64,000 nt of DNA from Chitinophagaceae bacterium (lineage in GTDB: Bacteria > Bacteroidota > Bacteroidia > Chitinophagales > Chitinophagaceae), in NCBI GenBank assembly GCA_947371755.1, contig CANBQT010000008.1, positions 1 to 64,000 on the forward strand. Reading direction: 5' to 3'. Made by a program: the position numbers and the translations under genes. Below are positions 1 through 64,000 of the stretch, piece after piece. Each line of letters begins with the position of its first letter. The first letter of the stretch is position 1. The notes beneath the pieces were generated by a model. The model ran no database searches. It had not been told where the DNA came from and saw nothing but the letters and a program-made list of their open reading frames with translations.

Positions 1-146
1 AATATTTTCATGGAGATAGTGGGAGAGGACTTGGTGCGAGTCACCAAAGTGGGTGGACTGCACTTGTAGCAGAATTGATCAACGAAGTTTCCCCAAAACA
101 TAAAAATCGAAAACCCTTTGTTCCTGAAGAAGAGGAAGAAGACTAG
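1..146 (+). CDS. C-terminal end of a GH63/MGH1-like glycoside hydrolase (5' truncated by window)
   Basis: Only the last 47 codons are visible, read from base 3 to the TAG at 144-146. The residues include [17 protein letters not shown] followed by TALVAELI, which resembles the conserved C-terminal end of GH63/MGH1-like alpha-glycosidases (glucosidase-type (alpha/alpha)6 barrel). The protein ends in an acidic run (EEEEED). The catalytic residues lie outside the window, so the substrate cannot be judged. The next gene starts 14 bases downstream on the same strand, so the two may be co-transcribed. The family call rests on one motif. Confidence 0.6.
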
Positions 147-160
147 ATACAACAAATAAT

Positions 161-673
161 ATGTTAAGTCATTTATCAACTGCTGAGATTGTAGCATATT
201 ATAAAATGCTGCCACATCCTGAAGGGGGATACTATAAAGAAACCTATCGATCCAAAGAAGAGATTGAAGTAGATGCATTGCCTGCAAGATTTAATGGGAA
301 TCGAATTTTTTCTACAGCAATCTATTTTTTATTGGAAAGAGGAAACTTTTCAGCTTTTCATCGAATCCAAAGTGATGAGACCTGGCATTTTTATGCAGGA
401 GGTGTTTTGAATATTTATGTGATCCATGAAAATGGCGAACTGGAGACAATTCGATTAGGACAAAATATTTCAAAGGGTCAAACATTTCAGGCAACGGTTC
501 CTGCAGGAGCATGGTTTGCATCAATTCCAGCTGAAGAAACTGATTTTTCGTTTGTAGGATGTACTGTTTCCCCGGGATTTGAATTTATTGATTTCGAACT
601 TGCATTAGCTGATCAATTAGTAGAATCTTATCCTTTATATGCAGAGTTGATAGGAGGTCTTTGCAGATGTTAG
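161..673 (+). CDS. Cupin_5 / DUF985 family protein
   Basis: The 170-residue protein matches the DUF985 (Cupin_5) family in length and layout. It has the N-terminal HPEGGYYKETYRS signature at residues 19-31, a cupin core with HRIQSDETWHFY at 67-78, and the GCTVSPGFEFIDFELA block near 133-148 that closes the double-stranded beta-helix. Family members are small cytoplasmic cupins and some are linked to sugar-type ligands, but the reaction is not established. Histidines in the second motif could bind a metal. It follows a glycoside hydrolase gene by 14 bases and meets the anti-sigma-like gene tail to tail. Confidence 0.85.
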   Translation: MLSHLSTAEIVAYYKMLPHPEGGYYKETYRSKEEIEVDALPARFNGNRIFSTAIYFLLERGNFSAFHRIQSDETWHFYAGGVLNIYVIHENGELETIRLGQNISKGQTFQATVPAGAWFASIPAEETDFSFVGCTVSPGFEFIDFELALADQLVESYPLYAELIGGLCRC

Positions 674-677
674 CTTG

Positions 678-1067
678 TTATTTTTTTTGTTCTATTGCTT
701 GTTTTACAGGAGTATGATCTATCGAAAGATGAATCACAAAATACCCAAGTATACATAGAATAATGATGATTATAACAGAAAGCAATGTCCAGTTTTGATC
801 TTCTATATGGCGTTTAAGCTTACCCCTTTTCTTTTTAGCCGTATGCTTCAAAAGATCTTTATTAATCTTATTTACATAATCCTGCATCAACCTTTGGTCT
901 TTAAAGTTTTGCAGGCCTTCAATGGCATCATTTATAAAAGCTTCATCAGTCATCTGATGCTCTATCATAAAGCGTTCTTCCTCAGAAGCATTGCCCTCTA
1001 AATATCTTTTAAGGGCTTCTTCGGTTGGTTCAGGACCATGATTTAATATGTTCTTTAGATCTGACAT
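678..1067 (-). CDS. Putative anti-sigma factor-like single-pass membrane protein
   Basis: This 129-residue protein has a soluble N-terminal part, a basic stretch (KKKRGKLKRH, 78-87) and one transmembrane helix at about residues 92-114, leaving a short C-terminal tail outside. The N-terminal block EALKRYLEGNASEEE resembles the start of Bacteroidota anti-sigma factors, but there are no HxxxCxxC zinc-finger ligands. Its ATG overlaps the TAA of the ECF sigma gene by one base (TAATG), which implies translational coupling. I infer that it holds the sigma factor at the membrane; sequence similarity alone is weak, so the role rests on gene order. Confidence 0.6.
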   Translation of the reverse strand: MSDLKNILNHGPEPTEEALKRYLEGNASEEERFMIEHQMTDEAFINDAIEGLQNFKDQRLMQDYVNKINKDLLKHTAKKKRGKLKRHIEDQNWTLLSVIIIIILCILGYFVIHLSIDHTPVKQAIEQKK

Positions 1068-1630
1068 TAGGATTGACTCAATTTTTGAGCAACTAATAAT
1101 TTTAAATTTCGTTTCCCGTTTTGAATATAGCTCTTTACTTGCATTAAACTATATCCGGTACCCGCTACAATTTCCTGATAGCTTTTTTTCTGAAGATAGA
1201 ATAAAGTTACACAGGTTTTTTGGGGTGCATTTAGTTCATTCAATGCTTGTTCCAAAAGTATTAAACTTTGCTCTTTATCCCAGGCTGACAAATTACTAAG
1301 TGGATCATCTGCTAAATGCATATCTTCTGAAACACTGATTAATTTAGTTTTATCTCTTAATTGCATCAAACAATGATTCCTCGCAATGGTATAGAGCCAG
1401 CTTTTGAGATAGTCAACCGGATATTTTTGTAGCTCAGTAATCACTTTCAAAAAAACCTGTTGAACAGCATCTTTAGCTGCTTCTTCATCTTTCAGATATT
1501 TCATACAAACTCCTAACAGCATCATGGTATATCGTTGCAATAAAATACCTAACCATAGATTGTCTTGGTCTTTTTTAAACTTATCTAAAAGTTCCTGATC
1601 GCTGATATGTGCGTAGATGTCTTTTGGCAC
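1067..1630 (-). CDS. RNA polymerase ECF-type sigma-70 factor
   Basis: The 187-residue protein has the two-domain ECF layout. Region 2 spans about residues 25-92 and includes the core-binding DAVQQVFLKV (54-63) and KSWLYTIARNHCL. Region 4 spans about 125-180 with the helix-turn-helix SYQEIVAGTGYSLMQVKSYI. The start chosen is GTG at 1628-1630. It would redirect RNA polymerase to a small regulon, and the membrane protein directly downstream probably controls it. It is divergent from the NlpC/P60 gene, with 72 bases between the starts. The regulon cannot be predicted from this window. Confidence 0.9.
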   Translation of the reverse strand: MPKDIYAHISDQELLDKFKKDQDNLWLGILLQRYTMMLLGVCMKYLKDEEAAKDAVQQVFLKVITELQKYPVDYLKSWLYTIARNHCLMQLRDKTKLISVSEDMHLADDPLSNLSAWDKEQSLILLEQALNELNAPQKTCVTLFYLQKKSYQEIVAGTGYSLMQVKSYIQNGKRNLKLLVAQKLSQS

Positions 1631-1702
1631 GCTGTTAAAATAAGCATTTATTCAAAGATGCATTATTTGTAAAAATCCATAACTTGAATCCAAATTTATG
1701 GA

Positions 1703-2470
1703 ATGCCTTTTGTAAGTCCGATTGTACCCGTTGTTCCTATGAGGGCTGAGGCCGCTCATCGGTCTGAAATGATCAGTCAATTTTTATTCGGAGAAGTAGC
1801 AGAAATTCTTGAAAAGACACAGGATTTTTTTAAAGTTCGGTTATTGTTTGATGATTATATTGGCTGGTGCCAGAGTAATCAACTTCAGCAAATAACAGAA
1901 ACCTTTGTTCAAAAAGGAAGTGTTTTATTAAATGGAGATTTATTGGGAACTGTAATGATTAATGGCAGTTCAATGCACATACCATTTGGATTACCTCTTT
2001 ATTTTTTTGAACAGGGCAAAGCTTTAATAGGGAATTATCAAATGGAGTTTGATGGAAAGAATTGGAACCCTCAAGACGCAAACTTTAATGAAGAAACGAT
2101 CAAGTGGTTAACTGATCAATATTTAAATACCGCCTATTTGTGGGGCGGTAGAACACTATTCGGAATCGACTGTAGCGGATTTACACAACAGATCTACCGG
2201 TTTTTAAATATCCATTTGCCTAGAGATGCCTATCAGCAGGCTGTGTTTGGGGAAATAGTAGGATTCCTGCAAGAAGCAATTTGTGGTGACCTGGCTTTTT
2301 TTGACAATGCTGAAGGTAAGATCACTCATGTGGGGATTATGTTAGACTCGGAAACAATTATTCATGCCTCTGGAAAAGTGCGGATAGATGATATTGATAA
2401 TTTTGGTATTATTAACCGGGATACGGGAGAAAGAACCCATCAACTTCGCATCATCAAAAGATATAAATAA
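1703..2470 (+). CDS. C40 family peptidase (NlpC/P60) with SH3 domains, YkfC-like
   Basis: The 255-residue protein has N-terminal SH3b-like domains (about 1-125) and a C-terminal NlpC/P60 domain (about 130-250). The catalytic triad is visible: Cys157 in GIDCSGF, His209 in THVGIML and His221 in IIHASGK. No signal peptide is apparent. The opening residues VPMRAEAAHRSEMISQFLFGE resemble YkfC-type gamma-D-glutamyl-L-diamino acid endopeptidases, which cut murein peptides during recycling. I infer the same role here, probably in the cytoplasm. A strong bidirectional terminator follows the stop codon. Confidence 0.85.
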   Translation: MPFVSPIVPVVPMRAEAAHRSEMISQFLFGEVAEILEKTQDFFKVRLLFDDYIGWCQSNQLQQITETFVQKGSVLLNGDLLGTVMINGSSMHIPFGLPLYFFEQGKALIGNYQMEFDGKNWNPQDANFNEETIKWLTDQYLNTAYLWGGRTLFGIDCSGFTQQIYRFLNIHLPRDAYQQAVFGEIVGFLQEAICGDLAFFDNAEGKITHVGIMLDSETIIHASGKVRIDDIDNFGIINRDTGERTHQLRIIKRYK

Positions 2471-2500
2471 GAAAAGCAGCTCCAGGGCTGCTTTTCTTTA
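2471..2500. terminator. Bidirectional rho-independent terminator
   Basis: Arms GAAAAGCAGC (2471-2480) and GCTGCTTTTC (2487-2496) pair perfectly around a six-base loop, with A- and T-rich flanks. It sits between the NlpC/P60 gene and the convergent 50-residue ORF and can serve both. Confidence 0.85.
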
Positions 2501-2517
2501 TATAAGATGTTCAGGTT

Positions 2518-2670
2518 CTAAATCAAATCCATTGCTTTAGCAAAATAAGTAACGGTTCCAGGCAATGCCAACCAGAAAAACTCACGGTATACAAATAATA
2601 AGGTAATCAATATTGCAAACCATACAAAGAACCATAGCCAATATTTACCAGTTGATTTTGTTGCTTCCAT
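2518..2670 (-). CDS. 50-residue single-pass membrane microprotein, function unknown
   Basis: An ATG at 2670-2668 opens a 50-codon frame ending with TAG at 2520-2518. The product begins MEATKSTGKYW, has one hydrophobic, aromatic-rich helix (LWFFVWFAILITLLFVY, residues 12-28), and continues EFFWLALPGTVTYFAKAMDLI. The regular amphipathic and transmembrane pattern and the clean terminator just past the stop argue for a real gene. It follows the TauE-ppa block on the same strand by about 50 bases and could be the last gene of that transcript. I cannot name the family. Confidence 0.6.
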   Translation of the reverse strand: MEATKSTGKYWLWFFVWFAILITLLFVYREFFWLALPGTVTYFAKAMDLI

Positions 2671-2721
2671 TTGTTACTTTTTTTGCAAAGATAAGGGGCG
2701 GAATTGAAATTTTAAACCCTA

Positions 2722-3156
2722 TCACGGTTTGTTTTCAACATTTTGAGTAGGCGTACTCAGGTGGGAGGTACCCGACTTTTGGGCTGGCTTGTCAAAAAAA
2801 AGCATTTTCAAAGAAACCAACATCAAAACAATGGCAAAGACTTTCTTCATCTTATCATCGCTAAGAGTGAGTGCCAGTTTACTTCCAAAAAAACCACCTA
2901 CCACAAATGCAGCAGATATAATAAAGACCGTATTGAAGTTGATATATCCTTGTTTATAATATTGTAAAACTGCAAGGATACCTACTGGAAGTAACATAAT
3001 TCCCAAAGATGTACCCTGAGCCTGTTTTTGAGTAAAGCCTAGAAAGAGTACTAGGGCAGGCACCATAATAATCCCCCCGCCTACACCTACGAGGCCGCTT
3101 AGGATCCCTGCAATTAGACCCACTAAAAGAAGCAATAATATGGTAGCAGTAGTCAT
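2722..3156 (-). CDS. Half-size TauE/SafE family membrane protein
   Basis: The 144-residue protein has about four transmembrane helices (roughly residues 3-26, 45-65, 73-96, 105-122) and the family signature GLVGVGGGIIMVPAL in the first repeat. Full-length TauE/SafE anion exporters have about 250 residues made of two such repeats, so this looks like a single-repeat form that would need to dimerise. No second half or frameshift remnant lies nearby. ATG at 3156 is preferred over a TTG six bases upstream. It lies just downstream of ppa on the same strand. The substrate (sulfite, sulfonate or another anion) is unknown. Confidence 0.75.
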   Translation of the reverse strand: MTTATILLLLLVGLIAGILSGLVGVGGGIIMVPALVLFLGFTQKQAQGTSLGIMLLPVGILAVLQYYKQGYINFNTVFIISAAFVVGGFFGSKLALTLSDDKMKKVFAIVLMLVSLKMLFFDKPAQKSGTSHLSTPTQNVENKP

Positions 3157-3171
3157 ACGCAACGGATACTT

Positions 3172-3720
3172 TTATGGAGTGAAAGTTTCTTTGTAAAAAC
3201 TGATTGCTTCATTGATAATATTCAAAGCCTGTGCTTTGTCACCAAATTCTTCCACCACAACGGTTTTGTTTTCTAGTTTTTTATATTCTTCAAAGAAGTG
3301 GCGTAATTCATCAAAGAAGTGCTTGGGTAATTCTTCAATATTATTGTAATGGTTAACACCAGGGTCATTTGCAGCTACTGCAATGATTTTATCATCAGCT
3401 TCGCCACCATCTACCATTTGCATCACGCCTACTACTTTTGCATCCATTAAGGTTAATGGAACAACAGGTAGTGTAGTAATGACCAATATATCTAATGGAT
3501 CGTGATCTCCTCCATATGTTTGAGGAATAAATCCATAATTACAGGGATAATAAAAGGAAGAAAAAATTACACGATCTAATTTCAATAAACCTGAGTTTTT
3601 ATCAATCTCATATTTACAACGAGCGCCCATAGGAATCTCTATCACTGCTGTTACAACTCTTGGTGCATTTTCTCCATAAGGAACTCCATGCCAGGGATGT
3701 AATACGTATTGGGTTTTCAT
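3172..3720 (-). CDS. ppa: Inorganic pyrophosphatase (family I)
   Basis: The 182-residue length and metal-binding motifs fit soluble family I pyrophosphatase, which hydrolyses PPi to two phosphates in the cytoplasm and pulls biosynthetic reactions forward. The signature DHDPLDILV (residues 72-80) carries the Mg-binding aspartates D72, D74 and D77. [10 protein letters not shown] (106-115) supplies further acidic ligands and a phosphate-binding lysine. Glu/Lys/Tyr positions near [14 protein letters not shown] (57-70) are also typical. It starts a unit with the TauE/SafE gene downstream, with 15 bases between the stop and the preferred ATG. Confidence 0.95.
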
Positions 3721-3747
3721 AGGCCTATTTATTGGTAATTAAAGTAA

Positions 3748-4146
3748 TTATTTATTTTGGAAACTATATTTTAAATCTACTGTCCAATTATTATTTTGTT
3801 TGATCACTTTTAGAGAGTGACTAATTTTATCAAAAGAATTATTGTAGTGAATGATGCTTGTAATGCTATCTATATCTTCAACCTGCTCTATATTAATGGA
3901 TGCGGTGCGAAGTTGCTGACGACCTTCCTTGTCTTTTAATCGAAACTCTTTTTCCTGCATATCTAAAAGTGTTTGGTTTGATGTATCAGACAACATGAAA
4001 TAGGCTGATTTTTTAAAATCTCCCTTGAGAGTACCATCAATAAATTCTCTTCCTGCATCAAAAGCATTTTCAGCTTTTGAATATTTAACTTGATTATTTG
4101 TGCAGGCAAATAAGCAGACTAAAGAAAAGAGAAGGAGTTTCCGCAT
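3748..4146 (-). CDS. Small lipoprotein, function unknown
   Basis: I place the start at ATG 4146 because the product then begins MRKLLLFSLVCLFAC, a lipoprotein signal peptide with lipobox LFAC and acylated Cys15; an upstream ATG at 4182 would bury it. The mature part (about 118 residues) resembles the alpha+beta fold of DUF4878/NTF2-like lipoproteins, with helices around residues 25-70 and strands ending in LKVIKQNNNWTVDLKYSF. It would sit on the periplasmic or outer-membrane face. It is followed by ppa after 27 bases on the same strand. Confidence 0.7.
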   Translation of the reverse strand: MRKLLLFSLVCLFACTNNQVKYSKAENAFDAGREFIDGTLKGDFKKSAYFMLSDTSNQTLLDMQEKEFRLKDKEGRQQLRTASINIEQVEDIDSITSIIHYNNSFDKISHSLKVIKQNNNWTVDLKYSFQNK

Positions 4147-4278
4147 GAAATAATTTAACGAACTAAAGATACTAATACACAACGAAAATTTATAAGTTAT
4201 TAAAAACTTGTATATGTCATTTGATATTTATCCTATATTGTGTAACTGCATTAAATCTGTCACTGCAAAAAAACTTTT

Positions 4279-4689
4279 ATGAGAAAGAAAATTTTAATCC
4301 TTGCTATTGCAATTATTCATCTATCAGTCACTTTTGCCGCTGTACCTGTTGTTGAGTCAAAAAAAGACAGTGCTACTGCCTACGTTTCGAAAGATGATGA
4401 AGCGATGGTTAAAAATGCAGTTGCTGCATTTAAAGGTCTTTCAAAAAAAGAGAGAAAAGCCAGAATTGCAGATGCGAAAGAATTAATGAAAAACTACAAA
4501 GCCGAAAAAGCAGCTGGTGATGCAGACACCAATACACTATTGCTTGCTATACTAGCCATATTGTTGCCACCTGTAGCGGTATTTTTGCATGAAAATGAGA
4601 TCAATTCCAAATTCTGGATCAGCTTGTTATTAACATTACTATTCTGGCTTCCAGGCGTTATTTATGCATTGATCGTTGTTTTAGGTTAG
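4279..4689 (+). CDS. YqaE/Pmp3 family membrane protein with signal peptide and N-terminal extension
   Basis: The C-terminal 55 residues (about 84-136) are a Pmp3/YqaE domain: two transmembrane helices with LLAILAILLPPVAVFL and ISLLLTLLFWLPGVIYAL. In front lie a signal peptide (1-21) and a charged, lysine/alanine-rich helix (about 38-80, including SKKERKARIADAKELMKNYK). The simplest Pmp3 proteins are only about 50-55 residues, so the exported helical extension is the unusual part. Pmp3 proteins affect membrane potential and salt tolerance in some organisms; the role here is unknown. A clear terminator follows. Confidence 0.85.
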   Translation: MRKKILILAIAIIHLSVTFAAVPVVESKKDSATAYVSKDDEAMVKNAVAAFKGLSKKERKARIADAKELMKNYKAEKAAGDADTNTLLLAILAILLPPVAVFLHENEINSKFWISLLLTLLFWLPGVIYALIVVLG

Positions 4690-4723
4690 TATTTTACCTA
4701 TTAGATAATCATAATATTGAATC

Positions 4724-4760
4724 AGGTTATTTCATAATAATATGGAATAACCTTTTTTTT
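4724..4760 (+). terminator. Rho-independent terminator of the YqaE gene
   Basis: Arms 4724-4736 and 4741-4753 pair over 13 bases (one G-T wobble) around an ATAA loop, followed by a run of T to 4760. Confidence 0.85.
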
Positions 4761-4838
4761 GACTCTATGCCTAAGATTTATGCAATAATGTGTCTTTTAT
4801 ACACAATAATTAATAAATTTATACCCTAAACGATTGTT

Positions 4839-6203
4839 ATGTCATTCAATAAACTACTTTCTGTAGCCATTCTGGCCTTGGCCATAAGCTCATGTTCAAA
4901 TCCTTCTGATAAGAATCTTACAAAAACCGATACAGCCACCGTTGATGGTCATCCCGCGTGGATCATGAATAGTAATATTTATGAAGTAAACGTTCGCCAG
5001 TATACAGCGGAAGGAACTTTTAATGCTTTTGCAAAACACCTGGATCGTTTAAAGGAAATGGGTGTTACTACACTATGGTTTATGCCAATCAACCCCATCA
5101 GTAAAGTAGATCGTAAGGGAACACTGGGTAGTTATTATGCCGTTTCAAGTTATACAGAGATCAATCCTGAATATGGTAACCTTGAAGATTGGAATGCATT
5201 AGTTAAGAAAGCTCATGAAATGGGGTTTAAAGTAGTACTTGATTGGGTGCCTAATCATACAGGTGCTGATCATCCCTGGTTGAAAACTCATCCTGATTTT
5301 TATGTACAGGATAGTACGGGTAAAGCTATATCGCAATTTGATTGGACCGATACCAGAAAATTGAATTATAAAAACCCTGCCCTAGTAGATACTATGATTG
5401 CCTCTATGCAATATTGGTTAAAGACTTCTGATATTGATGGATTCCGTTGCGATGTGGCTCCCGAAGTGGCAGATTCTTTTTGGTTGAAAGCGATACCTAT
5501 TTTGAAAAAAGAAAAAAATATTTTCATGCTAGCTGAAGGCGATATGGGAAGAATGCATCAAGTAGGATTTGATGCAACGTATACCTGGTCAGATTTTTCT
5601 ATGATGAAATTGATTGCTGCGGGTAAACGTCCGGCATTTGCTTTAGATAGTGTGATTATAAAAAATGATAGCAGTTTTCCCTCTAATTCTTTAAGGATGT
5701 ACTTCACCAGCGATCATGATGAAAATAGCTGGAATAAAGCAGATTTCGGTACAATGCCCGGCGAATCACATGCGCCTTTTGCAGTGCTTACACAAACTAT
5801 GAAGCGTTCTGTTCCTTTGATCTATAGTAGTCAGGAAGAGCCTGTTTTACGAGCTATTCCTTTCTTTGAAAAAGACACCATTCAATTTGTAAAATTAGCT
5901 AGGGCGCCATTTTACAAAAAGTTATTGAACCTGCATACTAATACCCCAGCATTAGCTGCAAATGCAGATTTCAAAAAATTAGTTTCAAGTGCCGACAATG
6001 CTATTTATGCATTTACCCGTTCTGCTAAAAACAGTAAGGTGCTGGTAGTCTTAAATTTATCTGCAAAAGCTCAAACTGTAACCATCGCAGATGCTACAAT
6101 TGCCGGGGATGCCACAGAATTGTTTACTGCCTCAAAGTCTAGTATCAAAGCCGGACAATCCTTTCAACTTCCAGCCTGGGGATACCAAGTGTATACTTAT
6201 TAA
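4839..6203 (+). CDS. GH13 alpha-amylase family lipoprotein
   Basis: The 454-residue protein has a lipoprotein signal (lipobox ISSC, Cys19) and a GH13 barrel. Conserved regions are visible: VVLDWVPNHT (132-141), GFRCDVAPEV with nucleophile Asp205, MLAEGD with acid/base Glu233, and SDHDEN with His293/Asp294. A short beta-sandwich C domain ends the protein. It would cleave alpha-glucans outside the inner membrane, on the periplasmic or surface side. It stands alone with its own terminator but fits the glucan-using genes at 28-47 kb. Exact specificity (alpha-amylase or maltodextrin glucosidase) cannot be read from the motifs. Confidence 0.9.
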   Translation: MSFNKLLSVAILALAISSCSNPSDKNLTKTDTATVDGHPAWIMNSNIYEVNVRQYTAEGTFNAFAKHLDRLKEMGVTTLWFMPINPISKVDRKGTLGSYYAVSSYTEINPEYGNLEDWNALVKKAHEMGFKVVLDWVPNHTGADHPWLKTHPDFYVQDSTGKAISQFDWTDTRKLNYKNPALVDTMIASMQYWLKTSDIDGFRCDVAPEVADSFWLKAIPILKKEKNIFMLAEGDMGRMHQVGFDATYTWSDFSMMKLIAAGKRPAFALDSVIIKNDSSFPSNSLRMYFTSDHDENSWNKADFGTMPGESHAPFAVLTQTMKRSVPLIYSSQEEPVLRAIPFFEKDTIQFVKLARAPFYKKLLNLHTNTPALAANADFKKLVSSADNAIYAFTRSAKNSKVLVVLNLSAKAQTVTIADATIAGDATELFTASKSSIKAGQSFQLPAWGYQVYTY

Positions 6204-6220
6204 TCATTCAAATAGATTTA

Positions 6221-6263
6221 AATCAGCCACCCTGTTTGTCTCAAGGTGGCTGATTTTATTTTT
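6221..6263 (+). terminator. Terminator of the GH13 lipoprotein gene
   Basis: AATCAGCCACC (6221-6231) pairs perfectly with GGTGGCTGATT (6245-6255), followed by a T-rich tail. The hairpin ends only about 15 bases before the pyrF promoter box. Confidence 0.85.
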
Positions 6264-6277
6264 AGACCATTCACTAT

Positions 6278-6285
6278 TACCTTTG
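6278..6285 (+). promoter_or_regulatory. Bacteroidota -7 box of pyrF, next to the start codon
   Basis: TACCTTTG matches the TAnnTTTG consensus exactly. Only four bases separate it from the pyrF ATG at 6290, so the transcript is predicted to be leaderless or nearly so. No good -33 TTG is visible. Confidence 0.5.
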
Positions 6286-6289
6286 AGCC

Positions 6290-7114
6290 ATGAACCGTTC
6301 CCAATTAGTGCAGCAGATCAGAAACAAACAGAACTATCTCTGTGTAGGTTTAGATACTGATATTACTAAAATCCCCAGGCATTTATTAGATGCAGCAGAT
6401 CCCGTATTTGAATTCAATAAAGCAATCATTGATGCTACAAAAGATTTTTGTGTCAGTTACAAAATCAATACTGCATTTTATGAATCTCAGGGAATGAAGG
6501 GATGGGAGAGCATGGAAAAAACGCTGTATTATATTCCCGATACACATTTTAAAATTGCCGACGCCAAGAGAGGAGATATTGGTAATACTTCAGCCCAATA
6601 TGCTAAAACATTTTTTGAAGTATTACCATTTGATGCAGTAACTATTGCGCCATATATGGGCGAAGATAGCGTTCGGCCTTTTCTGGATTATGAAAATAAA
6701 TGGAGTATTGTATTAGGACTAACTTCTAATGCTGGCGGTAATGATTTTCAACAACTTTTTGTACAAACAAGCGAGCAGGGGAATCCAGAAAAACGCTTAT
6801 ATGAAAAAGTGCTGGAAAAAGTAGCTTCATGGGGAACGCCAGAAAATTTAATGTTTGTGGTCGGAGCAACTCGCGCTGCCGATCTTGAAAATATTCGTTC
6901 CATTATTCCGGAACATTTCTTGTTAGTGCCCGGTGTAGGTGCACAGGGTGGAAGTCTGGAAGAAGTTTCGAAATTTGGAATGAACGCCGATTGTGGTTTA
7001 CTGGTGAATGCCAGCAGAGCAGTTATTTTCGCAAGTTCCGGAACTGATTTTGCTGAACAAGCAACTATTGTTTCTGAAGGTTATCGTAATGAAATGACAG
7101 CTTATCTTAAATAA
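6290..7114 (+). CDS. pyrF: Orotidine 5'-phosphate decarboxylase
   Basis: The 274-residue protein is the longer (type 2) form of OMP decarboxylase, which converts OMP to UMP and CO2 in the last step of de novo pyrimidine synthesis in the cytoplasm. The catalytic signature [10 protein letters not shown] lies at 91-100 with Lys93. VGLDTD (19-24) and PGVGAQGG (near 215) form substrate- and phosphate-binding parts of the TIM barrel. It is a single gene with its own promoter box and meets the SGNH esterase gene tail to tail, with four bases between the stops. Confidence 0.95.
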
Positions 7115-7118
7115 AAGT

Positions 7119-7724
7119 TTACTTTTTTTGCATGATGCTGACAAGCTTTGAAGCCCATTGGGCGTATGCTTTCGGCGAGTAATGCAATTGGTCTTCTGCT
7201 AATAAACTTTTGTCTTTTCCTGCTGCTATAGTATCTGTAGTAATATCAATATAGTGTGTATGGAATTTACTGGCTTGCGATTTACAAATTTCGTTGAACG
7301 ACTCAATTTCTTTTCCAGTATGCTGCTTTTTCTGGGTTGCTGCAAATGGAGTAACCGTCCAATCTGGAATTGACAGCACAATTACATGATCAGTTTTATT
7401 ATTTGCTAAATGAATAGCTTTCTTTAATAAAAAATCAAAATCATTGGCAAAATCTGCGATAGGTAATCCTCGATATTGATTGTTTACGCCTATCAATAGA
7501 GTTACGTAATCGTAAGTTTCATTTAATTCCCAATTGATCAAATGATCAGCTAATTCAAAACTCGTCCATCCAGTTTGTGCAATAATCTCGGGTGCCTGAA
7601 AATATAAACCAGCTTTTCTTAAAATTTGTACAGTTTGATAGGGATAACATTCATGCAGGGCTACTGATTCACCAATGGTATACGAATCACCCAAACACAA
7701 AAAACTGTTGATATGCGTGCTCAT
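7119..7724 (-). CDS. SGNH/GDSL-type esterase
   Basis: The 201-residue protein carries the four SGNH blocks: GDSYTIGES with nucleophile Ser14, a block II glycine near 50-52, GVNNQ with Asn81, and EDQLHYS with Asp178 and His181 of the triad. Length and motifs fit small lysophospholipase/esterase enzymes such as TesA-like hydrolases, but it has no signal peptide and is probably cytoplasmic. It is the third gene of a DAACS transporter-kynU-esterase unit, with 13 bases to kynU. In some organisms N-formylkynurenine hydrolysis is done by unrelated hydrolases; that role here is a guess from position only. Confidence 0.85.
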   Translation of the reverse strand: MSTHINSFLCLGDSYTIGESVALHECYPYQTVQILRKAGLYFQAPEIIAQTGWTSFELADHLINWELNETYDYVTLLIGVNNQYRGLPIADFANDFDFLLKKAIHLANNKTDHVIVLSIPDWTVTPFAATQKKQHTGKEIESFNEICKSQASKFHTHYIDITTDTIAAGKDKSLLAEDQLHYSPKAYAQWASKLVSIMQKK

Positions 7725-7737
7725 ATATTAAGAACAA

Positions 7738-9003
7738 TTAAAAATGTTCCCTTAAGATACAGTAAAATTGATAAACATCCTGAAAGCTGCAATATAAGGG
7801 TGCAGGAGCTACTCTAATTACTCCTGGCTCTCTATAATCAACAATAATTCCCGATTCCATCATTTTATCGTGGATGGCGCGACCATTCTCTTTGAAATAC
7901 AAAGAAAGCTGAGCACCTCTTTCATCTGCTGATGTTGGAGTGATTATTTCAAAAGATAATTTGGGTAATTGTGTTAATAAATATTCTAAATAACCTGTAA
8001 GGCGAATACTTTTATTTCTAATCGCATTTATTCCGGCAAGATCAAAAATTTCTAAAGAAGCTTTTAATCCGATCATATTAAATACAGGAGTGGTACTAAT
8101 ATTCCATCCACTTGCATTTGGTTTTGGATGAAAACCTTTTTCCATTTTAAATCTTGACTTCTCATCATTTCCCCACCAGCCACCCAAACGTTGGGTATCT
8201 GTGTTGTTTGCCCATTTTTCGTGCACATAAATGCCACCCACAGCACCAGGACCAGCATTGAGGTATTTATAACTACACCAAATTGCAAAATCAATATTCC
8301 ATTGATGTAATTGTAGGGGAATATTACCCACTACATGCGCTAAATCGAAACCACAAATGGCACCAATCTCATGTGTGGCGTGGGCGATTTTTTCAAGTTC
8401 AAAAAATTGGCCTGTATAATAATTCATACCACCCATCATTACCATGGCAATGGAACTGCCATGTTGATCTATAGTATCTATTATGTCTTTCGTCTCTAAT
8501 ATTTTTTTTCCTTCCTTCGGTGAAATTTCAATGATCGCATCAGCAGGATTTAAACCAAAGTGTTTTACAAGCGTTTCAACAGCATATTGATCAGATGGAA
8601 AAGCACCTGTTTCCATCAAAATTTTATAGCGGGTTTTGTCGGGCTTATAAAAACTCAACATCATCAAGTGTAAATTAACCGTAAGCGTATTGGTAATAGT
8701 TATTTCATCACTATTCGCACCGATTAATTTTGATATACTGGGGATCATTAATTCGTGATAATACAACCAGGGATTAGGCCCTCCGAAATAGCCTCCTACA
8801 GCCAGATCTTTCCAGGAATTTAATTCTATTTGAATAGCTCCCTCAACAGATTTGGGTTGGAGACCTAAAGAATTACCACAAAAATAGATAGCATCTTTTC
8901 CTTGATGCTTTGGAAAATGAAATAATGCTTTGTAAGATGCAAGAACATCTGAACTATCTTGTTGAATGGCAAATGATGGATCTGTATTAAACTCAATTGG
9001 CAT
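7738..9003 (-). CDS. kynU: Kynureninase
   Basis: The 421-residue fold-type I PLP enzyme matches kynureninase end to end, including the N-terminal YFCGNSLGLQP (40-50). The PLP-ring aspartate is Asp220 in GFDLAH, and the Schiff-base lysine is Lys246 in WCSYKYLNAGPG. The enzyme cleaves L-kynurenine or 3-hydroxykynurenine to (hydroxy)anthranilate and alanine. No other kyn genes (TDO, KMO, HAAO) lie in the window. It follows the DAACS transporter by 14 bases, which suggests coupled uptake and breakdown of an amino-acid-like substrate. Confidence 0.95.
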   Translation of the reverse strand: MPIEFNTDPSFAIQQDSSDVLASYKALFHFPKHQGKDAIYFCGNSLGLQPKSVEGAIQIELNSWKDLAVGGYFGGPNPWLYYHELMIPSISKLIGANSDEITITNTLTVNLHLMMLSFYKPDKTRYKILMETGAFPSDQYAVETLVKHFGLNPADAIIEISPKEGKKILETKDIIDTIDQHGSSIAMVMMGGMNYYTGQFFELEKIAHATHEIGAICGFDLAHVVGNIPLQLHQWNIDFAIWCSYKYLNAGPGAVGGIYVHEKWANNTDTQRLGGWWGNDEKSRFKMEKGFHPKPNASGWNISTTPVFNMIGLKASLEIFDLAGINAIRNKSIRLTGYLEYLLTQLPKLSFEIITPTSADERGAQLSLYFKENGRAIHDKMMESGIIVDYREPGVIRVAPAPLYCSFQDVYQFYCILREHF

Positions 9004-9017
9004 GTATCAGATTTTAG

Positions 9018-10238
9018 TTAAGGCTTTACATATTCGTTTTCACTTTTTGCAATTACTAATGTAGCAACGCCATTTCCAATTAAGTTGGTAATAGCCCTTG
9101 CTTCACTCATGAATTTATCAACCCCTAATAAGAAAGCCAATCCTTCTAAAGGTATGCGATGTAATGCTGCTAACGTTGATGCTAAAACGATGAAGCCACT
9201 TCCGGTAACACCAGCAGCTCCTTTTGAAGTAATCATTAATACAAGTAACATCATGCCTAATTCACTGGGGCTTAAGGAAACATTATAAAGTTGTGCTAGA
9301 AATATTGCGGCCATAGAAAGGTATATAGAAGTTCCATCCAGGTTGAATGAATATCCTGTAGGAATTACCAATCCAACCACCGATTTACTGCATCCCATTT
9401 TTTCCAACTTTCGCATAATAGATGGCAAAGCAGCTTCTGAAGAAGACGTCCCCAGTACAATTAATAATTCTTCTTTGATATCTTTTAAATATTGCCAGAT
9501 ACTTAATTTACTATATCTCATGATTGATCCTAATACCAAAAAAATAAAAAGGAACATGGTTATATAGACGCAACCCATCAACTTAGCTAAAGGGATTAAT
9601 GTTTTTAAACCAAATTTTCCCATAGTGAATGCCATGCCACCAAAAGCACCAATCGGAGCTAGATACATCACCCATTTTAATGCAGTAAAAACATAATGAG
9701 AGATTTTACCTAAAAAATGAATAGCTTTTAATCGATATTTTGAATAGTTAAGTGCTACGCCCACAATGATTGCCAGACATAAAACTTGTAAAGTTGTATT
9801 TGATTTAAAAAACTGTATCCAATTAAAAGCGGAACCAGCTTGCCTGGTATATTTAGAAGCATCCTGAATAGAAAGACCTGTCCGATCTATTTTCCCTGGT
9901 TCTAACCATACTGCAATAATAATTCCAATGGCCAATGCAAGAGTGGTTACAATTTCAAAATAGAGTAATGATTTAATGCCAATTCGCCCCACTTTCTTCA
10001 AATCTCCAATGCTACTAATTCCCAAAACAATAGTCAGAAAAATGATTGGTATGATAAAAAGTTTGATAATGTCTACAAAAGTTTTACCAACCAGTTCCAT
10101 TTTAACCGCCTCAGTGGGAAAAAAATGACCCAAAAGAATTCCTAAGGCGATGGCTATTAATACATAAAAGCTAAGATTTGTTCTGATCTGATACCAAATG
10201 GATTTTTGAATGGGTTGATTCGGATGGCTAGTAGACAA
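9018..10238 (-). CDS. Dicarboxylate/amino acid:cation symporter (DAACS family)
   Basis: The 406-residue membrane protein has the Glt/DctA fold with about eight transmembrane helices and two re-entrant hairpins. The serine-rich hairpin GTSSSEAALPSIMRKLEKMG is at 263-282 and the GYSFNLDGT substrate/cation motif at 295-303. It would import glutamate, aspartate or C4-dicarboxylates with Na+ or H+. The start appears to be TTG at 10238, since no ATG precedes the first helix. It heads the unit with kynU and the SGNH esterase and is divergent from the acyl-CoA dehydrogenase gene. Confidence 0.9.
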   Translation of the reverse strand: MSTSHPNQPIQKSIWYQIRTNLSFYVLIAIALGILLGHFFPTEAVKMELVGKTFVDIIKLFIIPIIFLTIVLGISSIGDLKKVGRIGIKSLLYFEIVTTLALAIGIIIAVWLEPGKIDRTGLSIQDASKYTRQAGSAFNWIQFFKSNTTLQVLCLAIIVGVALNYSKYRLKAIHFLGKISHYVFTALKWVMYLAPIGAFGGMAFTMGKFGLKTLIPLAKLMGCVYITMFLFIFLVLGSIMRYSKLSIWQYLKDIKEELLIVLGTSSSEAALPSIMRKLEKMGCSKSVVGLVIPTGYSFNLDGTSIYLSMAAIFLAQLYNVSLSPSELGMMLLVLMITSKGAAGVTGSGFIVLASTLAALHRIPLEGLAFLLGVDKFMSEARAITNLIGNGVATLVIAKSENEYVKP

Positions 10239-10302
10239 GTATTATTTTTTAGTGGTTCGAAATAAAAATACAACAAAAGCGGTTCAACTGATTTCATCCC
10301 TT

Positions 10303-10310
10303 TAATTTTG
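10303..10310 (+). promoter_or_regulatory. Candidate -7 promoter box of the acyl-CoA dehydrogenase gene
   Basis: TAATTTTG matches TAnnTTTG. The start codon is 53 bases downstream, leaving room for the palindrome at 10323-10338 in the leader. No clear -33 TTG is seen at the usual spacing. Confidence 0.4.
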
Positions 10311-10322
10311 TCTATGAATTTG

Positions 10323-10338
10323 TACTGATTGATCAGTA
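10323..10338. promoter_or_regulatory. Candidate operator palindrome upstream of the acyl-CoA dehydrogenase gene
   Basis: TACTGAT and ATCAGTA form a perfect 7-base inverted repeat around TG, just downstream of the candidate -7 box and 25 bases before the ATG. Its symmetry fits a dimeric repressor site (for example TetR-like). No regulator gene is adjacent. Confidence 0.35.
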
Positions 10339-10363
10339 ATTAAGAATATATCAATTTTAAACT

Positions 10364-11548
10364 ATGGCAGCTAGAACCGATCTTTTTCAATCCCCGGATT
10401 ATTATTTTTTGGATGAACTTTTAACCGAAGAACATAAGTTGATCAGAGAATCTGTACGTAATTATGTAAAAAAAGAAATTTCACCCATTATTGAAGACTA
10501 TGCTCAACGGGCTGAATTTCCAGTACAGGTTGTGAAACAATTGGGAGATATGGGTTGCTTTGGTCCCACAGTTCCCGAACAATATGGTGGTGGCGGTTTA
10601 GATTATATCAGTTACGGTTTGATGATGCAGGAGTTGGAAAGGGGTGATAGTGGTCTCAGAAGTACAGCAAGTGTTCAGGGGTCTTTAGTGATGTATCCTA
10701 TCCATGCTTATGGTAACGAAGAACAGCGCAATAAATATTTACCCAAATTGGCGAGTGGTGAGTGGTTGGGATGTTTCGGTTTAACAGAGCCCAATCATGG
10801 AAGCAATCCCTCCGGAATGCTCACCAATATTAAAGACGCAGGAGATCATGTGATATTGAATGGTGCTAAAATGTGGATCAGTAATGCACCATATGCACAA
10901 GTAGCTGTTGTATGGGCAAAAAATGAAGCAGGAGAAATCACAGGTGTAATAGTAGAAAGAGGCATGGAAGGATTTAGCACTCCTACTACCCATGGGAAAT
11001 GGAGCTTACGTGCTAGTGCTACTGGAGAACTTGTTTTTGATAATGTAAAAGTGCCTAAAGAAAATATTCTTCCAAATGTCAAAGGATTGAAAGGTCCTTT
11101 AGGATGTTTATCAAAAGCAAGATATGGCATCGCATGGGGTGCATTAGGAGCAGCCATGGATTGTTATGATACTGCACTTCGATATAGCCAGGAGAGAATT
11201 CAATTCGATCGCCCTATTGGAGGATTTCAATTACAACAAAAGAAACTAGCCGAAATGATCACAGAGATCACGAAGGGACAACTATTAGTTTGGCGTTTAG
11301 GTGTATTGATGAACGAAGGTCGTGCTACTCCCCAACAAATAAGTATGGCTAAAAGAAACAGCTGTGAAATAGCTACCAATATTGCACGCGATGCAAGGCA
11401 GATGTTGGGCGGAATGGGAATTACAGGAGAATATAGTATCATGCGACATATGATGAATTTAGAAAGTGTGATCACCTATGAAGGAACACACGATATTCAC
11501 TTACTTATAACTGGTATGGATATAACTGGATTTAATGCCTTTAAATAA
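10364..11548 (+). CDS. gcdH: Acyl-CoA dehydrogenase family protein, probable glutaryl-CoA dehydrogenase
   Basis: The 394-residue FAD enzyme has all acyl-CoA dehydrogenase parts: the FAD/substrate motif CFGLTEPNHGSNPSG (137-151), the WISN block (171-174), QFDRPIGGFQ (280-289) and catalytic Glu373 in ITYEGTHDIH. These details, plus LRSTASVQGSL near 98-108 and the C-terminal LLITGMDITG, resemble glutaryl-CoA dehydrogenase, which makes crotonyl-CoA during lysine and tryptophan breakdown. It is divergent from the kynU operon, which agrees with that assignment but does not prove it. It is followed closely by aroK. Confidence 0.85.
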   Translation: MAARTDLFQSPDYYFLDELLTEEHKLIRESVRNYVKKEISPIIEDYAQRAEFPVQVVKQLGDMGCFGPTVPEQYGGGGLDYISYGLMMQELERGDSGLRSTASVQGSLVMYPIHAYGNEEQRNKYLPKLASGEWLGCFGLTEPNHGSNPSGMLTNIKDAGDHVILNGAKMWISNAPYAQVAVVWAKNEAGEITGVIVERGMEGFSTPTTHGKWSLRASATGELVFDNVKVPKENILPNVKGLKGPLGCLSKARYGIAWGALGAAMDCYDTALRYSQERIQFDRPIGGFQLQQKKLAEMITEITKGQLLVWRLGVLMNEGRATPQQISMAKRNSCEIATNIARDARQMLGGMGITGEYSIMRHMMNLESVITYEGTHDIHLLITGMDITGFNAFK

Positions 11549-11571
11549 TTTGTTCATTAAGCCCTTTTAAA

Positions 11572-12102
11572 ATGAACCCGAGTAATGATATTAAACCCAA
11601 GATTTTTTTAGTTGGGATGATGGGAAGTGGTAAATCTTATTGGACCAAATTCCTTTCTAAAAAACTAAAAACCGGTGGCTATGATTTGGATTATTTAATC
11701 GAATCGAATGAAGAAAAATCCATAGCCGAGATTTTTTCAGAAGATGGAGAGGAATATTTTAGAAAGCAGGAATCGAAAATCTTAAAATGGTTCAAAGAGA
11801 AAAAATCTTTTGTCCTGGGAACTGGGGGCGGTACTCCTTGTTATCATGATAATATGGAATGGATGAATAAAAACGGGGTAACCATTTTTATAGATCCTCC
11901 AATCAGTCAATTAGTGGAAAGGCTTATTCCCGAAAAATCTCATCGTCCTCTGATCTGTGATTTAACCGATGAAGCGTTAGTGAAATTTCTTATCCAAAAA
12001 AGAGCTGATCGATTAGTCTATTACGAACAGGCAAAAATCAAGCTTTCTGATGATGCAATCAATGAAAAGCAGTTTTTAAAAATCATCAAAGAATATGCAT
12101 AG
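11572..12102 (+). CDS. aroK: Shikimate kinase
   Basis: The 176-residue protein is a P-loop kinase of the shikimate kinase family, which phosphorylates shikimate to shikimate 3-phosphate in the chorismate pathway. Walker A is GMMGSGKS (15-22). Asp38/Asp40 in YDLDYLI, an arginine near 64, and GTGGGTP (83-89) make up the shikimate site, and SHRPL (123-127) lies in the lid region. The usual DTD is DLD here, a mild variation. Its last eight bases overlap the DUF423 gene, implying coupled translation. It starts 23 bases after gcdH. Confidence 0.93.
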   Translation: MNPSNDIKPKIFLVGMMGSGKSYWTKFLSKKLKTGGYDLDYLIESNEEKSIAEIFSEDGEEYFRKQESKILKWFKEKKSFVLGTGGGTPCYHDNMEWMNKNGVTIFIDPPISQLVERLIPEKSHRPLICDLTDEALVKFLIQKRADRLVYYEQAKIKLSDDAINEKQFLKIIKEYA

Positions 12103-12481
12103 AAAATTTTTGATTACCGCATTTTTATTAGGCGCAATTACTGTGGCTATGGGAGCATTTGGTGCACATGCATTAAAAGCAATGATTGATGAGCATGCAT
12201 TATCTGTGTATGAAACAGCAATCAGATATCAATTCTACCATGTTTTTGCACTTGCCATTGCAGCTATCTTGTATGAAAAATTTCCTACTCAATCCATGAT
12301 CAATGCTGCCGCTTGTTTTATAGTGGGTATGATTTTCTTTTGTGGATCTCTTTATATCTTAACCCTTAGAGCGGCTACTGGAATTGAATGGCTCAGATTC
12401 GCTGGTCCTGTAACCCCAGTTGGAGGCCTTTTCTTTATCGCTGGTTGGATACAACTAGCTTGGGGAATCAAAAAGGGTTGA
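12095..12481 (+). CDS. DUF423 (YgdD-type) membrane protein
   Basis: The 128-residue protein has four hydrophobic helices and family signatures: GAFGAHALK at 21-29, TAIRYQFYHVFAL in the second block, and FAGPVTPVGGLFFIAGW near the C-terminus. These identify DUF423/YgdD inner-membrane proteins of unknown function. The start ATG overlaps the 3' end of aroK by eight bases in another frame. Length is normal for the family. Confidence 0.9.
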   Translation: MHRKFLITAFLLGAITVAMGAFGAHALKAMIDEHALSVYETAIRYQFYHVFALAIAAILYEKFPTQSMINAAACFIVGMIFFCGSLYILTLRAATGIEWLRFAGPVTPVGGLFFIAGWIQLAWGIKKG

Positions 12482-12559
12482 TTTGGTGGAAAACTACAAT
12501 CTTTTGAATCAGTTTTGCACATCCTAGGGTGCTTTATCTTTCTGCTTTAAGGCATAGCT

Positions 12560-12567
12560 TATATTTG
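12560..12567 (+). promoter_or_regulatory. -7 promoter box of ftsK, close to the start codon
   Basis: TATATTTG matches TAnnTTTG and ends five bases before the ftsK ATG, predicting a very short or absent leader. Confidence 0.45.
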
Positions 12568-12572
12568 TTTTT

Positions 12573-15128
12573 ATGGCTAATAGCTTAAAAAAGAAAACGC
12601 CTCCACCTCCCGATCCCGAAGTACTGAATGCCGATAAGGAAACAGATATCTCGGTGAAGGAAGTTGTTAAAGACGAACGCACTGGAAAAATTGCTGGGGC
12701 TATTAGTTTGTTGACGGCTATATTCTTGTTTATTGCTTTTACTTCTTATCTATTTACCTGGCAAGAAGATCAGGATATTGTACATCAATTTGGGGTAAGA
12801 ATTTTTGCTACCACAGATGTACGCGTTACAAATTTATTGGGTGTATTAGGCGCCTATATCGCACACTTATTTATTTATAGAGGTTTTGGAATGGCATCTT
12901 ATCTGCTTTGTACTTTCTTCTTTGTGATTGGGATCAATTTACTTTTCGATAAGAAAATTTATCGCATTAGCAGAAATATAAAATATGTAGTGGTTGGGTT
13001 ACTGGTATTAAGCATGACTTTTGCATTTGCAACACCCAATACTGAATTTTCCTGGGGTGGTGCAGTAGGAGAGATATTAAACGAATGGTTTGTAAAATGG
13101 ATGGGTAAATTAGGAACAGGTGCTTTGTTATTAATGTCTGTCTTCTCTTATATTATCTGGCGCTTCAATCCAACTTTTAAATTACCAGAGTTTAATAAGA
13201 AACAAAGCGATGATACTATATCTGAAGGGGCAGCCTTCACCGTACCTGAAGATGATGAGTTACCTGTGTTTAAAGAATGGGATGAGAATAATACGGAAGC
13301 CAAATTGTTTATACATGATCATGCAGAACCGGGCAGTTCCAATAAATTGAAGAATGAAGGTGCTGGTATGGTTTTCAATGAAAATGAACCAGAAGAACCT
13401 AATCCGATGAATCAATTTGGATTAGCAGAAAAAGATCTTCCAATGGAAGAAAATGAAGAAGAGGAAATTCCTGTTACACCAACCATTCCGCTGCATACTA
13501 TTCCAATTCATATTTCTAGTCAGAAAACCTCGGATGAAGCGGATCTTGAATTAGAAATAAAAGCGGTACCTGAACCAGAGAAAGAAGATATTCCAACAAA
13601 AGTAGTTCCGGGAAGCCTGCAATCTAAATATGACGCTACCTTAGATCTGAAAGATTATAAGTATCCAACGCTCGACTTATTAGAAACGCATGGTAGTGAA
13701 AAAATTGTTCATGATCCTGCAGAATTAGAGACCCATAAGAATCAGATCATTGCCACATTAAAGAATTATGATATTGCAATTCAACGAATAGCTGCAACTG
13801 TAGGGCCAACTGTTACATTATATGAAATTGTTCCGGCTCCTGGTGTGAGAATCAGCCGGATCAAAAATTTGGAAGATGATATTGCACTTAGTTTAGCTGC
13901 ATTGGGCATTCGTATTATCGCACCCATTCCTGGTAAAGGAACTATCGGTATTGAGGTACCAAATGTTCGCAAAAGTGTTGTGAGCATGAAGACATTACTG
14001 GCTTCTGATAAATTCCTAAACAATCATTTTTCTTTACCTATCGCCATTGGTAAAAAAATTGATAATGAGAATTTTATTGTAGACCTGGCCTCCATGCCAC
14101 ACTTATTAATGGCAGGTGCAACTGGTCAGGGAAAATCAGTGGGTATCAATACTATCCTTGTTTCATTGTTGTATAAAAAACATCCATCACAATTAAAATT
14201 TGTGTTGGTTGATCCGAAGAAAGTAGAGTTGAGTTTGTATCGAGTGATTGAAAAGCACTTTCTGGCAAAACTTCCTGGCGAAGAAGAAGCCATTATTACA
14301 GATACCAAAAAAGTAGTGCACACCCTCAATGCCTTATGTATTGAAATGGATACCCGTTATGATCTCTTGAAAGAAGCGGGTTGCAGAAATATTAAAGAGT
14401 ACAATGAAAAATTCACTGCAAGAAAATTAAATCCTGAAAAAGGACATCAATACCTTCCATTTATAGTACTTGTAGTGGATGAGTTTGCCGATTTGATCAT
14501 GACAGCTGGTAAAGAAGTTGAAATGCCTATTGCCCGTTTAGCTCAGCTTGCCAGAGCTATAGGTATTCATTTAATCATTGCTACACAAAGGCCTTCAGTC
14601 AATATTATTACGGGTACTATCAAAGCAAACTTCCCGGCTCGTATCGCTTTCAAAGTGTCTTCTAAAATAGATAGTCGCACTATTCTGGATGCTGGTGGTG
14701 CAGAGCAATTGATTGGTAAAGGAGATATGCTTGTTAGCTATAATGGTGAGATTACCCGATTACAATGTGCTTTTGTGGATACCCCTGAAGTAGAAAAAGT
14801 TTGTGCTTTTATAGGAAATCAAAAAGGCTATCCGCAGGCATTTTTATTACCTGAATATGTGGATGAAAAAGATTTGGAAGGAAGAGATTTTGATAGCAAT
14901 GACCGTGATCCGTTATTCGAAGATGCAGCCAGACTCATTGTTCAAAGTGGGGTTGGTTCCACTTCCCTCATCCAAAGAAGGATGAAATTGGGTTACAATA
15001 GAGCTGGTAGACTCATGGATCAGTTAGAAGCAGCAGGTATTGTTGGACCCAATCAAGGAAGTAAGGCTCGGGAAGTGCGGTTTAAAACAGAAATGGAATT
15101 AGAGCAATACCTTGATTCCTTGAGTTAA
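12573..15128 (+). CDS. ftsK: DNA translocase FtsK
   Basis: The 851-residue protein has four to five N-terminal transmembrane helices (about residues 40-62, 87-126, 137-153, 181-197). An acidic, proline-containing linker of about 200 residues follows. Then comes the RecA-like motor with Walker A GATGQGKS (515-522) and Walker B LVVDEFADL (about 632-640). The C-terminal winged-helix gamma domain, which reads polar DNA signals, is visible from about 780 (ARLIVQSGVGSTSLIQRRMK). FtsK anchors at the septum and pumps chromosome dimers apart during division. It has its own promoter box; lolA follows after about 100 bases. Confidence 0.96.
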   Translation: MANSLKKKTPPPPDPEVLNADKETDISVKEVVKDERTGKIAGAISLLTAIFLFIAFTSYLFTWQEDQDIVHQFGVRIFATTDVRVTNLLGVLGAYIAHLFIYRGFGMASYLLCTFFFVIGINLLFDKKIYRISRNIKYVVVGLLVLSMTFAFATPNTEFSWGGAVGEILNEWFVKWMGKLGTGALLLMSVFSYIIWRFNPTFKLPEFNKKQSDDTISEGAAFTVPEDDELPVFKEWDENNTEAKLFIHDHAEPGSSNKLKNEGAGMVFNENEPEEPNPMNQFGLAEKDLPMEENEEEEIPVTPTIPLHTIPIHISSQKTSDEADLELEIKAVPEPEKEDIPTKVVPGSLQSKYDATLDLKDYKYPTLDLLETHGSEKIVHDPAELETHKNQIIATLKNYDIAIQRIAATVGPTVTLYEIVPAPGVRISRIKNLEDDIALSLAALGIRIIAPIPGKGTIGIEVPNVRKSVVSMKTLLASDKFLNNHFSLPIAIGKKIDNENFIVDLASMPHLLMAGATGQGKSVGINTILVSLLYKKHPSQLKFVLVDPKKVELSLYRVIEKHFLAKLPGEEEAIITDTKKVVHTLNALCIEMDTRYDLLKEAGCRNIKEYNEKFTARKLNPEKGHQYLPFIVLVVDEFADLIMTAGKEVEMPIARLAQLARAIGIHLIIATQRPSVNIITGTIKANFPARIAFKVSSKIDSRTILDAGGAEQLIGKGDMLVSYNGEITRLQCAFVDTPEVEKVCAFIGNQKGYPQAFLLPEYVDEKDLEGRDFDSNDRDPLFEDAARLIVQSGVGSTSLIQRRMKLGYNRAGRLMDQLEAAGIVGPNQGSKAREVRFKTEMELEQYLDSLS

Positions 15129-15207
15129 ATTTCATTGTTATTAAACTAGTGCTGAGATGCAAAGTCTTAATAATGAATGTTGATAAGCGAATAAATAATT
15201 GTATTCG

Positions 15208-15215
15208 TATATTTG
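15208..15215 (+). promoter_or_regulatory. Candidate -7 promoter box of lolA
   Basis: TATATTTG lies 17 bases before the ATG at 15233 and matches TAnnTTTG. Its presence supports the downstream ATG as the true start of the lolA-like gene. Confidence 0.4.
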
Positions 15216-15232
15216 ACCCTTCAAATTCTAGT

Positions 15233-15862
15233 ATGAAAAAAATCTACTTGCCATTTTTTACCCTGTTAATTTTTGCCAATTTAGTATTCTCTCAGAACGA
15301 TCCAAATGCTAAAAAAGTCTTGGATGCAGTAAGTGCTAAAGTAAAAAGCTTCAAGGGCGTATCAGCAAATTTTACCATCAAATCTGTGAGCAGCAAAGGG
15401 AAAGACAATGGTGTAAAAACAGGAACCATTTCTATCAAAGGTCAGAAATACCTCTTAAAACAAGGCAAGAACGAGATCATTTGCGACGGAGCTAATATCT
15501 ATAATTTCGATGGCAACAAAACAATCACAAAATCTGTTTTGGAAGAGTCTAATCAAACACTTAGTCCTCAAAATTTATTATCCAATTTTTATGATAAAGA
15601 CTTTAACTATAAATTGATTTCTTCAGCGGGAAATTTGAATGAGATAGAATTAACTCCAATTGATAAAAGAAAGAGCTTTTCGAAAGTGAATATATTTATA
15701 GACAAGTCGAAAAGTATGATCACCAAAGCAAAGGTCCTGGATAAAAGCAATAACACGATTGAATTTATGCTAACCAATTTGAACACCGCAGCCAATTTGC
15801 CGGATGCCAATTTTCAATTTGTACGATCAAAATACCCGAAAGACGCAGAGATACTAGATTAA
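15233..15862 (+). CDS. lolA: LolA-like outer-membrane lipoprotein carrier protein
   Basis: I choose ATG 15233 because the product then opens with a signal peptide (MKKIYLPFFTLLIFANLVFS) and the promoter box lies just upstream; an earlier in-frame start at 15149 would hide it. The 209-residue protein shows the LolA half-barrel pattern: an amphipathic opening VLDAVSAKVKSFKGVSANF, repeated beta strands, and the C-terminal block NLPDANFQFVRSKYPKDAE. LolA carries lipoproteins through the periplasm from LolCDE. No lolB or lolCDE is nearby, and a terminator follows. Its position after ftsK is a common arrangement. Confidence 0.85.
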   Translation: MKKIYLPFFTLLIFANLVFSQNDPNAKKVLDAVSAKVKSFKGVSANFTIKSVSSKGKDNGVKTGTISIKGQKYLLKQGKNEIICDGANIYNFDGNKTITKSVLEESNQTLSPQNLLSNFYDKDFNYKLISSAGNLNEIELTPIDKRKSFSKVNIFIDKSKSMITKAKVLDKSNNTIEFMLTNLNTAANLPDANFQFVRSKYPKDAEILD

Positions 15863-15884
15863 TCGATAGACCATTTTTTTTAAG

Positions 15885-15915
15885 AACCATTTGTGAAAAT
15901 CAAATGGTTTTTTTT
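15885..15915 (+). terminator. Terminator of lolA
   Basis: AACCATTTG (15885-15893) pairs with CAAATGGTT (15901-15909) around a seven-base loop and runs into a T tract. Confidence 0.8.
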
Positions 15916-15939
15916 ATGTCTTCTGTGTAATTTCATTGC

Positions 15940-17076
15940 ATGAAAAAAATAGCTGTATTTCTAAGCATCATTTTCATTGGCCTTATTGCCAATGCACAGT
16001 TCTCTGTGCGACTAGTTGTTTCATCTGTGGCAACTCGCGCTCAGGATGATATCTATGTATCAGGCAACTTTAATGGATGGAATCCTAAGGATGAAAAGTA
16101 TAAATTAAAAGTGTTTGGGAACGGCAGAAAATCTATTGTTATCAATGATCTTGCGGCCGGAGTATATGCATTTAAGTTTACAAGAGGGGGATTTGAAAAA
16201 GTAGAAACCACTAATGATGGAAGGGATATCAGTGACCGGATCGTGGAAGTAAATGCTGATGTGTCATTGGATCTCTCCATAGCTGGTTGGAAGGATGATT
16301 ATCCCGATAAACCCAAAAGGTATACAGCCAGTCCACAGGTAAAAATAATAGACACTGCCTTTAAAATGCCGCAACTTGCTCGTAATCGAAGAGTTTGGAT
16401 CTATTTCCCCAAAAGTTATTCGCAGTCATCTAAGACTTACCCGGTTATTTATTTAAATGACGGACAAAATTTGTTCAATGAGCAAACAGCTGCTTTTGGA
16501 GAATGGGGAGTAGATGAGTGTTTAGATAGTTTGCAAAATCAAATAGGCAAAGAAGCCATCATCGTTGGCATCGATCATGGAGGTGCTAAAAGAATGACGG
16601 AATACAATCCCTATGATGATCAAAAATTTGGGAAAGGGGAGGGGAAGGAATACGCCGACTTTTTGATCAATACCTTAAAGCCCTATATCGACAATACATA
16701 CAGAACAAAGAAAAGTGCAGCATATACCCTGGTGGGGGGCAGTAGCATGGGAGCGGTGATCAGTCTGTATGCTGTTTTAGAATACCCCCAGGTTTTTGGA
16801 GGGGCCTTGTTATTTTCACCGGCATTCTGGGTAACACCTGCTTTATATGAAGCAGCTTCGAAATTTACAACCAGTAATATGCCCAGATTTTATTTCTATG
16901 CGGGAGGTAAAGAGAGCACAACGATGTTGTCTGATATGGAAAAGATGATTGGGATATTACAATTAAAAAATCGTGTTCAAATTAGGAAAACTGTAAACCC
17001 TTTGGGGCAACATCATGAACCTAGTTGGCGTGCAGAATTTCCTGAAGCCTATCGCTGGCTCATGAAAGATTACTAA
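15940..17076 (+). CDS. Secreted esterase, enterochelin-esterase-like, with N-terminal CBM48-like domain
   Basis: After a signal peptide (1-19), residues about 21-110 form an early-set beta sandwich with the FNGWNP motif seen in glycogen-binding CBM48 domains. Residues about 135-378 form an alpha/beta hydrolase of the esterase D type (COG2819). Its nucleophile is Ser269 in VGGSSMGA, with a likely His359 in GQHHEPSWR and an acidic residue in between. Such enzymes hydrolyse ester bonds on siderophores, feruloyl or acetyl sugars outside the cytoplasm. The substrate is unknown. It lies between the lolA terminator and convergent rnz. Confidence 0.85.
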   Translation: MKKIAVFLSIIFIGLIANAQFSVRLVVSSVATRAQDDIYVSGNFNGWNPKDEKYKLKVFGNGRKSIVINDLAAGVYAFKFTRGGFEKVETTNDGRDISDRIVEVNADVSLDLSIAGWKDDYPDKPKRYTASPQVKIIDTAFKMPQLARNRRVWIYFPKSYSQSSKTYPVIYLNDGQNLFNEQTAAFGEWGVDECLDSLQNQIGKEAIIVGIDHGGAKRMTEYNPYDDQKFGKGEGKEYADFLINTLKPYIDNTYRTKKSAAYTLVGGSSMGAVISLYAVLEYPQVFGGALLFSPAFWVTPALYEAASKFTTSNMPRFYFYAGGKESTTMLSDMEKMIGILQLKNRVQIRKTVNPLGQHHEPSWRAEFPEAYRWLMKDY

Positions 17077-17111
17077 TAAATAGATAATAACTAAATAAAA
17101 ATAGTTTTAAA

Positions 17112-18017
17112 CTAATTAATTCGGTAAGAAACCCCTTCAATGGCTAAATCGGTGTTGGGAAACACGGATCTGGTTTCTAATAAAAACTCATCCAGTTTTT
17201 CATATTTACTACTAAAATGGCCAATCAATAATTTTTTGGCGTTTGCCTTTATGGCAAAATTTGCGGCCTGTACGGTGGTAGAATGGAATCTCGTAATGGC
17301 CCTTTCTTCCAATTCTTTTAGATAGGTTGTTTCGTGATACAGAAGATTTGCATTCATAACATGCTCTGCCAGCGACTCTGTATATTTTGTATCAGCACAA
17401 TAGGCGTAAGAACTGTCTGGTACATTAGCATGAGTAACTAGCTCATTTGAAATAGTCTCGCCTGCTTTGTTGATATAATCATCCCCCTTTTTCAGGAAAT
17501 CGTAAAATGCAGCCGGGATTTCGTATTCGATTACTTTTTCTCGAATGATTTTCCTTGGGTTTCTTTTTTCAGTGATAAAAAAGCCCCAACAAGGAATCCT
17601 ATGCCTAGTTTCAAAACAAGCCACACTAAATTTCGGATGATCCAAGATCATTCCATCTTTCTCTAAAGGATGAAACAATAAAGCAAAAGGCAAATTAGTA
17701 TTGGCTACTTTAAGCTGTAATTCAACAATCTCGATCAATGGAGCGGGCCCATATAGATTTAAAGGATGTTCTCTTCCCAGTAATCCCATACTTGTGATAA
17801 GGCCGATAAGGCCAAAATAATGGTCACCATGTAAATGAGAAATAAAAATATGCCCAATTTTACTATGCCTTATTCTGTATCGGGCAATTTGCATTTGTGT
17901 TCCTTCTCCACAATCAATTAGAAACAGCTGTTCATTTAAAGTAACCAACTGTGCCGTAGGGTGACGGTCATAAGCAGGTAATGCTGAGTTATTTCCTAAG
18001 ATGGTTACTCCAAACAT
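17112..18017 (-). CDS. rnz: Ribonuclease Z
   Basis: The 301-residue metallo-beta-lactamase-fold protein has the zinc motif HLHGDHYFGL (61-70) and further ligands in the AYCADT, HETTYL and HFSSKY segments in family order. The N-terminal LGNNSALP and the RHRIPCWGFFI exosite region fit the short form of RNase Z. It trims 3' trailers of tRNA precursors in the cytoplasm. The length is normal. It is convergent with the esterase gene and divergent from rpsO, with a 229-base gap that holds the rpsO promoter. Confidence 0.94.
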   Translation of the reverse strand: MFGVTILGNNSALPAYDRHPTAQLVTLNEQLFLIDCGEGTQMQIARYRIRHSKIGHIFISHLHGDHYFGLIGLITSMGLLGREHPLNLYGPAPLIEIVELQLKVANTNLPFALLFHPLEKDGMILDHPKFSVACFETRHRIPCWGFFITEKRNPRKIIREKVIEYEIPAAFYDFLKKGDDYINKAGETISNELVTHANVPDSSYAYCADTKYTESLAEHVMNANLLYHETTYLKELEERAITRFHSTTVQAANFAIKANAKKLLIGHFSSKYEKLDEFLLETRSVFPNTDLAIEGVSYRIN

Positions 18018-18161
18018 GGGTTACAATTGTATAATACTCACTAACTATTAGTTGTACTCATTTATTGTTGCTGAATGACTAATTATTTATAACTGATAAT
18101 GAATGTATGAAAAGCTTAATTTTACCGACTCGGCTAATGGTCTAAAAAATCAATTGAAAAA

Positions 18162-18193
18162 TTCGATTATTCGTTGATTTATTACTACTTTTG
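18162..18193 (+). promoter_or_regulatory. rpsO promoter (-33 TTCG, -7 TACTTTTG)
   Basis: TACTTTTG (18186-18193) matches TAnnTTTG. TTCG (18162-18165) sits 20 bases upstream, close to the -33 TTTG spacing of Bacteroidota promoters. It leaves a leader of about 50 bases before rpsO. The rest of the rnz-rpsO gap shows nothing else I can name. Confidence 0.6.
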
Positions 18194-18246
18194 CAGCCGA
18201 TAAAAAATTAGAAGTAAATTTCCGGAGTCTTTTTAAAAAATTTGAG

Positions 18247-18519
18247 ATGCCTTATTTAACAACAGAAAAGAGAGCAAGTATTTTTGCTGAATTTGGTGGA
18301 AAAGCCACTAACACTGGTTCAATTGAAGCACAGGTTGCTATATTGACTGAGCGTATTGTTCAGATTTCCAAGCACTTACAAGCCAACAAGAAAGATTTTT
18401 CAACCCAACGCGGATTGATGAAAATGGTTGGTCAACGTAAGCGTTTGCTAAGCTATATGCAAAAGCACAACCTTACAGGTTACCGTGCACTAATCGAGAA
18501 ACTAGGTCTGAGAAAATAA
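18247..18519 (+). CDS. rpsO: 30S ribosomal protein S15
   Basis: The 90-residue protein matches S15 in full: GGKATNTGSIEAQVAILTER near 19-38 and the C-terminal KRLLSYMQKHNLTGYRALIEKLGLRK. S15 binds the central domain of 16S rRNA early in small-subunit assembly. It has a promoter upstream and lies before pnp on the same strand, separated by a 15-bp hairpin. This gene order is shared with many distant bacteria, where S15 also controls its own mRNA; whether that happens here is not visible. Confidence 0.97.
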   Translation: MPYLTTEKRASIFAEFGGKATNTGSIEAQVAILTERIVQISKHLQANKKDFSTQRGLMKMVGQRKRLLSYMQKHNLTGYRALIEKLGLRK

Positions 18520-18538
18520 TTTTTTCTATGATACTTTT

Positions 18539-18580
18539 AACTATTCCCAACTGACAAATTTGATACAGTTGGGAATAGTT
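18539..18580 (+). promoter_or_regulatory. Long perfect hairpin between rpsO and pnp
   Basis: AACTATTCCCAACTG (18539-18553) and CAGTTGGGAATAGTT (18566-18580) pair over 15 bases around a 12-base loop. There is no T run directly after it, so it looks more like an RNA processing or stability element than a plain terminator. In Escherichia coli the same spacer carries RNase III and RNase E sites that control pnp; a similar role is inferred. Confidence 0.6.
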
Positions 18581-18658
18581 GTTTGTGTCTGTACCTTATT
18601 TTCAATCGATTCTTCCATTCACAAGGGCTGCTTTTAGGTGGCCTACTACACAAAAAAC

Positions 18659-20821
18659 ATGTTATCACAACCGAAATCAGTAAAGTTTGACCAGGGTGGT
18701 GGCCGCGAGGTTACTATCGGAACAGGCAAATTGGCTCGTCAGGCCGATGGTGCTGTTACCGTTTCTCAAGGGAACTGCGTTATACTGGCAACTGTAGTTG
18801 CCAATAAAGACCCTAAAGAAGGGCAAGATTTTTTCCCACTAAGTGTGGATTATCAAGAAAAATTTGCTTCTGCAGGTCGTATCCCGGGTTCTTTCTTCAA
18901 AAGAGAAGCTCGCTTAAATGATTATGAGATTTTAACCAGCCGTTTAATTGATCGTGCCTTACGTCCTCTGTTTCCAGAGGATTATTTGTGCGATGTGCAG
19001 GTTTTAGTGAGCCTTATTTCCAGTGATGCTGAAGTAATGCCTGATTCATTAGCATGTTTGGCTGCATCAGCTGCTCTAGCTGTTTCAGATATTCCTATTA
19101 AAGAAATGTTGAGTGAAGTGCGTATTGCACGTTTAAACGGTCAGTTCATCGTTAACCCAACCCGTTCTGAATTAGCGGCATCTGATCTAGAATTTTTGAT
19201 TGCTGCTACTGAAAAGAACTTGATGATGGTGGAAGGTGAAGCTAAAGAGTGTTCTGAAGCAGATCTGATCAAAGCATTAGAATTAGCACATGATGCAATC
19301 CGTATTCAAATTAAAGCGCAAGCTGAATTGCGAGCTTTAGTGGGTGTTACTGGAAAGCGTGATTATAAAAAACCTGCATCTGATGAAGCAGTAAACGAAA
19401 AAGTAATCGCCTTTGCAAAACAAAGAGTGTATGAAATTTCTAGAAAAGGTTCTGCTAAACACGAACGCACAGACGCTTATGCTTTGTTGAAAGACGAGTT
19501 GATAGCAAGCCTGGGTGAAGAAGTAACAGACTTAGAAAAGAAATTAGCTAAGAAATACTACGAAGACCTTAAATGGGAAGTAGTGCGCGATATGATGTTG
19601 GAAGACCGTATCCGTTTAGATGGTCGCCAGTTGGATCAAGTTCGTCCATTAGCGATGGAAGTTGAACCACTACCAGCACCACACGGTTCTGCATTATTTA
19701 CAAGAGGTGAAACCCAATCTTTAACTACAGTTACATTCGGAACTAAATTAGATCAGTTATTAGCAGAAACTGCTGCTAGCTCTGACTTTAGTAGTTTCTT
19801 CCTGCATTATAATTTCCCTCCATTCTCAACCGGTGAAGTGAAAATGATTCGTGGTGTAGGTAGAAGAGAAGTAGGACATGGTAACCTGGCTATGAGAAGC
19901 TTGAAGCAAATGATGCCAGGAAATGAATATCCTTATACGGTTCGTGTGGTGAGTGATATTTTAGAAAGTAATGGATCATCTTCAATGGCTACTGTTTGTG
20001 CTGGATCTTTAGCATTAATGGATGCTGGTGTGCCAATACCAAAACACGTGAGTGGTGTGGCTATGGGCTTAATTACCAGAGCTGATGGAAAGTATGCGAT
20101 TCTTACAGATATCTTAGGTGATGAAGATCATTTAGGTGATATGGACTTTAAAGTAACCGGAACACGTGATGGAATCTGTGGCGTGCAAATGGATATCAAA
20201 GTAGATGGTTTAAGCATGGCAGTTATGATGGAAGCATTAGAACAAGCTCGCAAAGGCCGTTTACATATTTTGGATGCGATGTACGAATGTATTCCCGAAG
20301 CTAGAGCTGATGTAAAAGCTCATGCTCCTAGAATGGTTAAATTAATCATCGAGAAAGAATTTATCGGTGCTGTAATCGGACCAGGTGGTAAAGTAATTCA
20401 GGAGATCCAACGCGAAACTGGTACTACTATCAATATTGAAGAGGTGGGTAATACAGGTGAAGTAAGTATCTTCTCAGCAAACAAAGAAGCTGTTGATAAA
20501 GCAGTAGCTTGGGTTCGCGGAATTACTGCAGTTCCTCAGGTGGGAGATGTGTACGAAGGTCCAGTAAAAGGAATCAAAGAATTCGGAGCATTCGTAGAGT
20601 TCATGCCAGGTAAACAAGGTTTGTTACATATCAGTGAAATTAGCTGGAAGCGTCTTGAAACCATGGATGGCTTGTTTAACGAAGGCGATATGGTAAAAGT
20701 AAAACTAGTTGGGTTAGATCCTAAAACTGGTAAGTTCAAATTAAGTCGCAAAGCATTGATGCCAAGACCAGAATCTAGTCCAAGAGAAGAGGGCAGACAA
20801 GGTCAATCTGAAAATGCTTAA
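18659..20821 (+). CDS. pnp: Polyribonucleotide nucleotidyltransferase (PNPase)
   Basis: Starting at ATG 18659 (an in-frame GTG lies 21 bases earlier) the product has 720 residues, normal for PNPase. Two RNase PH domains (about 10-225 and 315-545) flank an all-alpha linker. A KH domain follows with LIIEKEFIGAVIGPGGK, then an S1 domain with GDVYEGPVKGIKEFGAFV. The enzyme degrades RNA 3' to 5' with phosphate and forms a trimer in the degradosome. The hairpin just upstream is a likely control point. A terminator follows the stop closely. Confidence 0.97.
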   Translation: MLSQPKSVKFDQGGGREVTIGTGKLARQADGAVTVSQGNCVILATVVANKDPKEGQDFFPLSVDYQEKFASAGRIPGSFFKREARLNDYEILTSRLIDRALRPLFPEDYLCDVQVLVSLISSDAEVMPDSLACLAASAALAVSDIPIKEMLSEVRIARLNGQFIVNPTRSELAASDLEFLIAATEKNLMMVEGEAKECSEADLIKALELAHDAIRIQIKAQAELRALVGVTGKRDYKKPASDEAVNEKVIAFAKQRVYEISRKGSAKHERTDAYALLKDELIASLGEEVTDLEKKLAKKYYEDLKWEVVRDMMLEDRIRLDGRQLDQVRPLAMEVEPLPAPHGSALFTRGETQSLTTVTFGTKLDQLLAETAASSDFSSFFLHYNFPPFSTGEVKMIRGVGRREVGHGNLAMRSLKQMMPGNEYPYTVRVVSDILESNGSSSMATVCAGSLALMDAGVPIPKHVSGVAMGLITRADGKYAILTDILGDEDHLGDMDFKVTGTRDGICGVQMDIKVDGLSMAVMMEALEQARKGRLHILDAMYECIPEARADVKAHAPRMVKLIIEKEFIGAVIGPGGKVIQEIQRETGTTINIEEVGNTGEVSIFSANKEAVDKAVAWVRGITAVPQVGDVYEGPVKGIKEFGAFVEFMPGKQGLLHISEISWKRLETMDGLFNEGDMVKVKLVGLDPKTGKFKLSRKALMPRPESSPREEGRQGQSENA

Positions 20822-20831
20822 TCAATATTTT

Positions 20832-20864
20832 AAATGCCCTCGAAAATTCGGGGGCATTTTTTTT
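20832..20864 (+). terminator. Terminator of pnp
   Basis: AAATGCCCTCGAA and TTCGGGGGCATTT pair over 13 bases with one wobble, followed by eight T residues. Confidence 0.9.
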
Positions 20865-20893
20865 ATTTTAATGACCATACAAAATCTTCTAGT

Positions 20894-21709
20894 ATGAAAG
20901 ATGCTAACATACAAATTACTATTGCAGTTACAGATGAAACCCAGAAAGATACATTGATCGCTCAATTGGCTAACATTGGATTTGATGCATTTGAAGAAAT
21001 GCCAGAAACATTAAATGCGTTCATTCCTTCTGAACAATACAACAAAGATATCTTGACCTCTGTTTTAGGTGATATACATTTTCAGGAATCGGAGATTGAA
21101 AAACAAAATTGGAATGAATTGTGGGAGTCTAATTTTGAACCTGTTCAGGTAGAAGATTTTGTAGGAATCAGAGCATCTTTCCATGAACCTATCCAAGGGG
21201 TTGAGCATGAAATTGTGATCACACCTAAAATGAGTTTCGGAACTGGACACCATGCAACTACCTATTTGGTGATGCAAGCCATGCGCAACCTGCAGTGGAA
21301 TGGTAAAACGGTTTTCGATTTTGGAACAGGTACAGGCATTTTAGCAATACTGGCTGAAAAGCTCGGGGCTAAAGAAATATTTGCTATCGATAATGATGAT
21401 TGGTGTATTGAAAATGCGACTGAAAATATTCAAATCAATCAAGCTGCATTCATTGAAGTATCTAAGGGAGATTCAGCTGAAATTAAAAACCGATTCGACA
21501 TCATTCTGGCAAATATTAACAAGCATATCATCTTAGCCAATATCCCCTATTTAGATCAGGCTTTGGAAAAAGATGGTACGATTTTATTAAGCGGACTTTT
21601 ATTAGAAGACGAAGCAGATATCCTAAAAGCTTGTGCATCTGTTGGTTGGAAGCATCAGAAAACCAATACAAGAAATGGATGGATTGTTTGTCAATTTCAA
21701 GGCAATTAA
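20894..21709 (+). CDS. prmA: Ribosomal protein L11 methyltransferase
   Basis: The start at ATG 20894 is preferred because an upstream in-frame ATG at 20834 lies inside the pnp terminator. The 271-residue product has a short N-terminal substrate-recognition domain and a class I SAM-binding domain: MSFGTGHHATT, FDFGTGTGILAILAEKLGA and the ILANINKHII catalytic loop. It trimethylates ribosomal protein L11 on lysines and the N-terminus. It is a single gene between pnp and plsY; no functional link to either is evident. Confidence 0.93.
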   Translation: MKDANIQITIAVTDETQKDTLIAQLANIGFDAFEEMPETLNAFIPSEQYNKDILTSVLGDIHFQESEIEKQNWNELWESNFEPVQVEDFVGIRASFHEPIQGVEHEIVITPKMSFGTGHHATTYLVMQAMRNLQWNGKTVFDFGTGTGILAILAEKLGAKEIFAIDNDDWCIENATENIQINQAAFIEVSKGDSAEIKNRFDIILANINKHIILANIPYLDQALEKDGTILLSGLLLEDEADILKACASVGWKHQKTNTRNGWIVCQFQGN

Positions 21710-21735
21710 TGTAATTTCTAGGTTGTATTAAGGAA

Positions 21736-21762
21736 TTGTTAACCAAGAGTTCCCTATATTTG
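21736..21762 (+). promoter_or_regulatory. Candidate plsY promoter
   Basis: TATATTTG (21755-21762) matches TAnnTTTG, with TTG at 21736-21738 sixteen bases upstream. It leaves a 29-base leader before plsY. Confidence 0.45.
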
Positions 21763-21791
21763 AAATTCATAAAACTTCAAACCAAATTTCA

Positions 21792-22448
21792 ATGACCGAA
21801 TTTCTGCTCATTGTTCTGGCTTACTTAATTGGTTCTATTCCCACAGCAATTTGGGTAAGTAGAAAGTTTTTTCATATCGACATTCGAGATTATGGAAGTG
21901 GAAATGCAGGAGCAACTAACACTTTCCGCGTATTAGGTCCTAAATGGGGCTCATTTGTAATGATGGTTGATGTTCTCAAAGGAGTGGTTGCTACCTCACT
22001 TTATATACTGTTACCTTATTATTTGACTGATGAGTGGGATCGTACCAATTTCATGATTGGACTGGGATTAGCTTCAGTTCTTGGTCATATTTTTCCAATC
22101 TGGGCTAATTTCAAGGGGGGAAAAGGTGTGGCCACTTTATTGGGGATGGCAGTAGCTATTCAACCAGTTGTGGCAGTCTGTTGTATCGGTGTATTTTTAA
22201 TCGTACTCTATCTAACCCGCTTCGTATCTCTCAGCTCTATTTTGGCGGGAGTTTCTTTTATGGTTTTTATCCTTTTTATCTTCAATGAAAAAGAAACCCT
22301 CTATCGCATATTTGCAGTTCTAGTGGCTTTGATGGTGGTATTAACCCATCAGAAAAATATCGGCCGCATTTTAAAAGGAACTGAAAGTAAAGTTCCTATC
22401 TTCAAAAGCAGGGATCGGAGAAGGCAAAAACGGAAAGATGAGGCTTAA
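21792..22448 (+). CDS. plsY: Acyl-phosphate:glycerol-3-phosphate acyltransferase PlsY
   Basis: The 218-residue inner-membrane protein has five predicted helices and the three PlsY motifs: GSIPTAIW at the start, GSGNAGATNTFRVLG (motif 1), and GHIFPIWANFKGGKGVAT (motif 2, glycerol-3-phosphate site). It transfers the acyl group from acyl-phosphate to glycerol 3-phosphate, the first step of phospholipid synthesis in most bacteria. A basic C-terminal tail (SRDRRRQKRKDEA) stays in the cytoplasm. Its stop overlaps a possible 29-codon reading frame by one base. No plsX lies in the window. Confidence 0.95.
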   Translation: MTEFLLIVLAYLIGSIPTAIWVSRKFFHIDIRDYGSGNAGATNTFRVLGPKWGSFVMMVDVLKGVVATSLYILLPYYLTDEWDRTNFMIGLGLASVLGHIFPIWANFKGGKGVATLLGMAVAIQPVVAVCCIGVFLIVLYLTRFVSLSSILAGVSFMVFILFIFNEKETLYRIFAVLVALMVVLTHQKNIGRILKGTESKVPIFKSRDRRRQKRKDEA

Positions 22449-22537
22449 TGCCCTCGGTTAACGCTGAAATGTACCAGTATCCATTTATTGCTTTTATTCT
22501 TGTTTTGTTCTTAGTAATCATTGATATTATTTATTAG
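22448..22537 (+). CDS. Possible 29-residue hydrophobic microprotein coupled to plsY
   Basis: An ATG overlaps the plsY TAA by one base (TAATG) and opens 29 codons ending in TAG at 22535-22537. The product MPSVNAEMYQYPFIAFILVL continues into FLVIIDIIY, a single helix of about 20 hydrophobic residues. The coupling arrangement and membrane-like composition support it. The short length and AT-rich sequence mean it could be chance. Confidence 0.3.
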   Translation: MPSVNAEMYQYPFIAFILVLFLVIIDIIY

Positions 22538-22635
22538 TTTAATGTGACAAGATTATCAGGGTAGATAGCCCCCATAAAGTCCTGTTATTTCAAATTTTAT
22601 AGCGCACAAATGCTGTTTTACGGCTGAATATTTCG

Positions 22636-22643
22636 TAACTTTG
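22636..22643 (+). promoter_or_regulatory. -7 promoter box of the DUF3052/YdeI-like gene
   Basis: TAACTTTG matches TAnnTTTG, 35 bases before the ATG at 22679. A small hairpin (CCTAAAA, 22660-22666, with TTTTAGG, 22671-22677) lies in the leader and ends at the start codon. Confidence 0.5.
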
Positions 22644-22678
22644 CCGTCCCTATTGATCACCTAAAAATTTTTTTAGGC

Positions 22679-23344
22679 ATGTCCAATCAAAATGTATTTG
22701 AGAAGTTACAGTTAAAAGATGAGAAAAACCTGTTGATTCAGGGAATTCCTTCTTCTATTGAAAAGCAATTTGCAAAGTTGACCTACGCTAAAAACGTTAC
22801 TCCTTTGTTGAAGAGTAAGAAAGTAGATTTTGCATTAATCTTCGCTTTGAGTCAGCAACAGTTGAATCAAATTCTGCGTGAAGTATTTCCCGCATTACGA
22901 GAAGACAGTAAGTTGTGGGTGGCTTATCCGAAAGCTACCAGTAAAATCGTGAGTGATCTAAACCGTGATTGCAGCTGGGAATTGCTGACCAAAAACGAAT
23001 ATGAATCTGTTCGCCAGGTTGCTATCGATAATGTTTGGAGTGCTATCCGTTTCAAGAAATTGGACCAAATTCCCAATCGCGACCGCAGTTTTTCTGAGAT
23101 TAAAAACCCGGAATTGAATGGGATTGATTTTGAGAAAAGATTAGTGGTGCCCCCAGCCGAATTGGGAAGCATGTTTTTGAAGCATAAAGAGGCGCAACAG
23201 TTCTTTACTTCCCTATCTTTTAGCAATCAAAAAGAATATGTGAGTTGGATAGAAGCCGCAAAAAAAGAAGATACCCGTCAGCGCAGATTAGAAACTGCTC
23301 TTGAGAAATTATTGGCAGGCAAGAAAAACCCGAGTGAGAAATGA
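22679..23344 (+). CDS. Two-part protein: DUF3052-like N domain and YdeI/OmpD-associated C domain
   Basis: The 221-residue soluble protein appears to have two parts. Residues about 1-135 resemble DUF3052-like proteins (KLQLKDEKNLLIQGIPSSIE at the start, then a KLWVAYPKATSK block). Residues about 155-215 match the YdeI/OmpD-associated (OmdA) C-terminal helix bundle, with SFSNQKEYVSWIEAAKKEDT and the RQRRLETALEKLL motif. Neither domain has a firmly known activity. No signal peptide is present. It is a single gene with its own promoter box and a terminator shared with dnaG. Confidence 0.7.
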   Translation: MSNQNVFEKLQLKDEKNLLIQGIPSSIEKQFAKLTYAKNVTPLLKSKKVDFALIFALSQQQLNQILREVFPALREDSKLWVAYPKATSKIVSDLNRDCSWELLTKNEYESVRQVAIDNVWSAIRFKKLDQIPNRDRSFSEIKNPELNGIDFEKRLVVPPAELGSMFLKHKEAQQFFTSLSFSNQKEYVSWIEAAKKEDTRQRRLETALEKLLAGKKNPSEK

Positions 23345-23379
23345 ATTCAAAATTCAAAATTAAAAATTCAAAAAATAAT

Positions 23380-23411
23380 AAAGCCTCTGATATTTCAGAG
23401 GCTTTGGTTTT
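23380..23411. terminator. Terminator between the YdeI-like gene and dnaG
   Basis: AAAGCCTCTGA (23380-23390) pairs perfectly with TCAGAGGCTTT (23395-23405) around a four-base loop. AT-rich A/T tracts flank it on both sides (23342-23375 and 23474-23520). Confidence 0.8.
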
Positions 23412-23473
23412 ATATTTTCGAAATAACACTTTAATATACTTAAAATATAAGGCTTCATCTCAGGATTGAGCCT

Positions 23474-23520
23474 TTCTTTTCTTTTTAATTTTGAATTTTT
23501 AATTTTGATTTTTTATTTTA
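23474..23520. repeat. AT-rich low-complexity tract, inverted relative to 23342-23375
   Basis: TTAATTTTGAATTTTTAATT and flanks are the reverse complement of the AATTCAAAATTAAAAATTCA type tract at 23342-23375 on the other side of the terminator. Similar A/T tracts occur in three other spacers of the window. Confidence 0.6.
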
Positions 23521-25447
23521 TAATAACCGTCCCTAATTGTTTCGTAATTGCTCTCTCAATAGATTTTAAGTGCTGGTGCAATTCAATTAAACGCATCTGT
23601 TCTTCAATAGGAGCATTCTCCATATCCCGTTGATTTTCTTCGAACATTTTTTTGAGTTTGCGTAATTTATAATAATTGATACTCATGCTAACATCCTGCC
23701 TGCTAACATCTCTGTTTAGGATATTCATGCCTTCCATTTTCTTATCCCACTGTGTACTTAATTCATGTGCTTGCATGCTCAGTTGTATCACCAGATTCCG
23801 GATAGATTCATTGGTATGATACAACATGGTTTTTGTATTTGGTTGTAATCCTTCTACAAACATCTTTTTGTAAGTGTCAAATAACTCTTCTAACTGAGGA
23901 TTGTCAAAATGAAATTGATCTAATTCCTGAAAAATATATTCAGCCATGGTGGTTTGTTCATCCCAGGGCAATAACCCATATTCCAATAAAGCTCTTAAGA
24001 CATTCTTTTCGTGTGCCTCATCTTTATTAAACAATAATTGCGAATCATCTAAAACATCTTCGGGTTGTTCTGCCGCGGATCTTTGCTCAGCCATCAGATC
24101 ATCAGACGCTTGTTTCTTTTCGTCTTTAGCAACCTTATCTCTCTTTAATTTATTTACAAGATGCGTTAATCCTGTTTCATCAATTTTAAGTAATTGTGCA
24201 GATTGACGTATATAATCTTGTTGTCTGGTAAAGTCCTCTGCCTTATTTAATTTACTAATGGTTTCAGCAACCTGATTCACCACTGTACTTTTCTTTGCTA
24301 CATCATTTCCAGCTTCTTTCAGCATCACTTCCAACTGAAAAAGAATAAAATCTTTTTTATTGAGGGCAATGAATTCATTGAAGGCAGTAACGCCAACTTT
24401 ATTTACATAACTATCCGGGTCCTCTTTGTCAGGAATCAATACCAGCTTCACATTCAGCCCTTCTTCAAGCGCCATATCCAATCCCCTTAATGCTGCTTTA
24501 ATGCCCGCACTATCACCATCATATATGATTGTTAGATTGGAAGTGTATTTTTTTATCAGTCTTAACTGGTCGGAGGTTAATGATGTTCCACCACTTGCTA
24601 CCACATTTTCAATCCCTGCCTGATGTAAACTTACCACGTCGGTATATCCTTCTACTAATAAGCATTCATTTGCTTTGTCGATTGCCTGTCTCGCAAAATA
24701 AGATCCATATAAAATTTTACTTTTAGAATAGATCTCGTTTTCAGGAGTGTTGATATATTTTGGGGCACGATCTGCTTTGCCGATTACCCTTGCGCCGAAG
24801 CCAATTACTTTTCCTGAATTGTTATGAATTGGAAAAATGATGCGACCTCTATAATTATCTGCTAATTCATTATTACTGCGTATGGCAACCAATCCTGTTT
24901 TGGGAAGGATCTCAGGGTTGAATTGATTTTCCAGTAAGGCTTTGGTTAATGCATCTTTACTATCCGGACTATAACCAATCTGAAATTTCTGAATGATGCT
25001 TTCTCTGAATCCTCTTTCCTGCAAATAGGAGAGTGCTACATTTTTTCCTTCTTCGGTTTCAGTTAATTGAGAAGAAAAAAACTTTTGAGAGAAATGATTG
25101 ATAGCATATAAACTATCCGCCGTTTGATTTAAAAGTTTTTGCTCAGGACTGGATTCGGTTTCTTCAATTTCAATATTATATCTCGCGGCCAGCCACTTTA
25201 ATGCTTCTACATAACTGTACTTCTCATGTTCCATGATGAAGCCAATACTATTACCACTCTTGCCGCATCCAAAACACTTGTAAATTTCTTTTGCAGGGGA
25301 TACAGTAAAGGAAGGACTCTTCTCATTATGAAAAGGACATAGGCCCAGATAATTGGTACCTCTTTTTTTCAATTTCACAAACTCACCCACCACATCCAGG
25401 ATGTCGATATGATTGGTAATTTGTTGTATGGTATTGGGCGAAATCAT
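23513..25447 (-). CDS. dnaG: DNA primase
   Basis: The 644-residue protein has the N-terminal CHC2 zinc-binding domain with Cys37, His40, Cys58 and Cys61 (CPFH...CFGC). The TOPRIM catalytic core follows with VEGYTD at 265-270 (Glu266) and YDGDSAG at 309-315. The C-terminal part (about 430-644) is the variable helicase-binding region. DnaG makes RNA primers at the replication fork and binds DnaB. The STAS protein gene lies 37 bases upstream on the same strand. The usual rpsU-dnaG-rpoD order is absent. Confidence 0.96.
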   Translation of the reverse strand: MISPNTIQQITNHIDILDVVGEFVKLKKRGTNYLGLCPFHNEKSPSFTVSPAKEIYKCFGCGKSGNSIGFIMEHEKYSYVEALKWLAARYNIEIEETESSPEQKLLNQTADSLYAINHFSQKFFSSQLTETEEGKNVALSYLQERGFRESIIQKFQIGYSPDSKDALTKALLENQFNPEILPKTGLVAIRSNNELADNYRGRIIFPIHNNSGKVIGFGARVIGKADRAPKYINTPENEIYSKSKILYGSYFARQAIDKANECLLVEGYTDVVSLHQAGIENVVASGGTSLTSDQLRLIKKYTSNLTIIYDGDSAGIKAALRGLDMALEEGLNVKLVLIPDKEDPDSYVNKVGVTAFNEFIALNKKDFILFQLEVMLKEAGNDVAKKSTVVNQVAETISKLNKAEDFTRQQDYIRQSAQLLKIDETGLTHLVNKLKRDKVAKDEKKQASDDLMAEQRSAAEQPEDVLDDSQLLFNKDEAHEKNVLRALLEYGLLPWDEQTTMAEYIFQELDQFHFDNPQLEELFDTYKKMFVEGLQPNTKTMLYHTNESIRNLVIQLSMQAHELSTQWDKKMEGMNILNRDVSRQDVSMSINYYKLRKLKKMFEENQRDMENAPIEEQMRLIELHQHLKSIERAITKQLGTVIIK

Positions 25448-25484
25448 TTGGGTGAAATTAAACCATTAGTAAGCATTCGGCAAT

Positions 25485-25880
25485 TTAATTCGCATCAAAT
25501 TCCATATCATCCCCATCTAATAATTCGCGTTCTATTTCTTCCATTTGAACGATGTCCCAGGCTTCGCTTTCAGTGGGGGTAGAATTCAAAAAGTCGAGTA
25601 GCTCCATTTTTTCAAAAGTAGCTTCTACTTTTTCTGATATAGAACAGATTACAAAAGAAGCGCTTTTCTCATAAAATTGTTGCTGCAATTCTGCAATTCG
25701 AACAGCAGCCTGTTCTTCTATTTGAATGACCTGCTCCATTTGTAACACTACATTTCTGACGGGTGTTTCTAACTGTTTTAGACAGGTTTTCTCTATTTCT
25801 GCTGCTATATTGACAGTTAAATCTGTTAATATCGGGGTTACAACAGTAAATTTCTCCTTGGTATCAATTTTGACTTCCAT
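25485..25880 (-). CDS. STAS-like domain protein
   Basis: From ATG 25880 the product has 131 residues; an in-frame ATG at 25928 would add a poor N-terminus. It shows the STAS beta-alpha pattern: EKFTVVTPILTDLT, the helix NIAAEIEKTCLKQL, then the strand and helix around RNVVLQMEQVIQIEEQAA, SFVICSIS and VEATFEKMELLDFLNSTPTE. The C-terminus is acidic. STAS proteins usually work as anti-anti-sigma factors or scaffold parts, with a serine switched by phosphorylation. No RsbW-like kinase lies nearby, so its partner is unknown. It precedes dnaG by 37 bases and is divergent from clpC. Confidence 0.65.
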   Translation of the reverse strand: MEVKIDTKEKFTVVTPILTDLTVNIAAEIEKTCLKQLETPVRNVVLQMEQVIQIEEQAAVRIAELQQQFYEKSASFVICSISEKVEATFEKMELLDFLNSTPTESEAWDIVQMEEIERELLDGDDMEFDAN

Positions 25881-25968
25881 AATAAATAATTCATTAACAA
25901 ACTGTGCATAAATGGCACACAACTTCACTCAAAAATAATCGTTATACTTGTATTAAATGCAATCGTAA

Positions 25969-28518
25969 ATGGACAATAATTTTTCAGCACAAGTAAAAGA
26001 GATCATTTCCTTTAGCAGGGAAGAGGCATTGCGTTTGGGGAACGACTTTATAGGAACAGAACATCTCTTATTGGGTTTGATACGCGATGGCGATAATACC
26101 GCCATTAAAGTACTCAAGCAACTCAATATAGACTTGTATGAACTTAGAAAAGAGGTAGAACTCGCAGTAAAGGATAAAACAGGTAAGAATATTGCCAATA
26201 TTAATAGTCTTCCACTCACAAAACAAGCAGAGAAGGTAATTCGGGTTACTGTTTTAGAAGCCAAAGCCTTAAAAAGCCCTTTGGTGGAAACAGAGCACCT
26301 GATGCTAAGCATTCTTAAAAACAAAGAAAATATTGCTACTCAAATTTTAAATCAGTTTGATGTAGACTACGATTTGTTTCGGAATGAATTAGGCATGGTT
26401 GGATCAACCAACCCTAATCCCAGAAGCGAATTTTCTGATGAGAACGAAGATGAATTTGATGAGGAGAAAAGAGGCGCAGGTTATCAGCAACAAAAAGGTG
26501 GTAAAACTGTTCCAGGTGCGAAAAGTAAAACTCCGGTTCTGGATAATTTCGGAAGAGATATTACCAAACTGGCGGAAAGTGGTACACTTGATCCCATCGT
26601 TGGAAGAGAAGCTGAAATAGAACGCGTAAGTCAGATTTTAAGTCGCCGTAAAAAGAATAATCCCATTTTAATCGGAGAACCTGGTGTGGGTAAGACAGCC
26701 ATCGTGGAAGGTCTTGCATTACGCATCGTTCAACGTAAAGTGAGTCGCGTATTGTTCGATAAGAGAGTGATCAGTTTAGACCTTGCAGCATTGGTAGCGG
26801 GTACAAAATATCGTGGTCAGTTTGAAGAACGCATGAAAGCCATCATGAATGAATTAGAGAAAAACAGAGATGTGATTCTTTTCATTGATGAGATCCATAC
26901 CATTGTTGGTGCGGGTGGTGCAAGCGGTTCTTTAGATGCTTCCAACATTTTTAAGCCAGCTCTTGCTAGAGGAGAACTCCAATGTATTGGTGCTTCAACT
27001 TTAGACGAATACCGTATGCACATTGAAAAAGATGGTGCATTGGATCGTCGATTCCAGAAAGTGCTGATCGAGCCACCAAGTGTGGATGAGACCATTATGA
27101 TCTTGAATAATATCAAATCGAAATACGAAGACTTCCATAATGTTACTTATAACGACGAAGCCATTGAAGCTTGTGTGAAATTGAGCGACCGTTATATGAC
27201 TGATCGTTTATTGCCAGACAAGGCAATTGATGTATTAGACGAAGTGGGAGCCAGGGTTCACTTGAAAAATATCAATGTTCCTGAAGAAATCGTAGAGCTC
27301 GAAAAGAAAATTGAAGACGTTAAGAACGAAAAGAATAAAGTAGTGAAGAGTCAGCGCTTTGAAGAAGCTGCTGCACTTCGTGATACAGAAAAGAAATTGG
27401 GAGAAGAGCTGGAAAAAGCAAAAGGAATCTGGGAAGAAGAAAGTAAGAACAAACGCTATCCGATTATTGAAGAACATATTGCCGAAGTGGTGAGTATGAT
27501 GACGGGGATTCCTGTAAAACGTATGGTTCAGGCGGAAACTGAAAAGCTACGCAAGATGAGCGAAGACATGCGTGATATGGTAATTGGTCAGGACGAAGCA
27601 ATTGTGAAAGTGGTGAAAGCCATTCAAAGGAATCGCGTGGGTTTAAAAGATCCCAAGAAACCAATTGGTACTTTTATTTTCCTTGGTCCAACAGGAGTTG
27701 GTAAAACTGAATTAGCACGTTCACTTGCCCGTTATATGTTCGATTCAGAAGATGCGTTGATTCGTATTGATATGAGCGAATACATGGAGAAATTTACAGT
27801 GAGTCGCTTAATAGGTGCACCTCCCGGATATGTGGGATATGAAGAAGGTGGTCAGCTTACAGAAAAAGTACGCCGCAAACCATACTGTGTGATCTTATTG
27901 GATGAGATTGAGAAAGCCCATCCGGATATTTATAATATTCTTTTACAGGTATTGGATGATGGTCAGTTAACAGATGGACTAGGAAGGAAAATCGATTTCA
28001 AAAACACTTTGATTATCATGACTTCCAATATAGGTGTACGCCAGTTAAAAGAGTTCGGTGATGGTGTTGGATTTGCTACTGCAACGAGGGTTCAGAATGC
28101 GGAAGAAAATAATAAAGCGGTGATTGAAAAAGCACTGAAGCGTACTTTCTCTCCTGAGTTTTTGAATCGTATATATGATGTGATCATCTTCAATGCATTA
28201 ACAAAAGAAAACATCTTCAATATCATCGATATTTTGATGAAGGGTGTTACCAAGCGTTTACAAAACTTAGGATTCTCTATGGAATTAACTCTAGAAGCAA
28301 AAGAGTTCATTGCAGATAAAGGGTATGATGCGCAATTTGGTGCAAGGCCTTTGCATAGGGCGTTACAGAAATATCTGGAAGATCCTTTAGCGGAAGAAAT
28401 CCTGAACCTAAGTGTAAAAGCAGGTGATAAATTGATTGCTGATCTGGATAAAGAAAACGGCAAAATAAAATTCATTTATCAACCCAATGCGGAAGAACCA
28501 AAAACTTCGGAAGCCTAG
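25969..28518 (+). CDS. clpC: ATP-dependent Clp protease ATP-binding subunit ClpC
   Basis: The 849-residue AAA+ unfoldase has a Clp N-domain (about 1-145), an acidic/glycine-rich linker, and AAA domain 1 with Walker A GEPGVGKT (236-243). A UVR-type coiled middle domain with [16 protein letters not shown] begins near 462. AAA domain 2 has Walker A GPTGVGKT (573-580), and the C-terminus carries a D2-small domain. The UVR motif marks ClpC rather than ClpB or ClpA. It unfolds proteins for ClpP, which is not encoded in the window. It is divergent from the STAS gene and ends at a strong terminator. Confidence 0.95.
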
Positions 28519-28547
28519 GAAAAATTAAAAATTAAAAAGTAAAAAGT

Positions 28548-28582
28548 AAAAAGGTTGTCTGTTTAAAGACAACCTTTTCTTT
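28548..28582. terminator. Bidirectional terminator between clpC and the ROK kinase gene
   Basis: AAAAGGTTGTCT (28549-28560) and AGACAACCTTTT (28567-28578) pair perfectly around six bases, with A and T tracts on both sides. Confidence 0.9.
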
Positions 28583-28600
28583 TATACCTACTACTTCTTC

Positions 28601-28635
28601 TTTTTACTTTTTACTTTTTACTTTTTACTTTTTAC
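28601..28635. repeat. Five tandem copies of the 7-base unit TTTTTAC
   Basis: Five exact copies of TTTTTAC stand head to tail, ending four bases before the ROK kinase stop codon. The complementary unit GTAAAAA also occurs on the other side of the terminator (28538-28552). This is a simple-sequence repeat able to change copy number. Confidence 0.85.
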
Positions 28636-28638
28636 ATT

Positions 28639-29616
28639 TTATTGTATGTCCCAGGCAAGCGCCGATGCTCCTAAGATGGCAGCGTCTGATTCTTTTAAAT
28701 GACTAATCAAGATCTTCACTTTGTTTTGGAATACTTGTATCAGGTTTGCTTCCATACTTTCTCTGGTAGGCTTTAAAATAAGGTCACCAGCTTTTGTAAG
28801 TCCGCCAAATAATACAATAGCAGAGGGGCTGGAGAACATTACAAAGTTTGCTAAAGCCAAGCCAAGAATTTTACCAGTGAAATCAAATATGTCTTTTGCT
28901 AGCTGATCGCCTGCCATAGCAGCATCGTATACCTTTTTAGAATCGAGCTGGTCTTTTGGAACATCACGAAGTAAACTCGGGGTATCAGAATTGGCTAATA
29001 ATTCAATAGCAGTATTGCGAACTCCTGTTGCAGATGCATAACTTTCTAAGGAACCTTTTTTTCCAGTGCCTTCGTGGTAACGTCCATCAGGTATCACAAT
29101 CACATGACCTAATTCACCAGCAAATCCATCATGACCATAGATCAGATTACCGTTTGCAACAATGCCACTACCAACCCCAGTACCCAAAGTGATCATAATG
29201 AAATCATTCAGATCTTTTGCGGCACCATATTTCATTTCACCCAATGCCGCGGCATTGGCATCATTTGTAACAACAACCGGTAATTTGAATTCATCCTGAA
29301 TTAAACGAGCTAATGGAATGATTCCTTTCCAGGGAAGATTAGGAGCATATTCAATAGTGCCAGTGTAAAAATTCCCATTAGGAGCTCCTACGCCAATTCC
29401 ACGAATTCTACCAATTCCCCCAACATTATCAATTAAAGGTTGTACGTTTTTGTGCAATTCTGCAATGAACCCCTCAATGGTGTCATATCCTCTGGTAGAC
29501 ATATCACTTGAAAAAAGCACATTGCCTTCTCTGTCAACAATTCCAAATTTAGTTCCTGTGCCTCCGATATCGATTCCTATCGCTAATTGTTCCATGCTTA
29601 CGTTACTGAGTGCCAT
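28639..29616 (-). CDS. ROK family sugar kinase (glucokinase-like) lacking the usual zinc cysteines
   Basis: The 325-residue protein has the ASKHA/ROK fold: phosphate loop IGIDIGGTGTKFG (13-25), the catalytic-aspartate block VVVTNDANAAALGE (114-127), and LGTGVGSGIV (144-153). Where canonical ROK kinases have a CxCGxxGCxE zinc site, residues 180-191 here read YHEGTGKKGSLE with no cysteine, although His171 in ELGHVI remains. It would phosphorylate glucose or a related hexose in the cytoplasm. It lies 24 bases after the FHS transporter gene on the same strand, so uptake and phosphorylation are probably coupled. Hexose specificity is inferred. Confidence 0.88.
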   Translation of the reverse strand: MALSNVSMEQLAIGIDIGGTGTKFGIVDREGNVLFSSDMSTRGYDTIEGFIAELHKNVQPLIDNVGGIGRIRGIGVGAPNGNFYTGTIEYAPNLPWKGIIPLARLIQDEFKLPVVVTNDANAAALGEMKYGAAKDLNDFIMITLGTGVGSGIVANGNLIYGHDGFAGELGHVIVIPDGRYHEGTGKKGSLESYASATGVRNTAIELLANSDTPSLLRDVPKDQLDSKKVYDAAMAGDQLAKDIFDFTGKILGLALANFVMFSSPSAIVLFGGLTKAGDLILKPTRESMEANLIQVFQNKVKILISHLKESDAAILGASALAWDIQ

Positions 29617-29640
29617 CTTTATAAATAATTAATTGAAAAA

Positions 29641-31248
29641 TTAGTGACCACCACCTACTTGTTCGTCGAAATCTAAACCTTGTGATTTTAAAACACTTTT
29701 CAATTTTAAAGCTAATAAAACAAGAATAAAGAATCCTGCTGCCGCTAATAAATATGAATGATGCATTCCAATGGAAGGATTATCTCCAAATGCACCCTGT
29801 AATGGTGGTATGATTGCTCCTCCTAAAATCATCATAATTAAAAATGCAGAACCCTGACTGGTATACTTTCCTAGCCCACCTACGCTTAACGAGAAAAAGC
29901 AAGGCCACATAACAGAACAAAATAAACCGCCAGCCATAAAAGAGTATACAGATAAGATACCTGTTGTAAATACTCCAGTCAACATGGAGATACCTGCAAG
30001 CGAAGACACTATTACTAATGTCTTGACTGGCTTTTGTTGGCCGAAGAAAAATGCAATAACAGCAATAAGGATGAAAACTGCATATCCGTATAAATCGGTA
30101 ATGTCATTTCCATAAATTTTACTAACCCCTAATACAACACCGAAAGCAATAAATGGTACGATAACCATCATGATTTTGTTAACGATACCTTTTAAGTTGA
30201 AAACGCTAATTGCACCGGTCCATCTTCCAATCATCAAACTTCCCCAATAAAGAGAAACATATTTGGATATTTTGCTTTCATCTAATCCTAATTCACTTAA
30301 ATAACCTGGAGTTTTTAAAAGAGCTCCAAAATTGTTGTCAATTGTAACCTCAATTCCAACATAAACAAATATTCCAATCATGCCATAAATCAATTGCTGA
30401 TACTTCATGGCACCCCAACCCTCACTATTTTTTACTGCTTGATTATTGGAATAGAATAAAACTCCTAAAACAGAAACAATTGTCATTAATAAAAGTGTCA
30501 ATTTTGGAATTTCAGTTAATTGACCAATCACAATAACTCCTCCAATTAACAAAGTCATTATTAAAAGCGAAGAGGAAGCTTTGTTTGCTTTTTCAAACTT
30601 CTCATCATTTTTTCCATCAGGAAGGTTTGATATAGAAAAAATAATAGCAACAGCAGCAAAAACACCAGCTACAATTAAATAAAGGACATTAATATTCGTA
30701 ACAGTTACAACTGCATTTTTAGCATCTGCAGAACCGAATAAGAAAAAGCTAACAATTAATGGCCCTAAGGTGGTACCTAAAGAGTTAACGCTGCCTCCTA
30801 AATTAAGTCTGTGTGACCCGGTTGAAGGGTCCCCTAAAACAATTGCAAAAGGTTGAGCAGATGTTTGTTGTAAGGAAAATCCAAGTGCTACAACAAAAAA
30901 CGAAGCAAGAATAGCAGGGAATGAATTTGCATTTGCAGAAGGAATAATTAATAAAGCGCCTACTACTGAGATCAATAAACCGTAAATAATACCTTTTTTG
31001 TATCCAATCTTATTAAGAATATCATATCCAATAATATTGGATGTAATAAATAAAATTAACGAGCCAATAAAATATGCCCCGTAAAATGCTGATCCGATCA
31101 ATTGGGATTGGAATTGGTTCAGGTTAAAATGTGTTTTACAAAATGGAATGAATATACTGTTAGATGCAGCAATAAATCCCCAGAAAAAGAATACGATTAC
31201 TAAAGTTGCAAGAGCACCAGAATTGGTGGGTTGTTTTTGTTGAGTCAT
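29641..31248 (-). CDS. FHS-family sugar MFS transporter (glucose/galactose-type)
   Basis: From ATG 31248 (a TTG lies nine bases upstream) the protein has 535 residues with at least 12 transmembrane helices. The first helix carries FFFWGFIAASNSIFIPF, and FIGSLILFI and DILNKIGYKKGIIYG follow, as in the fucose/glucose-galactose-H+ symporter group of the major facilitator superfamily. The length exceeds typical FHS proteins (about 410-440) because of extended central and C-terminal loops and helices. It probably imports hexose across the inner membrane and is the first gene of a unit with the ROK kinase. It is divergent from glgA with 139 bases between the starts. Confidence 0.85.
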   Translation of the reverse strand: MTQQKQPTNSGALATLVIVFFFWGFIAASNSIFIPFCKTHFNLNQFQSQLIGSAFYGAYFIGSLILFITSNIIGYDILNKIGYKKGIIYGLLISVVGALLIIPSANANSFPAILASFFVVALGFSLQQTSAQPFAIVLGDPSTGSHRLNLGGSVNSLGTTLGPLIVSFFLFGSADAKNAVVTVTNINVLYLIVAGVFAAVAIIFSISNLPDGKNDEKFEKANKASSSLLIMTLLIGGVIVIGQLTEIPKLTLLLMTIVSVLGVLFYSNNQAVKNSEGWGAMKYQQLIYGMIGIFVYVGIEVTIDNNFGALLKTPGYLSELGLDESKISKYVSLYWGSLMIGRWTGAISVFNLKGIVNKIMMVIVPFIAFGVVLGVSKIYGNDITDLYGYAVFILIAVIAFFFGQQKPVKTLVIVSSLAGISMLTGVFTTGILSVYSFMAGGLFCSVMWPCFFSLSVGGLGKYTSQGSAFLIMMILGGAIIPPLQGAFGDNPSIGMHHSYLLAAAGFFILVLLALKLKSVLKSQGLDFDEQVGGGH

Positions 31249-31387
31249 GGCAAGCAATATATTGGTTGGTAAATTGAATAGGCTGTAAAATAAATATATT
31301 TTATCAAGCAGAAAACTTTAAATGTTTTTTGCCCTTATGCCAATTCATTCATAAATTGAATGCAAATCAAGGAATTAAATAGATCCG

Positions 31388-32803
31388 ATGGAGATTGTTC
31401 ATATAAGTGCAGAATGCTATCCAATGGCTAAAGCCGGAGGCTTAGGTGATGTGGTTGGGGCCCTGCCCAAATACCAATGTCAGGCTGGTCATATTGCCAA
31501 AGTGGTCATGCCTATGTACCGCACCAAATTTTTATATGCTAACGAATGGGTGGTGGATTTTAAAGGAACCGCCAATCTGGGCGATTGGTTCTTCGATTAT
31601 ACCATCATTAGGGAGAAAAAGAATTCACTTGGCTTTGATCTTTATTTAGTGGATATCAACGGACTTCTCGATCGCGAAAAAATTTATGGATATGATGACG
31701 ATACCGAGCGTTTTACAGGTTTTCAGATTGCCGTAGTGAATTGGTTAGCAAGTTGGGAACATAGGCCTGATGTGGTGCATTGCCACGATCATCAGTCTGC
31801 GCTGGTTCCCTTTATGATGAAACACTGTTTTAATTATCGTCATCTTAGTCGAATCCCCACTGTATTTACCATTCATAACGGACAATATCAGGGTTGGATG
31901 GATTGGAGTCAAAGTACCCTGATTCCAGATTGGGATGAATGGAAAACGGGTTTATTGGAATGGGGTGGTCGCATCAATCCAATGGCCTCAGCTATCAAAT
32001 GTGCAGATAAGGTAACTACCGTTAGTCAAAGCTATATGGAAGAACTGTTTTGGGATGCAAATGGGTTGGAAGCTTTATTTGAATATGAAAAAGGCAAGTG
32101 TTGCGGAATCTTAAATGGTATCGACAATGAGATTTGGAACCCAGGATCTGATACCTATATTGAAGATCATTTTTCTGTGAAGACTGTCACAGAAGGAAAA
32201 CAGAAGAATAAGGAATTATTGTGCAGCAAATTTGGATTAGACGCCCAACACCCACTATTTGTATTTATTGGGCGATTAGTAGGCGAAAAAGCTGCGGATA
32301 TTTTACATGATGCCATTGCCACTGCCATTTCTCAAACAAAGGGAGCTGCAAGTTTTTTCATTTTAGGTAGCGGACAAACTGATGTAGAGTGGGCTTTGCA
32401 GCAATTATCCTATCAACACCCAGGTGTATATAACGCCTACATTGGGTATAACGAAGCATTGAGTCATCTGATCTATGCCGGTGCAGATTTCTTATTAATG
32501 CCAAGCAGAGTAGAACCTTGTGGACTTAATCAGATGTATGCCATGCGCTATGGAACGGTGCCAGTTGTGAGAAGTACTGGTGGATTAAAAGATACCGTTG
32601 TAGACATGGGCGATCCTGACGGATATGGTATTCGTTTTAATCATGCATCAGTTGATGATTTAGTGTATTCGATACATAGAGGTGTATCAGTTTATCAGGA
32701 CGAAGTGCAGATGGAAAAAATGCGAAGTACAATGATGCAAATCGATAATAGTTGGGAAGCAACTGTTCAAAAATATATTAACCTATATCAATCAATTATT
32801 TAA
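31388..32803 (+). CDS. glgA: Glycogen synthase
   Basis: The 471-residue GT5 enzyme has the N-terminal ADP-glucose site AKAGGLGDVVGALPK (14-28, Lys15). The C-terminal catalytic block is PSRVEPCGLNQMYAMRYGTV, followed by STGGLKDTV. It adds glucose from ADP-glucose to growing alpha-1,4-glucan chains. Length is normal. glgC follows 18 bases downstream, so the two are very probably one operon. It is divergent from the FHS transporter-ROK kinase pair, which places uptake and storage genes back to back. Confidence 0.96.
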   Translation: MEIVHISAECYPMAKAGGLGDVVGALPKYQCQAGHIAKVVMPMYRTKFLYANEWVVDFKGTANLGDWFFDYTIIREKKNSLGFDLYLVDINGLLDREKIYGYDDDTERFTGFQIAVVNWLASWEHRPDVVHCHDHQSALVPFMMKHCFNYRHLSRIPTVFTIHNGQYQGWMDWSQSTLIPDWDEWKTGLLEWGGRINPMASAIKCADKVTTVSQSYMEELFWDANGLEALFEYEKGKCCGILNGIDNEIWNPGSDTYIEDHFSVKTVTEGKQKNKELLCSKFGLDAQHPLFVFIGRLVGEKAADILHDAIATAISQTKGAASFFILGSGQTDVEWALQQLSYQHPGVYNAYIGYNEALSHLIYAGADFLLMPSRVEPCGLNQMYAMRYGTVPVVRSTGGLKDTVVDMGDPDGYGIRFNHASVDDLVYSIHRGVSVYQDEVQMEKMRSTMMQIDNSWEATVQKYINLYQSII

Positions 32804-32821
32804 ACCCTATAATCAATACAT

Positions 32822-34105
32822 ATGGATAATTTTTCGAAATCAGTGGTGGCCGTAATCCTAGGCGGAGGGGCAGGAAGCAGACTATCTCCCTTAACTGCTA
32901 CCAGGTCAAAACCCGCAGTACCAATTGCTGGTAAGTATCGTTTAGTGGATATTCCTATTAGTAACTGTATTAATAGCAGTATCAATAGGATGTTTGTATT
33001 GACTCAGTTTAATTCTGCTTCACTTAATAAACATATCAAGAATACCTACCACTTTAGTGCTTTTAGTTCTGGATTCGTAGACATTCTTGCAGCAGAGCAA
33101 ACACCTGATAATCCAGGATGGTTTCAGGGAACTGCAGATGCTGTGAAGCAATCACTGCGCCATATTGGAAATTTTGATTACGAATATATTTTGATCCTAA
33201 GTGGGGATCAATTGTATCAAATGGACTTCAGTGAAATGATTGCTAATCATAAAGCTCAGGGTGCAGACATTACCATTGCTACTATTCCAGTAGGTGATCG
33301 TGAGGCTCCAGAATTTGGAATTTTAAAAACCAATGAGGAACATTTTATTACTTCATTTATTGAAAAACCTAGTAAAGATCTTTTACCAGAATGGACAAGT
33401 GATACAGGGGAAGAAATGCATAAAGAAGGTAGAAACTATCTGGCATCAATGGGTATTTATATTTTCAATAAGAAAATTCTGGATCATCTTTTATATGAAA
33501 AGAATCCAAAAGCAACTGATTTTGGAAAAGAGATCATCCCGGAATCCATCGACAATCATAAAGTAATCAGTTATCAATACGATGGTTACTGGACTGATAT
33601 CGGAAACATTTATTCATTCTTTGAAGCAAACCTTGCTTTAACCGATGATGTACCGGCTTTTAATCTTTTTGATAATAATAAAACTGTTTATAGTCGTGCA
33701 AGAATGTTGCCTCCTGCAAAAATTAGCGGCACTACTTTAGAGAAAACAATTATAGCAGAAGGATCTATCATCAACGCCAGCAGAATAGAACAAAGCGTGG
33801 TAGGTATCAGATCAAGAATTGGTCATGGCACTACGGTGGTAAGTACTTATATCATGGGTAACGATTACTACGAAACACTTTCTGAAATGGAGTCGAACAA
33901 GGCTAAAGGTTTGCCTTTAATTGGAATCGGAGAGCGTTGTTATATTAAAGACGCCATCATCGATAAGAACTGCCGGATTGGGAATGATGTGAAGATCATT
34001 GGCGGTAAGCATTTACCGAATAGTGATCATCCACTTTATGCAGTGAAAGACGGTATCGTGGTAGTTAAAAAAACTGCCATCCTTCCGAACGGTTTCGTAA
34101 TTTAA
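32822..34105 (+). CDS. glgC: Glucose-1-phosphate adenylyltransferase
   Basis: The 427-residue protein has the nucleotide-binding motif GGGAGSRLSPLTATRSKPA (14-32) with the conserved arginine and Lys30. VPIAGKYRLVDIPISNC follows, and a C-terminal left-handed beta-helix carries hexapeptide repeats. It makes ADP-glucose from ATP and glucose 1-phosphate, the committed step of glycogen synthesis, and is typically controlled by glycolytic intermediates. It follows glgA in the same unit and ends at a strong terminator. Confidence 0.96.
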   Translation: MDNFSKSVVAVILGGGAGSRLSPLTATRSKPAVPIAGKYRLVDIPISNCINSSINRMFVLTQFNSASLNKHIKNTYHFSAFSSGFVDILAAEQTPDNPGWFQGTADAVKQSLRHIGNFDYEYILILSGDQLYQMDFSEMIANHKAQGADITIATIPVGDREAPEFGILKTNEEHFITSFIEKPSKDLLPEWTSDTGEEMHKEGRNYLASMGIYIFNKKILDHLLYEKNPKATDFGKEIIPESIDNHKVISYQYDGYWTDIGNIYSFFEANLALTDDVPAFNLFDNNKTVYSRARMLPPAKISGTTLEKTIIAEGSIINASRIEQSVVGIRSRIGHGTTVVSTYIMGNDYYETLSEMESNKAKGLPLIGIGERCYIKDAIIDKNCRIGNDVKIIGGKHLPNSDHPLYAVKDGIVVVKKTAILPNGFVI

Positions 34106-34111
34106 CTCATT

Positions 34112-34143
34112 AAAAAAACATCCCTTTTTGGGATGTTTTTTTA
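34112..34143 (+). terminator. Terminator of the glgAC operon
   Basis: AAAAACATCCC and GGGATGTTTTT pair around a T-rich loop (TTTTT), followed by more T residues to 34143. Confidence 0.9.
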
Positions 34144-34195
34144 TTTACTTTTACCTTCATGTAATTATTACACATTACACCTTCAATTGATTGCT

Positions 34196-35542
34196 ATGGC
34201 CCTTGCTAACAGTTTTTCGTCTAATTCAAACAGCTCAAAACCTGTTTTAAGTTTCTGGAAAATCTGGAATATCAGTTTTGGATTCTTAGGAGTACAAATT
34301 GGATATTCTTTACAAAATGCCAATACCAGTAGAATACTATCTGCTATTGGTGCTGATCCCCATAATTTGAGTTTATTCTGGTTGGCAGCACCTGTGGCTG
34401 GTTTAATTGTTCAACCAATCGTGGGTATGTCTAGTGATAAAACCTGGACGAGATTAGGAAGAAGAATTCCTTTTATTCTAGGTGGCTGTATTGTTTCTGC
34501 ATTGGCGATGTTCTTTATGCCAAATTCAGAACACTTTGCAGCATTATTGCCAGCATTAATTTTCGGGGCTACGATGTTATTGTTGATGGACACTTCCTTC
34601 AATGTAACCATGCAACCTTTCAGAGCCCTGGTAAGCGACATGCTTCCTGAAAGTCAGCGTAATAAAGGGTATGCCATTCAAAGTTTCTTAATCAATACAG
34701 GTGCATTCGTAGGCTCCATGCTACCTTATTTATTGACCAATGTTTTTAATGTATCTAATGAACCAAACCCTGGTGATAAAGTAGCACCTACCGTGATCTA
34801 TGCCTTTTATTTTGGAGGAGCTGCTTTGTTATTAAGTGTTTTATGGACATCATTCAGAACAAAAGAATATCCTCCTGAAGAATATGCGAAGTACAACAAT
34901 ATCGACACAACTGAAACTGAAAAAGTTCCTTTTAGTGCATTATTGAAAAATATTCCTGCTACTATGTGGCAGCTTTCTATCACACAATTTTTTTCCTGGT
35001 TTTCACTATTTCTCATGTGGGTGTATACTACACAAGCAATTGCTCAAAATATATGGGGCACCACAGATCCTCATTCAAAATTATTTAATGAAGCGGGAGA
35101 TTGGACAGGTGTAATCTTTGCAGCATATAGTTTGTTTGCCGCATTATATTCTTTGGTCCTGACATCTATCACTGACAAATTAGGCAGAAAAAATACCTAC
35201 ATGCTTTCGCTACTATGCGGTGGGATAGGATTGATGTCAATGATGTTTATTACAGATAAAAATCTTTTGTTTATACCGATGATTGGTGTGGGTATTGCCT
35301 GGGCTGCTATACTTGCTTTACCTTATGCCATTCTTTCTTCTTCATTGCCACCAAAACAGACAGGTGTTTATATGGGAATCTTCAATGCTACCATTACCAT
35401 CCCACAAATTGCTGCCGGACTATTAGGCGGACTTGCTTTAACACTTGTTGGTGAAAAAGCAGTGAATGTAGTAGGTCTGGCAGGGGCTTCGATGATCATT
35501 GCAGGTGTTTGTGCAAAGCTGGTGATCAAATCGAAAGATTGA
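34196..35542 (+). CDS. MFS transporter, SLC45/GPH-like (maltose or other glycoside)
   Basis: I choose ATG 34196; an upstream in-frame start would lie in the glgC terminator. The 448-residue protein has 12 predicted helices and MFS loop motifs: GMSSDKTWTRLGRRIPFILGG between helices 2 and 3, and TDKLGRKNTYM in the second half. The opening FWKIWNISFGFLGVQIGYSLQNANTSR resembles the SLC45/sucrose-maltose transporter group. The next gene, 26 bases downstream, is a periplasmic maltodextrinase-like GH13 enzyme, which supports uptake of its products. Substrate is inferred from context. Confidence 0.85.
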   Translation: MALANSFSSNSNSSKPVLSFWKIWNISFGFLGVQIGYSLQNANTSRILSAIGADPHNLSLFWLAAPVAGLIVQPIVGMSSDKTWTRLGRRIPFILGGCIVSALAMFFMPNSEHFAALLPALIFGATMLLLMDTSFNVTMQPFRALVSDMLPESQRNKGYAIQSFLINTGAFVGSMLPYLLTNVFNVSNEPNPGDKVAPTVIYAFYFGGAALLLSVLWTSFRTKEYPPEEYAKYNNIDTTETEKVPFSALLKNIPATMWQLSITQFFSWFSLFLMWVYTTQAIAQNIWGTTDPHSKLFNEAGDWTGVIFAAYSLFAALYSLVLTSITDKLGRKNTYMLSLLCGGIGLMSMMFITDKNLLFIPMIGVGIAWAAILALPYAILSSSLPPKQTGVYMGIFNATITIPQIAAGLLGGLALTLVGEKAVNVVGLAGASMIIAGVCAKLVIKSKD

Positions 35543-35568
35543 TTTAGGTGGGTTTAAATTAAATTTAT

Positions 35569-37422
35569 ATGAAACGTAAATTATTTTTTTTAGCGATCGC
35601 TTTCTTAAGCGTGACGAGTTATTCTTTTGCCCAATACGCAAAATTGTATCCCACTAATTGGTGGGTTGGAATGAAGTGGAATAAGGTTCAGGTTTTAGTG
35701 TATGGTGAGTATGATGGATTTAATAAAGAAACTGTCAGGATCAATTATCCAGGTGTGAAATTATTAAAGACAACTGCCTTAGAAAATGGGAAATATATGG
35801 CTTTGGATCTTGAAATAGCAGCCACTACGCTACCCGGTGATGTTGTGATTGAGTTTCTACAGAATGCTAAAGGACATGCCGTAAAATGGCCTTTAGAAAA
35901 AAGAAGAACGGGTAATGGAAAAACATTTGCGCAAGGTGTTAACTCATCTGATCTGGTTTATTTATTAATGCCGGATCGTTTTAGTAATGGAGATGAATCA
36001 AATGATCATATTGCAGGTATGCGTGATCAAAGCCTGAATAGAAAAGAAATTTATGACCGACATGGTGGTGATCTTCAAGGAGTAATTAATCATCTGGATT
36101 ATTTACAAAAATTGGGAATTACAACTGTATGGATGACGCCAGTACTTGAAAATGACCAACCCAATAGAACCGAACATGGGTATGCATTTACAGATCATTA
36201 TGCGATTGAAAGAAGAATTGGTGGAGCTGAAAAATATTTGGCATTAAGCGACGCACTGCATAAACGCGGCATGAAATTAATGCAGGATGCTGTGTATAAT
36301 CATGTGGGAAGCAAGCATATTACTTTTCTGGATCAACCCATGAAAGACTGGTACCATCAATGGCCTAAATACACAGGTACTTCCTACAAGGATCAACCTC
36401 TTTTCGATCCGTATGCATCAAAATCTGATGCGAAAAGAACTGTTGATGGTTGGTTCACACCTGAAATGCCCGACCTCAATCAATCTAATCCATATGTTGC
36501 GAATTATCTAATTCAACATGCTATCTGGAGCGTGGAAAAATTTGGAGTGGATGGCTGGAGAATCGATACCTATATCTATAACGATTTGCCATTTATGAAT
36601 CGCTGTAATAAAGCATTAACTGATGAGTATCCGAAGATGACGATGTTTGGTGAAACCTGGGTACATGGAACCGCCGCACAAGCCTATTTTGTAGAGAATA
36701 AAATGGATGTGCCTTTTAAAAGCAATTTACAAGGAGCTACAGATTTTCAGGCGTTGATGTATGGCATACAACCTGCTCTGAAACAGGATTTCGGATGGAC
36801 TGAAGGGGTTAATAAATTATACACCACATTGAGTAACGACTTCTTATATAAAGATGCTAATCGCAATTGCATCTTCCTTGATAACCATGACCTGACTCGT
36901 ATCCTTTCAGATGTTGGAGGTGATATTGAAAAAGTAAAAACAGGTATCGCCTGGTTGCTTACTACCAGAGGTATTCCGCAATTGTATTATGGTACTGAAG
37001 TATTAATGAAAGGGGAGAAGAACCCTGCTGATGGTAACGTACGTTTAGATTTTCCCGGTGGATGGAAAGGTGATACCAAAAATGCATTTACAGGAGAGGG
37101 TATGACAGCGGAAGAAAAAGATATGCAACAGTATGTTACAACACTTGCCAACTTTCGTAAGAATAGTTCTGCTATTACAAAAGGGTCTATGATGCAATAT
37201 GTACCTGATGACGGATTATACGTGTATTTCAGATACGATGAAAAACAAACCATTATGTGTGTAATGAATACCAGTGATAAAAATAAAGAAGTAGCGCTTT
37301 CAAATTATACTGAAAGAACCAATGGATTTAAATCAGGAAAAAATGTGGTTTCCGGAGTTACTGTAGAAAACAAATTTACTGTTCCTGCTAAAAGAATGTG
37401 GGTGATAGAATTAGCAAAATAA
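35569..37422 (+). CDS. Periplasmic GH13 neopullulanase/cyclomaltodextrinase-like enzyme (SusA-type)
   Basis: The 617-residue protein has a signal peptide (1-21), an N-terminal cyclomaltodextrinase beta-sandwich (WWVGMKWNKVQVLVYG near 31-46), the GH13 barrel, and a C-terminal sandwich. Catalytic residues are visible: DAVYNHVG (region I), Asp333 in GWRIDTY, Glu362 in FGETW, and His440/Asp441 in DNHD. SusA-type enzymes cut maltodextrins, pullulan or cyclodextrins in the periplasm. It follows the MFS transporter by 26 bases and ends at a bidirectional terminator. Confidence 0.92.
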   Translation: MKRKLFFLAIAFLSVTSYSFAQYAKLYPTNWWVGMKWNKVQVLVYGEYDGFNKETVRINYPGVKLLKTTALENGKYMALDLEIAATTLPGDVVIEFLQNAKGHAVKWPLEKRRTGNGKTFAQGVNSSDLVYLLMPDRFSNGDESNDHIAGMRDQSLNRKEIYDRHGGDLQGVINHLDYLQKLGITTVWMTPVLENDQPNRTEHGYAFTDHYAIERRIGGAEKYLALSDALHKRGMKLMQDAVYNHVGSKHITFLDQPMKDWYHQWPKYTGTSYKDQPLFDPYASKSDAKRTVDGWFTPEMPDLNQSNPYVANYLIQHAIWSVEKFGVDGWRIDTYIYNDLPFMNRCNKALTDEYPKMTMFGETWVHGTAAQAYFVENKMDVPFKSNLQGATDFQALMYGIQPALKQDFGWTEGVNKLYTTLSNDFLYKDANRNCIFLDNHDLTRILSDVGGDIEKVKTGIAWLLTTRGIPQLYYGTEVLMKGEKNPADGNVRLDFPGGWKGDTKNAFTGEGMTAEEKDMQQYVTTLANFRKNSSAITKGSMMQYVPDDGLYVYFRYDEKQTIMCVMNTSDKNKEVALSNYTERTNGFKSGKNVVSGVTVENKFTVPAKRMWVIELAK

Positions 37423-37437
37423 ATTCTTCGCTTGAAT

Positions 37438-37468
37438 AAAAAAGCTTCCCATGTCGGGAAGCTTTTTT
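37438..37468. terminator. Bidirectional terminator
   Basis: AAAAAAGCTTCCC (37438-37450) pairs perfectly with GGGAAGCTTTTTT (37456-37468) around five bases. It ends the GH13 gene and its last base touches the stop of the convergent NTPase gene. Confidence 0.92.
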
Positions 37469-38526
37469 TATAACTCTACAGAACAAATATGGTCTTTTGC
37501 AATTCCGATTTTGTGTAACATTTTTTTCCAGTCGTCCTGTAAATTCCTTTCTGAATCATCACTGCCTAATACCCATATCACAGAAGTGTTTCTGAATACC
37601 TCTCTGTTTGCTTCATTCTCACTGGAATAGGTATCCATTAATTGTAAGAAATATTCAGCTGGTATGATCACTTCCTTCACAGGATCTCCGGGATTAATAT
37701 CATCTATCACCAAATAAGAACTATTATGCCAATTCCAGGGATAGGCATCCTGTTGGTTGGGTTGTGTTGGAGTGAAAAACAAACTGATTAATTTAGTAGC
37801 AGTGGTATATGTCACAGATTGATGGTTGATCGCTTTTTCATTCGCGATTCCCACACTGATACTCGTTTTGCCACAATTAACCCCGCCAAAAATCAACAGA
37901 TGTTTTGCTTTATGATTATCTGCAAGCCAATATAAAATGGATTCTTTAGCTGTTTCCGAAATTGGTAAATCAAATTGACTGAGCCTATATTGAAAAGGAA
38001 ATTGAGCTGACTGTTCGTACATTTTTGTGAGGAACCAATAGCGACCGTTAATAATCAAACCTATACTTAATGGAATCAGAACTTTTGCAAAGCCTGTATT
38101 CCCATTATTAAAATAAACCAATATCACAGCACTTAAAAAAGCCCCGAAAGCAAAAAAGTTAAGATCTGTGAATGTGTCATAAGCAATATTCCACCAGGCA
38201 GGTTGAAATTGATAGGATGATCCAGACACATATACCAATTTCGATTGCGACTTTTTATTCAATAATAGGGGTCCCAGAAAATTATATAATTCAAAACAGA
38301 TCCAGAATATGGATACATAGGTTGCTGCATTGATTCCAGCATTCTCCACTTCCTGATTATTTTTTAAAAGAAAGAATACAATCACAGTAGGTATAAATCC
38401 TAAAGATATATGTCCAAACTGATTAGCAAGCCATGAATAGGTAAGAGTAACTCCCCTATAAGAATCTTTGCCTATTAGATCTGCTTTCAATTGTTTTAAA
38501 ACATCTTTTAGCGTAATTCTTCCCAT
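37468..38526 (-). CDS. Orphan membrane-anchored P-loop NTPase, family not recognised
   Basis: The 352-residue protein has four predicted transmembrane helices (about 36-54, 68-88, 122-140, 146-165) and then a cytoplasmic P-loop domain. Walker A is GGVNCGKTS (214-222), Walker B is YLVIDDI (271-277), and VIWVLGSDD (316-324) sits where a sensor 1 strand would be. The order resembles AAA+/DnaC-like ATPases, but the substrate-recognition part is unfamiliar. The N-terminal 30 residues are basic and cytoplasmic. It is a single gene, convergent with the GH13 enzyme and divergent from an esterase, so context gives no role. ATP binding is well supported; everything else is open. Confidence 0.7.
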   Translation of the reverse strand: MGRITLKDVLKQLKADLIGKDSYRGVTLTYSWLANQFGHISLGFIPTVIVFFLLKNNQEVENAGINAATYVSIFWICFELYNFLGPLLLNKKSQSKLVYVSGSSYQFQPAWWNIAYDTFTDLNFFAFGAFLSAVILVYFNNGNTGFAKVLIPLSIGLIINGRYWFLTKMYEQSAQFPFQYRLSQFDLPISETAKESILYWLADNHKAKHLLIFGGVNCGKTSISVGIANEKAINHQSVTYTTATKLISLFFTPTQPNQQDAYPWNWHNSSYLVIDDINPGDPVKEVIIPAEYFLQLMDTYSSENEANREVFRNTSVIWVLGSDDSERNLQDDWKKMLHKIGIAKDHICSVEL

Positions 38527-38611
38527 GCTTTTCGATTGATTTGAATTAAGAGGTAGTGGTATTGAAGTTATTTATTATTTTAGTAATTCATCGAAGAATT
38601 AAGCACGTTAT

Positions 38612-39520
38612 ATGAAAAAAATAATCCTCTCTTTACTCCTGATTTCAAGCATTATGAAAATCAAAGCTCAAACCGAAATTCCATTATATCCTATTACAAT
38701 ACCCAATAGTAAGCCAGCAGAAAATTTAGAAAAGCATTCAACAGAACCTGGTATTTTAATCATCAGTGATATTAGTATTCCTACGTACACAGTATATCAA
38801 CCCAAAGTACAAAACGATAAAAAATCAGCTGTGATCGTAATTCCTGGCGGCGGATATTTTATAACAGCTTCTGGTCATGAAGGTGCAGATATTGCCAAAT
38901 CATTTAACGAAGTGGGTGTAACAGCCATCGTCATTAAATATCGTATACCTAGTGATCGTACCATGATCAATAAAGAAATCGGACCCCTGCAGGATGCACA
39001 ACAAGCGATGCTGCTCACCAGAGAAAATGCAGACAAATGGGGTATTGATCCCAATAAAATAGGCATCATCGGATTTTCTGCAGGCGGACATTTAGTGTCT
39101 ACACTAGGAACTCATTTTACGGAGTCATTAATTCCCAATCCCAAGAACACTAGTCTTCGTCCGGATTTCTTAATACTTGGCTATCCAGTCATTAGTTTTC
39201 AGGATAGTTTAACGCATATGGGCTCCAGAGATAATTTACTTGGAAAGAATCCTACCATAGAGAAAAAGGATTTTTATTCCAATGAATTGCAGGTAACAAA
39301 AAAGACCCCACCAAGCTTTCTGTTTCATGCCACAGACGACGATGCAGTAAAAGTGAATAATAGTGTCTTATTTTATCAGGCCCTCATCTCACATGGTGTA
39401 AATGCTGAATTACATATTTATCAAAACGGCGGTCATGGATTTGGCTTAATCAATAAAACCACCAACGACAGATGGATGGAAAGCTGCCGCAATTGGATGA
39501 GACATAATGGATGGTTGTAA
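38612..39520 (+). CDS. Secreted alpha/beta hydrolase, BD-FAE/acetyl-xylan-esterase-like
   Basis: After a signal peptide (about 1-19) the 302-residue protein shows an alpha/beta hydrolase with the oxyanion HGGG-like motif PGGGYF and nucleophile elbow GFSAGGHL. The acid is in HATDDDAV and the histidine in NGGHGFGL near the C-terminus. The layout fits the BD-FAE/esterase group that removes acetyl or feruloyl groups from plant polysaccharides. It stands alone; AT-rich repeats and a GC-rich double hairpin follow. Substrate is unknown. Confidence 0.88.
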   Translation: MKKIILSLLLISSIMKIKAQTEIPLYPITIPNSKPAENLEKHSTEPGILIISDISIPTYTVYQPKVQNDKKSAVIVIPGGGYFITASGHEGADIAKSFNEVGVTAIVIKYRIPSDRTMINKEIGPLQDAQQAMLLTRENADKWGIDPNKIGIIGFSAGGHLVSTLGTHFTESLIPNPKNTSLRPDFLILGYPVISFQDSLTHMGSRDNLLGKNPTIEKKDFYSNELQVTKKTPPSFLFHATDDDAVKVNNSVLFYQALISHGVNAELHIYQNGGHGFGLINKTTNDRWMESCRNWMRHNGWL

Positions 39521-39553
39521 AATTAAAAAGTAAAAATTAAAAAGTAAAAAGAA
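39518..39553. repeat. AT-rich AAAATTAAAAAGTAAA tract
   Basis: The tract starts inside the stop codon of the esterase gene and has two copies of ATTAAAAAGTAAAA. The same words occur near 28520-28552 and, inverted, at 53452-53489. Confidence 0.6.
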
Positions 39554-39627
39554 GAAAGAAAGGTGAAAAGATGATGGAGTGTGCGAATTATAGAAATGAG
39601 TTAAGAAGAAATTGCTTGTAATTTTTT

Positions 39628-39667
39628 TTAAAAAAAACCCCTCCTGTTCGCTTGCGAATAGGAGGGG
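39628..39667 (-). terminator. Strong terminator hairpin of the GH20 gene
   Basis: CCCCTCCT.TTCG (39638-39650) pairs with CGAA.AGGAGGGG (39655-39667) around CTTG, with one G-T wobble. Read on the minus strand it is followed by a T run. A second GC-rich hairpin lies at 39670-39694, between it and the GH20 stop. Confidence 0.8.
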
Positions 39668-39721
39668 ATGCTGATGCCGGACGCGGCATGCAGCTGGGGA
39701 GGTTGCTAAGTGATGAATATT

Positions 39722-41632
39722 TTACTTCTTAGGCACTCTCTTAGCCAGTTCAGTAACCGGAATATTAATCTGCTTTCCAATTTGTTTACCATCGCGATAG
39801 GTAACAATTTTCATGGTTACCGCATCTTTAGGCACTAACACCGGCTTGCTATATTTCGGATAGTAATTATCAGGATTTGATTCATCAAATGAATAATAAA
39901 TATTCATGCCAGAAACTTCCGTACTTAAGTTAGCATAGAGATTGCCCTTATCATCTTTTGATGCTTCTACAATCGCATCATACATCGCTTTTGAATATTT
40001 ATCATCAGAAATATCCCAACGATCAAATTGCTTTTCAACCCTTGAAGCAAAACTGTTCCAGTCTTTCTTTTCTTTTGGCGACCAGGTAGCTTCTGCAATA
40101 GCTAAAGCACGAGGCCATGTCATGTATTGCAGATTTCTATAATTGGCTATTTGTTCGGTCCACTGATTTCCTTGTCCGCCCAATACATATTTAGCATCCA
40201 TTCCTTCCTGAACAGGCTCGAATGAATAGGCTTTATTTAAACGTAAGCTGGCATAAACTGGAGCTTCCAATAATGGCTCTCCCTGCACATAATCTAGATA
40301 GGCAAATGTTGTTGGAGACATTACCACATTATGTTTTGATTTTGCAGCTTCAATACCACCTTTCACACCGCGCCAGCTCATTACGTGGGCAGTGGGAGAG
40401 ATGCCTCCTTCCAAAATCTCATCCCAACCCATTAACTTTTTGCCTTTTGAATTCACAATTTTTTCAACTCTTCTAACAAAATAACTTTCTACCTCAGGCA
40501 TTGTTTTTAATCCTTCTCTTTTCATCAGAGCCTGAACTGCAGGACTCTTTGCCCAAAAGTTTTTCGCACACTCATCACCACCCATATGGATATATTCAAA
40601 TGGAAATAGTGGTGCTACTTCGGTAAATACTTTGTCTAAGAATTCATATACTTTTTCATTGGCAGGACAAAGTCCGTTTTCAACAATTGCTTCAAATCCA
40701 CCAGCAAACCAATTCATAATTGGAATCCCCTGGAAAACTTTGTGCTCACCACCTGTACAAGCAAGTTCAGGATAGGCTGCTAATGCAGCCAGACTATGTC
40801 CTGGCACATCAATTTCAGGTAAGATGGTAACAAATCTATCCTGACCGTATTTAACTAATTCCTTAATGTCTTCCTGAGTATAAAATCCACCATAGGTTTT
40901 TGGTTCAGAATCGTCAGCAGCTTTTGGGGAGTTGGCCCATTTACCATTACGTTCAACTCTCCAAGCACCTACAGAGGTAAGTTTAGGTAAACTCTTGATT
41001 TCAATTCTCCAACCTTCATCATCCGTTAAATGGAGGTGTAATAAATTGAATTTGAATTTCACCATATCATCCATGAATTTCTTCACTTCTTCTTTTGTGA
41101 AAAAATGTCGGCTCACATCCAGCATTAAGCCTCTCCATCCAAATCTAGGTTGATCATCGATGGTAACGCAGGGGACAGTCCATGAAATATTATTCACCAG
41201 AGTTTTACTTTCAATCTCTTTAGGTAATAATTGCATGAAGGATTGGATACCATAAAAAATGCCAGCGGGCTTATTAGCACTAATAATAACGCCAGTTGGG
41301 GTTACTTGTAAACGATATCCTTCATTACCTAATGAAGCGTAGGGTGTAGCAAGAAGCTCTAATTTGATTCCTGCGTCAGGTGCGTCATGACCGGTCTTTA
41401 AATTAAAGCCAGTGGCAGTTTGCAAAACTTTTGATAACTGATTACTCATGTTATCGAGTTCACTACTAGATCCAGATGATACAGAAATGACGGTATTACT
41501 TGTTAAAGTAAATGTTCCACTGTTTGCGATTAAAGATGCAGGAACAGGGATAACAGATGCATTTGGCTTGGATTGAGCATGGGCAGCCGTAATTCCCAAT
41601 ACCAGTATTAGTGGCAGCAACGTTTTTTTCAT
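39722..41632 (-). CDS. Beta-N-acetylhexosaminidase (GH20)
   Basis: The start is ATG 41632: the product then opens with a signal peptide (MKKTLLPLILVLGITAAHAQ), and longer forms would run into a terminator at 41688-41711. The 636-residue protein has an N-terminal GH20b domain and a GH20 barrel with the catalytic pair Asp353-Glu354 in MGGDECAKNFW. The DVSRHFF and HLHLTDDEGWR motifs are also present, and a small C-terminal domain follows. It removes terminal GlcNAc/GalNAc from chitin fragments, glycans or peptidoglycan outside the cytoplasm. It is transcribed alone. Confidence 0.95.
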   Translation of the reverse strand: MKKTLLPLILVLGITAAHAQSKPNASVIPVPASLIANSGTFTLTSNTVISVSSGSSSELDNMSNQLSKVLQTATGFNLKTGHDAPDAGIKLELLATPYASLGNEGYRLQVTPTGVIISANKPAGIFYGIQSFMQLLPKEIESKTLVNNISWTVPCVTIDDQPRFGWRGLMLDVSRHFFTKEEVKKFMDDMVKFKFNLLHLHLTDDEGWRIEIKSLPKLTSVGAWRVERNGKWANSPKAADDSEPKTYGGFYTQEDIKELVKYGQDRFVTILPEIDVPGHSLAALAAYPELACTGGEHKVFQGIPIMNWFAGGFEAIVENGLCPANEKVYEFLDKVFTEVAPLFPFEYIHMGGDECAKNFWAKSPAVQALMKREGLKTMPEVESYFVRRVEKIVNSKGKKLMGWDEILEGGISPTAHVMSWRGVKGGIEAAKSKHNVVMSPTTFAYLDYVQGEPLLEAPVYASLRLNKAYSFEPVQEGMDAKYVLGGQGNQWTEQIANYRNLQYMTWPRALAIAEATWSPKEKKDWNSFASRVEKQFDRWDISDDKYSKAMYDAIVEASKDDKGNLYANLSTEVSGMNIYYSFDESNPDNYYPKYSKPVLVPKDAVTMKIVTYRDGKQIGKQINIPVTELAKRVPKK

Positions 41633-41687
41633 TTGAGCAATTTGAGGGCAAAAGTTACGGAGGATTTTTACATGAAAATCATGTACC

Positions 41688-41711
41688 AAAAAAAAGCGTT
41701 CCTAAGAACGC
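41688..41711 (-). terminator. Terminator of the GLPGLI-family gene
   Basis: GCGTTC (41696-41701) pairs with GAACGC (41706-41711) around CTAA. On the minus strand a run of eight T follows. It separates the GLPGLI gene from the GH20 gene. Confidence 0.8.
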
Positions 41712-41716
41712 AAATA

Positions 41717-42457
41717 TTATAAGGAAGAAGCCCAGATTCTTCGATGACCATCCTTACCCCAGTCTTTCATACCTTTTTTAAGTTCCGTATTGAGCTGTGC
41801 CCAGTTAACTTTTTTACCCTTTTGAACTGGGTTTAATTGTTGAGTAGAGGGTTCAATCAATTCTAATTTTGTAGCAAACCAGGTGGTGTACATTCTTGGT
41901 ATAGCTAAGCCCAAGATCATGCCAGGCAAACCACCCATACTTTCGGGTCCTGCACTAACTGGAATCTGATCCGAATAAAATGCTACCACTACTACTGAAT
42001 CACAGATTTTTGTTACGGCTTTCTTACATTCAAATCCTGCAATTTCTCTGGTTTCCTGCGTTATTCTCCATTCCAGATTTCGGAGAGTATCCTTTATTAA
42101 ATAAGTGTTTTCAAAGATCTCTCTTTGAATGGTGGTGGTCTGGTTGGAAAGATCGTTAATTACATTATCTGTTTCACTGGGTTTAGAACCCCACATATAT
42201 TTGTTATCCGTATTCTCTTTCTCCAGTTTATATACAGATCTGGTTTCATTGAACTTAAGTTCATACTGATCCTTTACAAGTTTCGGAAAGGTTTTCATCA
42301 TTTCTTTCCACCATTCATTTTCGCCACCTTCTTCCTCAAAGGGTTTGTGCTGATTCACCGTTCTTTCAAAAACAATTCTACCCTTTGTGATAAATTGAGT
42401 CTGTGCAAAGCTGTGGATATATGTGACAGCAAATATTAGTATGAATACTCTTTTCAT
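41717..42457 (-). CDS. GLPGLI family protein
   Basis: The 246-residue secreted protein has a signal peptide (about 1-18) and the family's namesake motif near residue 180 (GGLPGMILGLAIP). Family features upstream include GRIVFERTVNQHKP, EWRITQETREIAGFECKKA and VVVAFYSDQIPVSAGPE. GLPGLI proteins are restricted mainly to Bacteroidota and are found beside outer-membrane barrel receptors; function is unknown. Here it follows such a receptor gene by 30 bases on the same strand, the usual arrangement, and ends at a terminator. Confidence 0.9.
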   Translation of the reverse strand: MKRVFILIFAVTYIHSFAQTQFITKGRIVFERTVNQHKPFEEEGGENEWWKEMMKTFPKLVKDQYELKFNETRSVYKLEKENTDNKYMWGSKPSETDNVINDLSNQTTTIQREIFENTYLIKDTLRNLEWRITQETREIAGFECKKAVTKICDSVVVVAFYSDQIPVSAGPESMGGLPGMILGLAIPRMYTTWFATKLELIEPSTQQLNPVQKGKKVNWAQLNTELKKGMKDWGKDGHRRIWASSL

Positions 42458-42487
42458 GATTCTCTGATTAAAATTGGTTAGCTGTTT

Positions 42488-45259
42488 TTAAAAGCCCATA
42501 TTCGATGGCTTACCGTTTTTATTGAAATTATAGATCAATGATAGCATGAAATAGCGTTTTATGTTCTGAGAAGTTGTTTCAGATATAAAGTTGCTACTGA
42601 TGTTTCGGTTAATTCCAAGGTTCTGATTCAGTATATCATTCACATAAAATTTCACTTCCCACTTATCATCCTTAGAAATAGTTTTTCTGATAGCGCTATT
42701 TAAAATATAGGCGTTTCTCTGATTTGCAAATGCTACTGTTTTCTGATAAAAATTAAATTCACCATTTATATCAATGTATAATTTTGGTTTCTTGAATTTG
42801 AATTGCAAATTGCTCCATGCAGTATAGGACCAATATTCTGTTGCCACATCTGGACGTATAGATGAAACTGATCGATTGTAATTTGCGTCGAAATTGATCC
42901 AGAAATTGATCCATTTGTCACTCCAGTATCCCGAATTGATGGAGAAAGATGACGCTGTTGTCTTTGTCTCATTTCGAAGGCCATTCACATAATTTACATA
43001 ACGATTGGTTGTGGGTCCAACATCAATACCAAAATTCAATGATGGGATAATTTCAAAACCATATTCTGCTCTAAGTCTTAAGGTATAATTACCATTTACA
43101 TTGATAGCTTGATTGATTCTTCTACCTAAACTATCTACAAAAGAGTTATTTGAAATGGCATTGTCGGTAGAATTATAGCCAAAACTGATTCCCATACTTC
43201 TACTTTTTAAAACCTTATAATCCGAAGCTCTAAAATTGAAATTATGCAGGAATGCCTGTTTCAGATTTGGATTGCCCACTGTGATATTTAACGGATCGAT
43301 ATTGTCGATCAAAGGTTGTATCTGATTTAAAGTTGGGTTTTGAGTGGTTCCATTATATATAAATTCTACTCTCCTTTGTTGCTTAGGTGTGAATTTAAAG
43401 TTTACCGCTGGAGTAAAATTGGTATAACTAACATCTCTATCCGTATTTTTTCTCAGATCATTCATATGGTAGTTTACTGTTCCTAATCCAGTTCCTACAG
43501 CAAAATTGAATTTCTTCACATTATAACGAATATTAAATCCTCCTGTATTCCCTAGTGTATTAAAAATAAAATGGTTACTCAGTGTATCACTCAGTTCATT
43601 GTATTTTCCATTCACATCTTTATTAAAAGTATTTCGCTCTGCATCGTTTCTATTAACATTCAGTCGGTACGATAAAACCAGAAAAGTGTTTTTCCAAAGA
43701 GGTTCGGTGTAAGTAATATTTGTATTGATACTTGAACCTGTTTGTAAATTTTCTTTACGCTGATCTACATTGTCTAATCGAATCAGTGTTCCGTTTTTAT
43801 CAAAGAACTGATTCTTAGCTAATAAGAAGCCATCTTCGTTTTTATCATTATAAGTAAAGTCGGTATTCACTGAAATGGTTCTACCCTTCTTTGCAAATTT
43901 CTTTCGCCAGAGTAGGGTAGTATTAAAGTTTTTGCTGTCGTCGTTATTATTCGTGGTTCTATCTGTTTCGTTGATTAACTTGTTATCAGAACTGATCGAT
44001 TTGCCTAAATAGTTTAATAAGCTGGAGCTCTTGGTATCAGATGCTTTTACAGTTACTTTCAGGGAGTTCGAAGAATCGATCTGCACTTCATACATGCTTG
44101 TTAATTTGTGCCTGGTTCTCTCATTCGCTTGTGTCTGATCGGTGGTATTGGTAAATGTGGTGTCTGGCAGAATGTTCTGTGTAATGGAAGTTGTTTTGCC
44201 TGTAACATTCAGCTTATTGTATTGATAGGTATTATTGGTATTATTTTTATCCTGATCCCATTTATTGCTAAAGTGTAAACCAGCAGTAGTAGAAGTTGGC
44301 AATCCTTGTCCCCAACTAAAATCATCCCCATTCCAGTTGATATTTACACCGCCATCATCATTAACAGTAGTAGTAGTATTCGGGTCTCCTGCATAGTTTC
44401 TATTCTCATCCCAGTTTAAGGATTCAAATTTTGTATTGTCATGCGTTATATATCCGGCTATTTTTCGTTTTCCCTTAAAGGCGTTGGCCATCAATTTACC
44501 GTAGCGGTATTGATCAAAATCAGTTCCTGCTTCAGCTTTGCCAAAAAAGCCCTTCTTCTTTTCTTCTTTTAATTGAAGGTTGATTGTTTTTTGCTTCTGC
44601 CCATCATCAATTCCTGTGAACACTGCCTGATCACTTTTCTTATCAAAAACCTGTACTTTATCAACGGCATCCGCTCTCAGATTTTTTGTTACAACGGCAG
44701 GATCATCACTAAAGAATTCTTCTCCATCCACGAGTACCTTATTTACTTTTTCGCCCTGAGTGGTGATTTCGCCTTTACTGTTTACCTGAATGCCCGGCAT
44801 TTTTTTCAATAGTTCCTGTACATCTGCATTAGCAGATACATGAAAGCTATCTGCTCTATATTCAGTAGTGTCTCCTTTAACCCGGATGGCAGAAATGCGT
44901 TGCTTAACGATAACTTCTTCCAATAATTTAGCACGGGTGATTAATGGAACAATACCTAAGTTCTTTTCTGATACGCCGTCGTAATTGATGTTGTCTGTAT
45001 ACTCTGCATAATTTGGATAGGAGACCATTAAGATATAATTGCCTGGCATCACTTTCTTTAGATCAAAGTTTCCTTGCTGATCTGTGCGGACAAATTTTAC
45101 CAAAACAGAATCCTTCTGTCTGAGAATAGACACTACAGCGTTGCCAAGATTTTGTTTGTTGAGCGTGTCGTTTACTGATCCCTTGATGGAAGAGTTCTGG
45201 GCGGAAACAGTAGCAACACTGGTGAACACAATTATAATAAGCAGTAATAATTTATTCAT
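42488..45259 (-). CDS. Outer-membrane beta-barrel receptor, TonB-dependent-receptor-like
   Basis: The 923-residue protein has a signal peptide (1-20) and a carboxypeptidase-regulatory-like domain (about 22-105, SIKGSVNDTLNKQNLGNAVV). A TonB-receptor plug follows (about 125-225) with LKKMPGIQVNSKGEIT and KVLVDGEEFFSDDP, then a long beta barrel of the OMP_b-brl_3 type ending in an aromatic strand. Such proteins import or bind large ligands at the outer membrane. No SusD partner is adjacent; instead a GLPGLI gene follows, marking a different receptor class. The ligand is unknown. Confidence 0.9.
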   Translation of the reverse strand: MNKLLLLIIIVFTSVATVSAQNSSIKGSVNDTLNKQNLGNAVVSILRQKDSVLVKFVRTDQQGNFDLKKVMPGNYILMVSYPNYAEYTDNINYDGVSEKNLGIVPLITRAKLLEEVIVKQRISAIRVKGDTTEYRADSFHVSANADVQELLKKMPGIQVNSKGEITTQGEKVNKVLVDGEEFFSDDPAVVTKNLRADAVDKVQVFDKKSDQAVFTGIDDGQKQKTINLQLKEEKKKGFFGKAEAGTDFDQYRYGKLMANAFKGKRKIAGYITHDNTKFESLNWDENRNYAGDPNTTTTVNDDGGVNINWNGDDFSWGQGLPTSTTAGLHFSNKWDQDKNNTNNTYQYNKLNVTGKTTSITQNILPDTTFTNTTDQTQANERTRHKLTSMYEVQIDSSNSLKVTVKASDTKSSSLLNYLGKSISSDNKLINETDRTTNNNDDSKNFNTTLLWRKKFAKKGRTISVNTDFTYNDKNEDGFLLAKNQFFDKNGTLIRLDNVDQRKENLQTGSSINTNITYTEPLWKNTFLVLSYRLNVNRNDAERNTFNKDVNGKYNELSDTLSNHFIFNTLGNTGGFNIRYNVKKFNFAVGTGLGTVNYHMNDLRKNTDRDVSYTNFTPAVNFKFTPKQQRRVEFIYNGTTQNPTLNQIQPLIDNIDPLNITVGNPNLKQAFLHNFNFRASDYKVLKSRSMGISFGYNSTDNAISNNSFVDSLGRRINQAINVNGNYTLRLRAEYGFEIIPSLNFGIDVGPTTNRYVNYVNGLRNETKTTASSFSINSGYWSDKWINFWINFDANYNRSVSSIRPDVATEYWSYTAWSNLQFKFKKPKLYIDINGEFNFYQKTVAFANQRNAYILNSAIRKTISKDDKWEVKFYVNDILNQNLGINRNISSNFISETTSQNIKRYFMLSLIYNFNKNGKPSNMGF

Positions 45260-45421
45260 GCAGTTAGGTCGTTGAGGTATTGGATGTAATTGATTGCAAA
45301 AAACATCAATTATTAATCATAAACTAAATTCTTAGTTGTAATGTTATGTTAAACAATTTTTATATCTAATGGTTAGTACTGATTAATAGTTGTATGAAAA
45401 TTTCTTCATCAGCTAGTAATA

Positions 45422-45429
45422 TAGTTTTG
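45422..45429 (+). promoter_or_regulatory. Candidate -7 promoter box of glgB
   Basis: TAGTTTTG matches TAnnTTTG, 53 bases before the ATG at 45483. The rest of the 223-base gap upstream of glgB shows no other named feature. Confidence 0.4.
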
Positions 45430-45482
45430 TTATCTTCCCTTACACAAGAGTGATTATTGCAATTAAAGTTGGAATTAGAAAT

Positions 45483-47423
45483 ATGAAAAAATACGAGGAG
45501 ATTCATTTTGTCGATAGTAATCAGCCTGTTTGGAACTACTCTCTATTTTCAGATGAGGACATCAAAAATTTCCAAAATGGTACCCATTATAGTTTGTATA
45601 AGTTGATGGGGAATAAGCAAATCTCCGTAAATGGCACTTCAGGTACCTATTTTGCAGTATGGGCACCTAACGCAACCTATTTAAGCGTGACAGGCGATTT
45701 TAACCAGTGGGATAAAGAAAGCCATCCATTAAAAGTACGACTCGATAATTCTGGCATCTGGGAGGGTTTTATCCCCAATGTTGGTGCAGGCGAAGCTTAT
45801 AAATACCATATTCACGGATTCAGAGGAATCAGGCTTGATAAGGGCGATCCTTATGCTAATTATTGGGAAACCAGACCCCAGACTGCCTCTATTACCTGGC
45901 AAACTTCTTATGATTGGCAGGATGCCGAATGGATGAAAACAAGGAAAAAACACAATTCTTTGAATGCACCTTATTCAGTGTATGAAGTGCACCTGGCTAG
46001 TTGGATGCGACCCGATAAAAATGATGAAGAGCGATATAACACGTATGCCCAGATTACAGAAAGACTGGTTCCATATGTAAAGGAAATGGGCTTCACCCAT
46101 GTGGAATTCATGCCGGTGATGGAACATCCTTTCGATGGAAGTTGGGGCTATCAGGGTACAGGTTATTTTGCTCCCACCTCAAGATTTGGAACACCACAGG
46201 ATTATGCTGCCATGGTAGACGCATTTCACCAGGCTGGTATTGGTGTGATTCTGGATTGGGTGCCTTCGCATTTTCCTTATGATGCACATGGATTATTCAT
46301 GTTCGATGGAACGCATACCTACGAATATGCGGATATGCGTAAGGGATTTCATCCCGATTGGAACTCTTACATTTTCAATTATAAAAGGGGAGAAGTAAAA
46401 TCATTTTTGATCAGTTCCGCCCGTTTCTGGTGTGATCAATTTCATACTGATGGTATTCGTGTAGATGCTGTGAGTTCGATGCTAAGACTGGATTATAGCC
46501 GAAATGCAGGTCAGTGGGAACCCAATGAATATGGTGGAAATGGAAATATTGAAGCTATTGCCTTTATTACCGATTTAAATGAAACATTATACCGCGATTT
46601 CCCCGATATTCAAACCATCGCAGAGGAAGCAACCGATTGGCCAAAGATCAGTAAACCCACTTTTGAAGGGGGGTTAGGATTTGGTATGAGGTGGATGATG
46701 GGTTGGATGCACGATACTCTGGACTACTTCAATTTAGATCCCATCTATCGACAATTTCAACAGGATAAATTTTCATTTAGTATGATGTATTTCTACGATG
46801 AAAACTTCATGCTTCCATTATCCCATGATGAAGTAGTGCACGGTAAAAGTCCGATGCTGTATAAAATGCCCGGTGATGAATGGCAAAAATTTGCAAACCT
46901 CCGTATCTTATACACCTACATGTTTACCCACCCTGGTTCTAAGTTATTGTTTATGGGTAATGAATTTGGTGCTACCAATGAATGGAATTATAAAAGTGAA
47001 CTGCAGTGGGATTTATTAAAGCACCAAAGTCATGGTGGCATGAAATATTGTGTGCAGAAATTAAATGAACTATATCGTTCAGAACCTGCGTTATATGAAA
47101 AACAATTTGAGCCTGGTGGATTTGAATGGGTAGATCTGAATCATAGGAGCGAATCTGTGTTAGTTTATATGCGAAAAGGGAAAAAACCTAAAGACAACAT
47201 ATTGATCATATTAAATGTTACTCCTTTAGTAAGGCATGATTGGGAAATTTATGTGCATGGCAAGGGAAAATGGAAGGAAATTTTCAATTCTAACAATGAA
47301 GAATTCTGGGGAACAGGAGATGTATTTAATCCTTCTATTTCATCAGAATTAGTAGATAAACCTTCTGAATGTTATAAAATAAAAGTGCAGTTGCCGGCTC
47401 TAGGCGCTGTAGTATTGAAATAG
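45483..47423 (+). CDS. glgB: 1,4-alpha-glucan branching enzyme
   Basis: From ATG 45483 (a GTG lies 33 bases earlier) the product has 646 residues. A CBM48 domain (about 40-130) with FAVWAPNATYLSVTGDFNQW precedes a GH13 barrel with Asp328 in GIRVDAVSS, Glu381 in IAEEATDW and His448-Asp449 in LSHDEVVHG. The barrel and these motifs fit GlgB of the form lacking the extra N1 domain. It forms alpha-1,6 branches in glycogen. It is a single gene about 11 kb from glgAC. Confidence 0.95.
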   Translation: MKKYEEIHFVDSNQPVWNYSLFSDEDIKNFQNGTHYSLYKLMGNKQISVNGTSGTYFAVWAPNATYLSVTGDFNQWDKESHPLKVRLDNSGIWEGFIPNVGAGEAYKYHIHGFRGIRLDKGDPYANYWETRPQTASITWQTSYDWQDAEWMKTRKKHNSLNAPYSVYEVHLASWMRPDKNDEERYNTYAQITERLVPYVKEMGFTHVEFMPVMEHPFDGSWGYQGTGYFAPTSRFGTPQDYAAMVDAFHQAGIGVILDWVPSHFPYDAHGLFMFDGTHTYEYADMRKGFHPDWNSYIFNYKRGEVKSFLISSARFWCDQFHTDGIRVDAVSSMLRLDYSRNAGQWEPNEYGGNGNIEAIAFITDLNETLYRDFPDIQTIAEEATDWPKISKPTFEGGLGFGMRWMMGWMHDTLDYFNLDPIYRQFQQDKFSFSMMYFYDENFMLPLSHDEVVHGKSPMLYKMPGDEWQKFANLRILYTYMFTHPGSKLLFMGNEFGATNEWNYKSELQWDLLKHQSHGGMKYCVQKLNELYRSEPALYEKQFEPGGFEWVDLNHRSESVLVYMRKGKKPKDNILIILNVTPLVRHDWEIYVHGKGKWKEIFNSNNEEFWGTGDVFNPSISSELVDKPSECYKIKVQLPALGAVVLK

Positions 47424-47439
47424 TTCATGCATTGAAAAG

Positions 47440-47463
47440 GGGGATAGTACATGTGCTATCCCC
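47440..47463. terminator. Possible hairpin terminator of glgB
   Basis: GGGGATAG and CTATCCCC pair around a small stem extension. The tail is only weakly T-rich, so its role as terminator is uncertain. Confidence 0.4.
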
Positions 47464-47583
47464 AAATTATGCACCTTTTTAAGTCTTAACAATTTGGTAA
47501 ACAGCGTTGCATTCATAATAGTTGTCACTTTGTAGTGTAATCAAGTTCGAGTGTTTATTCGTTAATCCTTAAAATCCCCACTC

Positions 47584-47847
47584 ATGAAAACGAATTCTTC
47601 AGAATTGTTGGTGAATGCAACCGGGCAATTAATGCAACAGCACATTTTCGATCACTTGTCAGATGAAAAATTAGCAAAGATGAATTCTTGCCTTCAAAAA
47701 TTGGGCAATCATAATTCAGCGCTTGTTACAGATCATCTGGAACAAGAATTGGTTGATTTGTTTGGAGAAGCAGATCTGTATGCCGAAACAACTACTCCTC
47801 AGTCATTGCACCAATGGCAGGCAGTAATGAGTTGTTACGGTAAATAG
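47584..47847 (+). CDS. Small soluble protein of unknown function (87 aa)
   Basis: The 87-residue protein is polar and mostly helical by composition (HIFDHLSDEKLAKMNSCLQKL, then DHLEQELVDLFGEADLY), with no signal peptide or membrane segment. I do not recognise a family. It lies between glgB and a convergent histidine kinase, with four bases between its stop and the kinase stop. The start ATG at 47584 has no clear promoter box nearby. Codon use looks like the neighbours, which supports a real gene. Confidence 0.55.
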   Translation: MKTNSSELLVNATGQLMQQHIFDHLSDEKLAKMNSCLQKLGNHNSALVTDHLEQELVDLFGEADLYAETTTPQSLHQWQAVMSCYGK

Positions 47848-47851
47848 TTTA

Positions 47852-49030
47852 TTAGCTTATTTGATCGTTTGTTGATAAAGGAAGTACAATTCTAAAGCTA
47901 GTTCCTTTACCAGGTTCACTCCAACGCACAAAGAGTTTTCCTTTGTGGTACTGCTCAACAATCCGCCTGCTGAGAGAGAGACCTAAACCCCATCCACGTT
48001 TTTTAGTGGTAAATCCTGGCCTGAATACTTTTTTAATATTGGCTGCAGCAATTCCTTTCCCACTATCTGTAACATCAACGAATACTTCGTGTGCAGACAT
48101 GTGTGCATGTATAGTAATCAATCCTTTCCCATCAATGGCATCCAGGGCATTTTTAATTAAGTTTTCCATCACCCAATCGAATAGTGGTGCAGAAAGTAAC
48201 ACTTGAACATTCTCAATTTTACTGGTATCGCATTCGAATTCTACAGATCCACCAGCACGTTTTTTCATATAGTTTAAAATGTGAAGGATGTGTTCTGCGA
48301 TATGGGAGCTTTCTAATTTAGGCTGACTACCAATTTTTCCAAATCGGTCGGTAATCAATTGTAATCTTTTCACATCTTTCGCAATTTCAGGAACGAAAGT
48401 TTCATTTCCTTTTGTTGATTTGAGTATTTCCAGCCAACCTTCTAAACTACTTACCGGAGTACCTAATTGATGTGCTGTTTCTTTAGCGAGTGATGCCCAT
48501 AATTGATTCTGTTCGCTTTTGTAATTGATCCTTTGTAAGGCAATGGCCACAAAAATAAATAGTGCCACTATGAACAGTTGAATGATTGGATAGAGTTTAG
48601 TTTCCTTTAATAATTTGCTTTCACCATAATAATATTTATTGGCAGCATAAGGCTTTTCCGAAAGAATACTGATGATGGGGTTTCTATTGAAACGTTTGAA
48701 CTGATTGAGTTTCTTTGATAAATAAGTTGGGTCTGCTTTAACCTGATCTGCTTCCAGATTTAAGTAATTTCCTGTGATTTGATCTTTCTCGTTGGTTTCT
48801 ATAATTGGAATCTGATCATTTTCTGTGATGATCTTTGCAGCAAGATTGATACTCACTGTGTCGGACGAAAATAAAATCGTTCTTTGTGCTTCTACCCAGG
48901 CAGCTACGTTTTTTCTTTCTTCTGTTGCAATTTTTCCTGCTAGGTATTGAGAATATACAATTGTACCGCTTACTATTAGTACAGCAATAATCACCATCAG
49001 TGTTCGCCAATTCATCCAGGAACTTATCAT
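47852..49030 (-). CDS. Sensor histidine kinase without adjacent response regulator
   Basis: The 392-residue protein has two transmembrane helices (about 10-28 and 146-166) around a periplasmic sensor of about 115 residues. An HisKA-like helix follows with His187 in KETAHQLGTP, then an HATPase domain with the N box NLIKNALDAI (Asn294), DSGKGIAA (322-329) and GWGLGLSLSRR (346-356). It should autophosphorylate in response to an envelope signal. No response regulator lies beside it, so its partner is elsewhere. A perfect 14-bp terminator separates it from the upstream-lying coiled-coil gene. Confidence 0.93.
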   Translation of the reverse strand: MISSWMNWRTLMVIIAVLIVSGTIVYSQYLAGKIATEERKNVAAWVEAQRTILFSSDTVSINLAAKIITENDQIPIIETNEKDQITGNYLNLEADQVKADPTYLSKKLNQFKRFNRNPIISILSEKPYAANKYYYGESKLLKETKLYPIIQLFIVALFIFVAIALQRINYKSEQNQLWASLAKETAHQLGTPVSSLEGWLEILKSTKGNETFVPEIAKDVKRLQLITDRFGKIGSQPKLESSHIAEHILHILNYMKKRAGGSVEFECDTSKIENVQVLLSAPLFDWVMENLIKNALDAIDGKGLITIHAHMSAHEVFVDVTDSGKGIAAANIKKVFRPGFTTKKRGWGLGLSLSRRIVEQYHKGKLFVRWSEPGKGTSFRIVLPLSTNDQIS

Positions 49031-49081
49031 AAATCTAATGTACGTGAAATTGTGAAACAGGAGTTCAGCCCTTTCTAAAAC

Positions 49082-49113
49082 AAAAATGGCCGTCTAATTA
49101 GACGGCCATTTTT
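49082..49113. terminator. Perfect hairpin terminator
   Basis: AAAAATGGCCGTCT (49082-49095) and AGACGGCCATTTTT (49100-49113) pair over 14 bases around AATT. It lies between the histidine kinase start and the coiled-coil gene stop and ends the latter on the minus strand. Confidence 0.9.
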
Positions 49114-49127
49114 AAAGTATGTTTAGA

Positions 49128-50111
49128 TTAACTAAATAATCCACCCTTCTTTAAAGTCTTTACACTTTCTCCAATTTTGAAACCATTGTTATAAATCTCA
49201 ATTTTGTAATTACCTTCTGCGTATTTATCATTCTTTTTCCAATTGAAACTTACTGGAGGTAATGGTTTGCCTTGCTCGTAAGCAACTGAAACTTTATTAG
49301 TAAAACCTCTTTCACCTTCTTCACGTGTGGTAAAGTTGCCACCTTCGTTAAATGTTTTTCCATCAGGTCCAGTTATTACTACAAAGAAATCTTTAGAACC
49401 AGAAGGAGTAACTCGATTTGCATCTACTGTAAATACTACGCGCATGAAATCAGCTCTTTTTGCTGTATTGGTTTCTTTTTCTTTACCGCTGCTTTTTAAA
49501 TCAATTGCGATGATTCCAATATGTGAAGCTTGCAATGTTGACGCAACATCTACTTTATCGGCTAATTGTTGCTTCTCTGTATTTGTTTTTGTTAGGTTTT
49601 GCTCCAAATTCTGCTTGTCAGAAGTTAACTGAGTTTTTTCTGTATTCAATTGCTGATTGGTATTTGTCAAAGTTTGGTTCTCACCTTTTAGCTTTTCAAT
49701 TTCCTCAAACAATCCACTGATCTTACCATTCAAGTCGTTGATCATACTTTTTGCTTCAGCTAATTCTGCAGCAGTGGCATCTTTCTTACGAAGAATACTT
49801 CCAATATTCACTTTCAGTTTTTGTATCTCAGTACCTTTTTCTGCTAAAGAACCATGTAATTGTAGGTTATTTTGAGTTAATGAATCTGCTTTAGCTGATA
49901 CCAAAGTATATTCAGCTTGAATTGCGTTTCTGGCGCTATCCACATTACTGATCTTTGTTTCAAGCAAAGTAACTGTTTCTTTAGTCTTGCTTTTGTCGTA
50001 AAAAATATATCCCCAAGTCAATACTAATGCGGTGATCAAAATGCCGTAGATCAATTTACGGTTGTCTTTACCCTGTGGGGTTTGGGTACTGCTTTCTGAG
50101 GTGTAGGTCAT
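49128..50111 (-). CDS. Single-pass membrane protein with long coiled coil and C-terminal beta domain
   Basis: ATG 50111 is the likely start; longer forms would overlap holA and its promoter. The 327-residue product has one transmembrane helix (about 19-37), a long coiled coil (about 45-190, rich in KLKGENQTLTNTNQQLNTEK-like heptads), and a C-terminal beta-rich domain (about 200-320) ending FKIGESVKTLKKGGLFS. The last part resembles immunoglobulin-like folds and includes VVITGPDGKTFNEGG. The topology suggests a cell-envelope spacer or scaffold. I do not recognise the family. Confidence 0.7.
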   Translation of the reverse strand: MTYTSESSTQTPQGKDNRKLIYGILITALVLTWGYIFYDKSKTKETVTLLETKISNVDSARNAIQAEYTLVSAKADSLTQNNLQLHGSLAEKGTEIQKLKVNIGSILRKKDATAAELAEAKSMINDLNGKISGLFEEIEKLKGENQTLTNTNQQLNTEKTQLTSDKQNLEQNLTKTNTEKQQLADKVDVASTLQASHIGIIAIDLKSSGKEKETNTAKRADFMRVVFTVDANRVTPSGSKDFFVVITGPDGKTFNEGGNFTTREEGERGFTNKVSVAYEQGKPLPPVSFNWKKNDKYAEGNYKIEIYNNGFKIGESVKTLKKGGLFS

Positions 50112-50206
50112 AAAATAAAATTTAATGTTCTGATAGTTTTTTTTAATATTTATCGGGCTGTGCATATTAAAACCAAAACCGTGCCAAAAAATAAATTGAC
50201 CTTTTA

Positions 50207-50236
50207 TTGGTATTAAACCCACTTGCCGCATCTTTG
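50207..50236 (+). promoter_or_regulatory. holA promoter, next to the start codon
   Basis: TTG (50207-50209), a 19-base spacer, and CATCTTTG (50229-50236) fit the Bacteroidota pattern with one mismatch. The ATG begins at 50242, five bases after the box, so the mRNA may be leaderless. Confidence 0.55.
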
Positions 50237-50241
50237 CAACC

Positions 50242-51240
50242 ATGTCTGCAGAAAAGATCATTTCAGAATGGAAAAAGGGCCAGTTCAAGCCAGTTTATTG
50301 GTTAGAGGGGGAGGAGTCTTATTTTATTGATCAGGTGGTTTATTATGCAGAAAAAAAGATTCTCTCAGAGGCCGAAGCAGGATTTAACCTTTCCGTTTTT
50401 TATGGTAAAGATGCAGATTGGGCCGCAGTAGTAAATGCCTGTATGCGTTACCCCATGTTTGCCGAACGTCAGGTGGTTTTACTCAAAGAAGCGCAACACA
50501 TGCGCGACATTGATAAACTCGAATCTTATATAGAGAATCCGCTTAAAACAACCGTCTTTGTAGTTAGTTATAAAGAGAAAAAAGTGGATGGCCGTTCTAA
50601 ACTTGCGAAAACCCTCAAAACAAAAGGTGAGCTGCTCAGTACGAAAAAAATGTACGATAGCCAGTTGCCAGAATGGACCAATCAAATGATCCAGCATCAC
50701 GGACTAACCATTAGTCCGAAAGGCTTGAACCTATTGGTAGATCATATAGGTAATGACCTGAGTAGAATTGAAAATGAAATTGAAAAACTGGCAGTAAATC
50801 TGGGTGCCAGAAAGGGCATAACAGAAGACGATATTGAAAAATATATTGGGGTAAGTAAAGAGTTCAATGTATTTGAATTACAAGATGCCATTGGTAAAAG
50901 AGACCAGGCAAAAGCCATTCGGATCATCCATTATTTCGAAGCCAATCCGAAAGCAGCGCCTATTCAAATGGTTTTACCTGCGATTTATAATTTCTTCAGT
51001 AAAGTATTAATGATACATGCCATGCCAGGTGGGGATGAGAAATCAATTGCAGCTGCTATTGGAGTGAACCCCTATTTTGCAAAAGATTATTTCGCGGCGG
51101 CTAAGAAATACAATTACGCAGGAGTAGAGAAAATATTATTATTGCTGCACCACTATAACTTACGTTCTGTGGGGGTTCATGATGGCGGAAGTTCTGATGC
51201 AGGACTGATGAAAGAATTAATTGTTAAAATGATGCAATAG
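50242..51240 (+). CDS. holA: DNA polymerase III subunit delta
   Basis: The 332-residue protein matches HolA in order: an N-terminal domain with KPVYWLEGEESYFID, the AAA-like fold with TTVFVVSYKEKKVDGRSKLAKTL, the GLNLLVDHIGNDLSRIENEIEKL block, the FNVFELQDAIGKRD linker, and a C-terminal collar domain. Delta opens the beta clamp in the clamp loader. It has its own promoter, is divergent from the coiled-coil gene, and ends three bases from the stop of convergent ribF. Confidence 0.93.
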   Translation: MSAEKIISEWKKGQFKPVYWLEGEESYFIDQVVYYAEKKILSEAEAGFNLSVFYGKDADWAAVVNACMRYPMFAERQVVLLKEAQHMRDIDKLESYIENPLKTTVFVVSYKEKKVDGRSKLAKTLKTKGELLSTKKMYDSQLPEWTNQMIQHHGLTISPKGLNLLVDHIGNDLSRIENEIEKLAVNLGARKGITEDDIEKYIGVSKEFNVFELQDAIGKRDQAKAIRIIHYFEANPKAAPIQMVLPAIYNFFSKVLMIHAMPGGDEKSIAAAIGVNPYFAKDYFAAAKKYNYAGVEKILLLLHHYNLRSVGVHDGGSSDAGLMKELIVKMMQ

Positions 51241-51242
51241 TT

Positions 51243-52193
51243 TTAAGATAACATCAAAGCTTCTTTCGCCATCAGTTTATCCTTTCCCAATTGTTCTGTG
51301 AGTGCTTCCAGTCCCGCAAATTTCTGCTCAGGTCTAAGATAACTATGAATGGAAATTTTAAGTGTTTTCCCATAAATATCCTGATCAAAATCAAATAAGT
51401 GTACTTCAATTACACGATGAATACCATCAATAGTTGGACGAACACCAATATTCATCATGCCATTCAATGGCTCAGTTGGATTGTCATCCTCTAGAATTAT
51501 AGCATGAACAGCATATACACCATTACTAGGAATAAGTTTGTCTTCTGAAGCGATTTTTAAATTAGCGGTTGGATAGCCAATAGTTCTGCCCAGTTGATTT
51601 CCTTTGATCACTTCACCTTCAAAGAAGTATTCGTAGCCCAGGAATTTATTCGCCGAACTAATATCATAATCAAGCAAAGCTTTTCTGATTTTTGTGGAGC
51701 TAATGACTACTCCATTCAGAATATGTTCGGGAATCTCTTTCACTGCAAATCCCAATTTCTTTCCATAATCCACAAGCAAATGGTAATCTCCCACACGGTT
51801 TTTCCCAAAACGATGATCATACCCAATGATAATGGTATGTGGATGGAATAGTTTAACCAGAAACTCACTGATATATTCCTCTGCATTTTGATTAGCAAAG
51901 GCCTGATTGAAAGGAATGATTACCAAATGATCGATACCGGCATTCGATAGCAGTGCTATCTTTTCTTCTAAACTGCCTAATAACTTAACATTGGAATGCG
52001 AACCAGCAATCACTGATCTAGGGTGGGGATAAAAACTGATGATTACTGTTTCCCCCTGTACAGCTCTGGCTTCTTCTATCAATTGCTTGATGATTTGGCG
52101 ATGTCCCAAATGAACTCCATCAAATGTGCCAATGGTAATGACCGCATTTTTAAAAGATGGGAGCGCCCCCGATTCCTGATAGTGTACCTGCAT
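51243..52193 (-). CDS. ribF: Bifunctional riboflavin kinase/FAD synthetase
   Basis: From ATG 52193 (a TTG lies 12 bases upstream) the protein has 316 residues. The N-terminal FAD synthetase half has the nucleotidyltransferase motif GTFDGVHLGHR (22-32) and SSTKIRKAL near 170-178. The C-terminal riboflavin kinase half has GNQLGRTIGYPTANL. It makes FMN and then FAD in the cytoplasm. It is divergent from the purM-like gene, with their starts only 74 bases apart. Confidence 0.95.
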   Translation of the reverse strand: MQVHYQESGALPSFKNAVITIGTFDGVHLGHRQIIKQLIEEARAVQGETVIISFYPHPRSVIAGSHSNVKLLGSLEEKIALLSNAGIDHLVIIPFNQAFANQNAEEYISEFLVKLFHPHTIIIGYDHRFGKNRVGDYHLLVDYGKKLGFAVKEIPEHILNGVVISSTKIRKALLDYDISSANKFLGYEYFFEGEVIKGNQLGRTIGYPTANLKIASEDKLIPSNGVYAVHAIILEDDNPTEPLNGMMNIGVRPTIDGIHRVIEVHLFDFDQDIYGKTLKISIHSYLRPEQKFAGLEALTEQLGKDKLMAKEALMLS

Positions 52194-52223
52194 AATTGGG
52201 TGCAAATCTAAGGCATAGTGTTG

Positions 52224-52231
52224 TACATTTG
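52224..52231 (+). promoter_or_regulatory. -7 promoter box of the purM-like gene
   Basis: TACATTTG matches TAnnTTTG, 36 bases before the ATG at 52268. It supports that ATG over an in-frame start at 52196. Confidence 0.5.
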
Positions 52232-52267
52232 CAGCATTCAGGTATCTTTAAAAATCAAAATTCCATC

Positions 52268-53443
52268 ATGTCTTTATACGCACAGCGCGGTGTTTCAGCT
52301 CAAAAAGAAGAAGTACATGCAGCTATTCAAAAATTGGATCAGGGATTATTTCCCGAGGCTTTCTGCAAAATTTATCCTGATTTTCTATGTGGTGATCCAG
52401 ATTGGGTAAATATTATGCACGCAGACGGGGCTGGCACTAAGAGTATACTTGCTTATATCTATTGGAAAGAAACAGGCGACGCGTCTGTTTGGAAAGGAAT
52501 TGCGCAGGATGCTATTGCCATGAATTTAGACGATTTATTATGTGTGGGTATTACCGATAATATTTTATTCTCATCTACCATCGATCGGAATAAATTACAA
52601 ATTCCTGGTGCTGTACTGGAACAGATTATTAATGGAACACAGGATTTTTTTGACCAGCTTGCAAAGTTTGGGGTACACATTCATTATTTAGGTGGTGAAA
52701 CTGCTGATGTAGGCGATGTGGTAAGAACCATTGCTGTGAACGGAACTATGACAGCCCGTTGGCCTAAGAACAAATTAATTACGAATGAAAAGATTGCTGC
52801 AGGAAATGTGATTGTAGGATTCGCAAGTTTTGGTAAAGCAAACTATGAATCGGAATACAATAGTGGTTTAGGCAGTAATGGTTTAACCAGTGCGCGTCAT
52901 GATGTACTAACTAAACGTTATGCTACTTCGTTTCCAGAAACTTTTGAACCTTCTTTAGCAGAATCTGTGATCTATTTAGGAAAAAATGGAATGACAGATC
53001 AAATTACCATTGATGGACATGAAACTTCCATAGGAAAATTATTGTTGTCGCCTACAAGAACATATGCTCCATTGATGAAAAGAGTATTAGACCAATATTT
53101 CGACGCAGTTGCTGGAGTGATCCATTGCAGCGGTGGGGGACAAACTAAGTGCATGAAATATTTACCTGGTCCGATGAAAATTGTAAAAGATAATTTATTT
53201 GATACGCCACCTATTTTCAAACTCATCCAATCTAACTCTGGTGCTGATGATCGGGAAATGTATCAGGTATTTAATATGGGGCATCGATTAGAAATATTTA
53301 CTGATGCAACTACAGCAGAAAAAATGATTCAGGAAGCTGCAGAACTAGGGATCGAAGCCAGAATTATCGGAAGAGTAGAAGCATCTGATAAAAAAGAGTT
53401 ACTGATCAAAACCGGTTCTACTGAACTTGTTTATGAATATTAG
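52268..53443 (+). CDS. purM: AIR synthase / phosphoribosylformylglycinamidine cyclo-ligase
   Basis: The 391-residue protein has the PurM fold: an N-terminal ATP-binding half with the MHADGAGTKSILAYIY motif and DAIAMNLDDLLCVGIT, a GGETADVGDVV motif, and a C-terminal half with GVIHCSGGGQTKCMKYL. It converts FGAM to AIR in purine synthesis. It is longer than Escherichia coli PurM (about 345), as is usual for the Bacteroidota form annotated as AIR synthase. It is a single gene; ftsE follows after a short AT-rich tract. Confidence 0.88.
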   Translation: MSLYAQRGVSAQKEEVHAAIQKLDQGLFPEAFCKIYPDFLCGDPDWVNIMHADGAGTKSILAYIYWKETGDASVWKGIAQDAIAMNLDDLLCVGITDNILFSSTIDRNKLQIPGAVLEQIINGTQDFFDQLAKFGVHIHYLGGETADVGDVVRTIAVNGTMTARWPKNKLITNEKIAAGNVIVGFASFGKANYESEYNSGLGSNGLTSARHDVLTKRYATSFPETFEPSLAESVIYLGKNGMTDQITIDGHETSIGKLLLSPTRTYAPLMKRVLDQYFDAVAGVIHCSGGGQTKCMKYLPGPMKIVKDNLFDTPPIFKLIQSNSGADDREMYQVFNMGHRLEIFTDATTAEKMIQEAAELGIEARIIGRVEASDKKELLIKTGSTELVYEY

Positions 53444-53451
53444 TATTGATT

Positions 53452-53489
53452 CTTTTTACATTTTAATTTTTACTTTTTAATTTTAAAAA
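53452..53489. repeat. AT-rich tract between purM and ftsE
   Basis: TTTTTACATTTTAATTTTTA and flanks are an inverted version of the AAATTAAAAAGTAAAA tracts at 28520 and 39520. It fills the entire spacer up to the ftsE ATG. Confidence 0.6.
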
Positions 53490-54170
53490 ATGTCTGAACC
53501 AATCGTTTCTATACAAAATGCCAATATCTATCAAGGCGGCAATCTGATTTTACAAAACGTAAACTTTGAAGTGCACAAAGGCGAGTTTGTTTACTTGGTG
53601 GGTAAAACCGGAACCGGTAAAAGTAGCCTACTCAAAACTTTGTATGGAGAATTGAATTTAACAGAGGGCAATGGAACAGTGGTTGGTTATAATCTTCGTG
53701 AGATGGACTGGAAGAAGGTTCCCTTTCTCAGAAGAAATCTCGGTGTGATTTTTCAGGATTTCCATTTGCTTACGGATAGAAATGTACATGAGAATTTAAA
53801 ATTCGTTTTAAAAGCCACTGGCTGGAAAGATGAAGTGTTGATTGAAGAAAAGATCAATGATGTACTGGATAAAGTAGGTTTAAAAAGCAAAGGATTTAAA
53901 ATGCCTTTTGAAATGAGTGGCGGAGAACAACAACGTGTTGATATCGCGAGAGCCTTATTGAATTCTCCCAAATTGATTCTGGCTGATGAACCCACCGGAA
54001 ACCTCGATCCAGAAACCAGCGATGAGATCATGCAACTATTGATTCAAATTGCTAAAGATTACGGTACAGCTGTTATCATGGCAACCCACGATTTTATAGT
54101 CATCAATCGTTATCCATCCAGAATGCTTAAAACTGAATTGGGTAAAGTAATTGATAGCGCAGCAATCTAA
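53490..54170 (+). CDS. ftsE: Cell-division ABC transporter ATP-binding protein FtsE
   Basis: The 226-residue ABC ATPase has Walker [10 protein letters not shown] (38-46), signature [15 protein letters not shown] (142-156), and Walker [13 protein letters not shown] (162-173). The [20 protein letters not shown]-loop region is typical of FtsE. With FtsX it regulates peptidoglycan hydrolases at the division site. ftsX is not adjacent. The gene is followed directly by a GC-rich palindromic repeat cluster. LolD-type ATPases look similar, but FtsE fits better. Confidence 0.85.
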
Positions 54171-54229
54171 TCCCCTCCTGGGAGGGGCGCCGAGTGCAAC
54201 GAGAGCGGGGTGGGTAAAATCATTCACTT
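54171..54229. repeat. GC-rich palindromic repeat, copy 1 (59 bp)
   Basis: Starts TCCCCTCCTGGGAGGGGCGC and ends GGGGTGGGTAAAATCATTCA plus CTT. It is 58/59 identical to the copy at 54304-54362. The opening CCCCTCCTGGGAGGGG forms a hairpin. Confidence 0.9.
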
Positions 54230-54237
54230 AGAAGTTA

Positions 54238-54291
54238 TTACCCACCCCATGATTCTGCTCACGCAAAATCATTTCCCCTCCCAAGAGGGGA
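54238..54291. repeat. Inverted, diverged repeat copy
   Basis: The reverse complement opens TCCCCTCTTGGGAGGGG and closes GGGGTGGGTAA like the direct copies, but its middle (ATGATTTTGCGTGAGCAGAA and on) differs and forms its own hairpin. Confidence 0.8.
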
Positions 54292-54303
54292 TAAAAAAAG
54301 AAA

Positions 54304-54362
54304 TCCCCTCCTGGGAGGGGCGCTGAGTGCAACGAGAGCGGGGTGGGTAAAATCATTCACTT
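54304..54362. repeat. GC-rich palindromic repeat, copy 2 (59 bp)
   Basis: Direct repeat of 54171-54229 with a single C-to-T difference (GCGCTGAG instead of GCGCCGAG). Its end lies eight bases before the stop codon of the glycosyltransferase gene. Confidence 0.9.
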
Positions 54363-54370
54363 TGAGCATT

Positions 54371-55498
54371 TTACTCCCCCCAGATCCACTCGACTTGTTG
54401 TTGTGCATTTCTATCATTATTAAAAGTATTCATCAAAATAGTTTCTCTGAATTGCTTTTCCTTAATAGTAAAAGGAATATCGAATAATTCAATAATTGCT
54501 TTTTTAAATTCCTCTTTAGTATTGGCGTGGTGACATAAACTTTCTAAGTTAGTGCCCTCTATAGTGGCATCATTTGCCACACAATGTTTTCCATTACTTA
54601 ATGCGTTTAACAACTTTATTTTCATGCCGGTAGTTGTATAGGAGGGAATCAGATTCATATGTGCCTTGGCAATCATGTCCTGCATTTCTTTGTCTGTTGG
54701 ATTTTCTACGATACAGGTATGGCTTTGTCTATGTGCAACCTCAATCAATTCATCTGATGGATTTTTCCCGGCAATTACTAAGGGAAGTTTGATATCCTGG
54801 AATACTTCTTCAAGTAACCAGATTGCAGCTTTTTCATTTGCATCAATACTCAGGTCGCCATGGTATAAACAATAACTGCCCATACCTTCTGTGCAGCTCA
54901 TATCCCAACTGGGCACAAATAAGGGCAATAGATCGATTTGTTGGCATCCGAATTCCTTTCGGTACACTTCATTATCCTTTTCTGTAACACCCCAGAATTG
55001 TACCTTTTTAGCTACCATCGATTCGTACTTTCTCAACAACCTGCTTTCATTCCAGTAATACAGTTTACGGAAAAACGAAAGAGTGCTTTTGCTCAGATCC
55101 CTGTAATACTGATATTCTACATTGTGTAAACGCACAAAGAGTTTTCTATACCTGAACCTTTCATCCATAATAGGATAAGTACAATGAATACCCTCCATTA
55201 AAATGGGGTAATCGTCTTTCAAAAGGTTAGTCAGTAAGTCTTCGTTTTTTCTGCTTGCAACTATATAAGGGAGACTTTGTGAAATGGCTTTATGTCCCTT
55301 TTCTCTGGAATAGTAGTTAACCGATTCGCAGTATTTGTTCAATTCTTCTTGTTTGCCTCTTCCATAGTCGAAACAATGCAAGTGAATTTTTACACCCAGC
55401 TCATGCAAAGCCACCAATTTATAGAATACATCCACTGCGCCTCCGTAATTGGCGGGAAAGGGAACATTGAAGGAAATGATATGTAATACTTTGTTCAA
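54371..55498 (-). CDS. Glycosyltransferase (GT4-like)
   Basis: The 375-residue protein opens with VLHIISFNVPFPANYGGAVD, the acceptor-side GT-B strand and glycine loop. It has a GT4-type donor half with YCLYHGDLSIDANEKAAIWL, AGKNPSDELIEVA, the NLIPSYTTTGMKIKLLNALS acid-pocket region and KHCVANDATIEGTNL. The start appears to be TTG at 55498, overlapping the TGA of the upstream glycosyltransferase by four bases (TTGA), so translation is coupled. Its sugar substrates are unknown. Surface polysaccharide or glycolipid assembly is likely. Confidence 0.82.
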   Translation of the reverse strand: MNKVLHIISFNVPFPANYGGAVDVFYKLVALHELGVKIHLHCFDYGRGKQEELNKYCESVNYYSREKGHKAISQSLPYIVASRKNEDLLTNLLKDDYPILMEGIHCTYPIMDERFRYRKLFVRLHNVEYQYYRDLSKSTLSFFRKLYYWNESRLLRKYESMVAKKVQFWGVTEKDNEVYRKEFGCQQIDLLPLFVPSWDMSCTEGMGSYCLYHGDLSIDANEKAAIWLLEEVFQDIKLPLVIAGKNPSDELIEVAHRQSHTCIVENPTDKEMQDMIAKAHMNLIPSYTTTGMKIKLLNALSNGKHCVANDATIEGTNLESLCHHANTKEEFKKAIIELFDIPFTIKEKQFRETILMNTFNNDRNAQQQVEWIWGE

Positions 55499-56592
55499 TT
55501 AGTTGATTGAAAGATGCGTTCGTAAAATGCGATCAATTGTTTTTCCTCGGAATCCCAGTTAAGATGTTTTCTGGCTTCCCAACAATTTAATCTGAGCTTA
55601 TTGTATAAAACAGAATCATCCAATAATTTGTTCAATGCAGCAGCAATTGTTTTGGGATCCGTATCAGGAATCAGGTACGCTACCTCCCATTCTTGATTCA
55701 TGATTCGATATTCAGGAAAATCGATACAAAGCTGTGGGATGCCTGCCATGATATAGTCAAAGAAACGGTTCGCCAGACTATGAACCTGACTGAGGCCCAA
55801 ATCATCAAATAAAGTGATACCTATATATGCTTGTCCGGTTTTTTCTTTTAAAATAGAAGGTAAAAGCGGCTCATTTAATTCAATTTTATATTCAAGTAAA
55901 TTATTATAAATAATTGATTTAGTTTGGTTTATAAAATTTCCATTTCCGTAAATTTTTAACGGAACAGGAACTTCCAGCATAGCTGGAATCAATTGTTCAA
56001 AGCAGCGACCTTCATTTACTGCGCCCTGATAGAGGATATATCTTTCTTCCGATTGTTTGCCCTCATAAGGCCTGTTTAAGGGCATATTTCTAATGGTTTC
56101 ATAGGAAACGTCATAATGGGTCCTAAATGCGTCTGCAATCCATTGGTTTACGGTATAGCCCCATTGAAACCTGGGAACAGCAAATCTTTCTATCGCTAGC
56201 CAGATTTTTTTAATGAGTGGGCGGGTGGCTACTTCCTTTTGCTCGGTAAAGTATTCATGGGCATCATAAACCCTTTTGCTGCCCTTTAAAGCACTCGCAA
56301 AATAACAAGCCAATATAGTGTCCAGGTCAATAGCACAGATCAGATCTGCCTTCTGAAACAGTAAGTATAGGAATAAACGACAATTAAATTCCAGGTAGAA
56401 TAAGGGGCCCTTGGCGCTGAAACAGTTCAGTCGAACCTGCTTAAAAGGAAGTTTGGGCAGACTGGAACTGCCCTTCATATTCCTTCCAATTAACCTCACC
56501 TCATAGCCAGCTCGATGCAAGGATCCGCAGATTCTTTGCATTCGCTGATCAAAGCTTAATTCATTGGTGACTGTGAATACTAGAGTGGGCAA
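55495..56592 (-). CDS. Glycosyltransferase (GT4-like)
   Basis: The 365-residue GT-B protein has an N-terminal domain with TVTNELSFDQRMQRICGSLH, DLICAIDLDTILACYFAS and RVYDAHEYFTEQ. The donor domain has YILYQGAVNEGRCFEQLIPAM and the LANRFFDYIMAGIPQLCID block, where the GT4 E-x7-E region would be. The start is TTG at 56592, with no ATG nearby. It is the first gene of a two-gene unit with the next glycosyltransferase. Substrate unknown; probably envelope glycan synthesis. Confidence 0.82.
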   Translation of the reverse strand: MPTLVFTVTNELSFDQRMQRICGSLHRAGYEVRLIGRNMKGSSSLPKLPFKQVRLNCFSAKGPLFYLEFNCRLFLYLLFQKADLICAIDLDTILACYFASALKGSKRVYDAHEYFTEQKEVATRPLIKKIWLAIERFAVPRFQWGYTVNQWIADAFRTHYDVSYETIRNMPLNRPYEGKQSEERYILYQGAVNEGRCFEQLIPAMLEVPVPLKIYGNGNFINQTKSIIYNNLLEYKIELNEPLLPSILKEKTGQAYIGITLFDDLGLSQVHSLANRFFDYIMAGIPQLCIDFPEYRIMNQEWEVAYLIPDTDPKTIAAALNKLLDDSVLYNKLRLNCWEARKHLNWDSEEKQLIAFYERIFQSTN

Positions 56593-56833
56593 AATAGAAG
56601 AATTTTTAGATGCTCAAATATAGCTTCTTGTAACAAATTTTAGGCATAGAAAATCAACTAAAATTATTTTTAGTTAAAGGCTGCATAATATTGTAAATCA
56701 ATTATTTAAATGAATTTTTATAGATTAAAATTTAATTTCAAGTCTTTTTCTCCACTTATTATGCACAGCATATATTTTTGAATCGTTTTTCTTCGTCTTT
56801 TCTTGTATGTTCGTATACATAAATAGGAAAATT

Positions 56834-59800
56834 GTGAGATTAAAATCGCTAGAAATTAAAGGATTCAAAAGCTTTGCCGATAAGACTGTAGTTAGTTTTG
56901 ACGAAGGAATTACCGGTATTATTGGGCCAAATGGTTGTGGGAAAAGCAATATCATTGATAGTATTCGTTGGGTAATTGGGGAACAAAAGATCTCTGCTTT
57001 GAGAAGTGAAAACTTGGAGGCATTGGTTTTTAACGGTAGCAAAACAAGAAGCGCCAGCGGATTGGCAGAAGTAAGTTTAACCTTCGAGAATACCAAGAAT
57101 CTCCTTCCAACTGAATTTAGTACCGTTACTGTTACCCGTAGATTTTATAAAAATGGGGAGAGTGAATATCGTTTGAATGATGTTACCTGCCGCCTGAAAG
57201 ATATTCATAACCTGTTCTTAGATACTGGTGTTAGCACCGATAGTTATGCCATTATCGAATTAGGAATGGTTGATGATATCATCAAGGATAAAGAGAATAG
57301 CCGCCGCAGAATGCTCGAACAAGCTGCAGGGATTACGATTTACAAAACCCGGAAAAAAGAAGCTAAGTCAAAGCTGGATGCTACCGAACAGGATCTGGCT
57401 CGTATCGAAGACTTGTTATTTGAAATCAATAATCAGCTCAAAACCCTTGAAAATCAAGCGAAAAAGGCAGAAAAGTATTTCGAGATCAAAAAAGACTACA
57501 AAGAACTTTCCATTGAGCTTGCCAAAGCCTCTCTAGAAGGATTCAATATTACATACCACGATCTGAACGAGCAACAAAATCTGGAAACAGATAAAAAGTT
57601 TCAATTAGAAGCTGAGATTGCTACCGATGAAGCCGCTATTGAACAGGAGAAACTGGGCTTCATTGAAAAAGAAAAATCATTACAAAGCATGCAACATGCT
57701 TTCAATGATTTGTTGCAAAATCTTCGGAGTAAGGAAAACGATAAGAACCTGGCTACCCAGAAATTGCATTATCTAAAAGAGAAAGAAACGGGACTTAAAG
57801 AATTTTTAGATAAAGCAACTGGTCAGTTAAAAACCATTGGCGATTCTATCGAGTATACACAATTACAGGTAGGTGAGGAAGAAGCCAAATTGCAGGATTT
57901 GCAAGACCGTGCTGAAACCTACAAAATGGATGTAGAAGACAAGCGTCGCATTTTTGATGAACGCAGAACTGGGGTTGACGCTTTAAGGGGACAGTTTCAA
58001 CAAATTCAACGCGGTCAGTTTGATGCCGAGAAAAAAGTAGCAGTTGCCGATACCAGTATCCAAAACTTACTGCGTGCCCAAACCCAGCAATTAGACGAAA
58101 AGCAAAACAGACAATTTCAATTTGAACAGCTAACAGTTGAATTAGAAGAAAAGGAATCAAACCTGGAAGCAAAGCGGTCTGATTTGCAAAACTTGCAGGA
58201 GGAGCAGGAAAAAACAAAGGGCTTGATTTTTGAAACGCAGGCTCAGATGGAAGCATTGCGTAATGAGTTAGCTGAAGAAAGCCGCAAGCTTGATTCAAAG
58301 CGGAACGAATTGGCCTTATTGAAAAGTTTGATCGACTCCATGGAAGGTTATCCTGAAAGTATCAAATTCCTGCATAAAAATCCTGAGTGGAACCATTCGG
58401 CACCTATTTTATCTGACATCATTTATGTACAGGAAGAATTCCGTGCTGCTGTTGAAAATGTATTAGAACCCTATTTGAACTACTATGTGGTAAAAGATTT
58501 GCAGGAGGGTTTGCAAGCGGTTCATTTATTAGACGATCATAAAAAGGGGAAAGCCAATTTCTTCTTGTTGGATAAATTCAAAGACAGTCATGTTGAAACA
58601 CATCAGCCTGCAAATACGATCAAGGCTTTGGATGTGATTGAAGTGGATGATCAATACCAGCATTTGGCCAACTATTTATTGGGTAATGTTTATATCGCAG
58701 AAAACGAAGAAGCATTAACGAATAGTAACGGTGCTGTTGTTTTAGAAAAAACAGGTAAGTACGTAAAGGGTAAATACACTTTAACCGGTGGAAGTGTTGG
58801 CTTATTTGAAGGTAAAAAAATCGGTCGGGCTAAGAACCTCGAGAAATTACAAGACGAGATTATCTTGCAGGATGCGGTGGTGAATGCGTTAAAAAACGAG
58901 ATCAAAATAAAGCATAACGATGTGATGCTTTATAACGAGCGTTTAAAAGATACTGCCATCAAACAAACCGAAAACGAGATCAATCAGCTGACCAATCAGT
59001 TGTTTGCTGCCCGTAATAAATTCGAAAACCTGCAAATGGCTCAGACTGCTGGCCAACAGCGTTTGGAAGATATCGAACAACGATTGATGGATGAGCAGGA
59101 AGCAATCGCAGAAACCAGAGAAGCATTGATTGGTTTGAATGATCAATTATTTGCCACTACGGAAGAAATGAAATCCGTAGAACAAGATTACCAATTAGCT
59201 GAACAAGAATACAATTTTGCTTCTGTTCAGTTTAATGATATCAATCTGCAATTAACGCGTCAGCAAAGTAAAATCACTAGCCTGAAGCAGGAATTGGTAT
59301 TCAAAGAAAATCAATTAAACGATTTACACAATCAGATTGCTGAAAACACCAAACAGTTATCTGAGGCTTCTGGAAATATTGAAGAGAGTGAAAATGCAAA
59401 ACTAGCAGCCGAACAGGAATTGGTTGAATTACTCAGAAATAAGGAAGTAGAAGAAAAAGTATTAGGTGAAGCAGATCAGGCATACTACAACTTGCGTAAT
59501 ATTTTACAAGAGAAGGAAAGTGCATTGAGAATGAAAGTGAAGAGCAAAGAGATGATCGATCATTTGGTTACTGAAATCAAAGACCGATTGAATGAATTGA
59601 AATTGCAGCTGGCCGGTATGAAAGAGCGTTTGAGTGTGGAGTTTAAAGTAGAGCTCGACGATATTTTAGACCAACCAAGAGCTACTGAAACTGCGGTAGA
59701 AGAATTACAGGCAAGTTCAGATAGAATGCGCAAGCGTCTGGAAAATATTGGAGAAGTTAACCCAACTGCCATTGAAGCTTATACCGAAATGAAAAAGCGT

Positions 59801-60355
59801 TATGAGTTTATCTTGGAACAGAAGAACGACTTAGTATCTGCCAAAGAAAGCTTGTTGCAAACTATTCAGGAAGTAGAAGCAACTGCTAATCAGCAATTCC
59901 TCGATACATTCAATAAGGTTCGTGAGAACTTCCAGAAAGTGTTCAAGGCATTGTTTACAGAAGAAGATACAGCTGATATGATTCTGGTAGATCCAACCAA
60001 CCTAGCAGAAACAGGCATTGATATTGTGGCAAAACCAAAAGGTAAACGTCCTTCATCTATCACTCAATTGAGTGGGGGAGAAAAGACCTTAACTGCAACA
60101 GCTTTGTTGTTTGCTATCTATTTAATTAAGCCTGCACCATTCTGTATTTTGGATGAGGTGGATGCTCCTTTGGATGATGCCAACGTAGGAAAGTTCACGC
60201 AGATGATCAAGAAGTTCAGTGATAATTCACAGTTCATTATTGTAACACACAATAAACAAACCATGAGTTGTGTGGATGTGATTTATGGAGTTACCATGCA
60301 AGAACCTGGTGTTAGTAAATTAGTGCCAGTTGACTTTAGAAGTTTAGCAAATTAG
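56834..60355 (+). CDS. smc: Chromosome segregation protein SMC
   Basis: I prefer GTG 56834, giving the usual start MRLKSLEIKGFKSF; an upstream ATG at 56807 adds nine atypical residues. The 1173-residue protein has Walker A GPNGCGKS (31-38), a long coiled coil, a hinge domain (about 505-670), and a second coiled coil. The C-terminal head has the signature LSGGEKTLTATALL and Walker B CILDEVDAPLDDAN. SMC with ScpA and ScpB compacts and separates chromosomes; scpAB are not in the window. A TATTTTTG box at 56773-56780 may be its promoter. Confidence 0.96.
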   Translation: MRLKSLEIKGFKSFADKTVVSFDEGITGIIGPNGCGKSNIIDSIRWVIGEQKISALRSENLEALVFNGSKTRSASGLAEVSLTFENTKNLLPTEFSTVTVTRRFYKNGESEYRLNDVTCRLKDIHNLFLDTGVSTDSYAIIELGMVDDIIKDKENSRRRMLEQAAGITIYKTRKKEAKSKLDATEQDLARIEDLLFEINNQLKTLENQAKKAEKYFEIKKDYKELSIELAKASLEGFNITYHDLNEQQNLETDKKFQLEAEIATDEAAIEQEKLGFIEKEKSLQSMQHAFNDLLQNLRSKENDKNLATQKLHYLKEKETGLKEFLDKATGQLKTIGDSIEYTQLQVGEEEAKLQDLQDRAETYKMDVEDKRRIFDERRTGVDALRGQFQQIQRGQFDAEKKVAVADTSIQNLLRAQTQQLDEKQNRQFQFEQLTVELEEKESNLEAKRSDLQNLQEEQEKTKGLIFETQAQMEALRNELAEESRKLDSKRNELALLKSLIDSMEGYPESIKFLHKNPEWNHSAPILSDIIYVQEEFRAAVENVLEPYLNYYVVKDLQEGLQAVHLLDDHKKGKANFFLLDKFKDSHVETHQPANTIKALDVIEVDDQYQHLANYLLGNVYIAENEEALTNSNGAVVLEKTGKYVKGKYTLTGGSVGLFEGKKIGRAKNLEKLQDEIILQDAVVNALKNEIKIKHNDVMLYNERLKDTAIKQTENEINQLTNQLFAARNKFENLQMAQTAGQQRLEDIEQRLMDEQEAIAETREALIGLNDQLFATTEEMKSVEQDYQLAEQEYNFASVQFNDINLQLTRQQSKITSLKQELVFKENQLNDLHNQIAENTKQLSEASGNIEESENAKLAAEQELVELLRNKEVEEKVLGEADQAYYNLRNILQEKESALRMKVKSKEMIDHLVTEIKDRLNELKLQLAGMKERLSVEFKVELDDILDQPRATETAVEELQASSDRMRKRLENIGEVNPTAIEAYTEMKKRYEFILEQKNDLVSAKESLLQTIQEVEATANQQFLDTFNKVRENFQKVFKALFTEEDTADMILVDPTNLAETGIDIVAKPKGKRPSSITQLSGGEKTLTATALLFAIYLIKPAPFCILDEVDAPLDDANVGKFTQMIKKFSDNSQFIIVTHNKQTMSCVDVIYGVTMQEPGVSKLVPVDFRSLAN

Positions 60356-60372
60356 TAAATAATAAAACCCAT

Positions 60373-60408
60373 AAAAGGACTTATCGAGGCAACTTGATAA
60401 GTCCTTTT
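60373..60408 (+). terminator. Terminator of smc, overlapping the next start codon
   Basis: AAAAGGACTTATC (60373-60385) pairs perfectly with GATAAGTCCTTTT (60396-60408) around ten bases. The TTG that opens the next reading frame lies at 60407-60409, within the end of this hairpin. Confidence 0.85.
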
Positions 60409-60859
60409 GTATAAATACTTCGATTTGTACAAAGGCATTTTCATATTATATTTAGTTTGTTTTGGGACCTATGTTTTATTCACCAGGCAACCCGATTATT
60501 TTGATGGAGAGAAGGTGCCTGCAAAAATTTTGTTTGTAAAAGATAGTGCTACATCCAAGCAAATTGCATTCGCAGAATTTTCGAATGGATATCAGAATTT
60601 TCAAGTGAAGGCTGATTACTATTTGAGGTCATGGAAAAACGGAGAAAAAACAGAAGTAATCTATGAAACGGAGCATCCTGAAAAGGGTGCTATATATGGG
60701 TTCTGGGGATATTGGATTGGATTGGGTGAGTTAATAGCCTCGATTGTTTTCATCGTACTCTGTTACCAGATAGCAGTTTCCATCACAAAAAATCCAACCC
60801 CCGAAGCCTTGCTCGAACAGTTGGAATATAAGGAACCTAATAAGCCAAGGTATGATTAG
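60407..60859 (+). CDS. Two-helix membrane protein, DUF3592-like, start uncertain
   Basis: The frame encodes up to 150 residues with two hydrophobic helices (about 8-25 and 101-124) flanking an extracytoplasmic beta-rich segment of about 70 residues (AKILFVKDSATSKQIAFAEF, YQNFQVKADYYL). The layout recalls DUF3592 proteins. No ATG exists in the N-terminal region; TTG at 60407 overlaps the smc terminator, and TTG at 60425 is an alternative. The gene is convergent with smpB, two bases between the stops. Function unknown. Confidence 0.55.
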   Translation: MYKYFDLYKGIFILYLVCFGTYVLFTRQPDYFDGEKVPAKILFVKDSATSKQIAFAEFSNGYQNFQVKADYYLRSWKNGEKTEVIYETEHPEKGAIYGFWGYWIGLGELIASIVFIVLCYQIAVSITKNPTPEALLEQLEYKEPNKPRYD

Positions 60860-60861
60860 CG

Positions 60862-61305
60862 TTATCTTTTTAGTAATCGCTTGATTTCTTTTTCTACGTC
60901 TCTGCCCTTGATGGTTTCTCTTTTGTCGTAATTCTTTTTACCGCGACCAATTCCTATTTCAACCTTCACCAGATTCTTATCAGTAAAAAAAACTTTCAAA
61001 GGAACAATGGTATAACCCTTGTCCTTCATCCGGTTTTGCAATTTTTTTAATTCCCTTTTATTGAGTAGGAGTTTGCGATCGTGTACTTCGATATGATTGT
61101 TGTCGCTACCATGGGTATAGGAAGCAATGAATAAAGCTCTCACCCATAGTTCACCCTTATCGAATAAGCAGAATGAATCATTGAAACTCACTTTTCCCTC
61201 ACGAATGGATTTTACCTCGGTGCCCATCAATACAATACCTGCTACGAATTTTTCTTCAATAGCATAATTGAAATAAGCCTGCCGATTATTCATTTCCTTC
61301 GTCAT
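60862..61305 (-). CDS. smpB: SsrA-binding protein SmpB
   Basis: The 147-residue protein matches SmpB: RQAYFNYAIEEKFVAGIVL near the start, GTEVKSIREGKVSFNDSF (28-45), LLLNKRELKKLQNRMKDKG (79-97), and the basic C-terminal tail RGKKNYDKRETIKGRDVEKE that enters the ribosomal decoding site. It delivers tmRNA to stalled ribosomes. It is the last of the fbaA-accD-smpB row; accD is 33 bases upstream. Confidence 0.96.
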   Translation of the reverse strand: MTKEMNNRQAYFNYAIEEKFVAGIVLMGTEVKSIREGKVSFNDSFCLFDKGELWVRALFIASYTHGSDNNHIEVHDRKLLLNKRELKKLQNRMKDKGYTIVPLKVFFTDKNLVKVEIGIGRGKKNYDKRETIKGRDVEKEIKRLLKR

Positions 61306-61337
61306 GTCTCGCCAACTGGGCAGATTTAATGGGTTGA

Positions 61338-62258
61338 TTATTTCCTAAGAAGACTCACCACCTGGGCTAACTTTTCAGCTAGTACTTTTCTATCAACGAT
61401 AAAATCAAGGAAGCCATGCTCTAATAAAAATTCACTGCGTTGAAATCCTTCCGGCAAATCGCGTTTGATGGTTTCTTTAATAACCCTTGGTCCCGCAAAA
61501 CCAATCAGAGCGCCTGGTTCAGCAATATTCATATCACCCAGCATACCAAAGCTGGCAGAGATACCACCAAATGTAGGGTCGGTTAATAAAGATATAAAAG
61601 GCAATTTGGCATCGCTTAATTGCGAAAGTTTACCACTGGTTTTTGCTAACTGCATTAAACTAAAGGCACTCTCCATCATCCTTGCACCACCACTCTTGCT
61701 GATTACCAGATAGGGTAGTCTGTGTTCGATACAATAATCAATAGCGCGACTAAATTTCTCACCCATCACAGATCCCAGCGATCCACCAATGAATTCAAAA
61801 TCCATACAGGCAATTACCATACCTTCTCCGCCCACAGTACCTACAGCCACACGCATACTGTCTTTTAAATCAGTCTTGGCATGAATATCGTCTAAGCGTT
61901 TTTGATAGGGTTTGAGATCTGTAAATCCTAGTGCATCCTTACTTCTGATATTCGAATACAATTCTTTGTATTCTTTATTATCAAAGAGAATATCGTAATA
62001 CTCTTCACTACCAATACGATGATGGTAATTACACTTTGGACATACGTATAAATTCTCTTTTAATTCGGTAGTGGTACATATGAAATTACATTCAGGACAT
62101 TTATTCCAAAGTCCTTCAGGCGTTTCCTTCTTATCGGCTGTAGATGTAAGAATACCCTTTCGGATTCTCTTGAACCATCTAGGCCTATTCCCTTCTCCTC
62201 CCTGTGCTTCATCGCCTGTTAAATTCGATTCAAGGTCTTCTTCACGTTCTTTTTTCAT
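61338..62258 (-). CDS. accD: Acetyl-CoA carboxylase carboxyltransferase subunit beta
   Basis: From ATG 62258 (a TTG lies 15 bases upstream) the protein has 306 residues. An N-terminal zinc ribbon with CPECNFIC and YVCPKC is followed by a crotonase-fold carboxyltransferase domain with GGSLGSVMGEKFSRAIDYCI, SGGARMMESAFSLMQLAKT and GGISASFGMLGDMNIAEPGA. With AccA it transfers carboxyl from biotin to acetyl-CoA, giving malonyl-CoA. It lies between fbaA and smpB on the same strand. Confidence 0.96.
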   Translation of the reverse strand: MKKEREEDLESNLTGDEAQGGEGNRPRWFKRIRKGILTSTADKKETPEGLWNKCPECNFICTTTELKENLYVCPKCNYHHRIGSEEYYDILFDNKEYKELYSNIRSKDALGFTDLKPYQKRLDDIHAKTDLKDSMRVAVGTVGGEGMVIACMDFEFIGGSLGSVMGEKFSRAIDYCIEHRLPYLVISKSGGARMMESAFSLMQLAKTSGKLSQLSDAKLPFISLLTDPTFGGISASFGMLGDMNIAEPGALIGFAGPRVIKETIKRDLPEGFQRSEFLLEHGFLDFIVDRKVLAEKLAQVVSLLRK

Positions 62259-62310
62259 AATAGCTTGATACAATTGGGGCGGAAAGATAATAATTTTTTA
62301 ACCAAGGGCA

Positions 62311-62344
62311 CAAAAAAACCGCCCCGAATTAGTTCAGGGCGGTT
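62311..62344 (-). terminator. Terminator of fbaA
   Basis: AACCGCCC (62317-62324) pairs with GGGCGGTT (62337-62344) and GAA with TTC inside. On the minus strand a T run follows the hairpin. Confidence 0.85.
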
Positions 62345-62359
62345 CAGTCTGTTTAAGTC

Positions 62360-63427
62360 TTATGCGTTCCTATTCAGACAGTTAAGGTCGTTAAAGGCAA
62401 CTTCTAAACGCTTAATGAAATTCTCTTCACCCTTGCGTAACCATACGCGTGGATCGTAGTATTTCTTATTTGGTTTTTCAGCACCCTCAGGATTACCTAA
62501 CTGACTTTGTAAGTATGCTTCGTTCTTTTTATAAAATTCTAGAATTCCTTCCCAGAAAGCCCACTGCATATCAGTATCGATATTCATTTTGATCGCACCA
62601 TAACTGATAGCTTCGCGAATCTGGTTTTGAGGAGAACCGCTTCCACCGTGGAATACGAAGTAAACTGGTTTTTCAGCAGTACCATATTCTTTTTGAATGT
62701 AAAGCTGACTATTGTGTAAAATCTCAGGGCGTAATTGAACGTTACCTGGGCTATATACGCCGTGTACATTACCAAATGCAGCAGCTACAGTAAATAATTT
62801 ACCAACCTTGCCTAATTCTTCATACGCATATGCTACGTGCTGAGGTTGTGTATATAGTTTGTCGTTCTCAACATCGCTATTGTCAACTCCATCTTCTTCA
62901 CCACCTGTAACACCTAATTCAATTTCTATGCTCATGCCAAGCGGTGCCATTCTTTTATAGAATTCAACCGATGTTTGAATATTTTCTTCAATTGGCTCTT
63001 CAGATAAATCCAACATATGTGAACTGAATAAAGGCTGACCTTTTTCTTTGTAGAATTGTTCACCGGCATCGATCAATGCACTAATCCATGGCAACCATTT
63101 TTTAGCAGCATGGTCAGTGTGTAATACAACAGGAACACCATAATATTTCGCTAGGGTATGCACGTGTAAAGCACCTGAAATTGCACCTTGGATATTCGCT
63201 TGTAATTCGTCGTTTTTCATTCCCTTACCAGCGATGAATTGTGCACCACCGTTAGAGAATTGAATCATCACTGGAGAATTAACTTTTGCTGCGGTTTCTA
63301 ATACAGCATTGATGGTATCAGTACCTATCGTATTTACTGCAGGAATTGCAAAATTATTTTCCTTAGCATCGTTATAAAGGGCTTCTAGTTCTGCACCGAA
63401 TAATACCCCGGCTCTGTATTTACTCAT
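62360..63427 (-). CDS. fbaA: Class II fructose-bisphosphate aldolase
   Basis: The 355-residue protein is a class IIA aldolase. The zinc site and catalytic aspartate are in LHTDHAAKKW (102-111; Asp105, His106). Further ligands lie in the IEIELGVTGGEEDG loop and VHGVYSPGNVQL; the substrate phosphate loop is HGGSGSP, and NIDTDMQWA follows. It interconverts fructose 1,6-bisphosphate and triose phosphates in glycolysis and gluconeogenesis. It has its own terminator, so accD is probably transcribed separately. Confidence 0.96.
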   Translation of the reverse strand: MSKYRAGVLFGAELEALYNDAKENNFAIPAVNTIGTDTINAVLETAAKVNSPVMIQFSNGGAQFIAGKGMKNDELQANIQGAISGALHVHTLAKYYGVPVVLHTDHAAKKWLPWISALIDAGEQFYKEKGQPLFSSHMLDLSEEPIEENIQTSVEFYKRMAPLGMSIEIELGVTGGEEDGVDNSDVENDKLYTQPQHVAYAYEELGKVGKLFTVAAAFGNVHGVYSPGNVQLRPEILHNSQLYIQKEYGTAEKPVYFVFHGGSGSPQNQIREAISYGAIKMNIDTDMQWAFWEGILEFYKKNEAYLQSQLGNPEGAEKPNKKYYDPRVWLRKGEENFIKRLEVAFNDLNCLNRNA

Positions 63428-63559
63428 GATTAGTAAGTTGTTTTATTTGATTATTTTATTAAGCTAATAAGGTTTTGTAAATATACGTTTAATAGCCCAA
63501 ACGCTTGTTAGCTTTGGCATCTTATAGACCTGATAACTTCTCTAAATCGATGTTTATGG

Positions 63560-64000
63560 TTACTTGGCAAGGCTTTGAATTACGTCGTATTTAGTTACAA
63601 TGTGAAAGTCTCCTTTCTCATCTTTAGCTAAAACGGCTCCGTTTTCTTTGGTGATTAAACTGCCTAATCGTTCTACAGGTGTATCGAATGCAACAATGGG
63701 ATAAGCTGCTTCCAATACTGAAGCCACCGATTCATTTTTAATTTCAGGGTTACTAAAAACTTTCATGAACAAACCTGTTTCACTCACAGCACCAATCAAT
63801 TCAGTTTTTGAAATCACGGGAATATGTTCAATATCGTATCTCTTCATTAATTCTACTGCTTGTGCAACGGTATCAGTTGGTTCTATAGTAACAAGTCTTT
63901 TGCTGGATCTGCCACTCACGATATCCTTGAATGTTTTTACATCTAAAAATCCTCTTTCCATCATCCACTCGTCGTTATAAATTTTGGCTACATATCTGCT
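63560..64000 (-). CDS. C-terminal part of cystathionine beta-synthase-like protein with CBS domain pair (5' truncated)
   Basis: The open frame runs from 64000 without a break to the stop at 63560, so the true start lies beyond the window. The visible 146 residues begin SRYVAKIYNDEWMMERGFLD, as in the end of the PLP domain of cystathionine beta-synthase. Two CBS motifs follow (about residues 25-80 and 85-145), with VTIEPTDTVAQAVELMKRYD and GAVLAKDEKGDFHIVTKYDV. A pair of CBS domains usually binds S-adenosylmethionine or adenosyl nucleotides. The PLP lysine is not visible, so the enzyme call is an inference. Confidence 0.7.
   Translation of the reverse strand, partial: SRYVAKIYNDEWMMERGFLDVKTFKDIVSGRSSKRLVTIEPTDTVAQAVELMKRYDIEHIPVISKTELIGAVSETGLFMKVFSNPEIKNESVASVLEAAYPIVAFDTPVERLGSLITKENGAVLAKDEKGDFHIVTKYDVIQSLAK

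Follow-up and report, generated by a model that had tools for sequence, protein, structure and literature searches.

The described systems closest to the gene analyzed here are the lipocone membrane proteins and the AAA+ proteins of the IstB/DnaC type. In the main text that describes it, the lipocone superfamily is marked by a His in H2, a Glu in H3 and an Asp in H4, and further by two polar positions, one close to where H3 ends and one following the H4 Asp, as well as by a Gly close to the H4 end (PMC12419801). The superfamily includes DUF2238 (Wok) and DUF2585 (cpCone), and VanZ and phosphatidylserine synthase are also members; in the cpCone clade, H1 is shifted behind H4 (main text of PMC12419801). 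Lipocone signaling with a separate transcription factor was described for VanZ-1/HAAS-PadR, Skillet-2 with an HTH and Skillet-DUF2809 with a wHTH (main text of PMC12419801).

The window is a stretch of 64,000 nucleotides from a Chitinophagaceae bacterium (assembly GCA_947371755.1, contig CANBQT010000008.1, positions 1 to 64,000). One of its genes encodes a membrane domain that is probably of the lipocone type, followed by an IstB/DnaC-like NTPase domain. Here, we propose, with about even confidence, that the product is a membrane-lipid sensing or processing signal transducer that controls a PAS-LuxR activator. Neither the lipocone-NTPase family nor its operator was noticed in the literature within the scope of our search, to which subscription journals and most preprints did not belong.

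The Gene and Its Surroundings

The gene is an open reading frame with an ATG start and is present once in its genome. Two features define the locus:

37468..38526, minus strand: whole gene, 352 aa, lipocone-like membrane domain plus IstB/DnaC-like NTPase domain
37440..37469, no strand assigned: hairpin AAAAGCTTCCC-ATGT-CGGGAAGCTTTTTTT, sequence read by eye

An AlphaFold model built from 69 sequences had a mean pLDDT of 89.9 and a pTM of 0.88. It comprised an amphipathic-looking helix (residues 6-18), four long helices (28-54, 60-89, 111-141, and 145-174) and then an alpha/beta P-loop core. The earlier note, made from the sequence alone, had described, without naming a strand, an ORF with four transmembrane helices followed by a P-loop domain, an order that it called unusual; both the reading frame and the order, membrane part before NTPase part, were borne out. 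The three motifs it had read (GGVNCGKTS at 214-222, YLVIDDI at 271-277, and VIWVLGSDD at 316-324) lay exactly there. Its statement that the protein belonged to no known family also held, since no curated Pfam or NCBIfam family matched the 352-aa protein above its cut-off.

On one side, the gene was convergent with what we take to be an alpha-amylase-like gene, 45 bp off; on the other, it diverged from a presumed alpha/beta-hydrolase-like gene (both names read from the sequence). The strong hairpin with a T-run separated the 3′ ends of the NTPase gene and the alpha-amylase-like gene, and it is probably a bidirectional terminator, as judged from its sequence. A run of carbohydrate genes occupied 32822-37422 on the plus strand; we read them as a nucleotidyltransferase (GlgC-like), an MFS transporter and an alpha-amylase-like protein. 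These neighbors agreed with the previous description of the gene as sitting between carbohydrate genes.

Relatives and Conservation

Relatives were sought by a pattern scan of one genome per species. The patterns were taken from the window protein, so distant relatives were missed and the scan reached close relatives only. It returned 78 related loci, all titled as Bacteroidota taxa (their genera were assigned to this phylum by us). In total, 78 distinct full-length sequences could be aligned, the window's own included. The dN/dS against close relatives was 0.077 to 0.083 in four of five comparisons, and dS was saturated in the fifth. The alignment of 78 sequences and the low dN/dS together indicated that the ORF was not a chance one. 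The NTPase had no match among 50,697 phage records or 72,556 plasmid records. A phylum-wide profile search, in which five candidates were scored per genome among the matches listed, gave 2/395 genomes, a figure that does not estimate prevalence.

Conservation was computed on an alignment of the window protein and 68 loci (A1, n = 69), which left out the broken copies (L070/L087 and L076), the partial loci L078 and L079, some near-duplicates and the loci from genome searches. Of the two halves, the membrane half was the better conserved, with residues 1-186 holding 28 of the 33 invariant columns.

The Membrane Half

The features of the membrane half, all on the minus strand, were as follows (helix equivalents after the main text of PMC12419801):

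38437..38493, minus strand: juxtamembrane segment, residues 12-30; Q12, D16, L17, G19, K20, D21, R24, G25, and Y30 invariant in 69/69
38365..38445, minus strand: TM1, putative lipocone H2 equivalent, residues 28-54; N35, Q36, F37, G38, and H39 invariant
38260..38349, minus strand: TM2, putative lipocone H3 equivalent, residues 60-89; W75, F78, E79, and N82 invariant
38104..38196, minus strand: TM3, putative lipocone H4 equivalent, residues 111-141; D117xxxD121, F125, and G128 invariant
38005..38094, minus strand: TM4, candidate circularly permuted lipocone H1, residues 145-174, from the model

H39, E79, N82, D117, D121, and G128 were invariant in all 69 sequences. The His, Glu and Asp of the lipocone pattern thus had counterparts in H39, E79, and D117, which hhalign paired with the corresponding residues of DUF2238, and the remaining lipocone positions were occupied by N82 (end of H3), D121 (after the Asp) and G128 (end of H4; pattern as in the main text of PMC12419801). 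A VanZ/YjdF-like domain was suspected, and all 69 members were scanned against Pfam; DUF2238 was the family most often matched (24/69, best E 3.1e-4). Ten members were viewed singly: five matched DUF2238, all below the cut-off, and five matched neither DUF2238 nor DUF2585. In L056 and L059, the DUF2238 match extended over all four residues (His, Glu, and the two Asp), and in the other three it reached the His and Glu only; L059 also matched DUF2585 (E 0.0074).

The profile-profile search that had been suggested for the membrane half was run by hhalign on 11 DUF2238 proteins taken from 10 genomes and gave a score of 35.4 (probability 53; E 1.4e-4 for a single comparison). The His, the Glu, the Asp (D117/D121), and the Gly-Ala of TM3 were each paired with the same residues of DUF2238. 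All 120 shuffles scored lower (60 by block, best 31.8; 60 by column, best 23.8), as did the single reversed alignment (14.8) and all 39 other neighbor families (maximum 22.2), only six of which were rich in TM helices (best 21.8). On the same footing, the accepted lipocone pair DUF2238-VanZ reached 36.3. VanZ was rejected as the nearest lipocone, because the membrane half scored a non-significant 14.2 against a VanZ profile (2 of 22 VanZ frames, all guessed, were dropped for internal stops).

Structure searches were also made. No solved lipocone was among the Foldseek and VIA matches listed for the membrane half, and the BFVD search gave nothing under E 0.28. Matches to photosystem I subunit L were set aside as helical-bundle noise (Foldseek E at least 0.2, best Z 8.2, rmsd mostly 8-9), and a match of the N-terminus to 1vmg (hypothetical protein SSO3215, E 0.012) was a lone short one.

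In the model, no TM helix lay ahead of the His helix and one lay behind the Asp helix; the fourth helix would therefore have to be a permuted H1, in the sense of the cpCone clade (main text of PMC12419801). Two cpCone marks named there were replaced by other residues: six positions before the His, the polar residue of cpCone was L33 (L in 68/69), and three positions after the H3 Glu, the Glu of cpCone was N82, which is polar. Taken at the strength of profile scores that are weak and sub-threshold in Pfam, the membrane half probably belongs to the lipocone superfamily as defined in the main text of PMC12419801. The earlier note had seen it as a signal or anchoring domain. That it is more than filler stood; a plain anchor did not, given the match to the lipocone active-site pattern (main text of PMC12419801).

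The mean number of K+R was 4.9 in the N-terminus (25 residues) and 4.5 in loop 2-3 (21 residues), vs. 1.1 in loop 1-2 (9 residues) and 0.2 in loop 3-4 (4 residues). This charge distribution placed the N-terminus and loop 2-3 inside, so the pocket formed by H39, E79, D117, and D121 is predicted to face the cytoplasm.

The NTPase Half

Three motifs were located in the NTPase half:

37861..37887, minus strand: Walker A GGVNCGKTS, residues 214-222; canonical in 65/69
37696..37716, minus strand: Walker B YLVIDDI, residues 271-277; D275 and D276 in 69/69
37555..37581, minus strand: beta4 and sensor-1-like VIWVLGSDD, residues 316-324; W318 invariant

Non-canonical Walker A sequences occurred in L010, L040, L063, and L065. 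Position 322, at the place of sensor 1, was N, S, D, T, or E in 65/69 sequences. Foldseek ranked IstB first (8q4d, E 1.3e-5) and also returned DnaC, DnaI, and DnaA, and VIA-align superposed the half on IstB 5bq5_B with a Z of 13.0 and an rmsd of 3.2 over 149 residues. Family scores were below their cut-offs: IstB gave E 4e-9 with 36.5 of the 200 bits needed, and Bac_DnaA gave E 2e-4 with 22 of 23 bits. The half thus had the AAA+ core fold of the IstB/DnaC type together with Walker A and Walker B, and the folds, the superposition and the weak family scores agreed with the DnaC/IstB-like character assigned to it before. Homologues without the Walker motifs, or a clear match to a characterized family, had been named as what would count against the first description; the homologues kept Walker A in 65/69 and Walker B in 69/69, and the whole protein had no clear match.

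Two AAA+ features failed. No Arg was invariant in residues 187-352 that could serve as an arginine finger (best R267 in 48/69 and R308 in 39/69), and a C-terminal lid with sensor 2 was absent, the model stopping at strand 347-351 (beta5). With an IstB/DnaC fold that lacks these two features, the NTPase half would be a nucleotide switch rather than a hexameric motor.

A PAS-LuxR Regulator as Likely Partner

Neighboring ORFs were clustered for 76 loci, a survey of the kind proposed by the earlier note to find a recurring partner. Among the best 25 clusters, the sole neighbor shared across lineages was a PAS_3 plus LuxR/GerE protein of ~245 aa. It was adjacent and convergent to the NTPase gene at 57/76 loci by gene calling, and L036 raised the count to 58/76; the ORF caller was crude, overlooked at least this one partner and misplaces some starts. 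The 3′ ends of the pair were -78 to +221 bp apart (53/57 between -35 and +14), always on opposite strands. Judged by record title, paired lineages included Chitinophaga, Pedobacter, Polaribacter, Tenacibaculum, Leadbetterella, and others, and the other frequent neighbors occurred at no more than 13 of the 76 loci each and were lineage-bound. All four partners examined exceeded the GerE cut-off; the PAS_3 cut-off was exceeded (25.6) in two of them and not reached (21.2 and 22.2) in the other two. The claim that the gene has no operon partner therefore stood for the window and its clade but not for the family, where the regulator lay tail to tail at 58/76 loci; in this genome it was unlinked.

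The NTPase gene was broken in Ginsengibacter hankyongi (L070, same genome as L087) and in Polaribacter sp. IC066 (L076), and the regulator ORF beside both broken genes remained open.

In the genome of the window, the regulator was found on another contig, with 75% identity to the Pedobacter query protein. Both genes were likewise present and unlinked in L002-L005, L032, and L045. Eighteen unpaired genomes were searched: the regulator was found elsewhere at a high score in six, as a weak match in one (L068) and not at all in 11, and all 12 genomes without a full-strength match were MAGs by title.

The window's family was then surveyed for co-occurrence (195 genomes). Eight genomes carried both genes, three only the NTPase, one only the regulator and 183 neither (Fisher p 3e-11, a value that ignores relatedness). 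The 11 genomes counted as having the NTPase matched it with E values of at most 8e-64; the remaining matches, at E 1e-6 or worse, covered residues 209-282 only and looked like DnaA, and the split between strong and weak was chosen by us. The regulator threshold was 1e-30, and G041 had a weak match under it. G087, which belongs to the window's own genus and was rated 100% complete, had the NTPase without the regulator, and G185 had the regulator without a detected NTPase. Among 151 genomes of a Pedobacter's family, each gene occurred in three, the same three. Since two of these were the sample center and the genome that supplied the query, one independent case was gained from this sample. The protein distances of the NTPase and the regulator correlated at 0.81 over 55 taxa, a value that shared descent alone could give.

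A Predicted Operator Box and Its Other Candidate Targets

The dyad CTGCG-N6-CGCAG was found in 14 of 41 dereplicated upstream regions of the regulator, against a maximum of four for any dyad in 20 shuffles. No enriched dyad preceded the NTPase gene. Extended, the box read CAACTGyGw-N4-wCGCAGkTT (consensus AACTGCGA-N4-TCGCAGTT), with a matrix of 30.5 bits. At least 12 of its 16 bases were present upstream of 51/57 linked regulators, compared with 9/1140 shuffled regions, and 41 of the 51 boxes lay 10-45 bp ahead of the called regulator start. It carries what we take to be the CTG-N10-CAG core of LuxR-type sites. In the region around the start of the NTPase gene (~350 bp before it to 60 bp after it), the box occurred at 1/76 loci.

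An RNA hairpin was considered and rejected. In 35 distinct boxes, complementarity was 40% at pair 2-19, 54% at pair 8-13 and, with wobble, 77% at pair 6-15; two of the eight pairs were thus non-complementary in half of the boxes. This favored a DNA site read by a protein.

A strict pattern search in 50 genomes gave zero to four sites per genome. Of 10 genomes without the pair, three had the strict pattern (four sites in all). The reversed pattern matched in one genome. In the genome of the window, the only strict box was 2 bp behind the regulator gene and not before it (L140:5705-5724, contig C85). An operator-like box behind the regulator stop codon was seen in all five genomes of this clade in which the regulator was found (L140 and L121-L124). 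The regulator of L120 (G185:C3:555941-556648) had a good upstream box, and no NTPase gene was detected in that genome.

Seven of the 10 Pedobacter genomes had the box in front of a gene for a 351-aa patatin, at a distance of 51 to 64 bp from its start. A TATATTTAC element lay between in 6/7, which we assume to be a promoter -7 element. The protein matched Pfam Patatin (E 7e-21), and its nearest NCBIfam family was CBASS_lipase (E about 5e-49; 167 bits vs. a cut-off of 200). The GTSTGG and DG motifs were present in 6/6 open copies checked; the copy at L209 was split into two ORFs. In a search that covered strict boxes, the link was seen in Pedobacter only, partly in closely related species.

At 6/7 Pedobacter loci, a second box, possibly an antisense promoter, followed the boxed patatin gene where two 3′ ends converge:

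L207:3345, second patatin box
L208:2012, second patatin box
L209:3361, second patatin box
L210:3330, second patatin box
L212:637, second patatin box
L217:716, second patatin box

In two Chitinophaga genomes, the box stood ~83 bp before a gene for a protein of 137-140 aa without a Pfam match (L201:2102-2524 and L205:2088-2501). An identical box in L202, L203, and L206 lay inside a coding ORF and was probably fortuitous. The remaining strict sites were found in single genomes each, several of them inside ORFs.

Proposed Mechanism and Alternatives

The following mechanism was proposed. The four-helix, probably lipocone-type domain, through its cytoplasm-facing polar pocket (H39, E79, D117, and D121), would bind or modify the head groups of inner-leaflet lipids, with or without catalysis. 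The ATP-binding domain fused to it, of the IstB/DnaC-like kind, would receive the state of the membrane domain, act as a nucleotide switch and, presumably by contact, control the PAS-LuxR protein. This regulator would bind the LuxR-type box before its own gene and, in Pedobacter, before the CapV-like patatin gene, and its effect would be activation. With a lipid-sensing domain and a phospholipase target, the system would couple the state of membrane lipids to lipid remodeling.

Four other explanations were weighed. The membrane half may be foremost an enzyme, a transferase or hydrolase of inner-leaflet lipid head groups that the NTPase gates or powers, and the regulator need not then be under NTPase control. 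The invariance of all lipocone pocket residues would suit a catalyst, the predicted patatin target belongs to a family of lipid enzymes too, and catalysis was inferred for families with an intact pattern (main text of PMC12419801). However, genes of lipid synthesis were not noticed in the best 25 neighbor clusters, and the sole cross-lineage neighbor was the regulator; we regard this explanation as rather unlikely. An anti-phage or stress module, in which the sensor, the regulator and the CapV-like phospholipase make a conditional membrane-damage response, would suit the patchy, co-inherited distribution and the CBASS_lipase score of the boxed patatin. Against it, PADLOC gave the NTPase-regulator pair weak P-loop or HTH matches only (best E 1e-4), the NTPase had no match in phage or plasmid records, some lineages kept stable synteny with housekeeping-like genes (names read from the sequence), and the patatin link was confined to Pedobacter. 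Such a module seemed very improbable.

The model of the earlier note, in which a DnaC/IstB-like loader anchored in the membrane acts on DNA or on a helicase, has the fold and the weak IstB, DnaC, and DnaA scores on its side. It had the least chance in our judgment: an invariant finger arginine and a lid were absent, the membrane half was the better conserved one, and the top recurrent neighbors included no gene noticed as a helicase, a transposase or a replication gene. The pairing with the regulator could also be old synteny without a functional link, as lineages retain other neighbors too, the correlation of distances is explicable by descent, and G087 and G185 each hold one gene only. However, the pair persisted in several lineages whose other neighbors differ, and the genes still co-occurred when unlinked, most sampled genomes having either both or neither. 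We gave this explanation little credence.

Thus, we favored a lipocone-NTPase signal transducer that controls the PAS-LuxR activator. More tentatively, and with more doubt than confidence, it may represent an undescribed class of signal transduction, which would run from a cytoplasm-facing lipocone through an IstB-like switch and a PAS-LuxR protein to two genes, that of the regulator itself and that of a CapV-like phospholipase. If true, the lipocone superfamily, which was defined recently, would gain an NTPase-coupled, cytoplasm-facing member, and this member would come with a transcription factor of its own, an operator that is sharply defined and a target among lipid enzymes. With these three, what lipocones sense or modify would become testable in culturable Pedobacter and Chitinophaga. 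The circuit would serve membrane-lipid homeostasis with an ATP-binding relay in place of a histidine kinase, and the family may be an unstudied bacterial way to sense and adjust membranes. The case also indicated that an apparently orphan gene can have its partner elsewhere in the genome.

Comparison with Known Systems

With the IstB, DnaC, DnaI, and DnaA proteins, the NTPase half shared the core fold, Walker A, an hhhhDD Walker B and a polar sensor-1 position. Unlike them, the window protein had no conserved arginine finger and no lid and was membrane-anchored, and no replication or transposition context was noticed for its family. The boxed Pedobacter patatin shared the patatin family and the GTSTGG and DG motifs with the CapV/CBASS patatins, whereas its score remained below the CBASS_lipase cut-off. 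No cyclase or CBASS genes were noticed in the stretches of 2.4-5.4 kb at the boxed patatins, where ORFs were read by eye.

The DUF2238/Wok and cpCone lipocones had in common with the membrane half the H/E/D residues, the polar residue after the Asp, the Gly near the end of H4 and a multi-helix integral membrane domain, and sub-threshold Pfam matches linked it to DUF2238 and, in one member, to DUF2585 (main text of PMC12419801). The pocket of the NTPase-fused family is predicted to open inward, whereas 14 of 17 integral lipocone families open outward (main text of PMC12419801). In that main text, no NTPase fusion was mentioned ("AAA," "NTPase," "IstB," and "P-loop" occur 0 times), nor were LuxR or PAS, and "ATPase" occurs four times, two passages concerning other proteins (PMC12419801). 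As in VanZ-1/HAAS-PadR and the two Skillet systems, a lipocone-like membrane protein and a transcription regulator shared a conserved neighborhood. Compared with what the main text gives for those systems, the present family differed in its lipocone type, in the NTPase relay domain, in the PAS-LuxR regulator and in the convergent genes, and further in a defined operator and a predicted phospholipase target (PMC12419801).
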